Shown here in pieces: positions 1-64,000 of a DNA stretch of 64,000 nt. Every line of letters begins with the position of its first letter. Position 1 is the first letter of the stretch. The translations under genes were made by a program, and so were the position numbers. The stretch is from assembly GCA_905221615.1 (NCBI GenBank), contig CAJNDT010003846.1:124001-188000 (forward strand). The letters run 5' to 3'. Source of the stretch: Symbiodinium sp. CCMP2592 (lineage: Eukaryota; Sar; Dinophyceae; Suessiales; Symbiodiniaceae). The notes under the pieces were generated by a model, which had not been told where the DNA came from, ran no database searches, and saw nothing but the letters and a program-made list of their open reading frames with translations.

Positions 1-427
1 CAATCTACTCCACTCCTTTGGGTGCGATGCCTCACGGGGAACAAGAATCTAGAACAGCCCCACCTTCCCGAAGAAGGCAAAGGGAGCCTTAGGCAGCCTT
101 AACCCAAAGGATGCTACCATGTCCTCCTACGTCTGATGTGATTTCAATGCTCCTCGGTTTCTGGTAAACTGCTGCGACACGTTTCTGCCACACAGAACTG
201 TATGCCTTTCTCTGCAAAAAGTTTTACCTAACCCCTTTGCGCCTCTGCCTCTGTCCGGTCTGGCTGATTCTGCTTGTAGCTCTCCGTCTCCCTCTCTCTC
301 TCTCTCAATCTTCTGTCCGGGCTGTCGCCCTCCACCCCTCAATCCTGACGCCAAGCATTGCAATCGGTCATGAGCCACTCTAGCGCCTCGGCTTGGGTCT
401 CTTACATATATCTGGCTTAACTTATTC

Positions 428-515
428 GTGGTTGTCAGAATTAGGGTCCCTTGTAGGGCACCCTAAATATTAGGTGCCGTATTATAATAGGGACCATAAT
501 TTTGACAGCTACCCA
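428..515. mobile_element. MITE-like palindromic element, family 2 (copy 1)
   Basis: The element starts with GTTGTCAGAATTAGGGTCCC and ends with the imperfect reverse complement of that arm (GGGACCATAATTTTGACAGC). The core GGTGCCGTATTATAATAGGG is identical in the copy at 8346-8448. There is no coding capacity. Terminal inverted repeats plus a second dispersed copy indicate a non-autonomous mobile element. Confidence 0.6.
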
Positions 516-901
516 TGTGACATATGGCATTTCATGACTCATTCTGCAAAAAGGCTTGCTCAGCCTCTCCCGCTTGAGGACCACGGTAGCTCCCAAAAAA
601 GAAACTTGCACGACGAGAGGCATCGAAAGACTCTGTCTCCTGGCGTCGGTATCACTAAGCATTGAGGTCCAGGACGGAGGACCTCCGTCGGAAATTCCTG
701 AGTTTCTGGCAGGTTCATAATCTCGGTTCTTGTTCAGGGATTTAATTTAAATTGCCATAATACGGAAACCATATGGACCACATTATTTTCCATAGATCCT
801 TATTCTTAAATTTTTATCTAAATTAAACTTCTAAAGACAAGAGCCCAGGAATTTGTCGACGGGATCCCTTTTCGACTGAAGGCTGCCTCCCAAACACACA
901 G

Positions 902-985
902 AATAGAGGGTTTTGGGGCACATTATACTATAAATACAACAAGGAAGCCCCCCAAAAAATAGTATAGGCAATTATGAAGGTCCCT
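902..985. mobile_element. MITE-like element, family 7 (copy 1)
   Basis: It shares the order of motifs GGGTTTTGGGGCACATTATA, then CCCCCCAAAA(AA)TAGTAT, then a GGCAATTAT-like end with two other places: 49786-49892 in the same orientation and 29239-29345 inverted. Its arms are imperfect inverted repeats. It is non-coding. Confidence 0.5.
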
Positions 986-3900
986 GCATTAGGACCTTTG
1001 ACCGGCTTGGGAAACCTGTCGCGGGAACTTATGCAATCATCTCGACACGGTTCTCTCTGCGGAAACCAAAAGCAGGAAATCGAACATGTCAGTCCTATGG
1101 AGCCGTCGCAGCGTTTACAAGGAGATTCATAGGTCGCTGAATGCTCCCTACATTAAGAAAATTGTTCTTCCGGGTTGCACATGGCCAAGAAAGCTCAGGG
1201 CTCTCTACCTCGCCTCATGAATAGAAGACTTGTGTTACAAGGGCGATATCTCTGACCATGAGCGAACAAGATTATGTGACTCGCTGCCCCACTCTAAATC
1301 CAAGGCCCAGCTGCTGCATCTGCCTTTCAACAGGACACTGTCGGATCCGCATCGTCATCGTGTCCTGTAACGCATCGAGAACGACATGCATGCTTCAGAT
1401 TCAGACAGGGCACCCCCTCTCAGACCCTCGACCCCGCTCTAAACCCTGAGCTATGTACCACCTCCCGCACACCTAGACCCGAAAAGGACCCCGTGTGCAC
1501 CACAGCTGTTTGCAACCGAAAATCTGAACAGAGCCAGGTTAAGACTCTCACGATTCGCGCCTAAGGTGCCAAATAGCTGAGCGGCAGTGACTAGCATTAT
1601 CTAGCGATCACATACTTCCCTAGATGCTAAGTTACAAGTACTACTGCATACTGGCCTTAGCCCGACTACCTCAGTTCTGCGTAGTAAAGCCCTCTGGGCA
1701 GGCCCACCGTGAAACACGACTGCCATGACCCCAACCGTGCTTTTCGAGTTAAATGCCAAATCAGCAGATGAACTTCCGAAGACATGACCTGCTCGGACCA
1801 GCGTATATCCCCTGCAGGCACAGGAGGTACAACAACACCCGCCCCCTGGCAGGTGCGAAATCCGGGTCCAAATAGTACAGCTCCCCGGTCTTGCAGTGAG
1901 ATACTGTCCTCAGCTCTGCCGCGTTGTCGTGTGTGCCGGTCTCAATCCCCAGTCGCGAAGGAGTAACACGGCGGCTCTTGTTGAGAAGTCTGTTCAATAC
2001 GGCACAAAGCAGGTATGGCCACTACGATTGCCGACTTCTGCAACCCGACGTTGAACGCGACCGGGCGATGCAAGCCGTAGATTCACAAAAAGCTGCACTT
2101 TGCAGCTCAGTCTCTGAACTTCGCTTTTTGGACCTCGGCTTCGCCGGACGAAAAAACCCAAACCAGAAAAACGGGATGGGAAACCAAGAGCCATGTCGCT
2201 CTTCCCAGTCTTACATTTTACATTCTCGTGGCTGTAACCACCTCCTGGAGCTACGAGCCCGTCTACGTGGAAGTTTGAGAGAACGAATGCCCTTGGTAGA
2301 AATTTCCAGATTACAACGGGATGTTTCGTACGAGGACCCCGACATCGGGACACACCGAGTTTTAGGAAACCGCTACTTGGCTTCTTTGGCAAGCTATCGG
2401 CTGTTGTCCAATACGTAGGGGCATTTAATGCAACCCTGAGAAACAGCTGCCCTTCATAATCCGTAGATAAAGTCCTGCATGACGCACAACCCCCCAAATC
2501 CTTGTTCCAACTGAAAAGGTCCTTTTTTCTAGAACTTGAACAGTGCTCATAGCAACATTGACTCCGCATAAATCAAGGAACCACCGAAGGCGCTAAACCC
2601 TCTAAGGTTCTGCTTGCTTGCTTGCTTGCACGGGGTGTAGGGGCTGCGGACAACCCCTTCGCCCGAAAGCCCACGTACCCCACAAGCCGCGCTCGATCCT
2701 ACAGAACCTACCCCTCTCTCTCACGCACGTACCTTCTGGAGTAGTCAGGGCAGAGGTGTGCTTCTTATCGCCTTGAATCTTTGGGTGTATAATCCGTATG
2801 ATCTCTACAAAAACTTAGGCTTCCAGATTCAAGCCCACATCGAATCTAGATCTTAATACTTCCGGCCGTCCCGAGCTGGGCTCCCAAGCCGAACCAGGTG
2901 TCGTGGTGCACGTGCTTCTCTACCGACACTTCCCGCTTCTGCGCATCCTGCAGGGATTCCGGGGTTGCCCAGACGGCATCTTTGGGCTGTCGCAAGGCAA
3001 GCTGAACTGGGCTTTTTGGGATTGGAGGGTTCTGAGAGGGCTTCGTGGACTGCGGCTTGCCGGGGTTGCAAACTATTCAAGGCAGCCGTTGTGGAGTAGC
3101 CTTAATGTTCCGCACAGCAGCTCCGACTGGGAGTTGACATCTCAACCAAAACGTGCCGTCGCATTGGGGCCTCTGCTCGGGATTAGGATGCAACCTCCGA
3201 TAGAAAGTAAGGCTTTCTTGCGTAGTCGGTCTTCTTGGGCATGCTGCGGCTTCGGGCCCTGTGGAGAGAAGAAGGGACCGTCAATGGTGGCTCGGGGGGT
3301 CATGTTTGGACCCAAAACACATTGTCAGATCCAGCGCTGGGAAAAAGGCACTGGTGTAGCTAACGGTTCTAAACCGCCGCACCCTATCTCAGTCAAAGCA
3401 ACTGAAAGAAATGCCTAGGTTCCTTGTTCAAGATAGATCAAAGTAATGCAGACTGCTGGTTCAGAACCTGCCCCTACAATGATCCTGAGAGCATGGGGGC
3501 TACGGAGGTGTCCACAGCCAGAGTGCCTGAGGTATTGTCGTCAACCCTCCCCGGAGCTGCACTTCCTCAACTTAGATACAAACATTTTCTCCAAAGCCTA
3601 CATGAAAGCCATTTTCCCTAAACCCTCTTTTGCATCCAGGCCTCTTGAAGTCTTCCCTAAACCCCTTAACCCCTAAAACCCCAAACCCAAAGAATAGCCC
3701 CGACTAAGCCCAGCCAGGGTCCTTGATCTTCGGTAGCAAGCCGGTGGCCCGGGTCACGGTCGCCTGCCTTGAAAGACGCGGCGCGTCGCGGCGCGGCTTC
3801 GAGTTCGGAAGTCTTGGTGGTCACACAAGATGATTGGCATCTGTGGAGTACCGAAGAAGTCTCGCACGGGCGTCGGAAAAGGGCCCAGCGTGGAGATTTG

Positions 3901-4374
3901 GGTTTTAGGTGCACCGCTTGTTGGGGCAGGGTTCTAAGCCTTTTCCGCTAGTGTCACCATGTGCTTAACTCTAAGCTTAAAAGCAAAAATACAAACAAAC
4001 CACGTGCAGTCGTAGGTCGTAGGTGCATCCCCCAAAGGCCAGCAAGCCTTGGCCTTGAAACTTACAGAAACCTTGCAGGTTTGAGAGGCACTTTGTTGCT
4101 GATTGTTTGCCTGGCCAAAAGCTACATCGTACATACACAAACCATTGCAAAGGTACCTACTGCACCACTGAGTTAAGGTCTGGGCCCAGAGCATCGGATC
4201 TGAGAATGAGGTTGTTGCTGTTTTCGATATGCATCCGCATGCTGCAGACAAAAAGATATGGAGGGGCAATCCTGTTTTGTCGTATGCCGAGTCCGCTGCT
4301 TGAGCTTGTCGGACATCCCTGTCAAGCCCATGGAGTAGTCCCGCCTGCAGGGCAGTTGTCATGCATTCAACATG

Positions 4375-5467
4375 TCAGGTGTCGGAAGCATCCCGCAAGG
4401 CCATGGAGGTCTTCATAGTTACAACCTGAAATTCGGCAATCTGGTGAACAATTTTGGCAAGGGGATCGGGTCCACTTCCGCTGTCGCAGCTTCGAACGGA
4501 ATGAAATCCTGGTTCTATGGTTGGATCGATGGCAGGGCAGTGCGGAGACAGAGAGAACGACAGCACAACGGCGATGTACAAGCTTTATCAATGCAGACAC
4601 TCGCCCGCCCTCTCGAAGTGCGGAAGGTTTCAGATTCACCTGCGTCGCAGGTCCGCTTGCTTTGATCTGCAGGGGGTAAGTCATGAGGGAAATCGGCCGC
4701 TTGCACGGAAGATGGTAGAGAATTCGTGGAATTCCTGTAATGCTGGCTGGCACCTACACTCATACAGCCAGGCACAAAGACTCTAGATTTGCTTGCGAAA
4801 TGGCGCTGTTCCGTCTACAACACAATGGTGCACAGCCGGCGAACTCGATTGCAACAGCCTGAAGTGATGTTGAGGAAATTGTTCAGGGGCAGCGCCATAT
4901 TTGCCGGCATCAGCCTCCGCATTTCGTGTATCTCACTTACGGCAATGGGACCGGGAAGCTAAGTCTTCATGATACTGATCAAGCAATAGCACTGCAACCA
5001 GCTACTATCATAGGGATGGTGGAGCTGTGCCCGACCTCCAAACGCAAACCTTTCAACCTCTTTTGCATAAGATATCACAGCAATACCTTCCTGGAGCCTC
5101 AACATCCCTGAGCTGAGGGGCGGACAGCTTAACGGACGAACAGCCACCAGGTATGTCTGGATCCTTTCGGCTGAGAGATCGCCTTTCCCTGAAAATGGGT
5201 TTACTATGCCTGGCCCAGTGGTGCCTTGAGGGCTCAAGCCACTCGTAGTTTGTGCTTCAGATGCACCGTTCGCCATCGTAGACGCAGCACAAAGAAGGTA
5301 GTACCAGTCGTGACTGTCGCAGCGGCCCGGGCAGCAGTAGTTAGCCGAGGGCTGCAATGACGTGGACAGCAAACAACAGTCTCAAACAGAATCCTCCACT
5401 CGGAACCCTGATTTTGATTGATGGACGACCCCGACATCGTTGCAGAGTTGGTGTTTTTTGCTTGCAA
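4375..5467 (-). CDS. Weak candidate for a fragmentary gene
   Basis: Several minus-strand frames in this interval have non-repetitive composition and could be exons, for example at 5234-5467, 4959-5270 and 4375-4581, but they lie in different frames. No domain is recognised. The interval may be a decayed or multi-exon gene, or chance open frames; I cannot place splice sites with confidence. Function unknown. Confidence 0.18.
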
Positions 5468-8345
5468 GGCTTGAAAGATGCTCAGCAGCTCAGCATCTAC
5501 CCTCCAGAGCTGACGGACTCGGACTGAGGTTCCAGCTGTTCCGCCGCAGTTGGCTCGCCATCCAATCTCACGCTCACGGATTTTCGTCTCCTGGGTACTT
5601 ACATTGTATCAACAAGCTGCTTCTAGAAACGACCCCGGTCCCACATCAATTGCACTCCCTATACAGTTTTTTTGCCTTGACCAAACAGCCCGCACATCCT
5701 TCCGTCCATTTCCGTCCCACCCGTCCTTCCGCTGCTGCGTCGCACCTTTGCGCCAGGCCTGTGCGGTCTTACTGACCTCATGCCGACTGAAACACAGCCC
5801 TTGCACAGTTTGTGCTTCGGCAAAACCGCACGTGCCTGAAAGAACTTCATGATGTCCCCTTTCCTGCCTCCGGTCAGCATCGGAAGTTCAACGCTTGACT
5901 TCACCCGTTAGCCGATCCATGAACATGCGCGCCGTGGCGCCAGAATTGCACGGATCGATGTGTGAGAAGAACTGCACACATGTGGCTTAAGATCTCGTAC
6001 TTGGATTGACAAGCTGCTTCAGAATTTATGGATGCTGTTTCTGTGTAGGCGTTCTGATGCTAGACTGGGCTCGCCCGATCCCGGTGTTGAAGTTGGTTGG
6101 AGCCTAGCTGAAGTTCCCGCGCTTGCCTGCCGCCTGCACTCCATACAGACATAACTAAGAACAATACAAGAATGGCAGTAATGCGCATTTCTATCGTCAC
6201 AATGGTACCGAGCAGGTGGCAACTTTTGAAGTGTGGTCAGTGCTGAATACTGAGAGAGACTGCCGCATCCTGTTTTATCCCTGCTCTTCCTCTTCTTATG
6301 GGAACGGAAGCCACAACCATCGTCAAGTGCGGCGTGCCTCCCATCATCAGATTTAATATTCTTTGCCTCTTCTCCTGACAGCAGCCAAGCTTGAGCTCGC
6401 GAGCTTTACGAGCTGGGGATGCATTTCCCATCAAGTACAGGTTGCCCTGAATTCGGAATCCCTCACTGAGGGACCGTACTTCTACCTTAAGGCTAAGCCC
6501 CGAGGATCCTGCTCCCAACATTGAGTTAGGGGTATGTCGCCACAACTTGGGGTGCTGGTTTAGGCTTGCGAACCCCACGGGCTTCGCCTTCTTCCTGGAT
6601 CTGTTGCTGAGGACTGCTAACCTAAAACAACCCGAAATCCTAAGGCCTACACTGCACTACCTGCCCCCAAAAAGCTCTAAATTTCCTAGACATCCCTAAG
6701 CCCTTCCACCCCAATATGCACTTTGCTGCCTCCTCGGGGTCCACGAGTTCCGTGCCCAAGCCATTTCGATCCTGGCACGGTTTAAAGCCACCGTAGAAAG
6801 CTTTAGACAGCCTTGACAGGAGGGGTCGCTATCACAAAGATCCTACTAGTAGGGCCAAGACAGACAAGGCGTGCGGCTTTGGGGTCTGCCCCACGGTGGC
6901 CAGAACTACAGCCCTACAAGCAAGCGGCCCAGTCGGGTCCGGTGGCCTGGGGCTTGATCTTGTGTGGTTCTCTATCCAAAATTCTGCACCGTGGCTCGCA
7001 CCCTCAGTTCACCTGATGACTGCAAGTTTAGAAGATATGGTGCATGGAGTTTTGGCACTTGCGGTTGAGCTCGCAAGAAATGCTCTCACCAACACTGCCT
7101 CTGTTTGTAAGGGTGGATGAGTGCTGCTGGGCCCTCGCTCGCAAATGTTGTAAGCCCTAAGCTAAACCAGAAATGCCATCTGCTGCAGCTGCATGTCACA
7201 ACCTCGGCTCTAGAACCTCAGCCATGAGAATTGCACAGGTCTGCCTGGAACAGCGTACAAACCACTTGTGTGTGTGTTTTTTTTGCATCTCTCTTTTGCC
7301 CACTCGATCTTTGACAAGGCAAACTTTTTTCTTGAACCCAGGCTCAAATCCGGCAAAAACTTGACATTCGGAAGCCCCCCCCTCCCCCCCAACACCCTAA
7401 GTCTGACGGGGCTGCCATCAGCTCCTTCTGCTTTCGCATAGCTGCCCTGGATGATCAACAGGGGTTAGGGTTTGCTGGATGGATAGATTGGATAGATAGA
7501 GCGAACGACAGATAGAGAAATACATCGTCGATCTTTATAGTTAGATTGATAGACTGATAGGTCGATAATAGGTAGATAGAAACGCAGACAGCTGGGTAGA
7601 CAGCTAGGGAGATCGTCAGAGAGAGAGAGAGGAGAGATTGACAGATAGATCTATAGACATGTATTTTTATGGATATAGCGACAGATCTCATGTGACTGGG
7701 CAGAGGGCATTGGGTAGGTTTGCCGCCAACCGGTGTGCAGTTCCAGATTTGGGCCGGTCCCTTAGGGTTCAGGGCCGTAGCGTTTCCGGACCTTGAGCCT
7801 CGGCTGTTTAGGGCTTTTGGATCCTGAACTCCTCCCGCCCTCAGGCCGAAGGATCCGCCCACCAAATCAACCTCTCCCACTCACCTCAACGCCGAAACTA
7901 GAAGAGGAATTCTAAGCCCACAAGCCCACATTGCCACTTTGCCGGCACCTCTTGACCATTTCCTCCTGCTGCTTCTTCGCCTGGCGAGGCGGACAGCCTC
8001 TAAGGAGACCCAGGGAAGACTTACGAATAGGGCTTAAGGGGGTATATTATACGGTATCCATAACAACCGGAGCCTTGGGGAAGGCAATCTGAGTGCTGAT
8101 GGCTACAACTTGGCCACGAAACACGAAACGACAAGGCAAACTTGCTCCAGAGGCTCACCCCTCGACGTTCCGGAGCCTCTCTCATCGCGAGAACGCGGAA
8201 AGCACAGTTAACTTAGCGCTTCCTTCTGGAACTTGTGGGTTTCGTTTCGGTCTGAGGAAACAGGTCACTTGAAGGATTTTAAAACCTACCAATACCGGAC
8301 TGCTGAATATTTCTATCTTGTAGAGATCCATTGAAGGGGTTAGAT
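5468..8345. other. Non-coding stretch
   Basis: I see no supportable gene. There is a GATAGA-like low-complexity patch at about 7475-7680 and homopolymer tracts (T run near 7278, C runs near 7375-7390). Open frames overlap on both strands and carry no domain signature. Confidence 0.55.
7475..7680. repeat. GATAGA-rich low-complexity DNA
   Basis: Imperfect GATA/GATAGA repeats with interspersed GAGAGA. The long minus-strand frame across it translates to low-complexity Ser/Ile/Tyr-rich sequence and is not a gene. Confidence 0.7.
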
Positions 8346-8448
8346 GGGTAGTTGTCAAAATTATGGTCCCCTTTTTGGGTACCCTGAATAATAGGTGCCG
8401 TATTATAATAGGGACCCCAAAAAGGGACCATATTTTTGACAACCACCC
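8346..8448. mobile_element. MITE-like palindromic element, family 2 (copy 2)
   Basis: The left arm GGGTAGTTGTCAAAATTATG and the right arm (read on the other strand GGGTGGTTGTCAAAAATATG) form about 35-bp inverted repeats. The core is shared with the copy at 428-515. It is non-coding and clearly a non-autonomous palindromic element. Confidence 0.7.
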
Positions 8449-8550
8449 AGATATGCGGTCCCTTTGAGTCATGCCTCCATGGCAAGCTGAAGTCGAGACG
8501 AGCCTCAAACCCATCTGCCTGGAAAGGCTCGTTTTGCCCTGAACTGAACA

Positions 8551-8567
8551 CCCTAAACCCTAAACCT
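8551..8567. repeat. Interstitial telomere-like tract
   Basis: CCCTAAACCCTAAACC is two units of the plant/dinoflagellate-type telomere heptamer. It lies directly left of the palindromic element at 8577-8655. Confidence 0.7.
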
Positions 8568-8576
8568 TAGAAGGGG

Positions 8577-8655
8577 CCCCCACTCTGTAATAGTGGTATA
8601 ATAGGAATGATAGGGCCCTAATATGATCCTTGTAGTCACTATTACAGGGTGGGGG
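8577..8655. mobile_element. MITE-like element with CCCCCACTCTGTAATAGTG arms
   Basis: The left end CCCCCACTCTGTAATAGTG and right end CACTATTACAGGGTGGGGG are almost perfect inverted repeats of 19 bp around a roughly 40-bp core. It is non-coding. CCCTAAA-like tracts flank it on both sides (8551-8567 and about 8672-8685). Confidence 0.7.
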
Positions 8656-9733
8656 CAGCTTCTAACCTAAACCATCCTAAACCCTAAAGAATCTATCGAA
8701 CAAGCTGATCGTCACAACCCAGAGAACTAAGGCTCTTACAGCCTTGCCAGTCACATAACAATTCGATAACGGGTCAGCCTCGCCAGCCACATGACAATTC
8801 AACGACAGGAACCACCGTTATCTTCCTGGCTTGAGGAACATGTAGCACCCAGAATTAAAGCCACCCCCCCCCACCCCGCCCCACTCCCCCGGCACAGTGC
8901 AAAGTGTTCAGCCCACCCGCTCCGAAGCTTCCTTGGCCAAGGCTGCCTCAGTTGGGCAGTTTGGCGGCTTCTCTACACGCAGCCGGGTCGATTGGCCGTC
9001 TCTTGTAGGAGCCGGAAAGCCAAAGTTGCTGGAAACTTCGGGATGGAAATCCATTAAGGAGCGGAGCGCTTGCTTCGGGCTTTGGGCTTAGGTTAACAAA
9101 AACAGGTCAGGTACCCTTCGCGAGCCGCACGCAGAACGAAACAACCACGCACAGGCAAAGTTCAGTGAGTGGGCCACATACAAAGAACGCAGAACACACC
9201 GAGGGCCCCGTAATGCCAAGTCCAGGGCATCACTCTTGTTCCGGGTCACAAGACCCTTGTACTTGCCGCCTGCACCACTGGTGGCAGTTCGCTAAAGGGC
9301 TTGCCCTATGGTTTAGGGCGGTTGGCGGCTTAATGGTGCAGATGCATTTCCAGTTCCTACGAAGTGTGGAATTTGCAGAGTTATCCCTATTATCTATTTC
9401 AACCGTGTCATCAACATCATGATTATCGCGTACTGAACAATGACATCAGCATCAACCTCCATCACCGCCACCGCCAAATTTACTCACACACACAATGCAA
9501 GACTAGGAAGCAACGTGGCTTTCGGCATCTCCGCAACATCGCTGGTCGTCATGGAGTTTGAGAGTCTAATTCATCCTCTACTTCCGGCAACCACGCTGTT
9601 GAACCCGCCGCGAAGTCAAACGAAAGAAACAGGAGAAGCTTACCTGTCTTGGCAATCTTGGCACACACTCCGAAGAATCCAGGCCACGCAATGCTGCCTC
9701 AAGTTAAAACTCGGCTTGTGACGATATTCAGAG
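8656..9733. other. Non-coding stretch
   Basis: No gene supported. Small plus-strand frames at 8791-9091 and 9165-9721 show no domain and overlap in alternate frames. Confidence 0.5.
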
Positions 9734-9833
9734 ATATGGGAATTATTGAAAATACGGGACCCTAAGATAGTACGCTAAAAATTAGGATCCTTAATAAGGT
9801 GTACCCCTAAAATGCGGAAACCCCCCCATATGG
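9734..9833. mobile_element. MITE-like element, family 1 (diverged copy)
   Basis: It starts ATATGGGAATTATTGAAAAT and ends CGGAAACCCCCCCATATGG, a diverged form of the CATATGGGAGTTTCC arms seen intact at 17540-17653. The internal AGGATCCTTAATAAGG core matches the other family members. Confidence 0.6.
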
Positions 9834-9929
9834 ATGTTGCCGACAGCAAGGGATATGAAACGGCACATCCGCCGAAATTCCTCACGAGACCTGAAAGCCC
9901 AGGCCCTGAACCCTCCATAAGAAAGATCT

Positions 9930-10031
9930 GGGAGTTTCCGAAAAGAGGGGACTCTACTATGGTACCCTAAATAATAGGATCCTTCCTTCAAGGACCCCAA
10001 AGGAAGACACCCCTATTTTCGGAAACTCCCA
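9930..10031. mobile_element. MITE-like element, family 1 (copy)
   Basis: GGGAGTTTCCGAAAAGAGGG at the left is answered by CCTATTTTCGGAAACTCCCA at the right. The core carries ACCCTAAATAATAGGATCCT. It is non-coding. Confidence 0.75.
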
Positions 10032-10189
10032 TCTCAGAACCCTCTAAGCACCCTGGAATACAAACTTTGAAGCCGGATCTTGCTACCTGGACGACGGGGA
10101 GGCATAGCGACCTCGGAAGAGGCTGCAATCGCATGGTTCTCCAAAGTAGGATCCGGTCAAAGGCCTTTTACATGCCTTTACCATTACCC

Positions 10190-10232
10190 TCTAAACCCTA
10201 AGCCCTAACCCTAAACCCTAACCCCAAACCCC
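10190..10232. repeat. Interstitial telomere-like tract
   Basis: Degenerate CCCTAAA units over about 43 bp, including CCCTAACCCTAAACCCTAAC. They are not at a chromosome end. Confidence 0.75.
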
Positions 10233-10375
10233 GATTTTGCGGGTGGTCTGGCGCCTCTTCACGGAAGCTTCGGCTTTCCAGGAAGTGGCCCTGCGAGCTT
10301 CTGTCCTTCGGTCCTCCCCTTTGGGAATCCCGGCTTAACCGAAGCTCAACCACAGTTGCCTAGTACGACTCATTA

Positions 10376-10507
10376 CACTATACTTCTAACAAGGAACCCC
10401 TAAGATAGTATAGGTACTACGGCCTCTTATAATAAGGACCCCCTAAAACAGTATAGGGGGGCCCCTATAATAAGGAACCCCTAAAATAGTATAGGTACTA
10501 AGGCCCC
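10376..10507. repeat. Tandem palindromic element (AATAGTATAGG family)
   Basis: Three iterations of a unit containing AAGGAACCCCTAAGATAGTA or AAGGACCCCCTAAAACAGTA and TATAGGTACTA(A/C)GGCC. The unit shares its vocabulary with MITE family 7. It is non-coding. Confidence 0.6.
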
Positions 10508-10805
10508 TAGTGTAAGACTCCGGTCCACGAATTAGGCCCGAAACCTCCGAGCTGGAGTCGAAAACTCGAAACAAAAGACTAGACCCAAGAGTAACCTAGG
10601 ACTAAAAAGGGTGCCCTTTTTGGGTTTAAAGGGTGTTATAAGGGAACCTAAACCTGAAAAAAGGGAATAAGGTCCTCCTCTGGGTCCTAGAAGAAACAGT
10701 AGCCTCTGGGCGACTCGTGGCACTCCCTGCAACTTTGGTGCCGTGTCTGAGCGTGGGATTCAGGAGGCCGGATCACCCCTATCCCTGGGGATTGAAATAG
10801 CCGAA

Positions 10806-10913
10806 AAGCCTTACTGTATATAGTATGGTCTTTGGGCCCAAAAGCCTCAATACTGTATGTAAAGCCTTATAGAGTATGGTCTTTGGGCCCAAAAGCCTCA
10901 ATATGTGAGTCCT
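10806..10913. repeat. Direct duplication of about 50 bp
   Basis: Two adjacent copies of AAAGCCTTA...TAGTATGGTCTTTGGGCCCA...AAGCCTCAATA. The internal TTTGGGCCCAAA is itself a palindrome. It is non-coding. Confidence 0.75.
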
Positions 10914-11454
10914 TAGAGCCCTAGGGTCTCACACCTCCGCTTTCCAGGCTTTGGGTTCTGCCTGGCGTCTTATAAAGTTTAGTAAGATGCTGAACCACCT
11001 TCGACTATCGTTACAGCTACCGTGTTGACTATCATTATTGGGTTCGGGGGCCGAACTCGACCACTGCGATTTGCGCAGTTCAGGTCCGCCTTCCCCACGA
11101 CATCACTATCAACTCTGGCGCTTAGGGGGCGTTGTCGTAATTCGAACCCTAAGAAACACCAGCCCCTTTCCTTTCACAAACCTATAAAACCCAATCCATT
11201 TCAGTGCTCTTCCAGAATAACATGAGAAATACACACGAGTGGGCGAGTTCTGAAAGAATGTTTTTTTTGTTTTTTTTGGTTTTGTTTTTTGGTTTCGACG
11301 CTTTGAGACACATTGGCTACGTGACAGACAGATCAATGAATCGCTGCGCGTTCCAAAAGAAGCCGATGCGTGTCAGTCGTGTGTTGCATCACATATATCG
11401 CTCATGCATCACTGGTCTCACTCATGCCGTATACAGTTTGTGATTCGCGGTGTT

Positions 11455-12700
11455 CCGTACTCAAGCCTAGTATAACCTAGTTCTATTTTCCGGTGACTCA
11501 TATCTGCACAGCAGTCGCGATTCATGACAAGCTTCCGGTGGCCTCCTCAATACTTATTAAACTATCTTGGTTGGAAAGGACTGTAGTGATACAAAATGAA
11601 ACTAGCGTGCAACCTCTCACCAACTGAACTAGTATCATTCCAACCACTATATTAAGTAATCTCTTTAGTCTTGTTCTCGACTAGGCTTAAACATAAGAAC
11701 CACTGAGATATAATGATGTAAGCCTTCACATAACATCACTAGAACACACATGAAAAACTTAGACAACTTGATTTGTATTAACCTCTACACACAGCTAACC
11801 TAGACCGTTCATGCCAATGCCACTACCTATAGCTGTTCATCTAGTGTTAGTAAGTCATTTTAATACAGCACAAGACAATACATATAATAGTCCTAATGGG
11901 GTAGCATTGATTGTACTTAATGGTAAGACATAATGAAAAAGTGCAACAACATAATAAGAGTCATGGAAATCTATATCAATAGCAGCACTAATTACCAAGT
12001 ATAATACCGGTTGAACCACCTATTGTAAACAGAATATATGAAAGATATACTATAACAGTTAACATTAGTTGTGAAATAGTATCAGTAGACATGCATTACT
12101 TGTCCAGGGATGTAGAATACCAACTACATGATCGTAAAGAACAAGTTGGTAATGATCATATAACCAATGTATTAACCTGTAAAGTTAGCTCTTGTATCAC
12201 TGTTGCATACTAGTTGTAAACATATGATGTGTCCAAACTAATTTATCCTAATAGACAAAGACAACTCATAGCCTCATAGCTCAGGTTATCCGATTATAGA
12301 CAAGTTAACCAAAGACACTAAACATGCAATAAGCCAGTTATTGTTAAACTATTGGTTATCGAATGCTGGAAGGGTAGACTTCTGGATTCCCAAAGAACTA
12401 AACCAAGCATTGATAGAACATAGCATCACCTCCAAATATGAACCAAATGCTATTGTATTAAGTGCATATCTGTTAATAACCTTAATTAGTGAAGCATCGC
12501 ACCTGTTAAGATTGGTAGAACTATTAATAAGATAGATGATGTAGTCCTAGCTGATCTAGTTATATGTTGGTTATGTAGCTTAACATCAACCTAATGATTG
12601 CACAATGTGACAAGTATTACAGAAATTATATAGATGTTAATGTTGATGACAGAGCTGATATAGTTAAACTATAGATAATAAGATTGATGCCGCGCACATA
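11455..12700. other. AT-rich island without a gene
   Basis: About 1.2 kb of clearly more AT-rich sequence than its surroundings, with abundant ACTAGT, AACTAG and TAACC motifs and stops in every frame. The longest frame (12341-12535, plus) is 64 codons and has no recognised similarity. It could be an old transferred organellar or viral-type fragment, or a repeat family with its own composition. I see no hallmark of either. Confidence 0.6.
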
Positions 12701-14740
12701 CACACGCACACACAATTCTCAGCATATTCCTAAAATATGCAAAACGCAGCGGTCGACTTCGACCCCGTAACCCATTAGTGTTGTATCTATCTGTCAATTA
12801 CTGTAGTTCTTGATCCTTCACTCGCCGTCTCTGGTCTTTCGAAGCCTCCTACAGCAAGTCCGAGCTGCAAACCAAACACAGCTGGGTCACTGACAGCTTT
12901 CTTGGCTGGTCCCTTGGGGCGTGCCGACCAAAAAACGCTGCCCTCCCTGCAGCACGAAAGTCTCGAAGTCTGTGTGTGCAGAGTGCTAAAGGCTATGCTC
13001 CAGACTCTATCACTGCCCGGGGATGTGGCTGTGTTCCCTTTGCTCAAACCAGATCGCGAAACGCAGGCTCCAGGTTCTGAGATGCTAGACCCGAAACCCT
13101 AAACACCCCAACTTTGTCTTGCTTGCTGCAGCTCCTGTCTTGAGCCAGGCAGAAGCCAAGGTGTCTTCTTCGCAGGGCAGCTCGGCAGAGCGGTGCAGAG
13201 AAAATTTAAGTGTCCAGAGGTCTGATGTGTCTTTGCTTCTCGCTGGTGGTCAGGACTTGGGAACTTGTTCTCGAAGGAACTCGCGAACACATGCACAACA
13301 ACCACGCATTGGCTACCATGCTGTAAGTTTGCTGCATACCATGTGGCACAGCATGGGTGTCGGCCTGTGGTATATATACCGCAGCCTGTCTCTGCTCCTG
13401 CAACGCACGCCTTGTACTGTACCCGATTTTGAAGCATAGCATGGGTTCTGTGGCCACAGTAAACCCGATATTCCTCCTTTTCTCGCTTCTAGTCTTTGCA
13501 ATGTGGAGTGCCGCAGTGGTGGCACGCGGTGAGCGGCAGTGTATGACAGAGGTTAGAAAGAGTGCCGGTACCACAGGCATGGGATCGCAACCCCCATGCC
13601 ACCGCCAGGCTTGGCAGGTCTTGGTGCGGGTTTGCCACTGTTCCGCTTGCTATTTCTGTAGTTATCTTTAGTACTACGATCATTTTTCATGATTTTTATG
13701 GCTATTATTCGTGCTTTGAATCCTGGGCTCTGAAATGGAAAGCCTGAAGGGCTCCTAGCGCCCCTGGGTGAGGGTAGCTGAGGATGGGGGTGAGCAGGTC
13801 TCGGTATATTTATGTATATTTCACTCCGTCCTTCCGATTCGGGGGCGGGGGGGGGGGGGGGGGTTTTGGGATTGACGGTGTGGCATCAGAGAATGCTGAG
13901 AACAAAATGATCCCAAATCCGAGGCCCCAAACCCTCAATACAGGGTTTTGGCTTCGAAGCTTGCTTCCCACACGGTAAACGGAAAGCAAGAAAGTGCCCG
14001 ATCTGAAAGTGACGAGACACCTGGCAATTGAACCGAGAACAACTGGCGTGCGATGTTCAGGGCTTCAGCTTACAGTGTTCTGGAGCCTGCCTGTTGTCGC
14101 ACTTTGCATGCAGGAGAGAGGATAAGTCGCAGCATCCTTACTGCCATATAGAAGCTTATATATATATATATATATATATAATTACCAATACTATTCCTCA
14201 GGCTTGCTCATAAACCGCAAAACCCTATTTTCAGTGTTCTTATTATCCATTCATTACACGTTTACGGCGACCCTTCCAGAGCCTTCAGCTGAACCCTCAG
14301 AGCGTTAGAGGACCCTATGTTGATGAGTAGGCCACCTAACTTATTCGCAACCGTCTTGGGGCAGAATCATTTAGCGAATCTTCCGAACTGCGCGCCTTCA
14401 GCTGCAAGCACACAGCAAGGGCCTAGACCTGAAGACTAAAGCCAGGCCATAACACATAAGTCGCTATAGTCGGATTCTCATCTATCTTTAACCCGAATTG
14501 TGCAGCATGAACCGCAAAACTCAACCTTAACTTGCTTCGGGCCTTCAGCTGGCTCTCTTCTTTGGTATGGGATGTTTTGCTCGTGCCCTCTGCTTGACTC
14601 TGCCTCCCGAGTCTAGTTTGCCAGTTACCCTATGTGCAGTCGCCCTGACTCCCTCCTAAACCCTAAACCTTGCGAAACAAGAAGGCAGAACAGCTTCTGG
14701 TTTCTTCACGCCGAAGGCAGGCGCGTCGTGTGGCCGAGCT
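12701..14740. other. Non-coding stretch
   Basis: No supportable gene. It holds a G homopolymer run at about 13842-13862, a (TA)n run at about 14157-14181 and telomere-like CCCTAAA fragments near 13093 and 14657. Overlapping short frames near 13100-13680 occur on both strands without domain signal. Confidence 0.5.
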
Positions 14741-14742
14741 TT

Positions 14743-15900
14743 CTATGCGCACTTAGTGCTGCAATTGCACCTAGGGGAGTAGTTCGTGTTGAATTCCGTG
14801 CCGCTGCGGTAGCCTTCCGGGCACTTGAAGGACAAGCCAGCAAAGCGGGTCAATTCTCTACTCTTTTCGCCAGCCAACCCTGGCTCCTGGAAGCACTCTC
14901 CCTGGTTTGGCTGCTTGACATACAAGCCCTGATCTGCGGGGCAGTGCCGAATGAAACTGTACACGAGGCACTCGGTCTCGAGTTTCTGAAAAGGAACTGT
15001 GTCTTTATCGCGCCATTTGGTCTCCATGACACGATAACCAATTTTCGGTACTTGCTCTTTTTGATCACACTTCCACTGCCATTGAGTCCCTTTGTTCCAA
15101 GTGAACCCTTGAGAGGACAATGAGCTCGGCAGTATATCCTCCTTCGCTTCTGGACTGACGGAGGAAAAAGTGATTTCCCCCTGTGGCCAAACCGGTCCAT
15201 AAAGCCTTATCTGTGTGTTGTAGATTGTATAGTTGCCCCGAAGGACACAAGGCTCTGCTGACAAGCCCGTGACGCCCGTCGGCAGGCAGCGCTCTTCTTC
15301 CTTGACTGCCGCCTCCTCGCAGCAGCAGTCCTGAGGGTCATGATCTTCAACATCACAGTCAAAGTCAGAGACCGTCAACAACGACGACAACGGAAAGAAG
15401 ATAACCCTTTCTGCAGACGCAGTGGGGCTCTGAAGCCACAGACCGAGATAGGAATGTTGCCGGCCAAGCTGATTGTGGTCAGGAAGAAAATAACGATCTA
15501 ACTGGATGTGGCCTTAAGAAACGAGACTTGCCATAACAAGCACGAAACACCTTAGCAATAACAGTAGCACTGCAGGGGCGATCACTGGTCTCCTGCTCCG
15601 AGGTGTGCCGGAGCAAGCACGATCTCGCAGTGTCTTGCACCAGCCGATCCCATGGCCCCGAACATTTAGCCTTGACTTTGCCAAACCACTTCAACGCGAA
15701 AGTGTGAACGTCGGAGAGGCCGTCCACACGGGAGCCATCATAGTCTCTGCCCGCATGGATGTCTGCAATCTGAAACTCGGGTGTTGACTTTCGGAATGTC
15801 CGCTTCGTGGCCGAGGTAACATTCACTCTAAGGACCATGGTCACCTTCGATACATACAAGCCACGGTCACCTTGACTGCTCTGGAGCGCCAGTTTGAACT
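14743..15900 (-). CDS. Candidate gene for a cysteine-containing protein, function unknown
   Basis: Two long minus-strand frames may be exons of one gene. The upstream one (about 15900-15479) reads through without stop with balanced composition. The downstream one (about 15420-14743) opens after a CTGCAG acceptor-like site with a short hydrophobic stretch (VIFFPLSSLL). It continues as an acidic cysteine cluster (CCCEE) and then a region with spaced cysteines, W-x-W and N-glycosylation-type sites, as in secreted or extracellular proteins. No family is recognised. The frames lack an ATG at their left edges, which fits internal exons. The exact boundaries and the link between the frames are inference. 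Confidence 0.3.
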
Positions 15901-16267
15901 AGCTTACCCACTTGTGGACAACCGATTCAATGAAAGACGGCTCAAAATCGAACGAGGCGCCCGAGTCGGGTAGACGGCAACATGCTTCACTTGGCACAGG
16001 TCGGGTTTCTTCCTGGCACAGACCGGGAGTGGGCTGCCGGCCATAGCCCATGCCGACCCAGGAAAGCATCGATGTCCAAGCGAGCTTGCAGCACCTGGGC
16101 CGACAACATCATGGAGATTGTCTGCGATAGTCTTCACAAAACGCAGGCCTGACCTCCGAGTCTACAATGCAAAGCCGCGCTTGGCGTGCGCAGTAGAAAA
16201 GAAACGTGGATTGGCACATAGGGTCGAGGCTCAGTTTGCGAGGTACTTCCATCTCCGATCAGGCATG

Positions 16268-16292
16268 CCCTAAACCCTAAACCCTAAAACCC
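16268..16292. repeat. Interstitial telomere-like tract
   Basis: CCCTAAACCCTAAACCCTAA followed by AACCC: three heptamer units. Confidence 0.8.
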
Positions 16293-16556
16293 TTGCGTGT
16301 GTAGCAGGTTACAGCTTTGGGACCGAAGAAAAAGCACTTAAATGCCTTTCCCCTGCAATGTCACACGCAATTGCTGAGCCACTCCGTGAGCCCTATACAC
16401 TGTATACATATGCATGTGCAAAATACCCCTGCAACAAGCTCCGTGTTTTGGGACGAAGCAGCATCGGAGGACATTAATCCCTGAGCTGCTTCATCATACT
16501 TCTATGTATTGGGTCATAGGTTTGCCAGAATGATGCAGCCGCGCATGTGACCACAT

Positions 16557-16650
16557 CATATGGGAGTTTCCAAAAAATGGGGACCCCAATATAGTACCCT
16601 AAATGGTAGGATCTCTATAACAAGGACCCCCAAATAATGGCCATTTCAAC
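16557..16650. mobile_element. MITE-like element, family 1 (right end decayed)
   Basis: CATATGGGAGTTTCCAAAAA on the left and an ACCCTAAATGGTAGGATCTC core match the family. The right inverted arm is not recognisable, so this copy is truncated or diverged. Confidence 0.6.
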
Positions 16651-17539
16651 AGTCCGACTGTTGTGATGAAAGGTTCGGTAAACCACTGGCGAAGAGCTCA
16701 TAAGATGAACTGGTAAATTAGATCGGCCACCAACTTGCGAAGATCATTCGAACGCCAAAAACCAACAAACTACTACATTACATAGACGCACACACATAAA
16801 CTAAGTGCCTCCCTCAATGGACGGAAAGTGCCTCAACTGCCTGAACAATGTGACGGTTCTTCATTAACCAAGGGTTAGCTTCAGCACTCACAAATGGGAC
16901 ATGCGTGGCGACGTTTCGAGTACAGCGAAGGCACATTGGCCAGAGTATGGCGCAAAAAGCACAAAAACAACTCCACTGCAACCTTTGCGGCAGTAGCAAA
17001 ACAAAGTTCTCTAAGGGTTTCAGGTGAGGGAGGTCGGGGCCCCTACTCAAGATCCGTGGTATATCAGAAGTTACGGCGCCCCGGGTCTCGATTGACCCAA
17101 ACCAAGTCGGCAAACAACAAGTCCCGCAAGCTCTCAGGGAGCCAGTTTTCGCAACCATACGAGTATGTGAAGCATAGTCATCTATTACTTGTACAAGAGC
17201 ACTAACCATGCCACGCTGCCAATAGCTGGGCTATAAGTGTACACAGCGCACAATGAACGACAATCAGCATTGACAGCGGCTGCAAAATCATCGACCTCAT
17301 CACGTTTGTGAGAAAATATCTCCATCCTTATTACATCACGCTTTCTATCACCTTCATCATTGCCATCGCTGTTTTGCTCACATAGCCATATTCATGACAG
17401 CATGACGACACGGATAACAAGACCAATCAGGGACGCTAAACTAAGCCGCAGGTTAACCGAGCAGCAAGGGATCCTGTCCATCGCTGGCATCGTGGAACCA
17501 GCGGAGACGATCCGGTTTTTCGTCCGAACCTGCCCTGGT

Positions 17540-17653
17540 CATATGGGAGTTTCCGAAAATAGGGGACCCTAACATAGTACCCTACATAGTAGGATCCTTA
17601 TAATAAGGATCCCAAAATAAGGTACCCCCCTAATTTTCGGAAACTCCCATATG
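17540..17653. mobile_element. MITE-like element, family 1 (best copy)
   Basis: A 114-bp palindromic element. The first 20 bases, CATATGGGAGTTTCCGAAAA, are exactly repeated as the reverse complement at its right end. The interior is a second nested palindrome (AGGATCCTTATAATAAGGAT). It is non-coding. It is the clearest member of a family with further copies at 9734, 9930, 16557 and 27460. Confidence 0.85.
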
Positions 17654-18245
17654 CACACAGCGGCAGCTCGAGGAGCAGTTGGAACGGTTTAGGGTGTCGG
17701 GGAATTTCAGAAAATCAAGTGGTCCGAATCTTAGACCATGACTGACAGGATAGGATCCTTACTATAGAGATGTGTAAAGCCATCCCGAATCTAAACCTTC
17801 ACTGGTGCTTTGGGCTCTAGGGTTTTGTCGGTGTGAAGGGTCTTCGAAGGGATAGAAAGTGTGGTTTAAGTTTAAGTGTCATGCCAAGAAAGGTCTTCAT
17901 CCATCCTGTGGTTCATCTCATAACATTTCTGGCAACCTGCTCTCGACCGGTGCAGGCCCCCTGCTTCGAGTGGAGATAGATACTTCTGCCCGCGTAGCCA
18001 GCACAGTACATAATGGAACAAAACCTTTGACATCGCAGCTGATCCGATGAGGCCCTGATGCTGAAATATAAAAAGATCTTAACTCTAACAAGTAGAAGCC
18101 TAAAAGTTGGAAACCCAATAGCCTCGATCCTTAATCGGAATGTATAGGGAATCCCAGCACTATTTGGGCCTTCATCCTGTTTCCAACTTTATGGGGTTTA
18201 AACCCCTTTTTTTTGAACCCGTACTGAGGCCGATGCGTGTGACGT

Positions 18246-18269
18246 TAAACCCCTAAACCCTAAAACCCT
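18246..18269. repeat. Interstitial telomere-like tract
   Basis: TAAACCCCTAAACCCTAAAA followed by CCCT: three imperfect units. Confidence 0.7.
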
Positions 18270-18615
18270 CTCATTTACTGTAACTCCAAACACATCAATT
18301 CCTGTGGGTCTGAAAGCCCCGAGCCTGGCCTGTCAGTGCAGTCCGAGTCAGATTTGACCTTGGGCCGTCTCTAGGTCCCTTCTTAGGGGCTAAGTACCCT
18401 GGCCCCCCAAAACAGGCGAAGCTTTTCAGTTCTGGTAGGACTGGTAGGATTAGGTACGAGAAGTTAGAGCATTGGGATCCGGATGCTGTTCTGCACTTGA
18501 CTTCTGCGACTACCTACTGTCTATGCAGAAGTCAGCAGAAGTACCAAAAGATCTGGCGCCGGACTTACCACTGTTGCTTCTAACACAGTCATTCTCATTT
18601 CTCGTCGGTTTCTCG

Positions 18616-18960
18616 CTACTTACAATCGTTCTTATCACTTTGTCCACCGACATTAGCTTCTGCTGTTAAATGCTCACTATTCGATCGCGACCAAGGAACA
18701 GCAGTCATGATTCGTGTACCAGAGCAAGGACAAAACATCTTGCCACTGATCTGCTTGCAAGGGGCTTTCTTGCAATAGCAGCCGAGCCCTTCGTCCCAGG
18801 CAGGCTCGACTCCCTTAGCTGCCGCAGTCACCTCCACACGGGCTGCCCAGACCGGGACGCTGAAAAAGCACACCAGCAGACGGAGTCTGCGAAAAGGAAG
18901 CATATCGACATGTCTTTTGCAAGGAACAAGTACTCCCCAAGGGCTTGAGCCAAACAGCAT
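18616..18960 (-). CDS. Candidate small secreted cysteine-rich protein
   Basis: The open frame has ATGs at 18960 and 18903. From the second, the protein starts MLPFRRLRLLVCFFSVPVWA, a good signal-peptide pattern (basic n-region, hydrophobic core, small residue at the end). It is followed by a short region with CYC, KAPC and FCPC motifs (five cysteines in about 20 residues). No family is recognised. An 11-base match to the 3' end of the dinoflagellate spliced leader lies about 40 bases upstream of the second ATG. The frame may continue into another exon; the last residues could be intron. Coding status is inference. Confidence 0.35.
   Translation of the reverse strand: MLFGSSPWGVLVPCKRHVDMLPFRRLRLLVCFFSVPVWAARVEVTAAAKGVEPAWDEGLGCYCKKAPCKQISGKMFCPCSGTRIMTAVPWSRSNSEHLTAEANVGGQSDKNDCK
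18944..18954 (-). promoter_or_regulatory. Possible relict spliced-leader sequence
   Basis: The minus strand reads TTTGGCTCAAG, the last 11 bases of the conserved dinoflagellate SL, directly upstream of the secreted-protein candidate. Such relics mark mRNAs that were reverse-transcribed and reinserted. An 11-mer could still occur by chance in a window this size. Confidence 0.35.
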
Positions 18961-19203
18961 GCGTACCGCACAGTGGAGCTCAGAAGCACCAACAGCCTGC
19001 TTGTGTAGTAACTAGGTCCCATGATATCACTCTCGGCTCAATGCTGTTTCCAGTAACATCTCCCCAGTTCCATGCTATAGCATACAGCCCAAAGTTGGGT
19101 TCTGGGGTCAACGAGTTTTTTTCGCGGGGAGTTCTCAAAATGTAGCGAAACCCAAACTAACAGGCTCTGATCCCCCTAGTCCAATACCCCAAACCCAAAA
19201 CCT

Positions 19204-19305
19204 TGGGTACTGCCCCCATACAGTAGCAGTCGATAATAGGGCTACTGTTAAGGGCCCAAAATATCCATATTATAGAGAGTATCCAACGAGTGGGGGCAGT
19301 ACCCA
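19204..19305. mobile_element. MITE-like element with TGGGTACTGCCCCCA arms
   Basis: The left end TGGGTACTGCCCCCA and right end TGGGGGCAGTACCCA are perfect 15-bp inverted repeats around a core of about 72 bp. Non-coding. Confidence 0.75.
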
Positions 19306-19385
19306 ACCCAAACCCCGTAAGCCCCCAAGCTCTGATGTGTCTTCGTCTCTCTTTGGTCAGCACTGGCCCCCAGGGGAACTTCTCT

Positions 19386-19417
19386 TTAGGGTTTAGGGTT
19401 AAGGGGTTTAGGGTTTA
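19386..19417. repeat. Interstitial telomere-like tract
   Basis: TTTAGGGTTTAGGGTTAAGG followed by GGTTTAGGG: four imperfect units on the plus strand. Confidence 0.8.
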
Positions 19418-20405
19418 TAGAAATCTTGCGGCGGGTTCAGTTTCAGGACTCGCACTCGGACTTGACTACGCGAGTTTCCTGGTACATCGGAAGCACGTTG
19501 GCCACAGCTACGGCCGATTAACTGCGGGTCTAGTTTAGGGGGTTCGTTACAGGGGGTATAAGGTAGTCAGGGTTTACAGTTTTGGGCAGCGGGGTTAAAG
19601 TAAGTATGCTGACAACAGAGACGTTTTTCATACAAGTAGATATTGCTTACCATAGCTGTGAGCAGTTCGTGGCATGCCAGATAGCATATCATGGTGTTCG
19701 GGCTCTGGTATACCCTAGCCCTCTTTTAGTGCTCCAGAGAGGCTTTTGTGGTAACCCTGATCTGCCTGGCCTTCCTTATAAGGGCCCCAAAATAAGGTAC
19801 CCCTATTTTGATACTATAAGGGATCTTTAGGGGGATCTATAAGGGTTCTATTAGGGTTCCCCCCTCCCCATATTTGCCCCTGCGATACAGCGCACCGGGG
19901 CCTTTCTCCGGCTGCGTCTTCTCCGGCGCGGAAATGAAACTAAACAGCTTCGTCTGACAAAGCAGAAGTAGTCCAAGTAGTCAAAACAGACTGGCAGCTG
20001 TCACAAATTCTGCGGAGTGTGAGACATGGCTGGCAATGCCAACTGAACACCTACGAAGATGCCTGGGCAGCAGGAGCTCCGATCTTCCACCAGAATACGG
20101 CTCATCCGAACCCCTGAACCTCCTCCCTTAATTCACAGCGCAGCCTCGGCCGCTTCGTGGCTCCCGATGACCGTGGCGCCCACTGTGGGCTCGGCAACGG
20201 AGCCTCAATCTGTGCTGCGGTCTTGAGCAGCCATGAATGTGACTAACACAAAAAGCTTGCAGGTTTAAGCTTCACGGCGGGCCTTTGTTGGAAGACGCGT
20301 CTTTCATATACGTATGTATATACAAATATATATATATATATATATGTACCATATACACATGTGTTATGTTCAATTCTGTTCCTCTTGAAACATACAGTGC
20401 TAAAT

Positions 20406-20983
20406 TCATGGGGTTGCTTGTGCATCCTGGAGGCCGTTTCCACTCTGGCCTTTCTTGGCCTTCGTCTTCTTCACTGTCGTCTTCGTCTTCCTGCTCTTCT
20501 GTGATCCGGACGCGAGCGGTGTCGAGCCAGTCTCAGCATCCTCCGCAACTCCGGCTGGCTGTGCGTTGGGATCAGGAGCCTGCAGGGCATCGCCGTCCAA
20601 GCACGAAACTCCGGGCAAGCCAGCACCTGCGGAAGCACGAAGAGGAGCACTCAATGCTTGCAAGCCATGCTCAAGCGAAACATGTGCTCCTCCTAGAGTC
20701 CTAGAGTCCGGGCTACCTGACTCAATAATAGATCTCCTGACATGTGTATCAGGTCAAGCATCCAAACACCATCATGCTGGCCTTTCTTGGCTTTTCTCTT
20801 CACCATCCTTGGTTTGATATCCGCGACTTCTTGCTCCGCCGTAGGCGTAGTTTCGGCCTCGCCCTGGACAACTTCAACCGCTTCAACGGCAGAAAGCACG
20901 AGGCACTGGGAGTCGCCTCGTTGGCAGGTGCCAAATTTCTCTTCTTGTCCAGTCAAAGAATCGCACAGCCCTCTCGTGCTCAA
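20406..20983 (-). CDS. Possible low-complexity exons with a shared KAKKGQ end
   Basis: Two minus-strand frames (about 20983-20800 and 20663-20420) have the same layout: an Ala/Glu/Pro-rich acidic stretch followed by a basic K/R run ending in KAKKGQ. They could be two exons, or a duplicated exon, of a gene for a disordered protein lying 3' of the XKR gene on the same strand. No domain and no confident splice sites. Confidence 0.22.
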
Positions 20984-21536
20984 CTTTAGATCGGCCAGCC
21001 TTCGTCAGCCGGTATGACACTAAGGCAGCATCGGTATCTGTGAATGGGCTGCAAGTTCCAAGACAAAAGCGACTTACATCTTGTTGCTGGGATCACAGGC
21101 CTCTGAGCTTGCATGAGCTGTCCATCAGCTCGACATTGGCCACTTGCAAGGCTGAGCCGGTGAAAGAAGCCTCTGGCTCTGCCTGACAGGGGCTTGATCA
21201 GGGAGAGTCTGGGGTCAGCTTGGGAAGTGGAGCTGTCGAGGACAGAGTCTGATCAGTACGCAGCGTAAGGGTGCATCTGTTTGTAAGTTTTGGTGGGAAT
21301 GTTGAAGGAATCCTTTTGACAGTTATCCGGGGTTTGGATCGTTTTTTCAGCTTCACTGATCAGCTGCAGGTAACTAGCAATAAGCTCAGAGACTGCACAA
21401 CTAGTCGGCTGAAATTTGTAAGCCAGCGTCCCCGTCTTCAATCTAGGAATAGTGAAGAACACCGCTCCTCTGAGGTTAGAGTTTTGAAGCTTTGCTCATG
21501 CGTACATACTTCTTACAAGAGAGCCGGGGTCGCAAC
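20984..21536. other. Spacer 3' of the XKR-like gene
   Basis: About 550 bp with only short frames on both strands. No repeat or gene is recognised. It should contain the XKR-like gene's 3' end; no canonical polyadenylation signal was identified. Confidence 0.5.
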
Positions 21537-22958
21537 CTACATGCCCGCAGAACGGGACCAAACTTTAACGGAGCAGAGCCCCAACGCTCTTACGGCCAGC
21601 CGTGGGCAAACACATCTTAGTGCAACCCGTGTCTTAGAGCCATGTCTCCAGGTCAGCGGCCAATGCCTGGCCTGCAGCATCTTTGATGGTCTCACATCGA
21701 CGTCTGTTGCGCCGCTATCCTGTTGCAAGTCGCCTTTGCGAAACTCCCGGAGTTTGCCAGTCTCCCGGTCGAAGCAGAAATGGCGGATGGTGTAGATACA
21801 AATGTTGAGAAGCAGCAGGCCGAAGATTCCGGCTACTTCCGATGTGGGCACATGGCCGCAACTGGTTCTCGCGACGAGAAATGCCACAAGCGCAAAGATC
21901 GCCGATTCCAGCCAGCGGATGATCAAACAAGGCCAAGCCACCATGGACCAGAAGTTGTGGTTTATTGTGAAGTAGGCAGGGACGAGGTAGATCATAAAAA
22001 AACTCCAGGGATAGAAACACACCACGCCAACTATGATGCTCAAATCCAGGCGGTCTCTGGCTTCAGCTGCAACCACCCACACGCAGGTCGCCAAAGAGCT
22101 CGAAGCAATCACTGCGATGCCGTAGGGGCGCGCGGAATGAGAAAGCACCAAAGCAAACCCAGCAGCTCTCAAGGCCTGGTCGGATGCCAGCCATAAGCCA
22201 GTCACCACTGAGTAGATGGGGCTTGCCACAGCAAGCCCCATCTCTTTCTTAAGTGTCTCCATGATGCCACGGCTGAGGGACAAAACAGAGATGATGACTG
22301 AAAGGATTTTCACGGGATCCCCGTGAGAGCCGACAGCAAAAAGGATGTATGCCTGAAGATAAAGCTGTGGAGCACTTTCTAGCAATTTGGCTGCTATCTC
22401 TCGGTTCTGCCGGCCTCTAGCAAAGAATTGATCATCCTCCATCTTGGGGATGCCGAGGTGGCACACCACTGCGATGTCGAGGAGATAATGAACCTGGGCT
22501 AGTGCCAGTACGAACAAAATGAAGAGAAGCAGGCCAATGGCAGGTACGGCGTAGTAAAATCCGCAATGTCGCCTGATAAAAGGAAACCATTCTCTTTCCA
22601 TCAGGCTAAATGCCCCAAAGGTCCACAAATAGCTTTGAGCCAGATCGGAGCCGATAAGCAGGAAGAGGCCAATGCCAAACCACCACGGGTGGGCCTGGCA
22701 GCCCTGAAGCTCCTCCGCTTCGCCGCAGCCCGTGCTCACAACAGAATCAATGATGCAGCCGTACTGCAGGACCACGTACCAATCAGAGAAAAAATCGGCC
22801 ATGTTGAGACAGGCTGTGAACAAGGCGTTAAGGATGAATTTGGCGAGCGACGGCGGGCTTTGCTGGATAGGAGAATCAGTATTTTTGTTCAACGCTTCGT
22901 CAGCACCAGCAGCACCACGCGTCTCCACCTCCACGGCCGCTTGCGAATCCGCTGACAT
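21537..22958 (-). CDS. XK-related (XKR) family membrane protein
   Basis: A 473-codon uninterrupted frame from ATG at 22958. After an acidic N-terminal tail (1-36) come about eight to ten hydrophobic segments (about 38-66, 93-118, 135-160, 200-230, 243-275, 280-298, 305-330, 338-365, 375-393). Two motifs typical of the XKR family (Pfam XK-related) are visible: an F-S-D-W-Y segment (57-61) in the first membrane helix and E-S-A-P-Q-L-x-L-Q (194-202). Animal XKR proteins include caspase-activated phospholipid scramblases of the plasma membrane. A lipid-scrambling role here is inference from family only. There is no intron within the frame. The last 70 or so residues after the final helix are basic and may be a real tail or read-through past an unrecognised splice site. 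It is on the same strand as all other supported genes. Confidence 0.75.
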   Translation of the reverse strand: MSADSQAAVEVETRGAAGADEALNKNTDSPIQQSPPSLAKFILNALFTACLNMADFFSDWYVVLQYGCIIDSVVSTGCGEAEELQGCQAHPWWFGIGLFLLIGSDLAQSYLWTFGAFSLMEREWFPFIRRHCGFYYAVPAIGLLLFILFVLALAQVHYLLDIAVVCHLGIPKMEDDQFFARGRQNREIAAKLLESAPQLYLQAYILFAVGSHGDPVKILSVIISVLSLSRGIMETLKKEMGLAVASPIYSVVTGLWLASDQALRAAGFALVLSHSARPYGIAVIASSSLATCVWVVAAEARDRLDLSIIVGVVCFYPWSFFMIYLVPAYFTINHNFWSMVAWPCLIIRWLESAIFALVAFLVARTSCGHVPTSEVAGIFGLLLLNICIYTIRHFCFDRETGKLREFRKGDLQQDSGATDVDVRPSKMLQARHWPLTWRHGSKTRVALRCVCPRLAVRALGLCSVKVWSRSAGM

Positions 22959-23909
22959 TTCCTTCGCTGTCGACTACTATCGTCACTTGCTAACTCTAAC
23001 CATTCAACGCCTACACTCGGCAGACATACTTGCTCCTAGTCCATCACTGCACAATAAAGCCATGCACATGACTATGACCAGAATGCGTTTCAGTGCTGCC
23101 ACAGCTCGGCATTTCCTACAGAGCTTTTGTGGAACTCGTATGGCAGACTCTTGAAGGCCTCTGCAGCTCGAACTCTATCCAAGCGTCTTCTGTCGGATCC
23201 AAGCCCAAGTCACGGAGGAGCCGTAAACAGCAAGCACCTCCCGAAAGCTGCAGCAGAGGGCAAGTGTTGTATCCGTAGGCCGTAGGTAGGCAACGTTCAA
23301 CTATGTTTGAATGCGGAGTTGCACGTCTACAGTTTACAGATGCTCCCTGTCTTCTTCTTGAATTCCTGTTTCCATTTCTGAACATATGTATATATATATA
23401 TGCATATACATGTGTACTGATATTTATATGTATAATTACTCATCCATATACACAATGACCGATGTTGTTTTGAAGTTTTGAACAGAAAAATACATGCTCG
23501 ACGTTGTCGATTCGTACTGGCTCGTAGCTGGCAAACAGAACCATGGACCTGTCTTGAAGCATCCGGGCCATCCGAGCCAACTTCGGAGTCTTTCTTTATG
23601 GTTCTTTGTGAATTGCACCGGCGTCCATCCCTACAAACTGCGAAACCTACGACTTCTACCCCTGGCATGTCTGTAGATTCTTGTGTGCGATCCCCTGCCT
23701 AAACCCTTTTGCAACAGGCTTCGACTTCGCCCGGAGTTAGACACAAGCAGCTCTGGCAGCTTTACTGCGGAGCCCTAAACCCCAAACGCCAAGCCCTAAA
23801 CCCCAAAAACCCCTCAACCCTCCTCTTATTGAAAAAGCCGCCTCCAAGTCCAGCAATGGCTGCCGGCCTCAGTGCGAACTTAGGGTTCTCGCACAAGGCA
23901 GGCATGGCT

Positions 23910-23937
23910 CTAGGGTTTAGGGTTTAAGGGTTTCGGG
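23910..23937. repeat. Interstitial telomere-like tract
   Basis: TAGGGTTTAGGGTTTAAGGG followed by TTTCGGG. A second, CCCTAAA-oriented degenerate tract lies at 23773-23822, so the two face each other. Confidence 0.7.
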
Positions 23938-24920
23938 CCTCGAGGTTTTGGGCACTTTGGGCCAGGCATGGAATGGAATCGAGGCGGGCCTGCCGGAAAT
24001 CTTTACTATGGAACGTGACTTGAATGAGCATCGAATACCATGTCTCCTATGCCTGGCAGCTCCAGGCTTACTCTCGGCTGTTCGTCTTCTTGTATGGGGA
24101 CTGTATATTGGTATATTTAGTGAATATACCAATCGAAAGTCCTCAATTACCACTTATTATTCCTATCTCTGAGTTATGCAAATGCTGCATGAGGAGCTGT
24201 CGACATGAGGTCGCGATGTGCGAAGACACGCATGGCTCAGGATGAGCTCACGACACTGGAGCGTCGGGCTGATCTGTGCAACATGCGCTTGATAGCTACT
24301 ACAGTTGACAATCGACAATCTCGTGTCGGACTTGTGCCGAAGGCTGCAATGAGCGGAGGTCGAGCCTTGCAGCCCGGGGAGCTGGGCCGGTCATGGTTCC
24401 ATGGGTGCATCTGGTTTTTCAACTAGGGAGTTCATGGTTTGCGCATCTCAACTTACATCTCAGCTCAGAGTGCTTTGACGGTTCTGGCTATTGGTTGCGG
24501 CCTGAGCCTTTGGCATTTCTGAGCAAGGAGTCATTAGCAACAACAATGAGAACAACAACCACAACCACCAGCACAACCAGGACGACGAAAACGTCGAACA
24601 CGGCACCACCAACACCGCTACAACGATGACAACACAATACTGGCAACTAGAACAAGAAGAAGACGGATGATCATGATGATCATGTGGACGTTTATGGTGA
24701 TGATGATGCTGAGGACGATGTGATAACGAAGAAGCAGCTGCTGATGAACTCTGCAGCAGTCTACCGTCGTTATAATTCTGATTTGGAGTGCTTTATGGTG
24801 CTGAGCTTGACCTTCAAGGCGATCACCACCCAATCAGTTTCGTTGCCGTCTTTGCCATCGCATGCGTGGCCTGAAGAGAAGACCCTTGCCAAGCTTGGCA
24901 AAAAGACCTGCTAGCTTCGA

Positions 24921-24957
24921 GTTTAGGGTTTAAGGGTTTAGAGGGGTTTAGAGGGGC
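24921..24957. repeat. Interstitial telomere-like tract
   Basis: Degenerate TTTAGGG/TTTAGAGGGG units over about 37 bp. Confidence 0.65.
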
Positions 24958-25687
24958 TTTCGGCGTAGGGGTGTATGGTTTAGGGGCTTCTATCAACTTG
25001 ACCAGAATACCCGCAAGGAGGTCTCACTCTAAACCTTTCAGGACATCCCGGCGCTGACAAGGGAAAGCTTTTTCCAATCCGCACCCTGGCCTGCATCTGG
25101 AGCCTGATTTGCTGGCTGCAAATATGAAATGGAAACCAAAGCTGCTATGCAGTCTATGCGACAGGCACCAGGCAGGCCATTTCTCAGGGTTTCGGAAACC
25201 ACGCGGAGCAGGCGGGGCAAAGTGAAGAGTACCGGCCTATATGGCACCTGCCAATGTCAACGGTCAAAGGCATCATTTCCATGCTTCATGGGCGGCGAGG
25301 CTTGGGAACTACCCACCTGCATTTCCACGATAAGTGCGGCCACGATAGAATACACAGGCACCTCCTGCCACAGAATTTGGAGCAAAAGAACCTTGCAAGC
25401 GTCAGCCCGACTCTCACGTGTGGCAGAAGGTGGGCCTTTGCAAAAGGAGCCTCTGGCTACAAGAGTGACCAGGCGGAGCGGCGACGGGTTGCAGAGTCGG
25501 CAAGCCGTCGGCCCTTGTAAAGAAGGTGAAACGTGGTGAGATCTCCAACTGGTGCAGGACGCCTCTGAATTCAAAGACTTGTGCATTGATTGCGGCGTAC
25601 TCCCTGCCTGCAGCAGGCAAAGGCTGACTGCCGAACGTAGGCATCTTTTTGAAAGACACTACGCCATTAAAAGGAGGGACCCTTAAT

Positions 25688-25922
25688 AAGGACCCCTAGG
25701 TATATACCCGAAATATAGCTATTATATACCCATCATATAGCCCATTATAGGGTCGGGGTTTCAACCCCTCTCTCAGGGCAGTTGCCCTGCTGCAGCCAAG
25801 GCCAACTTCACCGTGCTGCGATCAGCTTCGTCCTGACTGTGTACAGGCGTGGGGGACCCCGACCCTGCAATGGACTATATAATGGGTATATAATAGCTAT
25901 ATTAAGGGTATATACCTAGCTG
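25688..25922. mobile_element. Long inverted repeat (about 65-bp arms)
   Basis: The left arm (about 25697-25762) contains CTAGGTATATACCCGAAATA and GGGTCGGGG. The right arm (about 25853-25919) is its near-complete reverse complement, ending GGGTATATACCTAG. A spacer of about 90 bp separates them. Non-coding; probably a large foldback or MITE-type element. Confidence 0.75.
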
Positions 25923-27090
25923 CGCAATCCAGTTTACTACACTTTGTCGGCGAAGGCTAAATGGAGGTGACGCAAGGGCTGCCTAAATTTCTGACTTGCT
26001 AGACTCTCAACAAATGCCAAACAAAGTCACTTGCTGTAGTGACGTTCGCTATCACAAGACAGCTGCTATCTCTTTTTGCGCTATGAAGAACCGTCGGGTT
26101 GCAAAACGCACCATCGTTTCCTGCACTCCTGAAACATGCTCCCTACAACGGCTTGCCACGCTAGATCACAACATATTAAAACTGAGGAGACCGCAGCGAA
26201 GTCAGCCGGCTGGAGGCAACGGTGCTGGCAAAGCATCAGGTACCTGAATGGATGGGGGGTCCTACTGCTTTCGCTCTTGTCAGCCTTTGTCCTGAAACTT
26301 GTCCGTGCAAGCACGTATCCGCAAACGTGGGGAGCTGTGAGTGCTAAGTACTAGCAAAGCAGGGATCAATATTTGCATATGCTGAATGGAATGCAATGTT
26401 GCTGAGGCAAACACAAATACCACCAACGTGACATAAACAACAGGCGTCGTTCCAGTCCTCATCCTTATTATGTCCTCATCACTTTCACCAGCAATGCCAG
26501 AAGCGGTTTGATTTCTGTCGGAATGATCCTCATCATGACCATGACCATCATCAGCAGCATCCTTATCAACATTACGAATTTCATCACCACCGTCTCCAAC
26601 ATTACTACCATTACCGTCGCCATCTGTATCGACGCCCTATTCATGTAAGCATCTGCAACACTTTCAATCGAAAGTGTCATTCCCACGAGCCCCAGTGCGG
26701 GGCCTCCGACGCTCCTGTCCTGGGCCGCTAGCTTGACGTTTTCAAGTTTTCGCACACCTCACGCACGAAAAGAATAAAGAAGCTTCATATCAACCCAAAA
26801 CGGCGTCAAGCCCTGATCCGTTCAAGTCCACCGTTCAGGAGTCGGCAGGTTGCGGGTCAGCCCCGGAGGAGTCTGAAGTCTGAGGTGCAGATGTTTGCTT
26901 CGGAAGTTTGCTACTGCACACCGAGAACCCCATGCCTTGCGTTTTGGACCATCTCGTAAATTGCACGCATGATGTTTCCAGACAGGAGGAATCACAACCG
27001 CACTGAGAGTTCAAGTACGAAGAAAGAACGAGAAACACACTCATCACAACTACAGTACCGGATTTGGGGGGCAGTTCTAAACCCACAAGC

Positions 27091-27276
27091 CCCTTAACCC
27101 TAAACCCCCTAAGTCCTCAAACCCTAAACCCAGGGAATGGCCTCCTTTGGGATAGGAATTGTCAGAAGGCTCTGCAGCTGAAAGGGGAAAACCCTGGTTT
27201 TGGGAGACTCCAACCCTCAACCCTAAACCCCTAACCCTTAAACCCTAACCCCCAAAAACCCCTAATCCCTAAACCG
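27091..27276. repeat. Clustered telomere-like tracts
   Basis: Two degenerate CCCTAAA tracts, 27091-27132 and 27212-27276, about 80 bp apart. The second includes CCCTAAACCCCTAACCCTTA. Confidence 0.75.
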
Positions 27277-27459
27277 CCCCAGAGCCTGCAGCTTAAGGGA
27301 TTCAATGTCAAGTTACCATACTCAGGAAACTTTTTTTACTATAGATCCCTATTCTGGCAACTTAAATCAAAATTCCTTGACAAGAACCCAGAATACGATC
27401 TTTAACTCATCGAGTAAGTCGACGGACCCCGGGGTCCTCAGCGTAATCTTGCGGAGTAA

Positions 27460-27525
27460 TGTGGGAGTTTCCGAACGTCCTTATCACAGGGATCCTACTA
27501 TTCATAGTGTTATATTAGGGTTGCC
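27460..27525. mobile_element. MITE family 1 fragment
   Basis: GTGGGAGTTTCCGAACGTCC on the left, and GATCCTACTATT inside, match family 1. The right arm is missing. Confidence 0.45.
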
Positions 27526-30500
27526 TAATTCGCTGTGCAACTATATCATACCACAACCCCAAGCCGTTTTCCAAGCATGAGGCCTCTACATAAATCCCGC
27601 TGTCAGACCGCATTAAAGCCCAAAAACCCTACAGAACCCTCAACTCCAATCCCTATACCGCTTTTCATCACATATATGCACAAGCATCCGCATGTAAAAT
27701 CGAAAGGCCACAGTCTACATCCCTAAGTTCAAAAACAACAAAATTGCCCCAAAGCTCCAACGGCCACGAACGGTGTGAAACCGAGGCCCCTGGCGCGCTG
27801 GACGGCGGCAAAGGTGCTGCGAATGCCTTCAAGGGGTTTCGGCGCTCACGCTCGTACACCAGGCGAGGATATTGGTGCGCAGTCGGATGAGGTGAAACCT
27901 TGTTGAGGAGGTGCTGTTTTCAGTACAGTCTCGACCAAACACCCAGCAGCTCTCACACACCCAGCTGCTCTCCTCCAAGACACAAATCTAGCAGAAACTT
28001 GATGTGAGGAAAAGGTAGCGCTACGGCCCACGTACATGAAGTAAAGAGTAAAGACGATGGGACGTCCCTGATCTAGTTCAGGCTCCGTGGTTGAACGTGT
28101 GCTAAGCCCATTTGGGACTTAGGATTCTTGAGGGCCAATGAGGTTTGAAGTTCTTCAGGGTTTGGTAGGGTTTCAAGGCTTTCGGTCTGGCGTTCATAGG
28201 GTTTGGCCTCATAGGGCTTGGGGCTTATCGTGTTTAGCACTTCAAGGTGTGAGGAGTGCATATCAGAGCGTTTCCTCTTCAGGGCCGGGGGCCCTTTTCA
28301 GGCTTAGGGGGTTCGGCTTAAGGTTCGGGTCTCAGGGGCCTACGTAATTCAAGCGCTCGGGCATCATGTAGTGAACTGGCTAGGGCTTGGGAAATCAATG
28401 TTTCGGGGTTTAGGCCTCGCCTTCGGTCGAAGTCGGTGGAATTCTCCTGTCGTGCCATTTCTTTTCCTGCTGCTCCTGGTGCTATGAGGATTGCTACTAT
28501 TTAATGCCGTGGCGATTATCTTATTCTCTTCCTCCTTTCCCTGTCGTCAGAGCTATTTTCCTCTTTCTTGCTAAGGGCCGTTAGCTGCTTTGCCTTAGGG
28601 CCTCTCTGTAGGATAGGGGGAGCCGACCACGAGGCAAAGGCTCAGCTGCCGAACAGCCCGACGCCGACGCCCAACCACTGTAGGGTTTTGCCAGCCGCCT
28701 AGCTGGGTCTTGCTGCAGGGATCACGCACGGGTTCGGCACTCAAATGTCCATAGTTCGGCAGGGCGACAGATTGAAGCTTTTGGCGACGGCGGACAAAGA
28801 ACACAAACTACCACCAAACACATCCGTATACGTCGATTTCCCAGAAAACCGTATTCGTTTTTTGTTTTATCAATTCTCCGTTTCCCGACTCGACCCCCGA
28901 AAATCCGACCTCGGGGCTTCCCCGCAGGTCGGCATCGCAGCCCTGCACAGCGAGGCCGGGAGCTGGGGAAGGGGTGTAATCATGAAACTATGTATGTATA
29001 CGTGTATCCGCATATATACATATGCACACATGTCGTGTTATATATGTCTGTACATACATACATGCATACATACGTACATAGACTTTAATCTTCTCTAACA
29101 CAGGAACTTCCAGGGGTGGGGAAGGGCCAAGACCCAAGATGTCTGAAGGAACACTGGCAGTGCTTGCGAAACTCTCGTGCGAGGAGTGTGCAGCTGGCAT
29201 AAACGTGGGTTTAGATGGGGTTCAGGCTAAAAAGTAATATAGGGGCCGAAATAATTACCAGTACTATTTTGGGGGGTTCCCCATTATAATTGTAGTACAG
29301 TGGGCCCAAAACCCTATTCTAACTATAAAGGCCTCTATAGTAGCCGAGGGCTACGGTGCGAAGTCGTACGGAGGAGCTGAGACAAGGGTTTCGGCGCTCA
29401 CACTCGGACAATCCAGGCGAGGCATATGAGTTCGCGTCTGCAAAGTGAAACAACACTAATAGGCTTCGTTATCACGTCACAGCAACAAGGTTAACAACAC
29501 TTGAAGTGACCGTGCCTGTCCACGAAGCCTCTCCTTGGAATCCCTCTGTTGGAAGCATCACATAACACTAGATCCCAAGGTGGAGCATTCGGACAGATCA
29601 CCGGGGGACGGGGTATAGGGTATGAGAGCCCCTACAATACATTGAAGAGTAGATACGGGTCGGGCTGACCCAGGTAGGGTGACCTGTGGCAATCGTGATT
29701 TTCAGGATTGCGCTGTGCCAGTATGTTACCGGCTGCATTTAGTCATTAGCAGCGTTTACTGACCTACATCAGGTGAACTGGGAATATGTGCACTACAGCG
29801 TCCACCGATATGAACCACACATAATGATCGGTTGTCTACTGAGCCTGGTGATCTGAATACAAATTTAAAGAAACAGATACACCATAAACATAAATTAACT
29901 GTCCTATGAACATACAATGATAATGAATCCATGTTCCAATATAATGATACCCCTCATGCAGCAATTAATTAGGCGGTGCAACCCTCTCCCTTGTCTAGGG
30001 TTTTTTATCACTCGTGCTCGACGAGTCAGACGAGGTTTGGGGGGAAACTAGCACAACATCAGGCAAACACATTGGAACACGCACAGTCATGACTATACAA
30101 CTCTCCACATCAGTCAACGCGATTCAAAGCGATTCCGAAGCACATTCTCATTCTCGAAAATTGTCAAATTGCGCCACCACCACGGCAATCCTTGCCACAA
30201 CCTAACGCAGCGACCAGTGTACTACCTCACACAACTGTCCAGCTGGCACAAGCCACATCTTCTAATCCACCAACTTCCTGCCCTGAGGCACCAGGGCATA
30301 TATGGTGCCGCGTCGCCGCGTCGCAGGCCCCCCCCACCCCCCATGGTATGCCCCCCCCTCCCCCCCCAAGCCAGGCAGGCTCTCGTCCCAGCAGTAAGGC
30401 ACACGTCATCCGCGTAACTCCCCCCCAAGCCAGGCTTGGCCAAAGGAGGGGGCGGGAGGGATAACCCACAACCATGGAAACCACAAGAAAGGGAGCCACA

Positions 30501-32424
30501 GGGGCGGGGTGGGGAAGGATAGGCCCTTCCCCTTCACCTCTCCTCGACATACAAATGAGAATGATGGGGATGATGTTGCGCACAATGATGTTGATGTGCT
30601 ATGCCCAGTGTGACTGTTGGCGGCACCTTTGCTCTTATGTTGCTCTGGGCTTCGGCAAAGCATGTTCATTTGCTTGGCTTGTGATGTTCTTGCGAAAACT
30701 GTATCGATCTTTGTCATTGCAAGCCCAGTCTCGGTTGGGTTCGCTAAAAGTAAGCTTGATCACGTTTTGGAATGATTCTCATTCGGGACTCTTGAGCAAG
30801 GGACCGGAGGAGAGTGCGGATGGGGATCATGACCACCATCTTCGTCATCATCATTACCATCATATTAATCATATTCATCACTATCATTGGCTTTGGAGCT
30901 GGAGTGCAGTGGAACTGTATCACATCCTAAGGTCCAAACTCTTGGCAACCGGACACCCAACCAGCAATGGCCATGGAAGGGGGAACGCAACCACAGGGGG
31001 GAGGGGCAGCGGGGAACCCACACCACAGGGAACCACAGGGGGGGAGGGGGGGCCTAGCAGCGCTGCACCATATATCCACAGTCCAAGTCCTTATGCCAGT
31101 GCAAAAGTGTTTCCCTTGAAGGCAGGTCCAGACTATCCAGATGTCTAGGCTCGGCCAGAAATGAACAATCCAGTAAAGCCACAGGACACCAGTGCGGAGT
31201 GCAGGCATAGAAAGCTCTGTGACAGTCCCCAAGCTGCAAACCAAGATATTCTTAGTCTCAACCATGCTAGTCTCGAGCAGCATGGACCGTCACCCCATAG
31301 CGAACACTAAGCAACTGCTAGTGTCACGGTAGCCGCCGGTAGCCACGCAGAACAGTCTTGTCAGAGCCACTCCATCAAAGCAAATAGGCCGATCACAGGC
31401 AGTAAGGCAGCGTCCAGTTTCGTTCATACCCAGCCCACACAAACCAGCCATCCATAAAGGTCACAGCAAGGCGCTGGTGACGAGAACTCATTTGCATGAG
31501 GTCCACGTGGTGCCCTCTACTCGACCACATGTTTGCCAGCAGTATTCACAACGCGCCGCAACGAGGAGCGGGTAAAGTGCAGGCAGCTGCAAAAGAAGCC
31601 ATGGCACGCATCTACACAGGCCGGGCCCACTTTCATCCTGTGGAGGTGTGGTCCCTGTGCAAGGTGACTTTGGAGGGGGAGACATCCCCATTGGTGCAGG
31701 TGGCCAGGAACTCCTCAAGGCCACTTCCAATATTACGCGAGGGATACACCTCGCAGCGCCGGTCCCAGGAAGTGGGGAAGAAAGGGGAGGGGGGGGGAGA
31801 CATCACCCATGCAGCACCACCAGAAGAGGGCAGCGACATCCATCCATAACGGCAACACTCAGAAGAAAGCATAATTCAGCACCATCACCTTGCAGCATGA
31901 AAACACAAACAATGCATCAATGTCATCCTCACCCTCATTCATCCATCAACAAATCCAGGCACTCACGTCAGGCATCCCATCGGCTGGCCGACTGAGGACT
32001 ATAAGACTTTTGGCCCCCTTCCCACTCGTCGCTACGGCTCCGCGGGCTAGGCACTCCGTGCCTGGACTCTGTCGTTGGGCTCAGCTCCAAAGAAAAAGAG
32101 AGCCCACGTGAAGGAGAGCTTCTTGCCGCCAGGGTTGCAGCAAGCGGGATGGCAAAAGTGCATAGAGCACAGAAAGCGCATGTACACAGCAGGAAGCAAG
32201 GCAAGGGCAAGGGCAGGGCAAGGCAGTGCAAAAAAGGAAAGGAAGGCAGGGCAAAAACAGTGCAAGGAGAACAGTGCAAGATGGCAGTAACCCATCGAAG
32301 TGCGCTAGTCCAAGCCCCGAGACCCCCGGGAAGAAAAACCGAAAACCAAAGTACAAACAGCCTAAGTTAAGAACCACACCATAAGTACAAAAACTCCCGG
32401 GGTTCTTAAGGAGGACCGTAGCTA
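27526..32424. other. Non-coding stretch with low-complexity patches
   Basis: I see no supportable gene. There are C and G homopolymer-rich patches (about 30330-30370, 31005-31052, 31785-31800), CAT-type triplets (about 30838-30890), a TA/CATA patch at about 28985-29085, and a family 7 element at 29239-29345. Longer frames at 30474-31148 and 31496-31849 are biased by these patches. A plus-strand stretch at 32100-32330 is AAGG/GCAAGG-rich. Confidence 0.5.
29239..29345. mobile_element. MITE-like element, family 7 (inverted copy)
   Basis: Read on the minus strand it carries ATAGGGTTTTGGGCCCACTG, then ATGGGGAACCCCCCAAAATA, then GGTAATTATTTCGGCCCC, in the same order as the copies at 902-985 and 49786-49892. 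Confidence 0.6.
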
Positions 32425-32689
32425 TTATTCGAGCGGCCACCTGGGGGAACAGTCGTCAGGGGGCTTACTGCCCTTGCTGTACAGCAGCTGCAGGAACCGG
32501 AAAGGGTCTGGAATTAGTTTGGGATTTTTTTTTTTTTTGGGGCATTTTTTTTTTTTTGTGGTTTGCTTGGCCGTGTTGCATTGCCTTGCAGGGCAGCATC
32601 CTCGGGCGTTCAAACGCGAGGTAAAGTTACACATTTTGCGGGCGCCGCGCAACCCTTCACAGGGTTTGGGTGCATTGAGCTGCATTTTG

Positions 32690-33175
32690 CAACCCTTCAC
32701 AGGGATTGGCATTTTGCAACCCTTCACAGGGATTGGCATGGTCGAATGCACGAACGCTAGGTAAAGTTGCATTTTTTGATGTGCATTGAAATGAATTTTG
32801 CAACCCTTCACAGGGATTGGCGTGGTCGAGTGTTCGAACGCGAGGTAAAGTTGCAATTTTTTATGTGCATTGAGATGAATTTTGCAACCCTTCACAGGGA
32901 TTGGCGTGGTCGAGTGTTCGAACGCGAGGCAAAGTTGCATTTTTTGATGTGCATTGAGATGAATTTTGCAACCCTTCACAGGGATTGGCGTGGTCGAGTG
33001 TTCGAACGCGAGGTAAAGTTGCAATTTTTGATGTGCATTGACATGAATTTTGCAACCCTTCACACAGATTGGCGTTGTCGAGTGTTCGAACGCGAGGTAA
33101 AATTATTACTTTTGATGTGCATTGAGGTGAAACTTGCAACCCTTCACAGAGATTGGCGTTGTCGAGTGTTCGAAC
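32690..33175. repeat. 84-bp minisatellite
   Basis: About five tandem copies with an exact 84-base period; successive CAGGGATTGGC-type landmarks are at 32811, 32895, 32979, about 33063 and 33147. Shorter partial copies lie at 32650-32760. Each unit contains CAACCCTTCACAGGGATTGG, GTGTTCGAACGCGAGGTAAA and TTGATGTGCATTGA. Because 84 is a multiple of three, open frames run through on both strands as 28-residue repeats, but this need not mean coding. Confidence 0.9.
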
Positions 33176-33317
33176 TAGTACTAGTACTACTACTACCACT
33201 ACCACTACTACAACTATTATTACTACTACTACTGCTACTACTACCACTACTACAAAAGCTATACTACTACTACTACTACCACTACTACTACCACTACTAC
33301 TGCTACTGCTACTACTG

Positions 33318-33416
<99 letters not shown>

Positions 33417-33434
33417 GTACACACAACAACAACA

Positions 33435-33466
<32 letters not shown>

Positions 33467-33602
33467 GACTACGACTGCGACTATGCGACGACGACTACTA
33501 CTACAACTACTACGACTACCACTACTATCACTACTACTAGTACTGGTACTGCTAGTACTACTACTGCTACTGCTACTACTACTACTACTACTACTGCTGC
33601 GA
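33176..33602. repeat. CTA trinucleotide array
   Basis: About 430 bp of (CTA)n with scattered variants (ACTACC, CTGCTA, ACAACA). It gives spurious poly-Tyr, poly-Leu, poly-Thr, poly-Ser and poly-Val frames. It abuts the last 84-bp repeat unit directly. Confidence 0.95.
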
Positions 33603-33609
33603 CATAAAG

Positions 33610-34075
33610 TGACCATGCATAGAGTCATAGAGTCACGTTGAAACCACAGTAATCAGGGATGTCTATATAGTGAGGTTCCGGAGCTAGGAAAGGAAGACTT
33701 CTGCGTCATGTTGGACTATACCCTAAACCCGCTAAACCTGAACATTAGTGTTCATAGAGTGAACTACATCAAGTCAAGTGCGTGGTACATAGATGACTCC
33801 ATGACTCTATGACTCTTTCTCACTCTGACGCTATGACTCTATAACACTATGACTCTATGATTCTGTCTCACTGTGACTCTATGACTCTATATGACTCTAT
33901 GACTCTTTGAACTATGACTTGTGCTTGACATGTACTCGACTTTATTTCTCGATGACCCTATGAACTATGACTTGTACGACTCTTGACTTTATGTGACACT
34001 CCGACTCTGTGACTCCGTGCTTTTGACTCGGTGACTCCATGACCCTATACACTGGATTCTATGACGTAGCGCAAC
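33610..34075. repeat. Degenerate GACTCTAT repeat
   Basis: Irregular repeats of ATGACTCTATGACTCT and relatives across about 33790-34060, with a flank of unrelated sequence at 33640-33790. Non-coding. Confidence 0.8.
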
Positions 34076-34114
34076 ACTCTTCGCTGATGATGCTTTCGGG
34101 CCAATTGTCTTCTA

Positions 34115-35330
34115 GTTTTCCAACTTTGCTTTTTTATTATGGACTTCTTTCTTTCCTTCGCTCGTTCATTTCTTTTCTTTCTTTCTGTTGTTCTTTCTTT
34201 GTTCATCTCATACTCCTTCCTTTCTTTCTTGCTTTCTTTCTGGTTTGATTTATTTCGTTCTTTCTTTGGTTCGTTCTTTCTTTCGTTCTTGCGTTCGTTC
34301 TTTCTTTCGTTTTTGCTTTCGTTCTTTCGTTCTCTCTCTCGTTCTATCTTTCTTTCTTTCTGTTTTCCTTGTTTTCGTCCTCTTTAGATACAGCAATTTT
34401 TGAATTTTTCCCAAGGGAAACACTGTTTTCATACGGATTCGTTTTCATTTCCTGAGGATTTGCTTGGTTTTTGGTTCGGGAAAACACGATTTTCCTACGC
34501 ATTCCGTGGTATTTCCTTAAGTTTCTTTCTTTAGTTCTTGCTTTCGTTCTTCCTCTTGTTTTTGCTTTCGTTCTTTCGTTCTCTCTCTCGTTTTTTCTTT
34601 CTTTCTGTCTTTCTTTCTTGCTTTTTAGATACAGCAATTCTTGAATTTTTCCAAGGGAAAACACTGCTTTCCTAGGGATTTTCTTTCGTTTCCTAAGGAT
34701 TTGCTTGGTTTTTCCTGGGGAAAACACGATTTTCCTACGGATTCCGTGGTATTTCTCTAAGTTGTCAACTCTCTTTGGTTCTTTCCTTGTGTTTTCTTTT
34801 TCTTTCCTTGTAGCTTTCTTTCTTTACTTAGTTCTCTATTTTTGTTTTCTTTCTTTACTTATAGCTTTCTTTATTTACTTATTTCTCTGTTTCTTGCATT
34901 GCTTTCTTTCTTTATTTCGTTGTTTCTTTCTTTCTTTCTTTTGTTCTTTCTTTCTTTCGTTGTTTCTTTATTTCTTTCTTTCGTTCTTTCTTTCTTTCTT
35001 CCTTGCTTTCTTTCTTCCTTTCTTTCTTTCGTTCTTTCTTTCTTTCCTTCTCTCTCTCTCTCTCTGTCTTTCGTTCCTTTTTCCCCTTCCTTTCGCGGAT
35101 ACCCGTTTAATTTTTTTTGATCCTTATTTAATTTTTTTTGATCCTTATTTAATTTTTTTGATCCTTATTTAATTTTTTTTAACCCCTATCCCGCTTTACT
35201 GACCTAAATTCGCCTCGGCTCGGCTTAGGGTTGAGGGCGTGACTTAAGGACTGATTTATGAGGCTCTCTATGCCGAAGAAAAAAGCCAAGAAGCCGAAAA
35301 GCCAAGAAGCCAGAAGCCAAGAAGCCAGGG
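34115..35330. repeat. TTTC-rich block, copy 1 of a direct duplication
   Basis: About 1.2 kb, mostly TTTC/TTTG-type pyrimidine repeats interrupted by non-repetitive pieces (for example AGATACAGCAATTTTTGAAT). It ends in an AAGCCAAGAAGCC run. It is repeated nearly identically at 35907-37122. The interruptions rule out simple independent microsatellite growth. Confidence 0.9.
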
Positions 35331-35906
35331 AGAATCAAAGCAACCCTGCACGGCTTAAAACAGCGGGGGGGTTGGGGGGGGCGCAGCCCCCCCCATTTGC
35401 AGAGACAACGTTCACATGATGGGCCGAAAACACTCTTTGAATCAAGCTTGCGCGTCTCGAAAAGCGCGGCGGCGGGTGTTTTGTTCTTCCGTGCCTGTTC
35501 GTGTCTCTTCTTCCGCTAGCATTCTAACCTAATATATATAACATAGTAAACCAGAAGAACGACATAAGATGGTTCGACAACACAAAAATGGTGTGACATT
35601 TTCTGACATAACAGAACCTTGCTTCTTATAGCATATAATAACATACTAAAAAAACAATACAATATAACAGAAGATGACATAGAACAAAACAACATCTTAG
35701 TTTATAGTGTAGTACATTGTAACATAGTACAGTACAGTGTGTATATTTACAACATAATATGTAGCATATTTTATAGGTTACATTTACATTATGTTATATT
35801 CTGTTACGGTACATTACGATATTATGGTAAATTCGAGTGGGCTATGTAGTATCCTGTTGCTTGTATCTTTGTTTCTGTGATTTTTTCATATTCTTTCTCT
35901 TTCGTA
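35331..35906. other. Spacer between the two TTTC-rich blocks
   Basis: It contains a G-rich/C-rich palindrome (about 35366-35395, GGGGGGCGCAGCCCCCCC) and then AT-rich DNA with ACATA/AACATA-type motifs (about 35530-35830). No gene. Confidence 0.6.
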
Positions 35907-37122
35907 TTTTCCAACTTTGCTTTTTTATTATGGACTTCTTTCTTTCTTTCGCTCGTTCATTTCTTTTCTTTCGTTCTGTTGTTCTTTCTTTGTTCATCTC
36001 ATACTCCCTTCCTTTCTTTCTTGCTTTCCTTTCTGGTTTGATTTATTTCGTTCTTTCTTTGGTTCGTTCTTTCTTTCGTTCTTGCTTTCGTTCTTGCTTT
36101 CGTTTTTGCTTTCGTTCTTTCGTTCTCTCTCTCGTTCTATCTTTCTTTCTTTCTGTTTTCCTTGTTTTCGTCCTCTTTAGATACAGCAATTTTTGAATTT
36201 TTCCCAGGGGAAACACTGTTTTCATACGGATTCGTTTTCATTTCCTGAGGATTTGCTTGGTTTTTGGTTCGGGAAAACACGATTTTCCTACGGATTCCGT
36301 TGTATTTCCTTAAGTTTCTTTCTTTAGTTCTTGCTTTCGTTCTTCCTCTTGTTTTTGCTTTCGTTCTTTCGTTCTCTCTCTCGTTTTTTCTTTCTTTCTG
36401 TCTTTCTTTCTTGCTTTTTAGATACAGCAATTCTTGAATTTTTCCAAGGGAAAACACTGCTTTCCTAGGGATTTTCTTTCGTTTCCTAAGGATTTGCTTG
36501 GTTTTTCCTGGGGAAAACACGATTTTCCTAGGGATTCCGTGGTATTTCTCTAAGTTGTCAACTCTCTTTGGTTCTTTCCTTGTGTTTTCTTTTTTCTTTC
36601 CTTGTAGCTTTCTTTCTTTACTTAGTTCTCTATTTTTGTTTTCTTTCTTTACTTATAGCTTTCTTTATTTACTTATTTCTCTGTTTCTTGCATGGCTTTC
36701 TTTCTTTCTTTCGTTGTTTCTTTCTTTCTTTCTTTTGTTCTTTCTTTCTTTCGTTGTTTCTTTATTTCTTTATTTCGTTCTTTCTTTCGTTCTTTCTTTC
36801 TTCCTTGCTTTCTTTCTTCCTTTCTTTCTTTCGTTCTTTCTTTCTTTCCTTCTCTCTCTCTCTCTCTGTCTTTCGTTCCTTTTTCCCCTTCCTTTCGCTG
36901 ATACCCGTTTAATTTTTTTATCCTTATTTATTTTTTTGATCCTTATTTAATTTTGTTGATCCTTGTTTAATTTTTTTTTAACCCCTATCCCGCTTTACTG
37001 ACCTAAATTCGCCTCGGCTCGGCTTAGGGTTGAGGGCGTGACTTAAGGACTGATTTATGAGGCTCTCTATGCCGAAGAAAAAAGCCAAGAAGCCGAAAAG
37101 CCAAGAAGCCAAGAAGCCAGGG
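35907..37122. repeat. TTTC-rich block, copy 2 of a direct duplication
   Basis: Second copy of the 34115-35330 block, offset by about 1.79 kb. Small indels and substitutions distinguish the copies. Its right end overlaps the 3' end of the membrane/coiled-coil ORF on the minus strand. Confidence 0.9.
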
Positions 37123-38749
37123 AAGCCGAGAAGCCAAGCCAAGCGCGCACACAAGCCAAAAAAAAAAAATGCCCCCCCAAAAAAAATCCCAAAATAAATA
37201 CACCTCCAACCGGAAAAACCTGTCCATTCCAGATCAAGTTCACCATCTCCCCTGGGTTGAGACGGTTGAGATTTGCGGGGGAGGCCGTGTGCTGACCTGG
37301 TGTTGTCATTGGCGTCACCGGCGTCGTCGTCTGGGTTGCAGGTTGCACCACAGGTGGAAAAGAGGGTGCCGCATTGACCCCCGGCTGCAACAGCTGTACT
37401 TGTGGCGCAAGTCGCACCACAGGCGCTGGCACCGAAGTAGTCCGCGAACTCTGTGTTGCGGCTGGTTGTTGCCAGTGCCCTGGCGGTTGTGCTGGCGGCG
37501 GAAGCGGCGCCTCTTCAGCTGGCAACGTAGGTGCCGGTGCACTCGGAGGCGGTGCCTTTGGTCTGGCAGCAGCCAGTTTGTTGGTGGATTGCTCCACCAC
37601 CACCAGCTTGGAAAGGGCAGTCTCCATACGCCCCTCCACATACTGCACCTTCGTCTGCAGCTGTTCCATGTTCCGGTTCAGCGCCGACATCTCCGTCTGG
37701 AGATCCTTGACTGCCACAAGGAGGGTAGCAAAGTCGTTCCCTCCATCGCTGCCGCTGCTCTGCCGAGGGGTTTGAAGGGCGGTGTGTATGGAATCAAGCT
37801 TGCGGTGTGCATGCTGCAGTCCTTTCCCTATGTCAGTACCAACGGTACCAACCTGAGCGCCTATGGCGTTGAGGCGCCCGTTCTGGTCCCAGGTCGAGTC
37901 CTCGATCGCCTTGAAGGCCTTGAGGGCGTAGTCTTCCGTGGTCAGGAGGACTTCACGAAGAGCTCGGATGTCCTCCCCATGCTCCGGCAGCGGCCCCAAG
38001 GTGCTCTTGAGGCCATTCAGTATTGGCAGGACTTTAGCCTGCAAGGGCTCGAACGCTTCGCGCATAGCCGATTCGAGCTTGGCCTCCGTGAAGACACTGC
38101 TATCGAGGATCTTCTTGAGCGCAGCGACCGTAGAGCTAAGGTGCTCCTTACCCCGAGTGGCAGCAGCGTGAGCAGCATCCTCGACCCATAGCTTGACATC
38201 CTGGAGGCTCTGCTTGAGCTCTCGCAATGCCTCCACCTCAAGTTGTGACAACTGGGCATCAGCGGAGGCTGGAGCAGGGCGATCTTCATCCTCCACGGTA
38301 GAGGTAGGAGGCGGTGGGGTTGTGACTGCAGGCGGAGGCGCAGGAGCATCCGGCGCCTTGGAAGGTAACACTGGAGTGTCATCAGCGACCTCCGATGTCG
38401 TTCCCCCTTTTGGAGCAGAGTCGCCCCCACTCGTCTTCACTTCCTCCTCTTTGGGAGCCTCCGTCATGGAATCGGCCCCCATGGCAACCACAACAGGTGC
38501 GGGAATGCCTCGACGAAGGTAGCGCACCAGCTGGACGAGGTTGTACAAGACGAAGCCCAGCAAGAGGAGCCACGGGAGGCCGCCATTAGGGTTCGTGAGC
38601 CAAACCCCGGTCTCCCGCAGAGGGGAGGTAGGACTCAGGTTGTCGACCCCAACCACTCTTGCTGTCGAGCGCAGTGGGGGTCCCTCATCAAAGGAAACTT
38701 TATCGAAGGCATCCGAAAGAGCAGAGTCGGTGCCGCGGTTTTCCACCAT
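37067..38749 (-). CDS. ORF with membrane segment, Pro-rich linkers and coiled coil (LINE-flanking ORF6)
   Basis: The frame is open from about 38830; the first ATG is at 38749 (protein starting MVENRG), about 560 residues. Visible parts are an N-terminal region and then a hydrophobic segment (GLPWLLLLGFVLYNLVQLV) followed by RYLRR, a positive-inside membrane anchor. Next come a Pro/Ala-rich acidic linker, about 250 residues of heptad-like coiled coil (rich in L, E, K, A) and a second Pro/Gln-rich tail. The last 45 residues or so read into A-rich sequence and the AAGCC repeat, so the natural end may lie near 37200. No family is recognised. Architecture resembles the ORF at 40210-41130. It could be a structural (gag-like) protein of a retroelement or a cell protein. 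Confidence 0.55.
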   Translation of the reverse strand: MVENRGTDSALSDAFDKVSFDEGPPLRSTARVVGVDNLSPTSPLRETGVWLTNPNGGLPWLLLLGFVLYNLVQLVRYLRRGIPAPVVVAMGADSMTEAPKEEEVKTSGGDSAPKGGTTSEVADDTPVLPSKAPDAPAPPPAVTTPPPPTSTVEDEDRPAPASADAQLSQLEVEALRELKQSLQDVKLWVEDAAHAAATRGKEHLSSTVAALKKILDSSVFTEAKLESAMREAFEPLQAKVLPILNGLKSTLGPLPEHGEDIRALREVLLTTEDYALKAFKAIEDSTWDQNGRLNAIGAQVGTVGTDIGKGLQHAHRKLDSIHTALQTPRQSSGSDGGNDFATLLVAVKDLQTEMSALNRNMEQLQTKVQYVEGRMETALSKLVVVEQSTNKLAAARPKAPPPSAPAPTLPAEEAPLPPPAQPPGHWQQPAATQSSRTTSVPAPVVRLAPQVQLLQPGVNAAPSFPPVVQPATQTTTPVTPMTTPGQHTASPANLNRLNPGEMVNLIWNGQVFPVGGVFILGFFLGGHFFFLACVRAWLGFSASLASWLLGFSASWLFSSA

Positions 38750-38803
38750 GATGTCTAGGCGGAGGCAAAACGTCTGGCACCGGGCACAACTCTCGAGAGG
38801 CAA

Positions 38804-39591
38804 AGGCTCTAGCGGATGCGTTCATCACATGTGGCTTCCACAGACAGCTCAGCAGTGACATGCAGCCAAACTGTAAAGGAGTTTCCCTGTTCGTGAGAAT
38901 GCATGCGCAACGAAACTCGCAGCTAGGTATTCAAACGTCCTCTCGTATCCAGAACTAATTCCGGACCCAAACAGCCTCAGAAGTATACAAACCCCGAGTA
39001 ACAAGGACCCAAACACATCGAGTCGCAGCAATTGTTTTGCATGTACCATGACAAGGGTGACAGTCAGTTTCCAGGCTACTACGGCATGCGGCAACAGTGT
39101 CCTGAGGGACACGTCCTGCAGGAGGCACTCAACTTGTGCCACTAGCACAATCCATATGCTCCAAACTCGGCTGTAGTCCACGTGGCCGGCAGCTTTTGCA
39201 GAGCCAAGGTGCCCACATCTTTCCAGAAAAGAACCGAAAGTCAGACAAGCAGCAGCGAAAGGCGGTCGCCCTGTAGTCCAAAGTGCCCGACAATACCCAA
39301 CTCAATGGGCAGCCAAGTAGCAGTTTTGGTAGACACAATCCAGATCCTTCTGCAGAGGAAAGTCAAGGCGCCACGACGACTCAATGCAGCCATGGGGCAG
39401 TTAAGGGGCAAGCCCTCCTGTGAATTTGCGGCCCAACCGAACTGAAAGGCGAAGAGATAGGACGAGAAAAGCAAACCCAAATAAGCATGCATGAAAAGGT
39501 AGGGTTCGGGAAGGGACCGCAAAATCACACTTAAAAACAGTTCAAAGGGGCAAGTAGAGAACTCAGTACAAGGTGAAGAAGGGCCTAGGCT
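38804..39591. other. Spacer between LINE-flanking ORFs
   Basis: About 790 bp with only short frames (for example minus 39528-39241). It may contain introns or untranslated sequence of the neighbouring minus-strand ORFs. No domain seen. Confidence 0.45.
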
Positions 39592-40080
39592 CTAACCAGC
39601 TAGTCCTTCAATAGGGGCGGGCCCTAAGACGATAATCCAGCAAGGCAATTGCATGCCCGTGGACTCCCAAACAACAGCCTCAGCAGTACAGTCGATGCGC
39701 CCAGACCACTCGGTAATTTGGGACTCTAGGTCCCATTCAACCTCCTCAGAAACAACCAATGCAAGGGGCTGATCGGGTCTCAGAACTGGGAAACTAGAAG
39801 CAACACGGTCTAGGCTTTCAAGATAAATCTGTAAAGGAAACAAACGCGAATAAAACCACCACCAAGTTAACCGATTGTTGCGAATCCAGAACCGTACTTC
39901 CCCCGCAACCCAGCGAGCAACCCCGACCGGCATAGAATTAAGCCTACTGGTAAGCTCTTCTGGGGTGAAGGGAACGAAGGGGCGAAGGTGTGGAGGCTGG
40001 ACAATGTCCAGTTCCCCAGACTCATTCATGATGCCAAGCAATAACAAGACTTTGTCTGAGCCGGCTACGAGACCTAGCAT
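39592..40080 (-). CDS. Unknown 162-residue protein (LINE-flanking ORF5)
   Basis: ATG at 40080. The protein has non-repetitive, well-balanced composition, with a P-F-T-P-E-E-L segment, an amphipathic W-rich stretch (LTWWWFYSRLFPLQIYLESL) around residues 70-90 and a final hydrophobic strand (CWIIVLGPAP). It reads like a real globular protein or final exon, but I recognise no family. It lies 129 bp downstream of the next ORF on the same strand. Confidence 0.4.
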   Translation of the reverse strand: MLGLVAGSDKVLLLLGIMNESGELDIVQPPHLRPFVPFTPEELTSRLNSMPVGVARWVAGEVRFWIRNNRLTWWWFYSRLFPLQIYLESLDRVASSFPVLRPDQPLALVVSEEVEWDLESQITEWSGRIDCTAEAVVWESTGMQLPCWIIVLGPAPIEGLAG

Positions 40081-40209
40081 TCAACACACAAGACGAAGCA
40101 GCCAAATGATATAGCCAAATGATATGACTCATGCCGAGCGAGGGACGATCCTTCTTTCACTCAGTTCGCAAGGGTGAGTGCACAAGTCAGGGCGGAGCCC
40201 AAAAACAGC

Positions 40210-41130
40210 TCAAGTCTCAGTTATTGTACAAGGATGACAGGCAAGGCCTTGTCGGCCTAACGCGGTCGTAGGATACGGGGCCTTACGAAGCCCAAGGGGG
40301 AGGCTCCGGCATCGAGGACGTATCCTGCGTCCCTGAGCGTATCTGTGCCCTGAGCACCGAAAGCTGCATGAGCACTTCAGACTGGAAGTGAGGATTGAGT
40401 GACTATTGAGTGCAGGCTGAGCACGCATCTCCTGGCGTACCCGATGAAGCCTCTCCTCAATCCCCTGAACAGCACCAAGCAGCCCCTGAGTGTCCATTTC
40501 AAGGCCTTCCCTGATCATGGACAGATGCCCATTAATCTCCTTGATATCCCCAGGCGTATCCGTCGTCACAGGTATCAGCGACTTGCGGATCAAAGCTTGC
40601 ACTTTGATCAGGTCACTCATCGTCTCACGCATGTCTTGGAGCTCCAAACCGAGGAGCCGAATTTGTTGTAGTAGTTCCGCTTTTGTTCGACTCCACTGTT
40701 CCACGAGGACAGGTTGCAAGAAACTTTGCGGCTCCACTACCACAGCTCTGCGGTGGTCTTCGAGCAGAAACAAGACTGCATGCTCCAAGCGTTGCAAGGC
40801 ACCACCCTGCGAAAGAATTGTAGCATCAAGTTTAGCTTCTAGGGAAGTCAGAGCGCTGCTTAGCCCCAGCAGTGTGTGATGGAACATCACCAGGAAGTCC
40901 CAAAGCATGCACCCTGCTCGGACCAGACCAGAGAGAATCACAACAGACAGTAGGAGTACCCACCCCCAATTCTCGGTGGGAAAGGTCCGACAACAGCAGG
41001 TGCTGCGAGGCCTCCATAATGTATCTTCAGGAGAGTCCAGCAGCGCTCCACATGGCGATGGGCAAGCGCTACAAGGGGCAGACCCAAAACGGCATCGAGT
41101 GGCCCAACAAGGAACTAGCCCAAACCAGTT
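40210..41130 (-). CDS. ORF with membrane segment and coiled coil (LINE-flanking ORF4)
   Basis: The frame is open from about 41130 without an early ATG; the first in-frame ATG codes for the M of GCMLWDFLVM, within or just after the hydrophobic segment. Upstream of that are a Cys-rich stretch (CPSPCG, CCCR) and a membrane-like segment (NWGWVLLLSVVILSGLV). About 150 residues of heptad-type coiled coil follow. The layout (membrane anchor then long coiled coil) matches the ORF at 37067-38749, so the two may be paralogues. The lack of an ATG suggests a spliced 5' exon. The C-terminal 40 residues are Cys/Arg-rich and may be past an unrecognised splice site. Function unknown. Confidence 0.42.
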   Translation of the reverse strand, partial: NWFGLVPCWATRCRFGSAPCSACPSPCGALLDSPEDTLWRPRSTCCCRTFPTENWGWVLLLSVVILSGLVRAGCMLWDFLVMFHHTLLGLSSALTSLEAKLDATILSQGGALQRLEHAVLFLLEDHRRAVVVEPQSFLQPVLVEQWSRTKAELLQQIRLLGLELQDMRETMSDLIKVQALIRKSLIPVTTDTPGDIKEINGHLSMIREGLEMDTQGLLGAVQGIEERLHRVRQEMRAQPALNSHSILTSSLKCSCSFRCSGHRYAQGRRIRPRCRSLPLGLRKAPYPTTALGRQGLACHPCTITET

Positions 41131-41509
41131 AGAACTCTAGAGTAAAGTGTACCCCAGGAGTCAGTTCCGTGGAGAAAGAAGCAGTTCCAGCAGCGCAAAT
41201 GGAAAAGGCAAGGAAAGTCAAGAGTCAGCAGCAGGCAGAAAGGGAGAGCCAGAGGATGGCAGCAAGCAGTATATTGCATACTGATCATGCCACTGAGTCA
41301 TGAGGAGGAGAGGGAGAAGCTATCAGCATCACTCATCCATCATCGTATCAGCAATCTCCTCATCACTGCTTTCCACACAAATGGAACGCGTGCAGAGGCC
41401 ATTTGCAGAGCTTCTGTGAGACATCGCAGCCTCGCAACGGCGCCCTCCAGGAGTGCTATCAACGCCGCAGGGACAAGATTGGGTCGGATGCAGCGTTGGC
41501 TTCAGGAAG

Positions 41510-41881
41510 TTATGATCCGGATCCTGTCACCCAGGCCGTCACGAAGTCGGGCGCCCAAGGCTGGCGTCTGTGTCCGTCAGCGATGCTCCTGGGTTCCGCA
41601 ATCACTAAGAGGCTGGCAATGTGTTCGCCTCTCAGCACGATGCGGTCATACACCAGGTTGAGGTCGCCTTCACGCGCGTCCTCAACGACCAGCCGGCCCC
41701 TGGCAAGGGAGGCCAGACGCCCCTCCAACAGCACGCCGCATGTGAGCGTGATGCGCAGTACAGAGCCGGCTTGTGGAGGATGCGACGGCCGCAAGCGCAC
41801 CTCCAGCGTGTCCTGCTGGTCGGGCGGGATTCCTTGCTGGTCCGTCACTCTGCCAACGGTGTTGGCGCCACTTCCAGGCAT
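41510..41881 (-). CDS. Sm/LSm-like domain ORF with ubiquitin-like N-terminal peptide (ORF3)
   Basis: ATG at 41881, 123 codons. Residues 14-23 read DQQGIPPDQQ, close to ubiquitin residues 32-41. Residues about 40-92 resemble an Sm fold: a strand (SVLRITLTCG) and V-L-L-E-G-R-L, in the style of the Sm1 motif G-x-x-x-x-G. Then come V-E-D-A and a short loop, and an Sm2-like VLRGEHIASLLVI. Sm/LSm proteins form RNA-binding rings in splicing and decay. Membership here is judged by eye. The tail after residue 95 has different character and may be intron read-through. It lies 468 bp past the LINE ORF2 stop, on the same strand. Confidence 0.4.
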   Translation of the reverse strand: MPGSGANTVGRVTDQQGIPPDQQDTLEVRLRPSHPPQAGSVLRITLTCGVLLEGRLASLARGRLVVEDAREGDLNLVYDRIVLRGEHIASLLVIAEPRSIADGHRRQPWAPDFVTAWVTGSGS

Positions 41882-42349
41882 ACAAAGGCCTCTGAAGTAA
41901 CAACCCTAGCAGGTCCGAAGACCACCCTAAACCGAAAAGAACCCCCAACAACAGACAGCCGAAGAAGGGTAACGTTGAAAAGCTTGGTCCCTGCGTCACT
42001 GTAGACGAGCATAAGGAGCGAACCCCTAGCAGGCTCGGCTCTGCACACTTGGGAGGCAGGAGCCTTCCAGTAAGGTAGATAGCGACTCAAGTAAAAATGC
42101 TTCTTGCAGCAAGCGTCTTTTGCAAAGCCCTTCACTGCGGGAGCGCTTCGGCACCAACAGGGAAACGAACCCTGCAGAAAGACATGACCCCCAAAACTAA
42201 GGAGAGCGCACGAGCTCATCGGCCCTTGCAGCACTAAACCCCAGTCACACTTTTGCCAGGCCCATCACTGCTTGGGAGCGCTTCGGCACTTACGCAGAAA
42301 TGAAGCCTACACACAAATAAAAAAAAACATCACCCCAAAATCCCAGGAC
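41882..42349 (-). other. Region 3' of LINE ORF2
   Basis: Probable LINE 3' untranslated region or flank. Two degenerate copies of a piece containing GGGAGCGCTTCGGCAC lie at about 42118-42175 and 42250-42310. No A-tail is evident on the minus strand, so the 3' boundary of the element is not defined. A minus frame at 41845-42234 is not supported as a gene. Confidence 0.45.
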
Positions 42350-45300
42350 CTATCCTTTATGCAAAATGTGCAGCGGCATCCGGAAGTGCCAGGTTTTGAA
42401 AGGAGAACTATGCATTCTGGCCCATGTGAGAAAAGCATGAACTTTGTCTGGGCACCTCAAAATGGGGCGCATGGAAAGGCTCTCCGCCTGCTTTGGCAAG
42501 CCGAACTGCGTCAAATGAGAGCACAGCACACGTGTAGCAGGATGGGCCAAGAGACCTTCCTGAAATTGCTTGGGCAAGGCTCTTACGGCCGCCGCGAATG
42601 AGCAAGCGTAATCGGAAGCTGTGGACAAAGGCCTCAGTCGGCCTGCTTTGCGGTTGACAAGACTAGCACCCGTAAAAGCGTAAAAATCGCAGAACAGTTC
42701 CAGCATCGTGATTTTTCCTCCCGGTGACCAACTTAACTTATGAAAGTACTCACAGCAGGCATCGAGAGTTTCGGATGGAAAGTGCCAACTGTAATTGGCC
42801 TGTGCCCTGGAAAATCTCAGGCCTTCAAAAGCATGGACGCTGGTGTCCCCGCAGGGCTTCCAAGCAAAATGAGGCACTTCTCTTTTACACTGTCGTATGT
42901 CCTCAGCAGACGGAACATACTCCAGCAAATCTTCACATGCCCCTCTGGCAGCGAGAGACAAGGACACGGACGAACTGGAGTGGGACGTCACAGGCTCGCC
43001 CCGGGTGTGCTCGCCATCAGAAAGGTCAGACGTCTCCTCGGGAACGAGAGCTTTCAGGGCTTTCCACCGCTTGTTTATGACGGCGACATTGTGAAGCTGC
43101 CGCTTGATGCAGATTTCACAATCCCGATCCCAACTCTTTCGAATATCCTTACACCCAAGAAGTTCAGCAGCGCGGCGGGCAGCCTTTTTTGCACCGGCAT
43201 CAGCTGCCTCATTTCCAGCCAAGTCCTGAGACGAGATGACCCCGTTTGCAACGTCTCTGACCGTACAGTGCCCAGGGATCCACTGAGCTTGAACCTCACA
43301 ACCAAGATCCCGCAGAGAGCGCACAGTGCTCGTGATCCTGCGCCAGAGGTCATAGTGCGCCTCGTTCACTCCCAATCCCTCCGGATACTTTGTGATTAAA
43401 AGGAAGCGGTCAACAACCCATTTGCAATCGCACTTTAGAATGACAGGCATACGAGGGGCAGGACTGTCGCGTGCCACGACTTCCAGTTTTCCCAGTGCGT
43501 GTGTAAGAGCATACACTTCAGCTCGATCCGATCCTTGCTGCAAGCCTGGGACGACGCAATTAAAGCTGCGGCAAGGCGAACCGCGGAAAAAGGCTACATA
43601 AGCTGCACCGGCAAACGTAGCACTCTGACAGCTGTTGTCCAAAGTGCTGCCATCCGTGTGTATGACCAAGGGCATTGCGGGCCACCTATTCCTATTAACC
43701 CTATCATCCCAAGACAAGAGACCCTGGCGACGGGTCAAACACCACTCAGGTTCTGTGAGGACAGAGAGGCACAGGAAAGCCGAGGTCTGAAAGCGTGGAT
43801 CCTGTGAGCAGTCAGGGGGAAGGAGCACGCTTGGATGAGTAGGCGACCATGCAGGGCACTGGAAGACATGAGGCGGGGTCTCACGGACCTCCCTGCAACC
43901 TGGACAGCAGTCATCATCCCAAATGTTGGCCGCTTTGAGGCGATCACCAGTACGAGTGCTACCACACAGAACTTGCTGGATCCACCCGCGTAACAAGGCA
44001 GGTGAAGGCGATTCGTACTCCAAGCTAGCAGAGCCTGAGATCACTTTAGAGAGAACTTGGTCAGAGGATCTGAGCAAGTGGGACACAACTTCCGAATGGG
44101 GATGCAAACCCAACAACCCTTCAGTATCTTTTCGCTTAGCTACCTTTTGGAGGAGCATATAGCGCAAGGATCTTCGCAGCTCGTGTTGAAATAAGGCTTG
44201 GGGCCAGAGGAAAGAGATATTGACATCATTGGGTCTGGACCACGACCACAGATCGCTGTCAACCAACTCCCACCCTAAGTACCCGAGCATCTCACGAATG
44301 CAGTAAAAAGGCCCTGGCATGGTCGGGTCAGGACCGGCGAGAAAATCCCGCAACAGTTGTGCCACCAACGGGTCCGAAAGCGCCGCCTGCCTGACAAGGG
44401 ACAGAACATTGAAGGCAACCGCCGACTGTGGATCGACTCGGTGCGTGCGGAAAGCAAAGATCATCAGCAGGTTGGGTTCCTTAAGCTTTTGCTTAGTAGA
44501 GAAGATCACACCCAGGATGCTACTTCTAAGGCTTCTAAGCAAAGTTTCACTGGGGCAGGCAATGACAACGCCATGCATGATCGAAGGCAAAATCAAACTT
44601 TCAACCACGGCAGTCTTATAAGTTTTAGGCCCGGGCAGCTGTGCGATCTTTCGCAATCTTAAAAATTGTTTTTCAAAACGGCTTTCCGAAGCCTTCTTAT
44701 AACCCTTAAAAGAAGTGGGGATGGGAATTCCCAAAGACGTAGGATGCAGCTCGACAGCGCCCTCCGGCGGGAGCAAAGCACGTGCAGCCTGTCTGGCCGG
44801 AACGGATGTCCCAAAACCACGACATTTCTTAGGGTTTAAACGTTGCCCCGAAAGGGTATCGAACTTACGAAATTCAAGGCACGCTTGCTCCAAGTGTTTG
44901 GCATCCCTTAACTTGGCCCTCAGCTTGCTGTCATCGAGGAAAAAGGACACCCCCACCGAAGGCAACGTGTTTGAAACTCTTCGAGCAAGGATTGCGAAAA
45001 CAGCATTGCAACACAGGACCGAGATGGGGCAACCCTGAAGCAGGGATTGCGAAGACCACCAATTACCGAAGCTTTGACCAAAGCGAAAGACCCGCTGCAA
45101 AGTAGTGTATCTCGCCTGCAAGGCCCTCACGAAACCCAGATCAAGCCCTAACGCAATGAGGACGGGACAAACAAAATCAGCTTTGAACATGTCAAAACAT
45201 TTCTGGCGATCGTGCGTGAGCCCCACGATGGCCTCCCCTTTTTCCATAGCAGCCTGAAGCTCGAGTGCTGGGAGTAGCTCGGAAGTAAGGACATTCCTAC

Positions 45301-47599
45301 CCTTTAGGCCACCGTGAAGCTGCGGCGGCACCACCTGCATCAGCCAAGGCATTGCTTGCCGGAAGCGAACAGACAAATACACCGAAAGCCAAACTGAAGC
45401 CAAGGAAATCGGGCGCGTGCCGCCGTCCGGCTTCGGAAGCAGAACGGTGAATGCATGAGACAAACCTGCAGGCCACTGAGGAGCTGTAGACGCCTCAAGC
45501 ACCTGCATAATGCTCAAGAACTTTTCTAAGATTATGTCTGGGACACATTGCAATTCAAACATGGACCACCCGTCAGGGCCACCTTTCGTAGAAGAGCGTT
45601 TCGCTGCCAACGCTTTTTTGAACTCTTGGACAGTAGGGGCAGGCAAAGCCCCGTCTGCACGAGCTTGCCCAACTTCATGTGCGTACTCACGTAAGAAAAG
45701 GTCAGCCGGAGGGACAGGACCCTGCAAGAAAGGACTCCAAGATTCGATGAGCAACTCATGCACGCGCGATGGCTCGGTGGCGAAACCTTCCCCGTCAGGA
45801 ACAGTGGGAGCAGGCGGGACAAACACTGTTGCATTAGCCCACTGAGTCACGTGCTTTTGACTAGATTGTAGCCACTCCCGCCATTTCACGATGCGTTCTT
45901 GCTTCAGATCCCGCGTCCATCGATCAATGCCGTTTTGAGCCAGGCCTAGCAACTGTTTCCAGGAGAACAACTGTTTGACTACACTCCACTCAGTATTCGT
46001 CAGATCGTGCCAAATCTGGTTTTGTACTGTAGTAAGGCAAGCTTCCCCGGGCTCGTCCCTACCGTTAGCCAAGGCTTTAAGGCCGCATAGGAGAGCAGCA
46101 GCCTTTTTGATGCGCTTCGTCACAACACATCCCTGAAAAGTCTTAACAACACGAGGGCCGTAGCGAAACTTGGGCAAAAGACCCCTCGGGTTGGAATCGC
46201 GACCCGTCGGCACCTCAAACAGCCGGCATAGAGACTCCGTGGCAGCTTCGCAAACCTGTGACCAAGCGGTTTCGCAATCTCCGTTTGCAAGCGCGCTATC
46301 AAAAACATGGCTATGGCACGACCACACCTGTGAACCAATGTCGTCCTGACAAGTGTCATCGCACTTAGCGGACTGTTCGCAGAGGGATTTACGCGGAACA
46401 ATAACCCAGTCGAAAGCTCGAAAGGCCTTCGCATGCATGGTAGCCGTAACAGCCCTATGTTGGCCAATGAAGCGTGAAGTGGATAAACAAGATGTGGCGA
46501 CAGTACCCGCAGCCGTGGAGTTGACCAGCAAGTGATCAATACGGGAAGTCCCTACTGAGTCACCGGCCCAACCTGCGGCAGAGTATGAATGTCGCGTTGA
46601 ATCCACACCCGAAGCCTCATTAGCAAGTACCCCGAACTCACCAGTACGAAGGACGCTTTGCAGCACCTCAGATTGATGACAATCAGTGTTGGCGTCCATT
46701 CCCACAACAACGGGTGCACCACCAAGAGAGCGACCGTGCTCAAAAACCTCTGACAGCAACTTTTCGTTAGCTGCAAAGTTGGTGTTAAGTCTCCCTTTGG
46801 AGGTACACCCCGAAACCCCATAAACGTTAAAAACATGAAGGAACCTGTTGCCTCTCCCAATGGCAATGCCCGCATGTAGGAACCTGCCTGCTTTGTGCAT
46901 TTGTCTCAGCGCCTGCGGAGGCTCAAAGAGTTGACACGACAGAGAATGCCGCACGACAATCGCAACACCCCCTTGCTTAGTAGTATTATGTACCTGCCCA
47001 TCCTTTCGATGAGCCACTGCATCCGTGGGATGCCCCCAAAGAACCTTGAAGCCTTGCTCCTGAAAATCTTTCGCCAATCGGACTTGTGCGGATTGGTTTA
47101 CCCTGGTTTCTTGGACGATAAAAACATCAAAAGGCCACTGCAAAAGCTCGTGCATGTGCTTTTCGAGAGAAGTGACGTTGATGGAACACAGCCTAATGTC
47201 GGGAACATGTTTGAAGCCCATGGCCCTCGAGCGCATAAGCACAGCAGGAACGAAAAGGGAAGCAGCCCTCTGGCATAACGAATGCTCCATAGTGCACTGG
47301 AGTTCCCCACAAAGCTTGCAAGCATCAGGCGACTCGTGAGGCCGACCTGCTAATTGGATTTGACCGCGCGGTGTCACGGTCGATGGCGACGAGCAACCAC
47401 ACTCAACACGATTGCACCATATGCAAGCAGCACGCGCACTGCAGTGAGCAGAATCGCGAGCTAATTGACAACCTGCCGGCGATGTTTTACTTCGGAGGCG
47501 AACGCGAGCGCTCGCTGTGCTGGCTTCTCTGGGACTGCAAGAGACGAAAAATGTCAGCGAACTGCTTGTTGGATTCCTGGGCAGACTCCTTGATCTGGC
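42350..47599 (-). CDS. LINE ORF2: endonuclease, reverse transcriptase, RNase H
   Basis: The frame is open from 47599 with the first ATG only at 47290; GTG at 47377 is used here as residue 1 (1675 residues). In order: zinc-binding cysteines (CKLC...C...H...C, 20-35, and more upstream); APE endonuclease with QET (89-91), GMDANTD (226-232) and RIDH (279-282); reverse transcriptase with PISLAS (656-661), motif [10 protein letters not shown] (721-729), motif B QGCPIS (781-786) and motif C FLDD (813-816); a CCHC finger (C1158, C1161, H1170, C1174); RNase H with TDGS (1241), AEVYA (1286), CDCKW (D1317), PGHC (H1370) and GNEAAD (D1393). About 280 further residues follow, of unknown role. All catalytic residues are present. 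The protein nicks the target, primes reverse transcription there and degrades the RNA strand. The frame overlaps ORF1 by 113 bases in +1 phase. Confidence 0.9.
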
Positions 47600-49595
47600 T
47601 CATGATTTGCTGGTGCTGTGCTTCCTGCGTCGTTGCGATTCTGGTGATGTCTCCGCCCTGGCGCGTAACAACCGCCTCGAGTTGGCCGAATCTGGCCTCA
47701 TTGACTTGCTGCTGCTTTTGCACAGCTGCCGCTACGAAATCCTGCATTTCACGTTTCAACTGCTCAGACCGATCATTCAGGGGACCTGGCATGGCGACAT
47801 CCGCCGATGGGGCCGGTGAGCACTGGGGCACAAACTTTGACGATGTGGCCTTGGCCTGTGTGGCTGGTTTCTGCTTAGGGGTAATGCTCACTAAGGCCTG
47901 GTTGATGGACACTGTTTCAGCGGAGGGCTCAGTGGCGGAACCTACAACCGCAACTAAACCTCCTTCCCTATGAGCCGGGCGCAAGCTTACAACCTTTACT
48001 TCCCACCCCCACCCTTTCAAGGCATCGCGAAGGGTTGACGCTGTCGTGTCAGCCGGCAGGCCTCGGACGAAGTAAAACCTGCTACACTGGATCTCCCAAC
48101 CTGGCTTGAGAGCATAGCCAGGATTGATTTCGCTTAGCAAAGCTTTCAGCTCAGACGGCTTTGTGACCAGGCCCAAGCGCGTTTTCACACAAGCCAGTCC
48201 TACGACAACATGTGAATGTTTCTGTTGTGCCAACTGGGCATCCTGCATCGTCGCACCTTCTGGCAACCAAGCAACTGCCTCATCAGGAGATTCTTCAATC
48301 TTACGACGAAGGAAAACCCCACACTCGCCGCATGAAGCCCTTAGCTTGCGATACGTAGCCTCCTTGATGCGGCACGTGGCCTGGAAAGCATCAGCATCCC
48401 AGGTAGGTTTCGGTAGCCATCTCTTGGTGAACCAGTTCTCAGGCGTATCAACGCAGTCTTCAAACAAAAGGCTCTTTAAGGTCTTAATGGGGTTTTCCCA
48501 GAGACGCTTCCAATCAGACTCAGACATAAAGTGCTTGGACACATGGATAACAACCTCAATGTTTGCAGGCGCTTCCATCTTGACAATGGGTGTATCTTTC
48601 AACTGCACCTTGACATCTCCTAGCTGAGCAATCCAACCCTTGACACGGTGAATACCCCCTTGCTTGTCTGCTGCCATGCACGTGATGCTTTCCGTTGACA
48701 TGGGGAGAGCTGGCGCCTCAGGAGAAAGCACCACGACTGCAAGTGCTGATAGCGACCACTTGTCAGAGACACCTGCTAACAGACTGGAGGCCGTATTGGC
48801 ATCCATGGCTGCAATCCCAACTGCATTACGCTTCACGTCTTTTGGCAACAGAACGGTGAGCGACTCACCTACAGCTGATACCCAATCCTGCGCACGCAAG
48901 CACACTTCAACGGACCTGGCCTTTTTGGATAGACCTCGAGCGGCTTTATCGACTACATCGTGACTGCTGCTTGAAGTGGTTACTGCGTTGGACCAGGGAT
49001 CAGATCTATCCCACGGGTCGGGCGATTTAGTGTGAGGCTGCAGAGCCTTCTGCTTCGCATGAAACACTCGGGATTCTCCGGGAGTTAGAATGCGAAACTT
49101 TGCCACGTTAGCCAACTGCTTAATCCCACGCCACTGCTCTACCGGCTCGGGAATCTGCAACATACTCTCTAGCGAGTCTGACGCAACACTTGCCCTAAGC
49201 AGTTTGACATGCTCACTCAGCACTTCCTTAGGGACCCCGTGTTCAAGCAGAATGGCTTCAACAGAAGAGCCGTTACCGAAAAGCGCATGCATCAGTCGGT
49301 TGCGGGAAGCTGCAAGCACGTGCAGCAGGCCACTAGAAACCCCTAGAAAAAACCCAAAGAAACCCGGACAAACGAAGGGAAGAAACACAACTTTGTCCAA
49401 GATTGCATCCAAGCTTGCATCGCGACACTGCTCGAGGATCTTCGGCTGCGGGTACCGGGACGACTGACACGAATCCTCTGCCCGGCGGATTCCTTCCTGG
49501 TCCTGGATCTTGGCCTTCACGCTCTCGATGGTGTCAGACGCCTCCACTTCCAGTGTGATGGTTCTGCCGGTCAGCGTCTTGACAAAGATCTGCAT
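47487..49595 (-). CDS. LINE ORF1 with truncated N-terminal ubiquitin
   Basis: ATG at 49595, 702 residues. Residues 1-36 are ubiquitin with a few substitutions (K11R, P19A, N25S, K33Q), ending after E-G-I at the close of the helix, before the Pro-Pro and the C-terminal Gly-Gly. Without Gly75-Gly76 it cannot be cleaved off as a normal ubiquitin fusion. Then come a hydrophobic segment (about 69-97), a long middle region, an RRM-like piece (about 505-560, [12 protein letters not shown] with TLRDAL helix) and a coiled coil (about 620-690), ending in an S/R-rich tail. RRM plus coiled coil fits the nucleic-acid-chaperone role of LINE ORF1 proteins, which coat the element RNA. ORF2 begins in the +1 frame before this stop. 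The alternative is that the ubiquitin part belongs to a host gene into which the LINE inserted. Confidence 0.8.
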
Positions 49596-49597
49596 GG

Positions 49598-49648
49598 CTG
49601 CGCAAAAATGGCTGCTCCCTGCTTGCTGCTTGAGCCATCGCCATTTTG
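49598..49648 (-). promoter_or_regulatory. Spliced-leader-like relics in the ORF1 leader
   Basis: Reading the minus strand toward the ORF1 ATG: TGGCTCAAG (49637-49629), the last nine bases of the dinoflagellate SL, then AGCCATTTTTGCGCAG (49613-49598), close to the SL middle and end (AGCCATTTTGGCTCAAG), two bases before the ATG. Tandem partial SLs are known at the 5' ends of recycled dinoflagellate mRNAs. The matches are short and imperfect. Confidence 0.35.
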
Positions 49649-49649
49649 T

Positions 49650-49685
49650 CTAGGGTTTAAGGGTTTAGGGTTTAGGGGGTTTAGA
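49650..49685. repeat. Telomere-like tract at the LINE 5' end
   Basis: GGGTTTAAGGGTTTAGGGTT followed by TAGGGGGTTTAG: five imperfect TTTAGGG units. They begin about 55 bases upstream of the ORF1 ATG. Confidence 0.8.
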
Positions 49686-49785
49686 TCTAGAGACGGGTCT
49701 TGTCTAAGGAATGTTTAAGGGGATCTTGAAGGTACGGGCATACACTGGTGCTTTCAGTTAGAACGTAGGCCTGAACCATAATATG

Positions 49786-49892
49786 GGGGCCTTAATAATT
49801 AGAACAGGGTTTCGGGGCACATTATACCATATGATGTCTAATAAGGAACCCCCCAAAATAGTATTGGTAATTCTCAAGGCTCCTACACCGTA
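49786..49892. mobile_element. MITE-like element, family 7 (copy 3)
   Basis: The left arm GCCTTAATAATTAGAACAGG and the right arm (TGGTAATTCTCAAGGC) are imperfect inverted repeats. Inside is CGGGGCACATTATACC, then AAGGAACCCCCCAAAATAGT, as in the copies at 902 and (inverted) 29239. Confidence 0.65.
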
Positions 49893-50881
49893 AATAGCAG
49901 GATCCTGATTACAAGGACCCGAAACAAAAAGGTCCCCCTAATCCTCCCGTATTCGCTGTGCAAACTCCACCCCTAAACCCTATTTTTCGAAAAATTTACG
50001 AACCTCCCATAGTCCATACTAACCTAAACCCTAAACCCTAAACATCCCTTTAAAGGGGCCCTTTAGCTTATAAATTAGCTATAAAGTCTTCGCGCGAAGC
50101 CCTCAGAGCCCTTAGCCCGGGCCTCCGCGGAGCTGCGCAGCGCTCCGGGCCTTCGGAGGCGGCTTCCCAGAGACTCCAATACCCCCTTAATTAAGGAATC
50201 CTTTCAGGGATCTATAAGGGATCTATAGGGTTTAGGGGATTCTAATATCCCTTAAGTAAGGAATATACCCTTAAATTAGGGTAGGGCCCTATGATTTAAG
50301 GTATATATTCCTTAATTAAGGGATATTGGAGTCTCTGGGTTGGGGGCTGAAGTGGTGGCCTTTAAAGGGGCCCTTCAAGGAACAGGCTCTTAAAGGCGCC
50401 CTTAAAAGGGACCTTAAAGGGGCCGTTTTATGGGATACTGTACTGGGCTGCGGGTTACTACAGTAAAGGGTTCTATAATACGCGTTCAGGGTTTATTCTC
50501 TCGTTCTGATTAGGTGTCCTCTTTTTCGATCCTGAGGGCTGTTTCTGAGACTCACACTGGGACGAATGCAGGCAAGCTTTAAGTTCTGTGGGTTTAACTT
50601 TGAAGGCCTGGAGGTCGGCTTGGAGCTTGTGGCTTCGGCAATTGTAAAGGTCAACAGGTAAACACAAAATGTTTGCTGTCTACAACGGGCACACTGCTAC
50701 TAGTAGCAGCTCATACCGTACCGGTTCCACGTCCAACGGCTGCATTGATATGATGTGGATAGCACTGACAAGGCCGAATGGATCAAACGACCATAGGGTA
50801 GCGGCCGAACGTGTGGGATTTTGGGGATCTGAATGTGGAACAACGCCGGTGATTTTCGCTCCTAGTTGGTCTAGAGTCTAA
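49893..50881. other. Palindrome-rich spacer between LINE and tubulin array
   Basis: No gene. It contains telomere-like repeats at 50022-50044, a GC-rich inverted segment at about 50088-50165, a long palindromic element (50169-50339) and repeated TTTAAAGGGGCCCTT-type palindromes on both of its sides (about 50047-50065 and 50362-50430). Short frames at 50473-50881 have no domain. Confidence 0.6.
50169..50339. mobile_element. MITE-like element with CCCAGAGACTCCAATA arms
   Basis: The left end CCCAGAGACTCCAATACCCC continues CTTAATTAAGGAAT; the right end, read on the other strand, is CCCAGAGACTCCAATATCCC continuing TTAATTAAGGAAT. The arms are about 33 bp, with nested smaller palindromes inside (GGGATCTATAAGGGATCTAT, GTAGGGCCCTA). 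Non-coding. Confidence 0.8.
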
Positions 50882-51196
50882 AGGTTGCAGTGTCTCTGGT
50901 CCCGCCCTGTGCGGACCCTGTGAGCCTCAGCTCACCTGAATTCGAAGCCATCTTAAAGCTACTGGCAACTGCAAGGGGGCACCGCGGCCTCAGCAAGGCT
51001 CACAGTCTGCCACTGCCGTCTCTCTGCAATGACAGCAGGATGATGGCATAATTGTACGGAATTTAAACGTGGCCATCGCCGTCCTGTAGACCTTCAAAGC
51101 GGCACAGGAGGTCGGTGCAAGCCAAAGGGAAAACTGTCACTGTAGCGGCCTTCGCCACTGCTTACACTTACACAACTTCCTACAGCTGCACTTTTC

Positions 51197-52138
51197 TCAG
51201 GCAGCTTTCCCAGCCTTCACGACGGGGACGAGGCCACCGGCCACCGCCGCCATGATGGCCGCGGGGATCAGTGCTGCCTGTGCGCCCCATGCAGGGTGCG
51301 TCTCCATGGCCGCCACGCCACCCAGGCCGAAGAAGAAGATGCCGGAGCCGAAGAGGAAGACCTTCAGCAGGGTGGGCGGCTCGGCACCGTCCGTCTGCGC
51401 CCTGGCCCACAAGCCCAGGCCCACACCGAAGTCGGTCAAATAGCCAGTGAAGTGCGTCGTGCAAACGGGAAGGGAGCTGCATCGACGAGTGATGCCATTC
51501 TGGATGCCCTGCGAGAAGGCCCACAAGAACAGGCACTCGGAGGCATCATCATTGGCAATGCCGGTTTGGGCCTTGCAGTAGTGCACCAGGCAACCGAACA
51601 TGACGGCGAAGGCTGCTGCCAACAGGTTGGGCGAGTAGCGCCCCTGGTAGATGGCCTCCTGGTCACACTTGCTGAAGCCGGCCACAAAAGATCCGGTGGC
51701 AAAGGAGAGCATCAGGTGGAAGAACTTGATGCCACCGTTCATGATGAGACGTCCGGTGTGGCTGGTGTTGCCCGTCTGGTGGGACACGGTCATGCCCATG
51801 TCGATGATGGCCAGGGCGTTCACGAAGCCAGACGTGAAGCAGAGAATGTTGGAGATCATGACGAAGCTGCTGTAGTCGGGGCGCTTCTCCGCTGGACCCG
51901 CTGCTGCCGGCTGTGCTTGTTCGGTGTATGCAAAGGCACCGCAGGCGATCATCAGCGCCAAAGAAACGAACAGGGCGTGGTCGGCGATGGTCCTGGCCAT
52001 GCCGGATGACTCCTGTACGACTGGCTCTGTGAAGGCATGCTGGCTTTGGAAGCTCCACAGCGCGCAGACGCCAAGTGCCAGGAGTGCAGCGCCGCGCACG
52101 CGGCTGCTCCTGGCACGGGTGCTCAACATGGCCGGCAT
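51197..52138 (-). CDS. DUF1275/YoaK-like multi-pass membrane protein, unit A
   Basis: 313 residues from ATG at 52138. The N-terminus is basic with a hydrophobic stretch (17-31), as in a signal or transit peptide. About seven membrane segments follow (53-72, 92-112, 136-155, 171-187, 202-215, 258-277, 286-306). DUF1275 hallmarks are SGFVNALAII (103-112), VSHQTGN (118-124), GIQNGITR (211-218) and TTHFTGYLTDFG (227-238). The family is widespread in bacteria and its transport role is not settled, so function is unknown here. The frame has no intron. A pyrimidine-rich tract and CAG about 27 bases upstream of the ATG would serve as a trans-splice acceptor. The beta-tubulin stop of the same unit is 391 bp upstream. 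Confidence 0.85.
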   Translation of the reverse strand: MPAMLSTRARSSRVRGAALLALGVCALWSFQSQHAFTEPVVQESSGMARTIADHALFVSLALMIACGAFAYTEQAQPAAAGPAEKRPDYSSFVMISNILCFTSGFVNALAIIDMGMTVSHQTGNTSHTGRLIMNGGIKFFHLMLSFATGSFVAGFSKCDQEAIYQGRYSPNLLAAAFAVMFGCLVHYCKAQTGIANDDASECLFLWAFSQGIQNGITRRCSSLPVCTTHFTGYLTDFGVGLGLWARAQTDGAEPPTLLKVFLFGSGIFFFGLGGVAAMETHPAWGAQAALIPAAIMAAVAGGLVPVVKAGKAA

Positions 52139-52164
52139 GATGGAGGCTCGACGCCGCCTGCGGG

Positions 52165-52199
52165 CTGCAAAGGGGAAACAGCGAGCAAAATGCTGCGGA
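52165..52199 (-). promoter_or_regulatory. Putative trans-splice acceptor and SL-like sequence
   Basis: The minus strand reads TCCGCAGCATTTTGCTC (52199-52183), similar to the dinoflagellate SL start with two single-base gaps, then GTTTCCCCTTTGCAG (ending at 52165), a polypyrimidine tract with AG. The latter is a plausible SL addition site for the YoaK-like mRNA. The SL likeness may be chance. Confidence 0.35.
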
Positions 52200-52529
52200 T
52201 CATCGGCACAGAGGGAAACCGAATAGCAATCTCGACTCTAAGAGATGTGTTGGACGAGTCACAAGTCACAAGTCTGTATAACGATGCAGCAGTGTGCGCA
52301 TTTTATCGTCGGCTGCTTTCGAAGCGCAACTGGGACGCCGAACACGTGGCATACCACGCGAGGCTGCAACCGGGGGAGAGTGGGGCGATGGAGTACATGA
52401 CTGCGGGTCTATCGGGGATTGTGGGACTGAAAACAAGTCTTGGAAGGCCTGCAAGACACCGATGGCTTCCGAAAAGTTTCGGGAAACCGTCGAAGCCGAA
52501 TTATTGTCGCTTGGACGAAAAGGTTCGGC

Positions 52530-56015
<3,486 letters not shown>

Positions 56016-56529
56016 GGTAGGAATGCGGAATCGGGAGTTCGAAAGAAATGTCGAGAGGCTGCTGCTTACAGCTGAACACCTTGAGCCAGGCATGGCAAGC
56101 AACCCGACATTCCGACAACCGATGCGCCCTCAGGAACGTGCAAGCAGTGGTGGCAAAGACAAGAGAGACCATGGTGGCGATCGCGCCCGTGCATCTTTCG
56201 GAGTACTCGGCGTGGTCTGGAGGTTGCAGTGTCTCTGGTCCGACCCTGTGCGGACCCTGTGAGCCTCAGCTCAACCTGAATTCGACGCCATCTTAAAGCT
56301 ACTGGCAACTGCAAGGGGGCACCGCGGCCTCAGCAAGCCTCACAGTCTGCCACTGCCGTCTCTCTGCGATATTCTGCGATGACAGGCGCATGATGGCATA
56401 ATTGTACGGAATTTAAACGTGGCCACCGCCGTCCTAGACCTTCAAAGCGGCACAGGCGGTCGGCGCCAGCCAAGGGGAAAACTGTCACTGTAGCGGCCTT
56501 CGCCACCACTTCCTACAGCTGCGCTTTCC
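56016..56529. other. Spacer between unit A tubulin and unit B YoaK-like gene
   Basis: 514 bp holding the 5' leader of the unit A tubulin gene and the 3' region of the unit B YoaK-like gene. No TATA-like box stands out, as is usual in dinoflagellates. The same spacer recurs at 61252-61776 and, partly, at 50884-51196. Confidence 0.7.
56080..56096 (-). promoter_or_regulatory. SL-like sequence upstream of beta-tubulin, unit A
   Basis: The minus strand reads GCCATGCCTGGCTCAAG, 64 bases before the ATG. The dinoflagellate SL ends GCCATTTTGGCTCAAG, so 14 positions match with one inserted base. Unit B carries the same sequence apart from its first base at 61331-61316. It may be a relict spliced leader. 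Confidence 0.4.
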
Positions 56530-57471
56530 TCAAGCAGCTTTCCCAGCCTTCACGACAGGGATGAGGCCACCGGCCACCGCCGCCATGATGGCCGCGGGGA
56601 TCAGTGCTGCCTGTGCGCCCCACGCAGGGTGCGTCTCCATGGCCGCCACGCCACCAAGACCGAAGAAGAAGATGCCGGAGCCGAAGAGGAAGACCTTCAG
56701 CAGGGTGGGCGGCTCGGCACCGTCCGTCTGCGCCCGGGCCCACAAGCCCAGGCCCACACCGAAGTCGGTCAAATAGCCAGTGAAGTGCGTCGTGCAAACG
56801 GGAAGGGAGCTGCATCGACGAGTGATGCCATTCTGGATGCCCTGCGAGAAGGCCCACAAGAACAGGCACTCGGAGGCATCATCATTGGCAATGCCGGCTT
56901 GGGCCTTGCAGTAGTGCACCAGGCAACCGAACATGACGGCGAAGGCTGCTGCCAACAGGTTGGGCGAGTAGCGCCCCTGGTAGATGGCCTCCTGGTCACA
57001 CTTGCTGAAGCCGGCCACAAAAGATCCGGTGGCAAAGGAGAGCATCAGGTGGAAGAACTTGATGCCACCGTTCATGATGAGACGTCCGGTGTGGCTGGTG
57101 TTGCCCGTCTGGTGGGACACGGTCATGCCCATGTCGATGATGGCCAGGGCGTTCACGAAGCCAGACGTGAAGCAGAGAATGTTGGAGATCATGACGAAGC
57201 TGCTGTAGTCGGGGCGCTTCTCCGCTGGACCCGCTGCTGCCGGCTGTGCTTGTTCGGTGTACGCAAAGGCACCGCAGGCGATCATCAGCGCCAAAGAAAC
57301 GAACAGGGCGTGGTCGGCGATGGTCCTGGCCATGCCGGATGACTCCTGTACGACTGGTTCGCTGAAGGCATGCTGGCTTTGGAAGCTCCACAGCGCGCAG
57401 ACGCCAAGTGCCAGGAGCGCAGCACCGCGCACGCGGCTGCTCCTGGCACGGGTGCTCAACATGGCCGGCAT
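56530..57471 (-). CDS. DUF1275/YoaK-like multi-pass membrane protein, unit B
   Basis: 313 residues, intact, from ATG at 57471. It differs from the unit A protein at only three positions I can see (T37S, T192A, V304I). All family motifs are retained. It sits in the same place in the repeat unit, 391 bp 3' of the unit B tubulin stop. Confidence 0.85.
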   Translation of the reverse strand: MPAMLSTRARSSRVRGAALLALGVCALWSFQSQHAFSEPVVQESSGMARTIADHALFVSLALMIACGAFAYTEQAQPAAAGPAEKRPDYSSFVMISNILCFTSGFVNALAIIDMGMTVSHQTGNTSHTGRLIMNGGIKFFHLMLSFATGSFVAGFSKCDQEAIYQGRYSPNLLAAAFAVMFGCLVHYCKAQAGIANDDASECLFLWAFSQGIQNGITRRCSSLPVCTTHFTGYLTDFGVGLGLWARAQTDGAEPPTLLKVFLFGSGIFFFGLGGVAAMETHPAWGAQAALIPAAIMAAVAGGLIPVVKAGKAA

Positions 57472-57862
57472 GATGGAGGCTCGACGCCGCCTGCGGGCTG
57501 CAAAGGGGAAACAGCGAGCAAAATGCTGCGGATCATCGGCACAGCGGGAATCCGAACAGCAATCTCGACTCTAAGAGATGTGTTGGACGAGTCACAAGTC
57601 ACAAGTCAGTATAACGACGCAGCAGTGTGCGCATTTTATCGTCGGCTGCTTTCGAAGCGCAACTGGGACGCCGAACACGTGGCATACCACGCGAGGCTGC
57701 AACTGGGGGAGAGTGGGGCGATGGAGTACATGACTGCGGGTCTATCGGGGATTGTGGGACTGAACACAAGTCTTGGAAGGCCTGCAAGACACCGATGGCT
57801 TCCGAAAAGTTTCGGGAAACCGTCGAAGCCGAATTATTGTCGTTTGGACGAAAACGTTCGGC

Positions 57863-61251
<3,389 letters not shown>

Positions 61252-61776
61252 GGTAGGAATGCGGAATCGGGAGTTCGAAAGAAATGTCGAGAGGCTGCTG
61301 CTTACAGCTGAACACCTTGAGCCAGGCATGGTAAGCAACCCGACATTGCGACAACCGATGCACTCTCAGGAACGTGCAAGCAGTGGTGGCAAAGACAAGA
61401 GAGACCATGGTGGCGATCGCGCCCGTGCATCTTTCGGAGTACTCGGCGTAGTCTGGAGGTTGCAGTGTCTCTGGTCCGACCCTGTGCGGACCCTGTGAGC
61501 CTCAGCTCAACCTGAATTCGACGCCATCTTAAAGCTACTGGCAACTGCAAGGGGGCACCGCGGCCTCAGCAAGGCTCACAGTCTGCCACTGCCGTCTCTC
61601 TGCGATGACAGGCGGATGATGGCATAATTGTGTACGGAATTTAAACGTGGCCACCGCCGTCCGAGACCTTCAAAGCGGCACAGGAGGTCGGCGCCAGCCA
61701 AAGGGAAAACTGTCACTGTAGCGGCCTTCGCCGCTACTTACACTACTTCCTACAGCTTTGCTCTTCTCAAGCAGCT
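61252..61776. other. Spacer between unit B tubulin and unit C YoaK-like gene
   Basis: Third instance of the array spacer. Small indels separate it from the other two (for example in the run before the YoaK-like stop). It contains an SL-like site at 61331-61316. Confidence 0.7.
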
Positions 61777-62711
61777 TTATTTCCCACCCTTCACGACAGG
61801 GACGAGGCCACCGGCCACCGCCGCCATGATGGCCGCGGGGATCAATGCTGCCTGTGCGCCCCACGCAGGGTGCGTCTCCATGGCCGCCACGCCACCCAGG
61901 CCGAAGAAGAAGATGCCGGAGCCGAAGAGGAAGACCTTCAGCAGGGTGGGCGGCTCGGCACCGTCCGTCTGCGCCCTGGCCCACAAGCCGAGGCCCACAC
62001 CGAAGTCGGTCAAATAGCCGGTGAAGTGCGTCGTGCAAACGGGAAGGGAGCTGCATCGACGAGTGATGCCATTCTGGATGCCCTGCGAGAAGGCCCACAA
62101 GAACAGGCACTCGGAGGCATCACCATTGGCAATGCCAGCTTGGGCCTTGCAGTAGTGCACCAGGCAACCGAACATGACGGCGAAGGCTGCTGCCAACAGG
62201 TTGGGCGAGTAGCGCCCCTGGTAGATGGCCTCCTGGTCACACTTGCTGATGCCGGCCACAAAAGATCCGGTGGCAAAGGAGAGCATCAGGTGGAAGAACT
62301 TGATGCCACCGTTCATGATGAGACGTCCGGTGTGGCTGGTGTTGCCGTCTGGTGGGACACGGTCATGCCCATGTCGATGATGGCCAGGGCGTTCACGAAG
62401 CCAGACGTGAAGCAGAGAATGTTGGAGATCATGACGAAGCTGCTGTAGTCGGGGCGCTTCTCCGCTGGACCCGCTGCTGCCGGCTGTGCTTGTTCGGTGT
62501 ACGCAAAGGCACCGCAGGCGATCATCAGCGCCAAAGAAACGAACAGGGCGTGGTCGGCGATGGTCCTGGCCATGCCGGATGACTCCTGTACGACTGGTTC
62601 GCTGAAGGCATGCTGGCTTTGGAAGCTCCACAGCGCGCAGACGCCAAGTGCCAGGAGCGCAGCGCCGCGCACGCGGCTGCTCCTGGCACGGGTGCTCAAC
62701 ATGGCCGGCAT
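61777..62711 (-). pseudogene. YoaK-like gene, unit C, with a one-base deletion
   Basis: It starts normally at ATG 62711 and matches units A and B, but one C is missing at about 62345 (GTTGCCGTC where the others have GTTGCCCGTC), just after the VSHQT motif. The frame shifts and stops at 62313 after 132 residues. The rest of the gene stays intact in the other frame down to a stop at 61777. The C-terminus also differs (VVKGGK in place of VVKAGKAA). It is either a freshly broken copy or an assembly/base-calling error. Confidence 0.75.
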
Positions 62712-63102
62712 GATGGAGGCTCGACGCCGCCTGCGGGCTGCAAAGGGGAAACAGCGAGCAAAATGCTGCGGATCATCGGCACAGCGGGAATCCGAACAGC
62801 AATCTCGACTCTAAGAGATGTGTTGGACGAGTCACAAGTCACAAGTCAGTATAACGACGCAGCAGTGTGCGCATTTTATCGTCGGCTGCTTTCGAAGCGC
62901 AACTGGGACGCCGAACACGTGGCATACCACGCGAGGCTGCAACTGGGGGAGAGTGGGGCGATGGAGTACATGACTGCGGGTCTATCCGGGATTTTGGGAC
63001 TGAACACAAGTCTTGGAAGGCCTGCAAGACACCGATGGCTTCCGAAAAGTTTTGGGAAACCGTCGAAGCCGAATTATTGTCGCTTGGACGAAGAGGTTCG
63101 GC

Positions 63103-64000
<898 letters not shown>

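Follow-up and report, generated by a model that had tools for sequence, protein, structure and literature searches.

How does the first open reading frame of a LINE retrotransposon come to begin with half of a ubiquitin? The initial annotation of this locus, which lies within 64,000 nucleotides of Symbiodinium sp. CCMP2592 DNA (the window), had described a LINE ORF1 of 702 codons whose first 36 codons are those of ubiquitin, with few substitutions, and run in frame and without a stop into the rest of ORF1. It had offered two origins for this arrangement: either the LINE captured a host 5′ exon, or it landed in a ubiquitin gene. We confirm the description, with four substitutions and on the minus strand, and also the 702-codon frame, which lies upstream of an ORF2 that encodes endonuclease, reverse transcriptase (RT), and RNase H. 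As to the origin, the answer turns on the sequence beyond the 3′ end of the LINE.

The ubiquitin head and the LINE that follows it

The head and the element are composed of the following features.

49488–49595, minus strand: host coding sequence for ubiquitin residues 1–36 (K11R, P19A, N25S, K33Q), from tblastn and Pfam
41844–49486, minus strand: LINE, 7,643 bp between the repeats, both ends placed from one copy, no poly(A) seen
49293–49486, minus strand: LINE leader, up to the first in-element ATG; the ubiquitin frame is stop-free and the other two have stops
47487–49292, minus strand: ORF1 from the first in-element ATG, 601 codons and a stop, with a long C-terminal helix in a low-confidence model
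42350–47599, minus strand: ORF2 open frame, stop to stop, with endonuclease, RT with FLDD, and RNase H; candidate starts at 47290 and 47236

The translation of 49595–49488 is identical to ubiquitin at 32 of 36 residues. It is found by tblastn at E = 1.7e-17 when the 64-kb window is searched and by Pfam as PF00240 (E = 2.7e-9, 37.1 bits against a cut-off of 25.4), and the 60 listed of its 296 PDB matches are all ubiquitins or ubiquitin-derived. The likeness breaks off after residue I36, and the frame from the ATG at 49595 continues to the stop at 47487. A full 76-residue ubiquitin domain ending in LRGG is absent; the 5′ side of the LINE carries residues 1–36 and the 3′ side carries PPDQQ, and no second half of ubiquitin was found above chance in the 64-kb window. 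At 10.9 kb the ubiquitin piece has a DNA match of higher score, which is short and gapped and was taken as chance; the 1.1-kb stretch around it has stops in all three frames.

The element behind the head resembles APE-type LINEs (LINE-1-like non-LTR retrotransposons) in having two ORFs, in combining endonuclease, RT, and RNase H in ORF2, and in being flanked by a short direct repeat. The endonuclease is of the APE type (PF03372, E = 9.5e-10), the RNase H domain is recognized by Pfam, and the RT is matched by phmmer to chains of LINE-1 ORF2p structures (E = 6e-9), with an FLDD motif, picked by eye, at 44944; no Pfam RT model is among the matches up to E = 10. The element is unlike APE-type LINEs in that ORF1 matches none of the known ORF1 families in Pfam and in that no poly(A) or simple-repeat tail is visible before the 3′ copy of the flanking repeat, where the putative 3′ end reads ...GGCAGAGTGAC. 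Some LINEs lack such a tail. The single-sequence fold of ORF1 is poor, with a mean pLDDT of 43.6. Both ORFs are open throughout, so the insertion looks young. The 3′ UTR contains a 38-nt direct repeat (42139–42176 and 42274–42311, 79% alike, starts 135 bp apart), the second copy of which adjoins the ORF2 stop.

No further copies of the LINE were seen within the window outside 41.4–49.85 kb, and tblastx at E = 0.01 returned nothing there; the matches that do occur outside this interval are mostly to TTTAGGG-like repeats from upstream of the ATG, together with two short stretches. No relatives of ORF2 (42353–47200) or ORF1 (47490–49292) were found in viral contigs, and none of the RT region (44700–46300) in a collection of genome contigs, both being poor places to look for a eukaryotic LINE.

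The passage from ubiquitin into ORF1 runs through the leader, 49486–49293, and the only one of its three frames that is open is that of ORF1, so that any host ATG entering in this frame would read into ORF1. A stop-free leader would thus let the host ATG read straight through by a chance of about one in three, and the in-frame fusion may be no more than luck of that order. ORF1 has an in-frame ATG of its own at 49292. A pyrimidine-rich stretch of the leader ending in TTTTTTCTAG is a candidate spliced-leader acceptor, in which case ORF1 could normally start at 49292; it is also possible that the LINE is truncated at its 5′ end and has lost its own start. Were the host promoter and a spliced leader still active, the locus could produce a ubiquitin(1–36)–ORF1 fusion protein; ORF1 could be started from its own ATG at 49292 as well. 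Scoring of codon usage was tried as a way to locate the start of real ORF1 coding and was uninformative because the 18 codons that precede the ubiquitin ATG had scores similar to those of ORF1.

The far flank, the junction repeat, and the host frame

Four features at the junctions bear on how the LINE and ubiquitin came together.

41813–41863, minus strand: second ubiquitin-like stretch, aligned to residues 25–41 (tblastn, phmmer), reading NTVGRVTDQQGIPPDQQ
49487–49503, minus strand: upstream copy of a 17-bp repeat, GGACCAGGAAGGAATCC, read as a target-site duplication
41827–41843, minus strand: downstream copy of the repeat, GGACCAGCAAGGAATCC, with one mismatch
41510–41826, minus strand: rest of the host frame, consisting of PPDQQ (first base from the repeat), 100 codons unlike ubiquitin, and a stop

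The stretch at 41863–41813 is the second-best ubiquitin match in the window (E = 0.003, whole window searched). It lies on the same strand as the head, 7.6 kb from it and ∼0.5 kb past the ORF2 stop, and ends ...DQQGIPPDQQ. This piece, just past the presumed 3′ end of the LINE, was missing from the initial annotation. When the 3′ flank alone was compared with the PDB by phmmer at E up to 10, 28 of the 29 listed matches were ubiquitins, ubiquitin variants, or ubiquitin-derived affilins, and the 29th was a deoxyribonuclease; the matched query residues ran from 4–22 to 4–28, and the low E-values came from multi-ubiquitin chains, single-domain ubiquitins reaching only E 0.9–1.7.

Ubiquitin sequence is therefore present on both sides of the LINE, and the two sides share the direct repeat GGACCAG(G/C)AAGGAATCC (minus-strand reading), identical at 16 of 17 positions. 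This is the best ungapped direct repeat between 49.2–50.6 kb and 40.5–42.4 kb; the six other matches listed between the two flanks are of 10–13 bases each. The 240- and 260-bp stretches at the junctions contain one such repeat pair, compared with none in 287 size-matched random pairs; of 300 draws, 13 had been set aside because their stretches lay near each other or both fell within the tandem array that starts above 50.5 kb. Between kilobase-long stretches a score of this height is not rare: among random pairs at least five score 14 or more, as counted in the best 20 of at most 60, and one of these comes from the tandem array. The weight of the 17-bp repeat lies in its position: joining the flanks there restores ubiquitin 1–41 in frame, and the resulting ORF has 141 codons. 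That 104 codons past the junction are free of stops is weak evidence by itself, with a chance of 0.087.

Weak ubiquitin-like similarity also continues, with gaps, beyond the repeat and inside the presumed 3′ end of the LINE (CTGGAAGTGG...ACACC...GTGA). Depending on the scoring scheme, 7 of 4993 or 28 of 4997 genomic stretches reach it, with draws that hit the spacer between the strands left out, as do 10 or 13 of 5000 shuffles.

After residue 41 the joined frame leaves ubiquitin. The 100 codons that follow are not ubiquitin, and the remainder of the host frame at 41510–41826 has no Pfam match up to E = 0.1, so the LINE did not enter an ordinary ubiquitin gene. The target could be a ubiquitin copy that has decayed, or some gene to which a ubiquitin start became fused. 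Upstream of its ATG lie two possible relics of a spliced leader, both assigned tentatively.

49599–49613, minus strand: spliced-leader-like AGCCATTTTTGCGCA just 5′ of the ATG, 13/15 to DinoSL
49629–49636, minus strand: GGCTCAAG, the last 8 bases of DinoSL

The matches to DinoSL upstream of the ATG are degenerate, with no exact CCATTTTGGCTCAAG. Four other places in the window, on both strands, score as well as or better than AGCCATTTTTGCGCA, including a plus-strand place no more than 80 bases away, and the 8-mer GGCTCAAG occurs nine times on the two strands, 49629–49636 included. Leader-like stretches before the ATG and a joined host frame of 141 codons that is intronless are features shared with the dinoflagellate spliced-leader-relic retrogenes reported in PMC12014239, from which this locus differs in the degeneracy of its relic (13/15) and its tentative assignment. 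The host gene is possibly a retrogene. TTTAGGG/CCCTAAA-like short repeats lie at 49648–49698, some dozens of bases before the ubiquitin ATG, and at about ten other places, such as 16268–16293 and 27221–27247. These repeats, the leader-like motifs, and the GC-AG intron of a nearby tubulin-like gene by themselves point to a dinoflagellate, perhaps one of the Symbiodinium group.

Probable insertion and the alternatives to it

We consider it probable, at roughly 0.72, that a complete-looking LINE of 7.6 kb, with ORF1, ORF2, and a 3′ UTR, entered a small, ubiquitin-headed host gene by target-primed reverse transcription. The product of this gene would have begun with ubiquitin residues 1–41. Entry of the LINE would have duplicated about 17 bp at codons 31–37, and the empty host site would read ...KIQDQ(E/Q)GIPPDQQDTLEVRL... 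with one GGACCAG(G/C)AAGGAATCC. The host ATG and 36 codons would now precede the LINE leader, and the rest of the host gene would lie past the 3′ end of the LINE. Of the two origins offered in the initial annotation, landing of the LINE in a ubiquitin gene gains support from GIPPDQQ, in frame beyond the LINE, and from the 16/17 repeat. Capture of a 5′ exon is not supported, short of a formal refutation, and ORF1 has an in-frame ATG of its own within the LINE, at 49292. With the far flank in view, an apparent host-gene capture by a LINE can be read as an insertion.

Against a simple insertion stand the mismatch in the repeat, although the open ORFs suggest a young insertion, and the ubiquitin-like similarity past the repeat, which would not be expected from a short target-site duplication; in addition, there is no poly(A) at the presumed 3′ end, and the ends of the LINE are placed from one copy. 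The mismatch and the similarity past the repeat are compatible with two ubiquitin copies or with an older, longer duplication.

In the first of these cases, the LINE would lie between two diverged ubiquitin copies, or replace part of them, in a decayed polyubiquitin-like locus, and the 17-bp repeat would be shared ubiquitin coding sequence, with no target-site duplication. Two copies would account for the repeat mismatch and for a gapped similarity of the whole flank that spans ubiquitin codons ∼15–36, beyond the 17 bp (reached by 2 of 1000 and 0 of 1000 shuffles under two scorings), and we note that an unrelated place at 10.5–11.4 kb on the minus strand outscores the flank in the same kind of scan. 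However, past the repeat the two flanks align with gaps and in part out of frame, and a break at residue 36 with PPDQQ in frame on the opposite side is exactly the outcome of a simple insertion. We therefore regard two diverged copies as unlikely.

The chance is slimmer that template switching, RNA ligation, trans-splicing, or 5′ transduction joined the start of a ubiquitin mRNA (leader, ATG, and 36 codons) to the LINE and that this 5′ chimera was inserted as one unit. The ubiquitin piece, which has leader-like motifs ahead of its ATG, is indeed a sense 5′ mRNA end that directly precedes a long LINE, an arrangement like that of the LINE-1/mRNA chimeras reported in PMC13174262, where 17 are given for human and 15 of these map to the beginnings of transcripts. 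What separates the present locus from them as reported is that the ubiquitin frame here continues beyond the LINE: a chimera leaves the next ubiquitin residues, in frame past the 3′ end, unexplained, whereas insertion explains both sides. Furthermore, no repeat around the unit as a whole was conspicuous; besides the 17-bp repeat, the six matches listed between the flanks are of 10–13 bases.

A very doubtful proposal, again from the sequence, is that the LINE is tolerated as a 7.6-kb GA-AG intron, that an unspliced, host-promoted spliced-leader transcript would make ubiquitin(1–36)–ORF1, and that the LINE belongs to a lineage that repeatedly enters ubiquitin. GA-AG pairs at two positions of the repeat (k = 7 and 11) would excise the LINE and restore the ubiquitin frame; the candidate pairs are GAAG/GAATCC...CAAG/GAAT and CCAG/GAAGGA...CCAG/CAAG, and no clear pyrimidine tract is seen by eye on the 3′ side of the LINE. 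If the LINE is spliced as an intron, the weak ubiquitin-like similarity at its 3′ end would be a hint of a lineage repeatedly entering ubiquitin sequences. GC or GA-AG introns are reported as 25–74% in Symbiodiniaceae (PMC11453091). Introners, introns created by transposable elements, are reported to take their 5′ splice site from the duplication in Symbiodinium microadriaticum (PMC9860276), and the insertion-site repeats here likewise offer possible splice pairs. In contrast, mobility as DNA elements is presumed for most introners (PMC9860276), and here the element is a 7.6-kb LINE whose splicing is putative. Transcripts that showed splicing at the repeat, or an ORF1 headed by ubiquitin, would connect the insertion of LINEs to the gain of introns where genomes tolerate GA-AG introns.

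We found no report of a LINE ORF1 headed by ubiquitin in the literature, within partial journal coverage. The least probable explanation, that ubiquitin is a fixed, functional N-terminus of ORF1 in this LINE family, fits the in-frame, stop-free reading and the open leader frame but is opposed by the further ubiquitin residues in the 3′ flank, by the lack of other copies seen within the window, and by the fact that half a ubiquitin cannot form a complete fold. A single LINE with open ORFs and both junctions is useful for defining the ends of the element and its target.

Neighboring features of the window

Downstream of the LINE and on the same (minus) strand are two long open frames, 37067–38821 and 40210–41136, whose Pfam matches are all below the cut-offs, several of them to coiled-coil families. 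On the other side of the locus, tandem units of about 5.2–5.3 kb each carry a DUF1275-like protein on the minus strand (51197–52237, 56530–57570, and 61777–62772). The first copy was identified by Pfam (PF06912, E = 1.2e-21) and the other copies by the likeness of their frames, that of the third (61777–62772) being disrupted. Downstream in at least the first two units is a piece that we take to be the C-terminus of beta-tubulin, and the tubulin-like gene contains a GC-AG intron at 52664–52777 (minus strand) with AG/GC at both borders.
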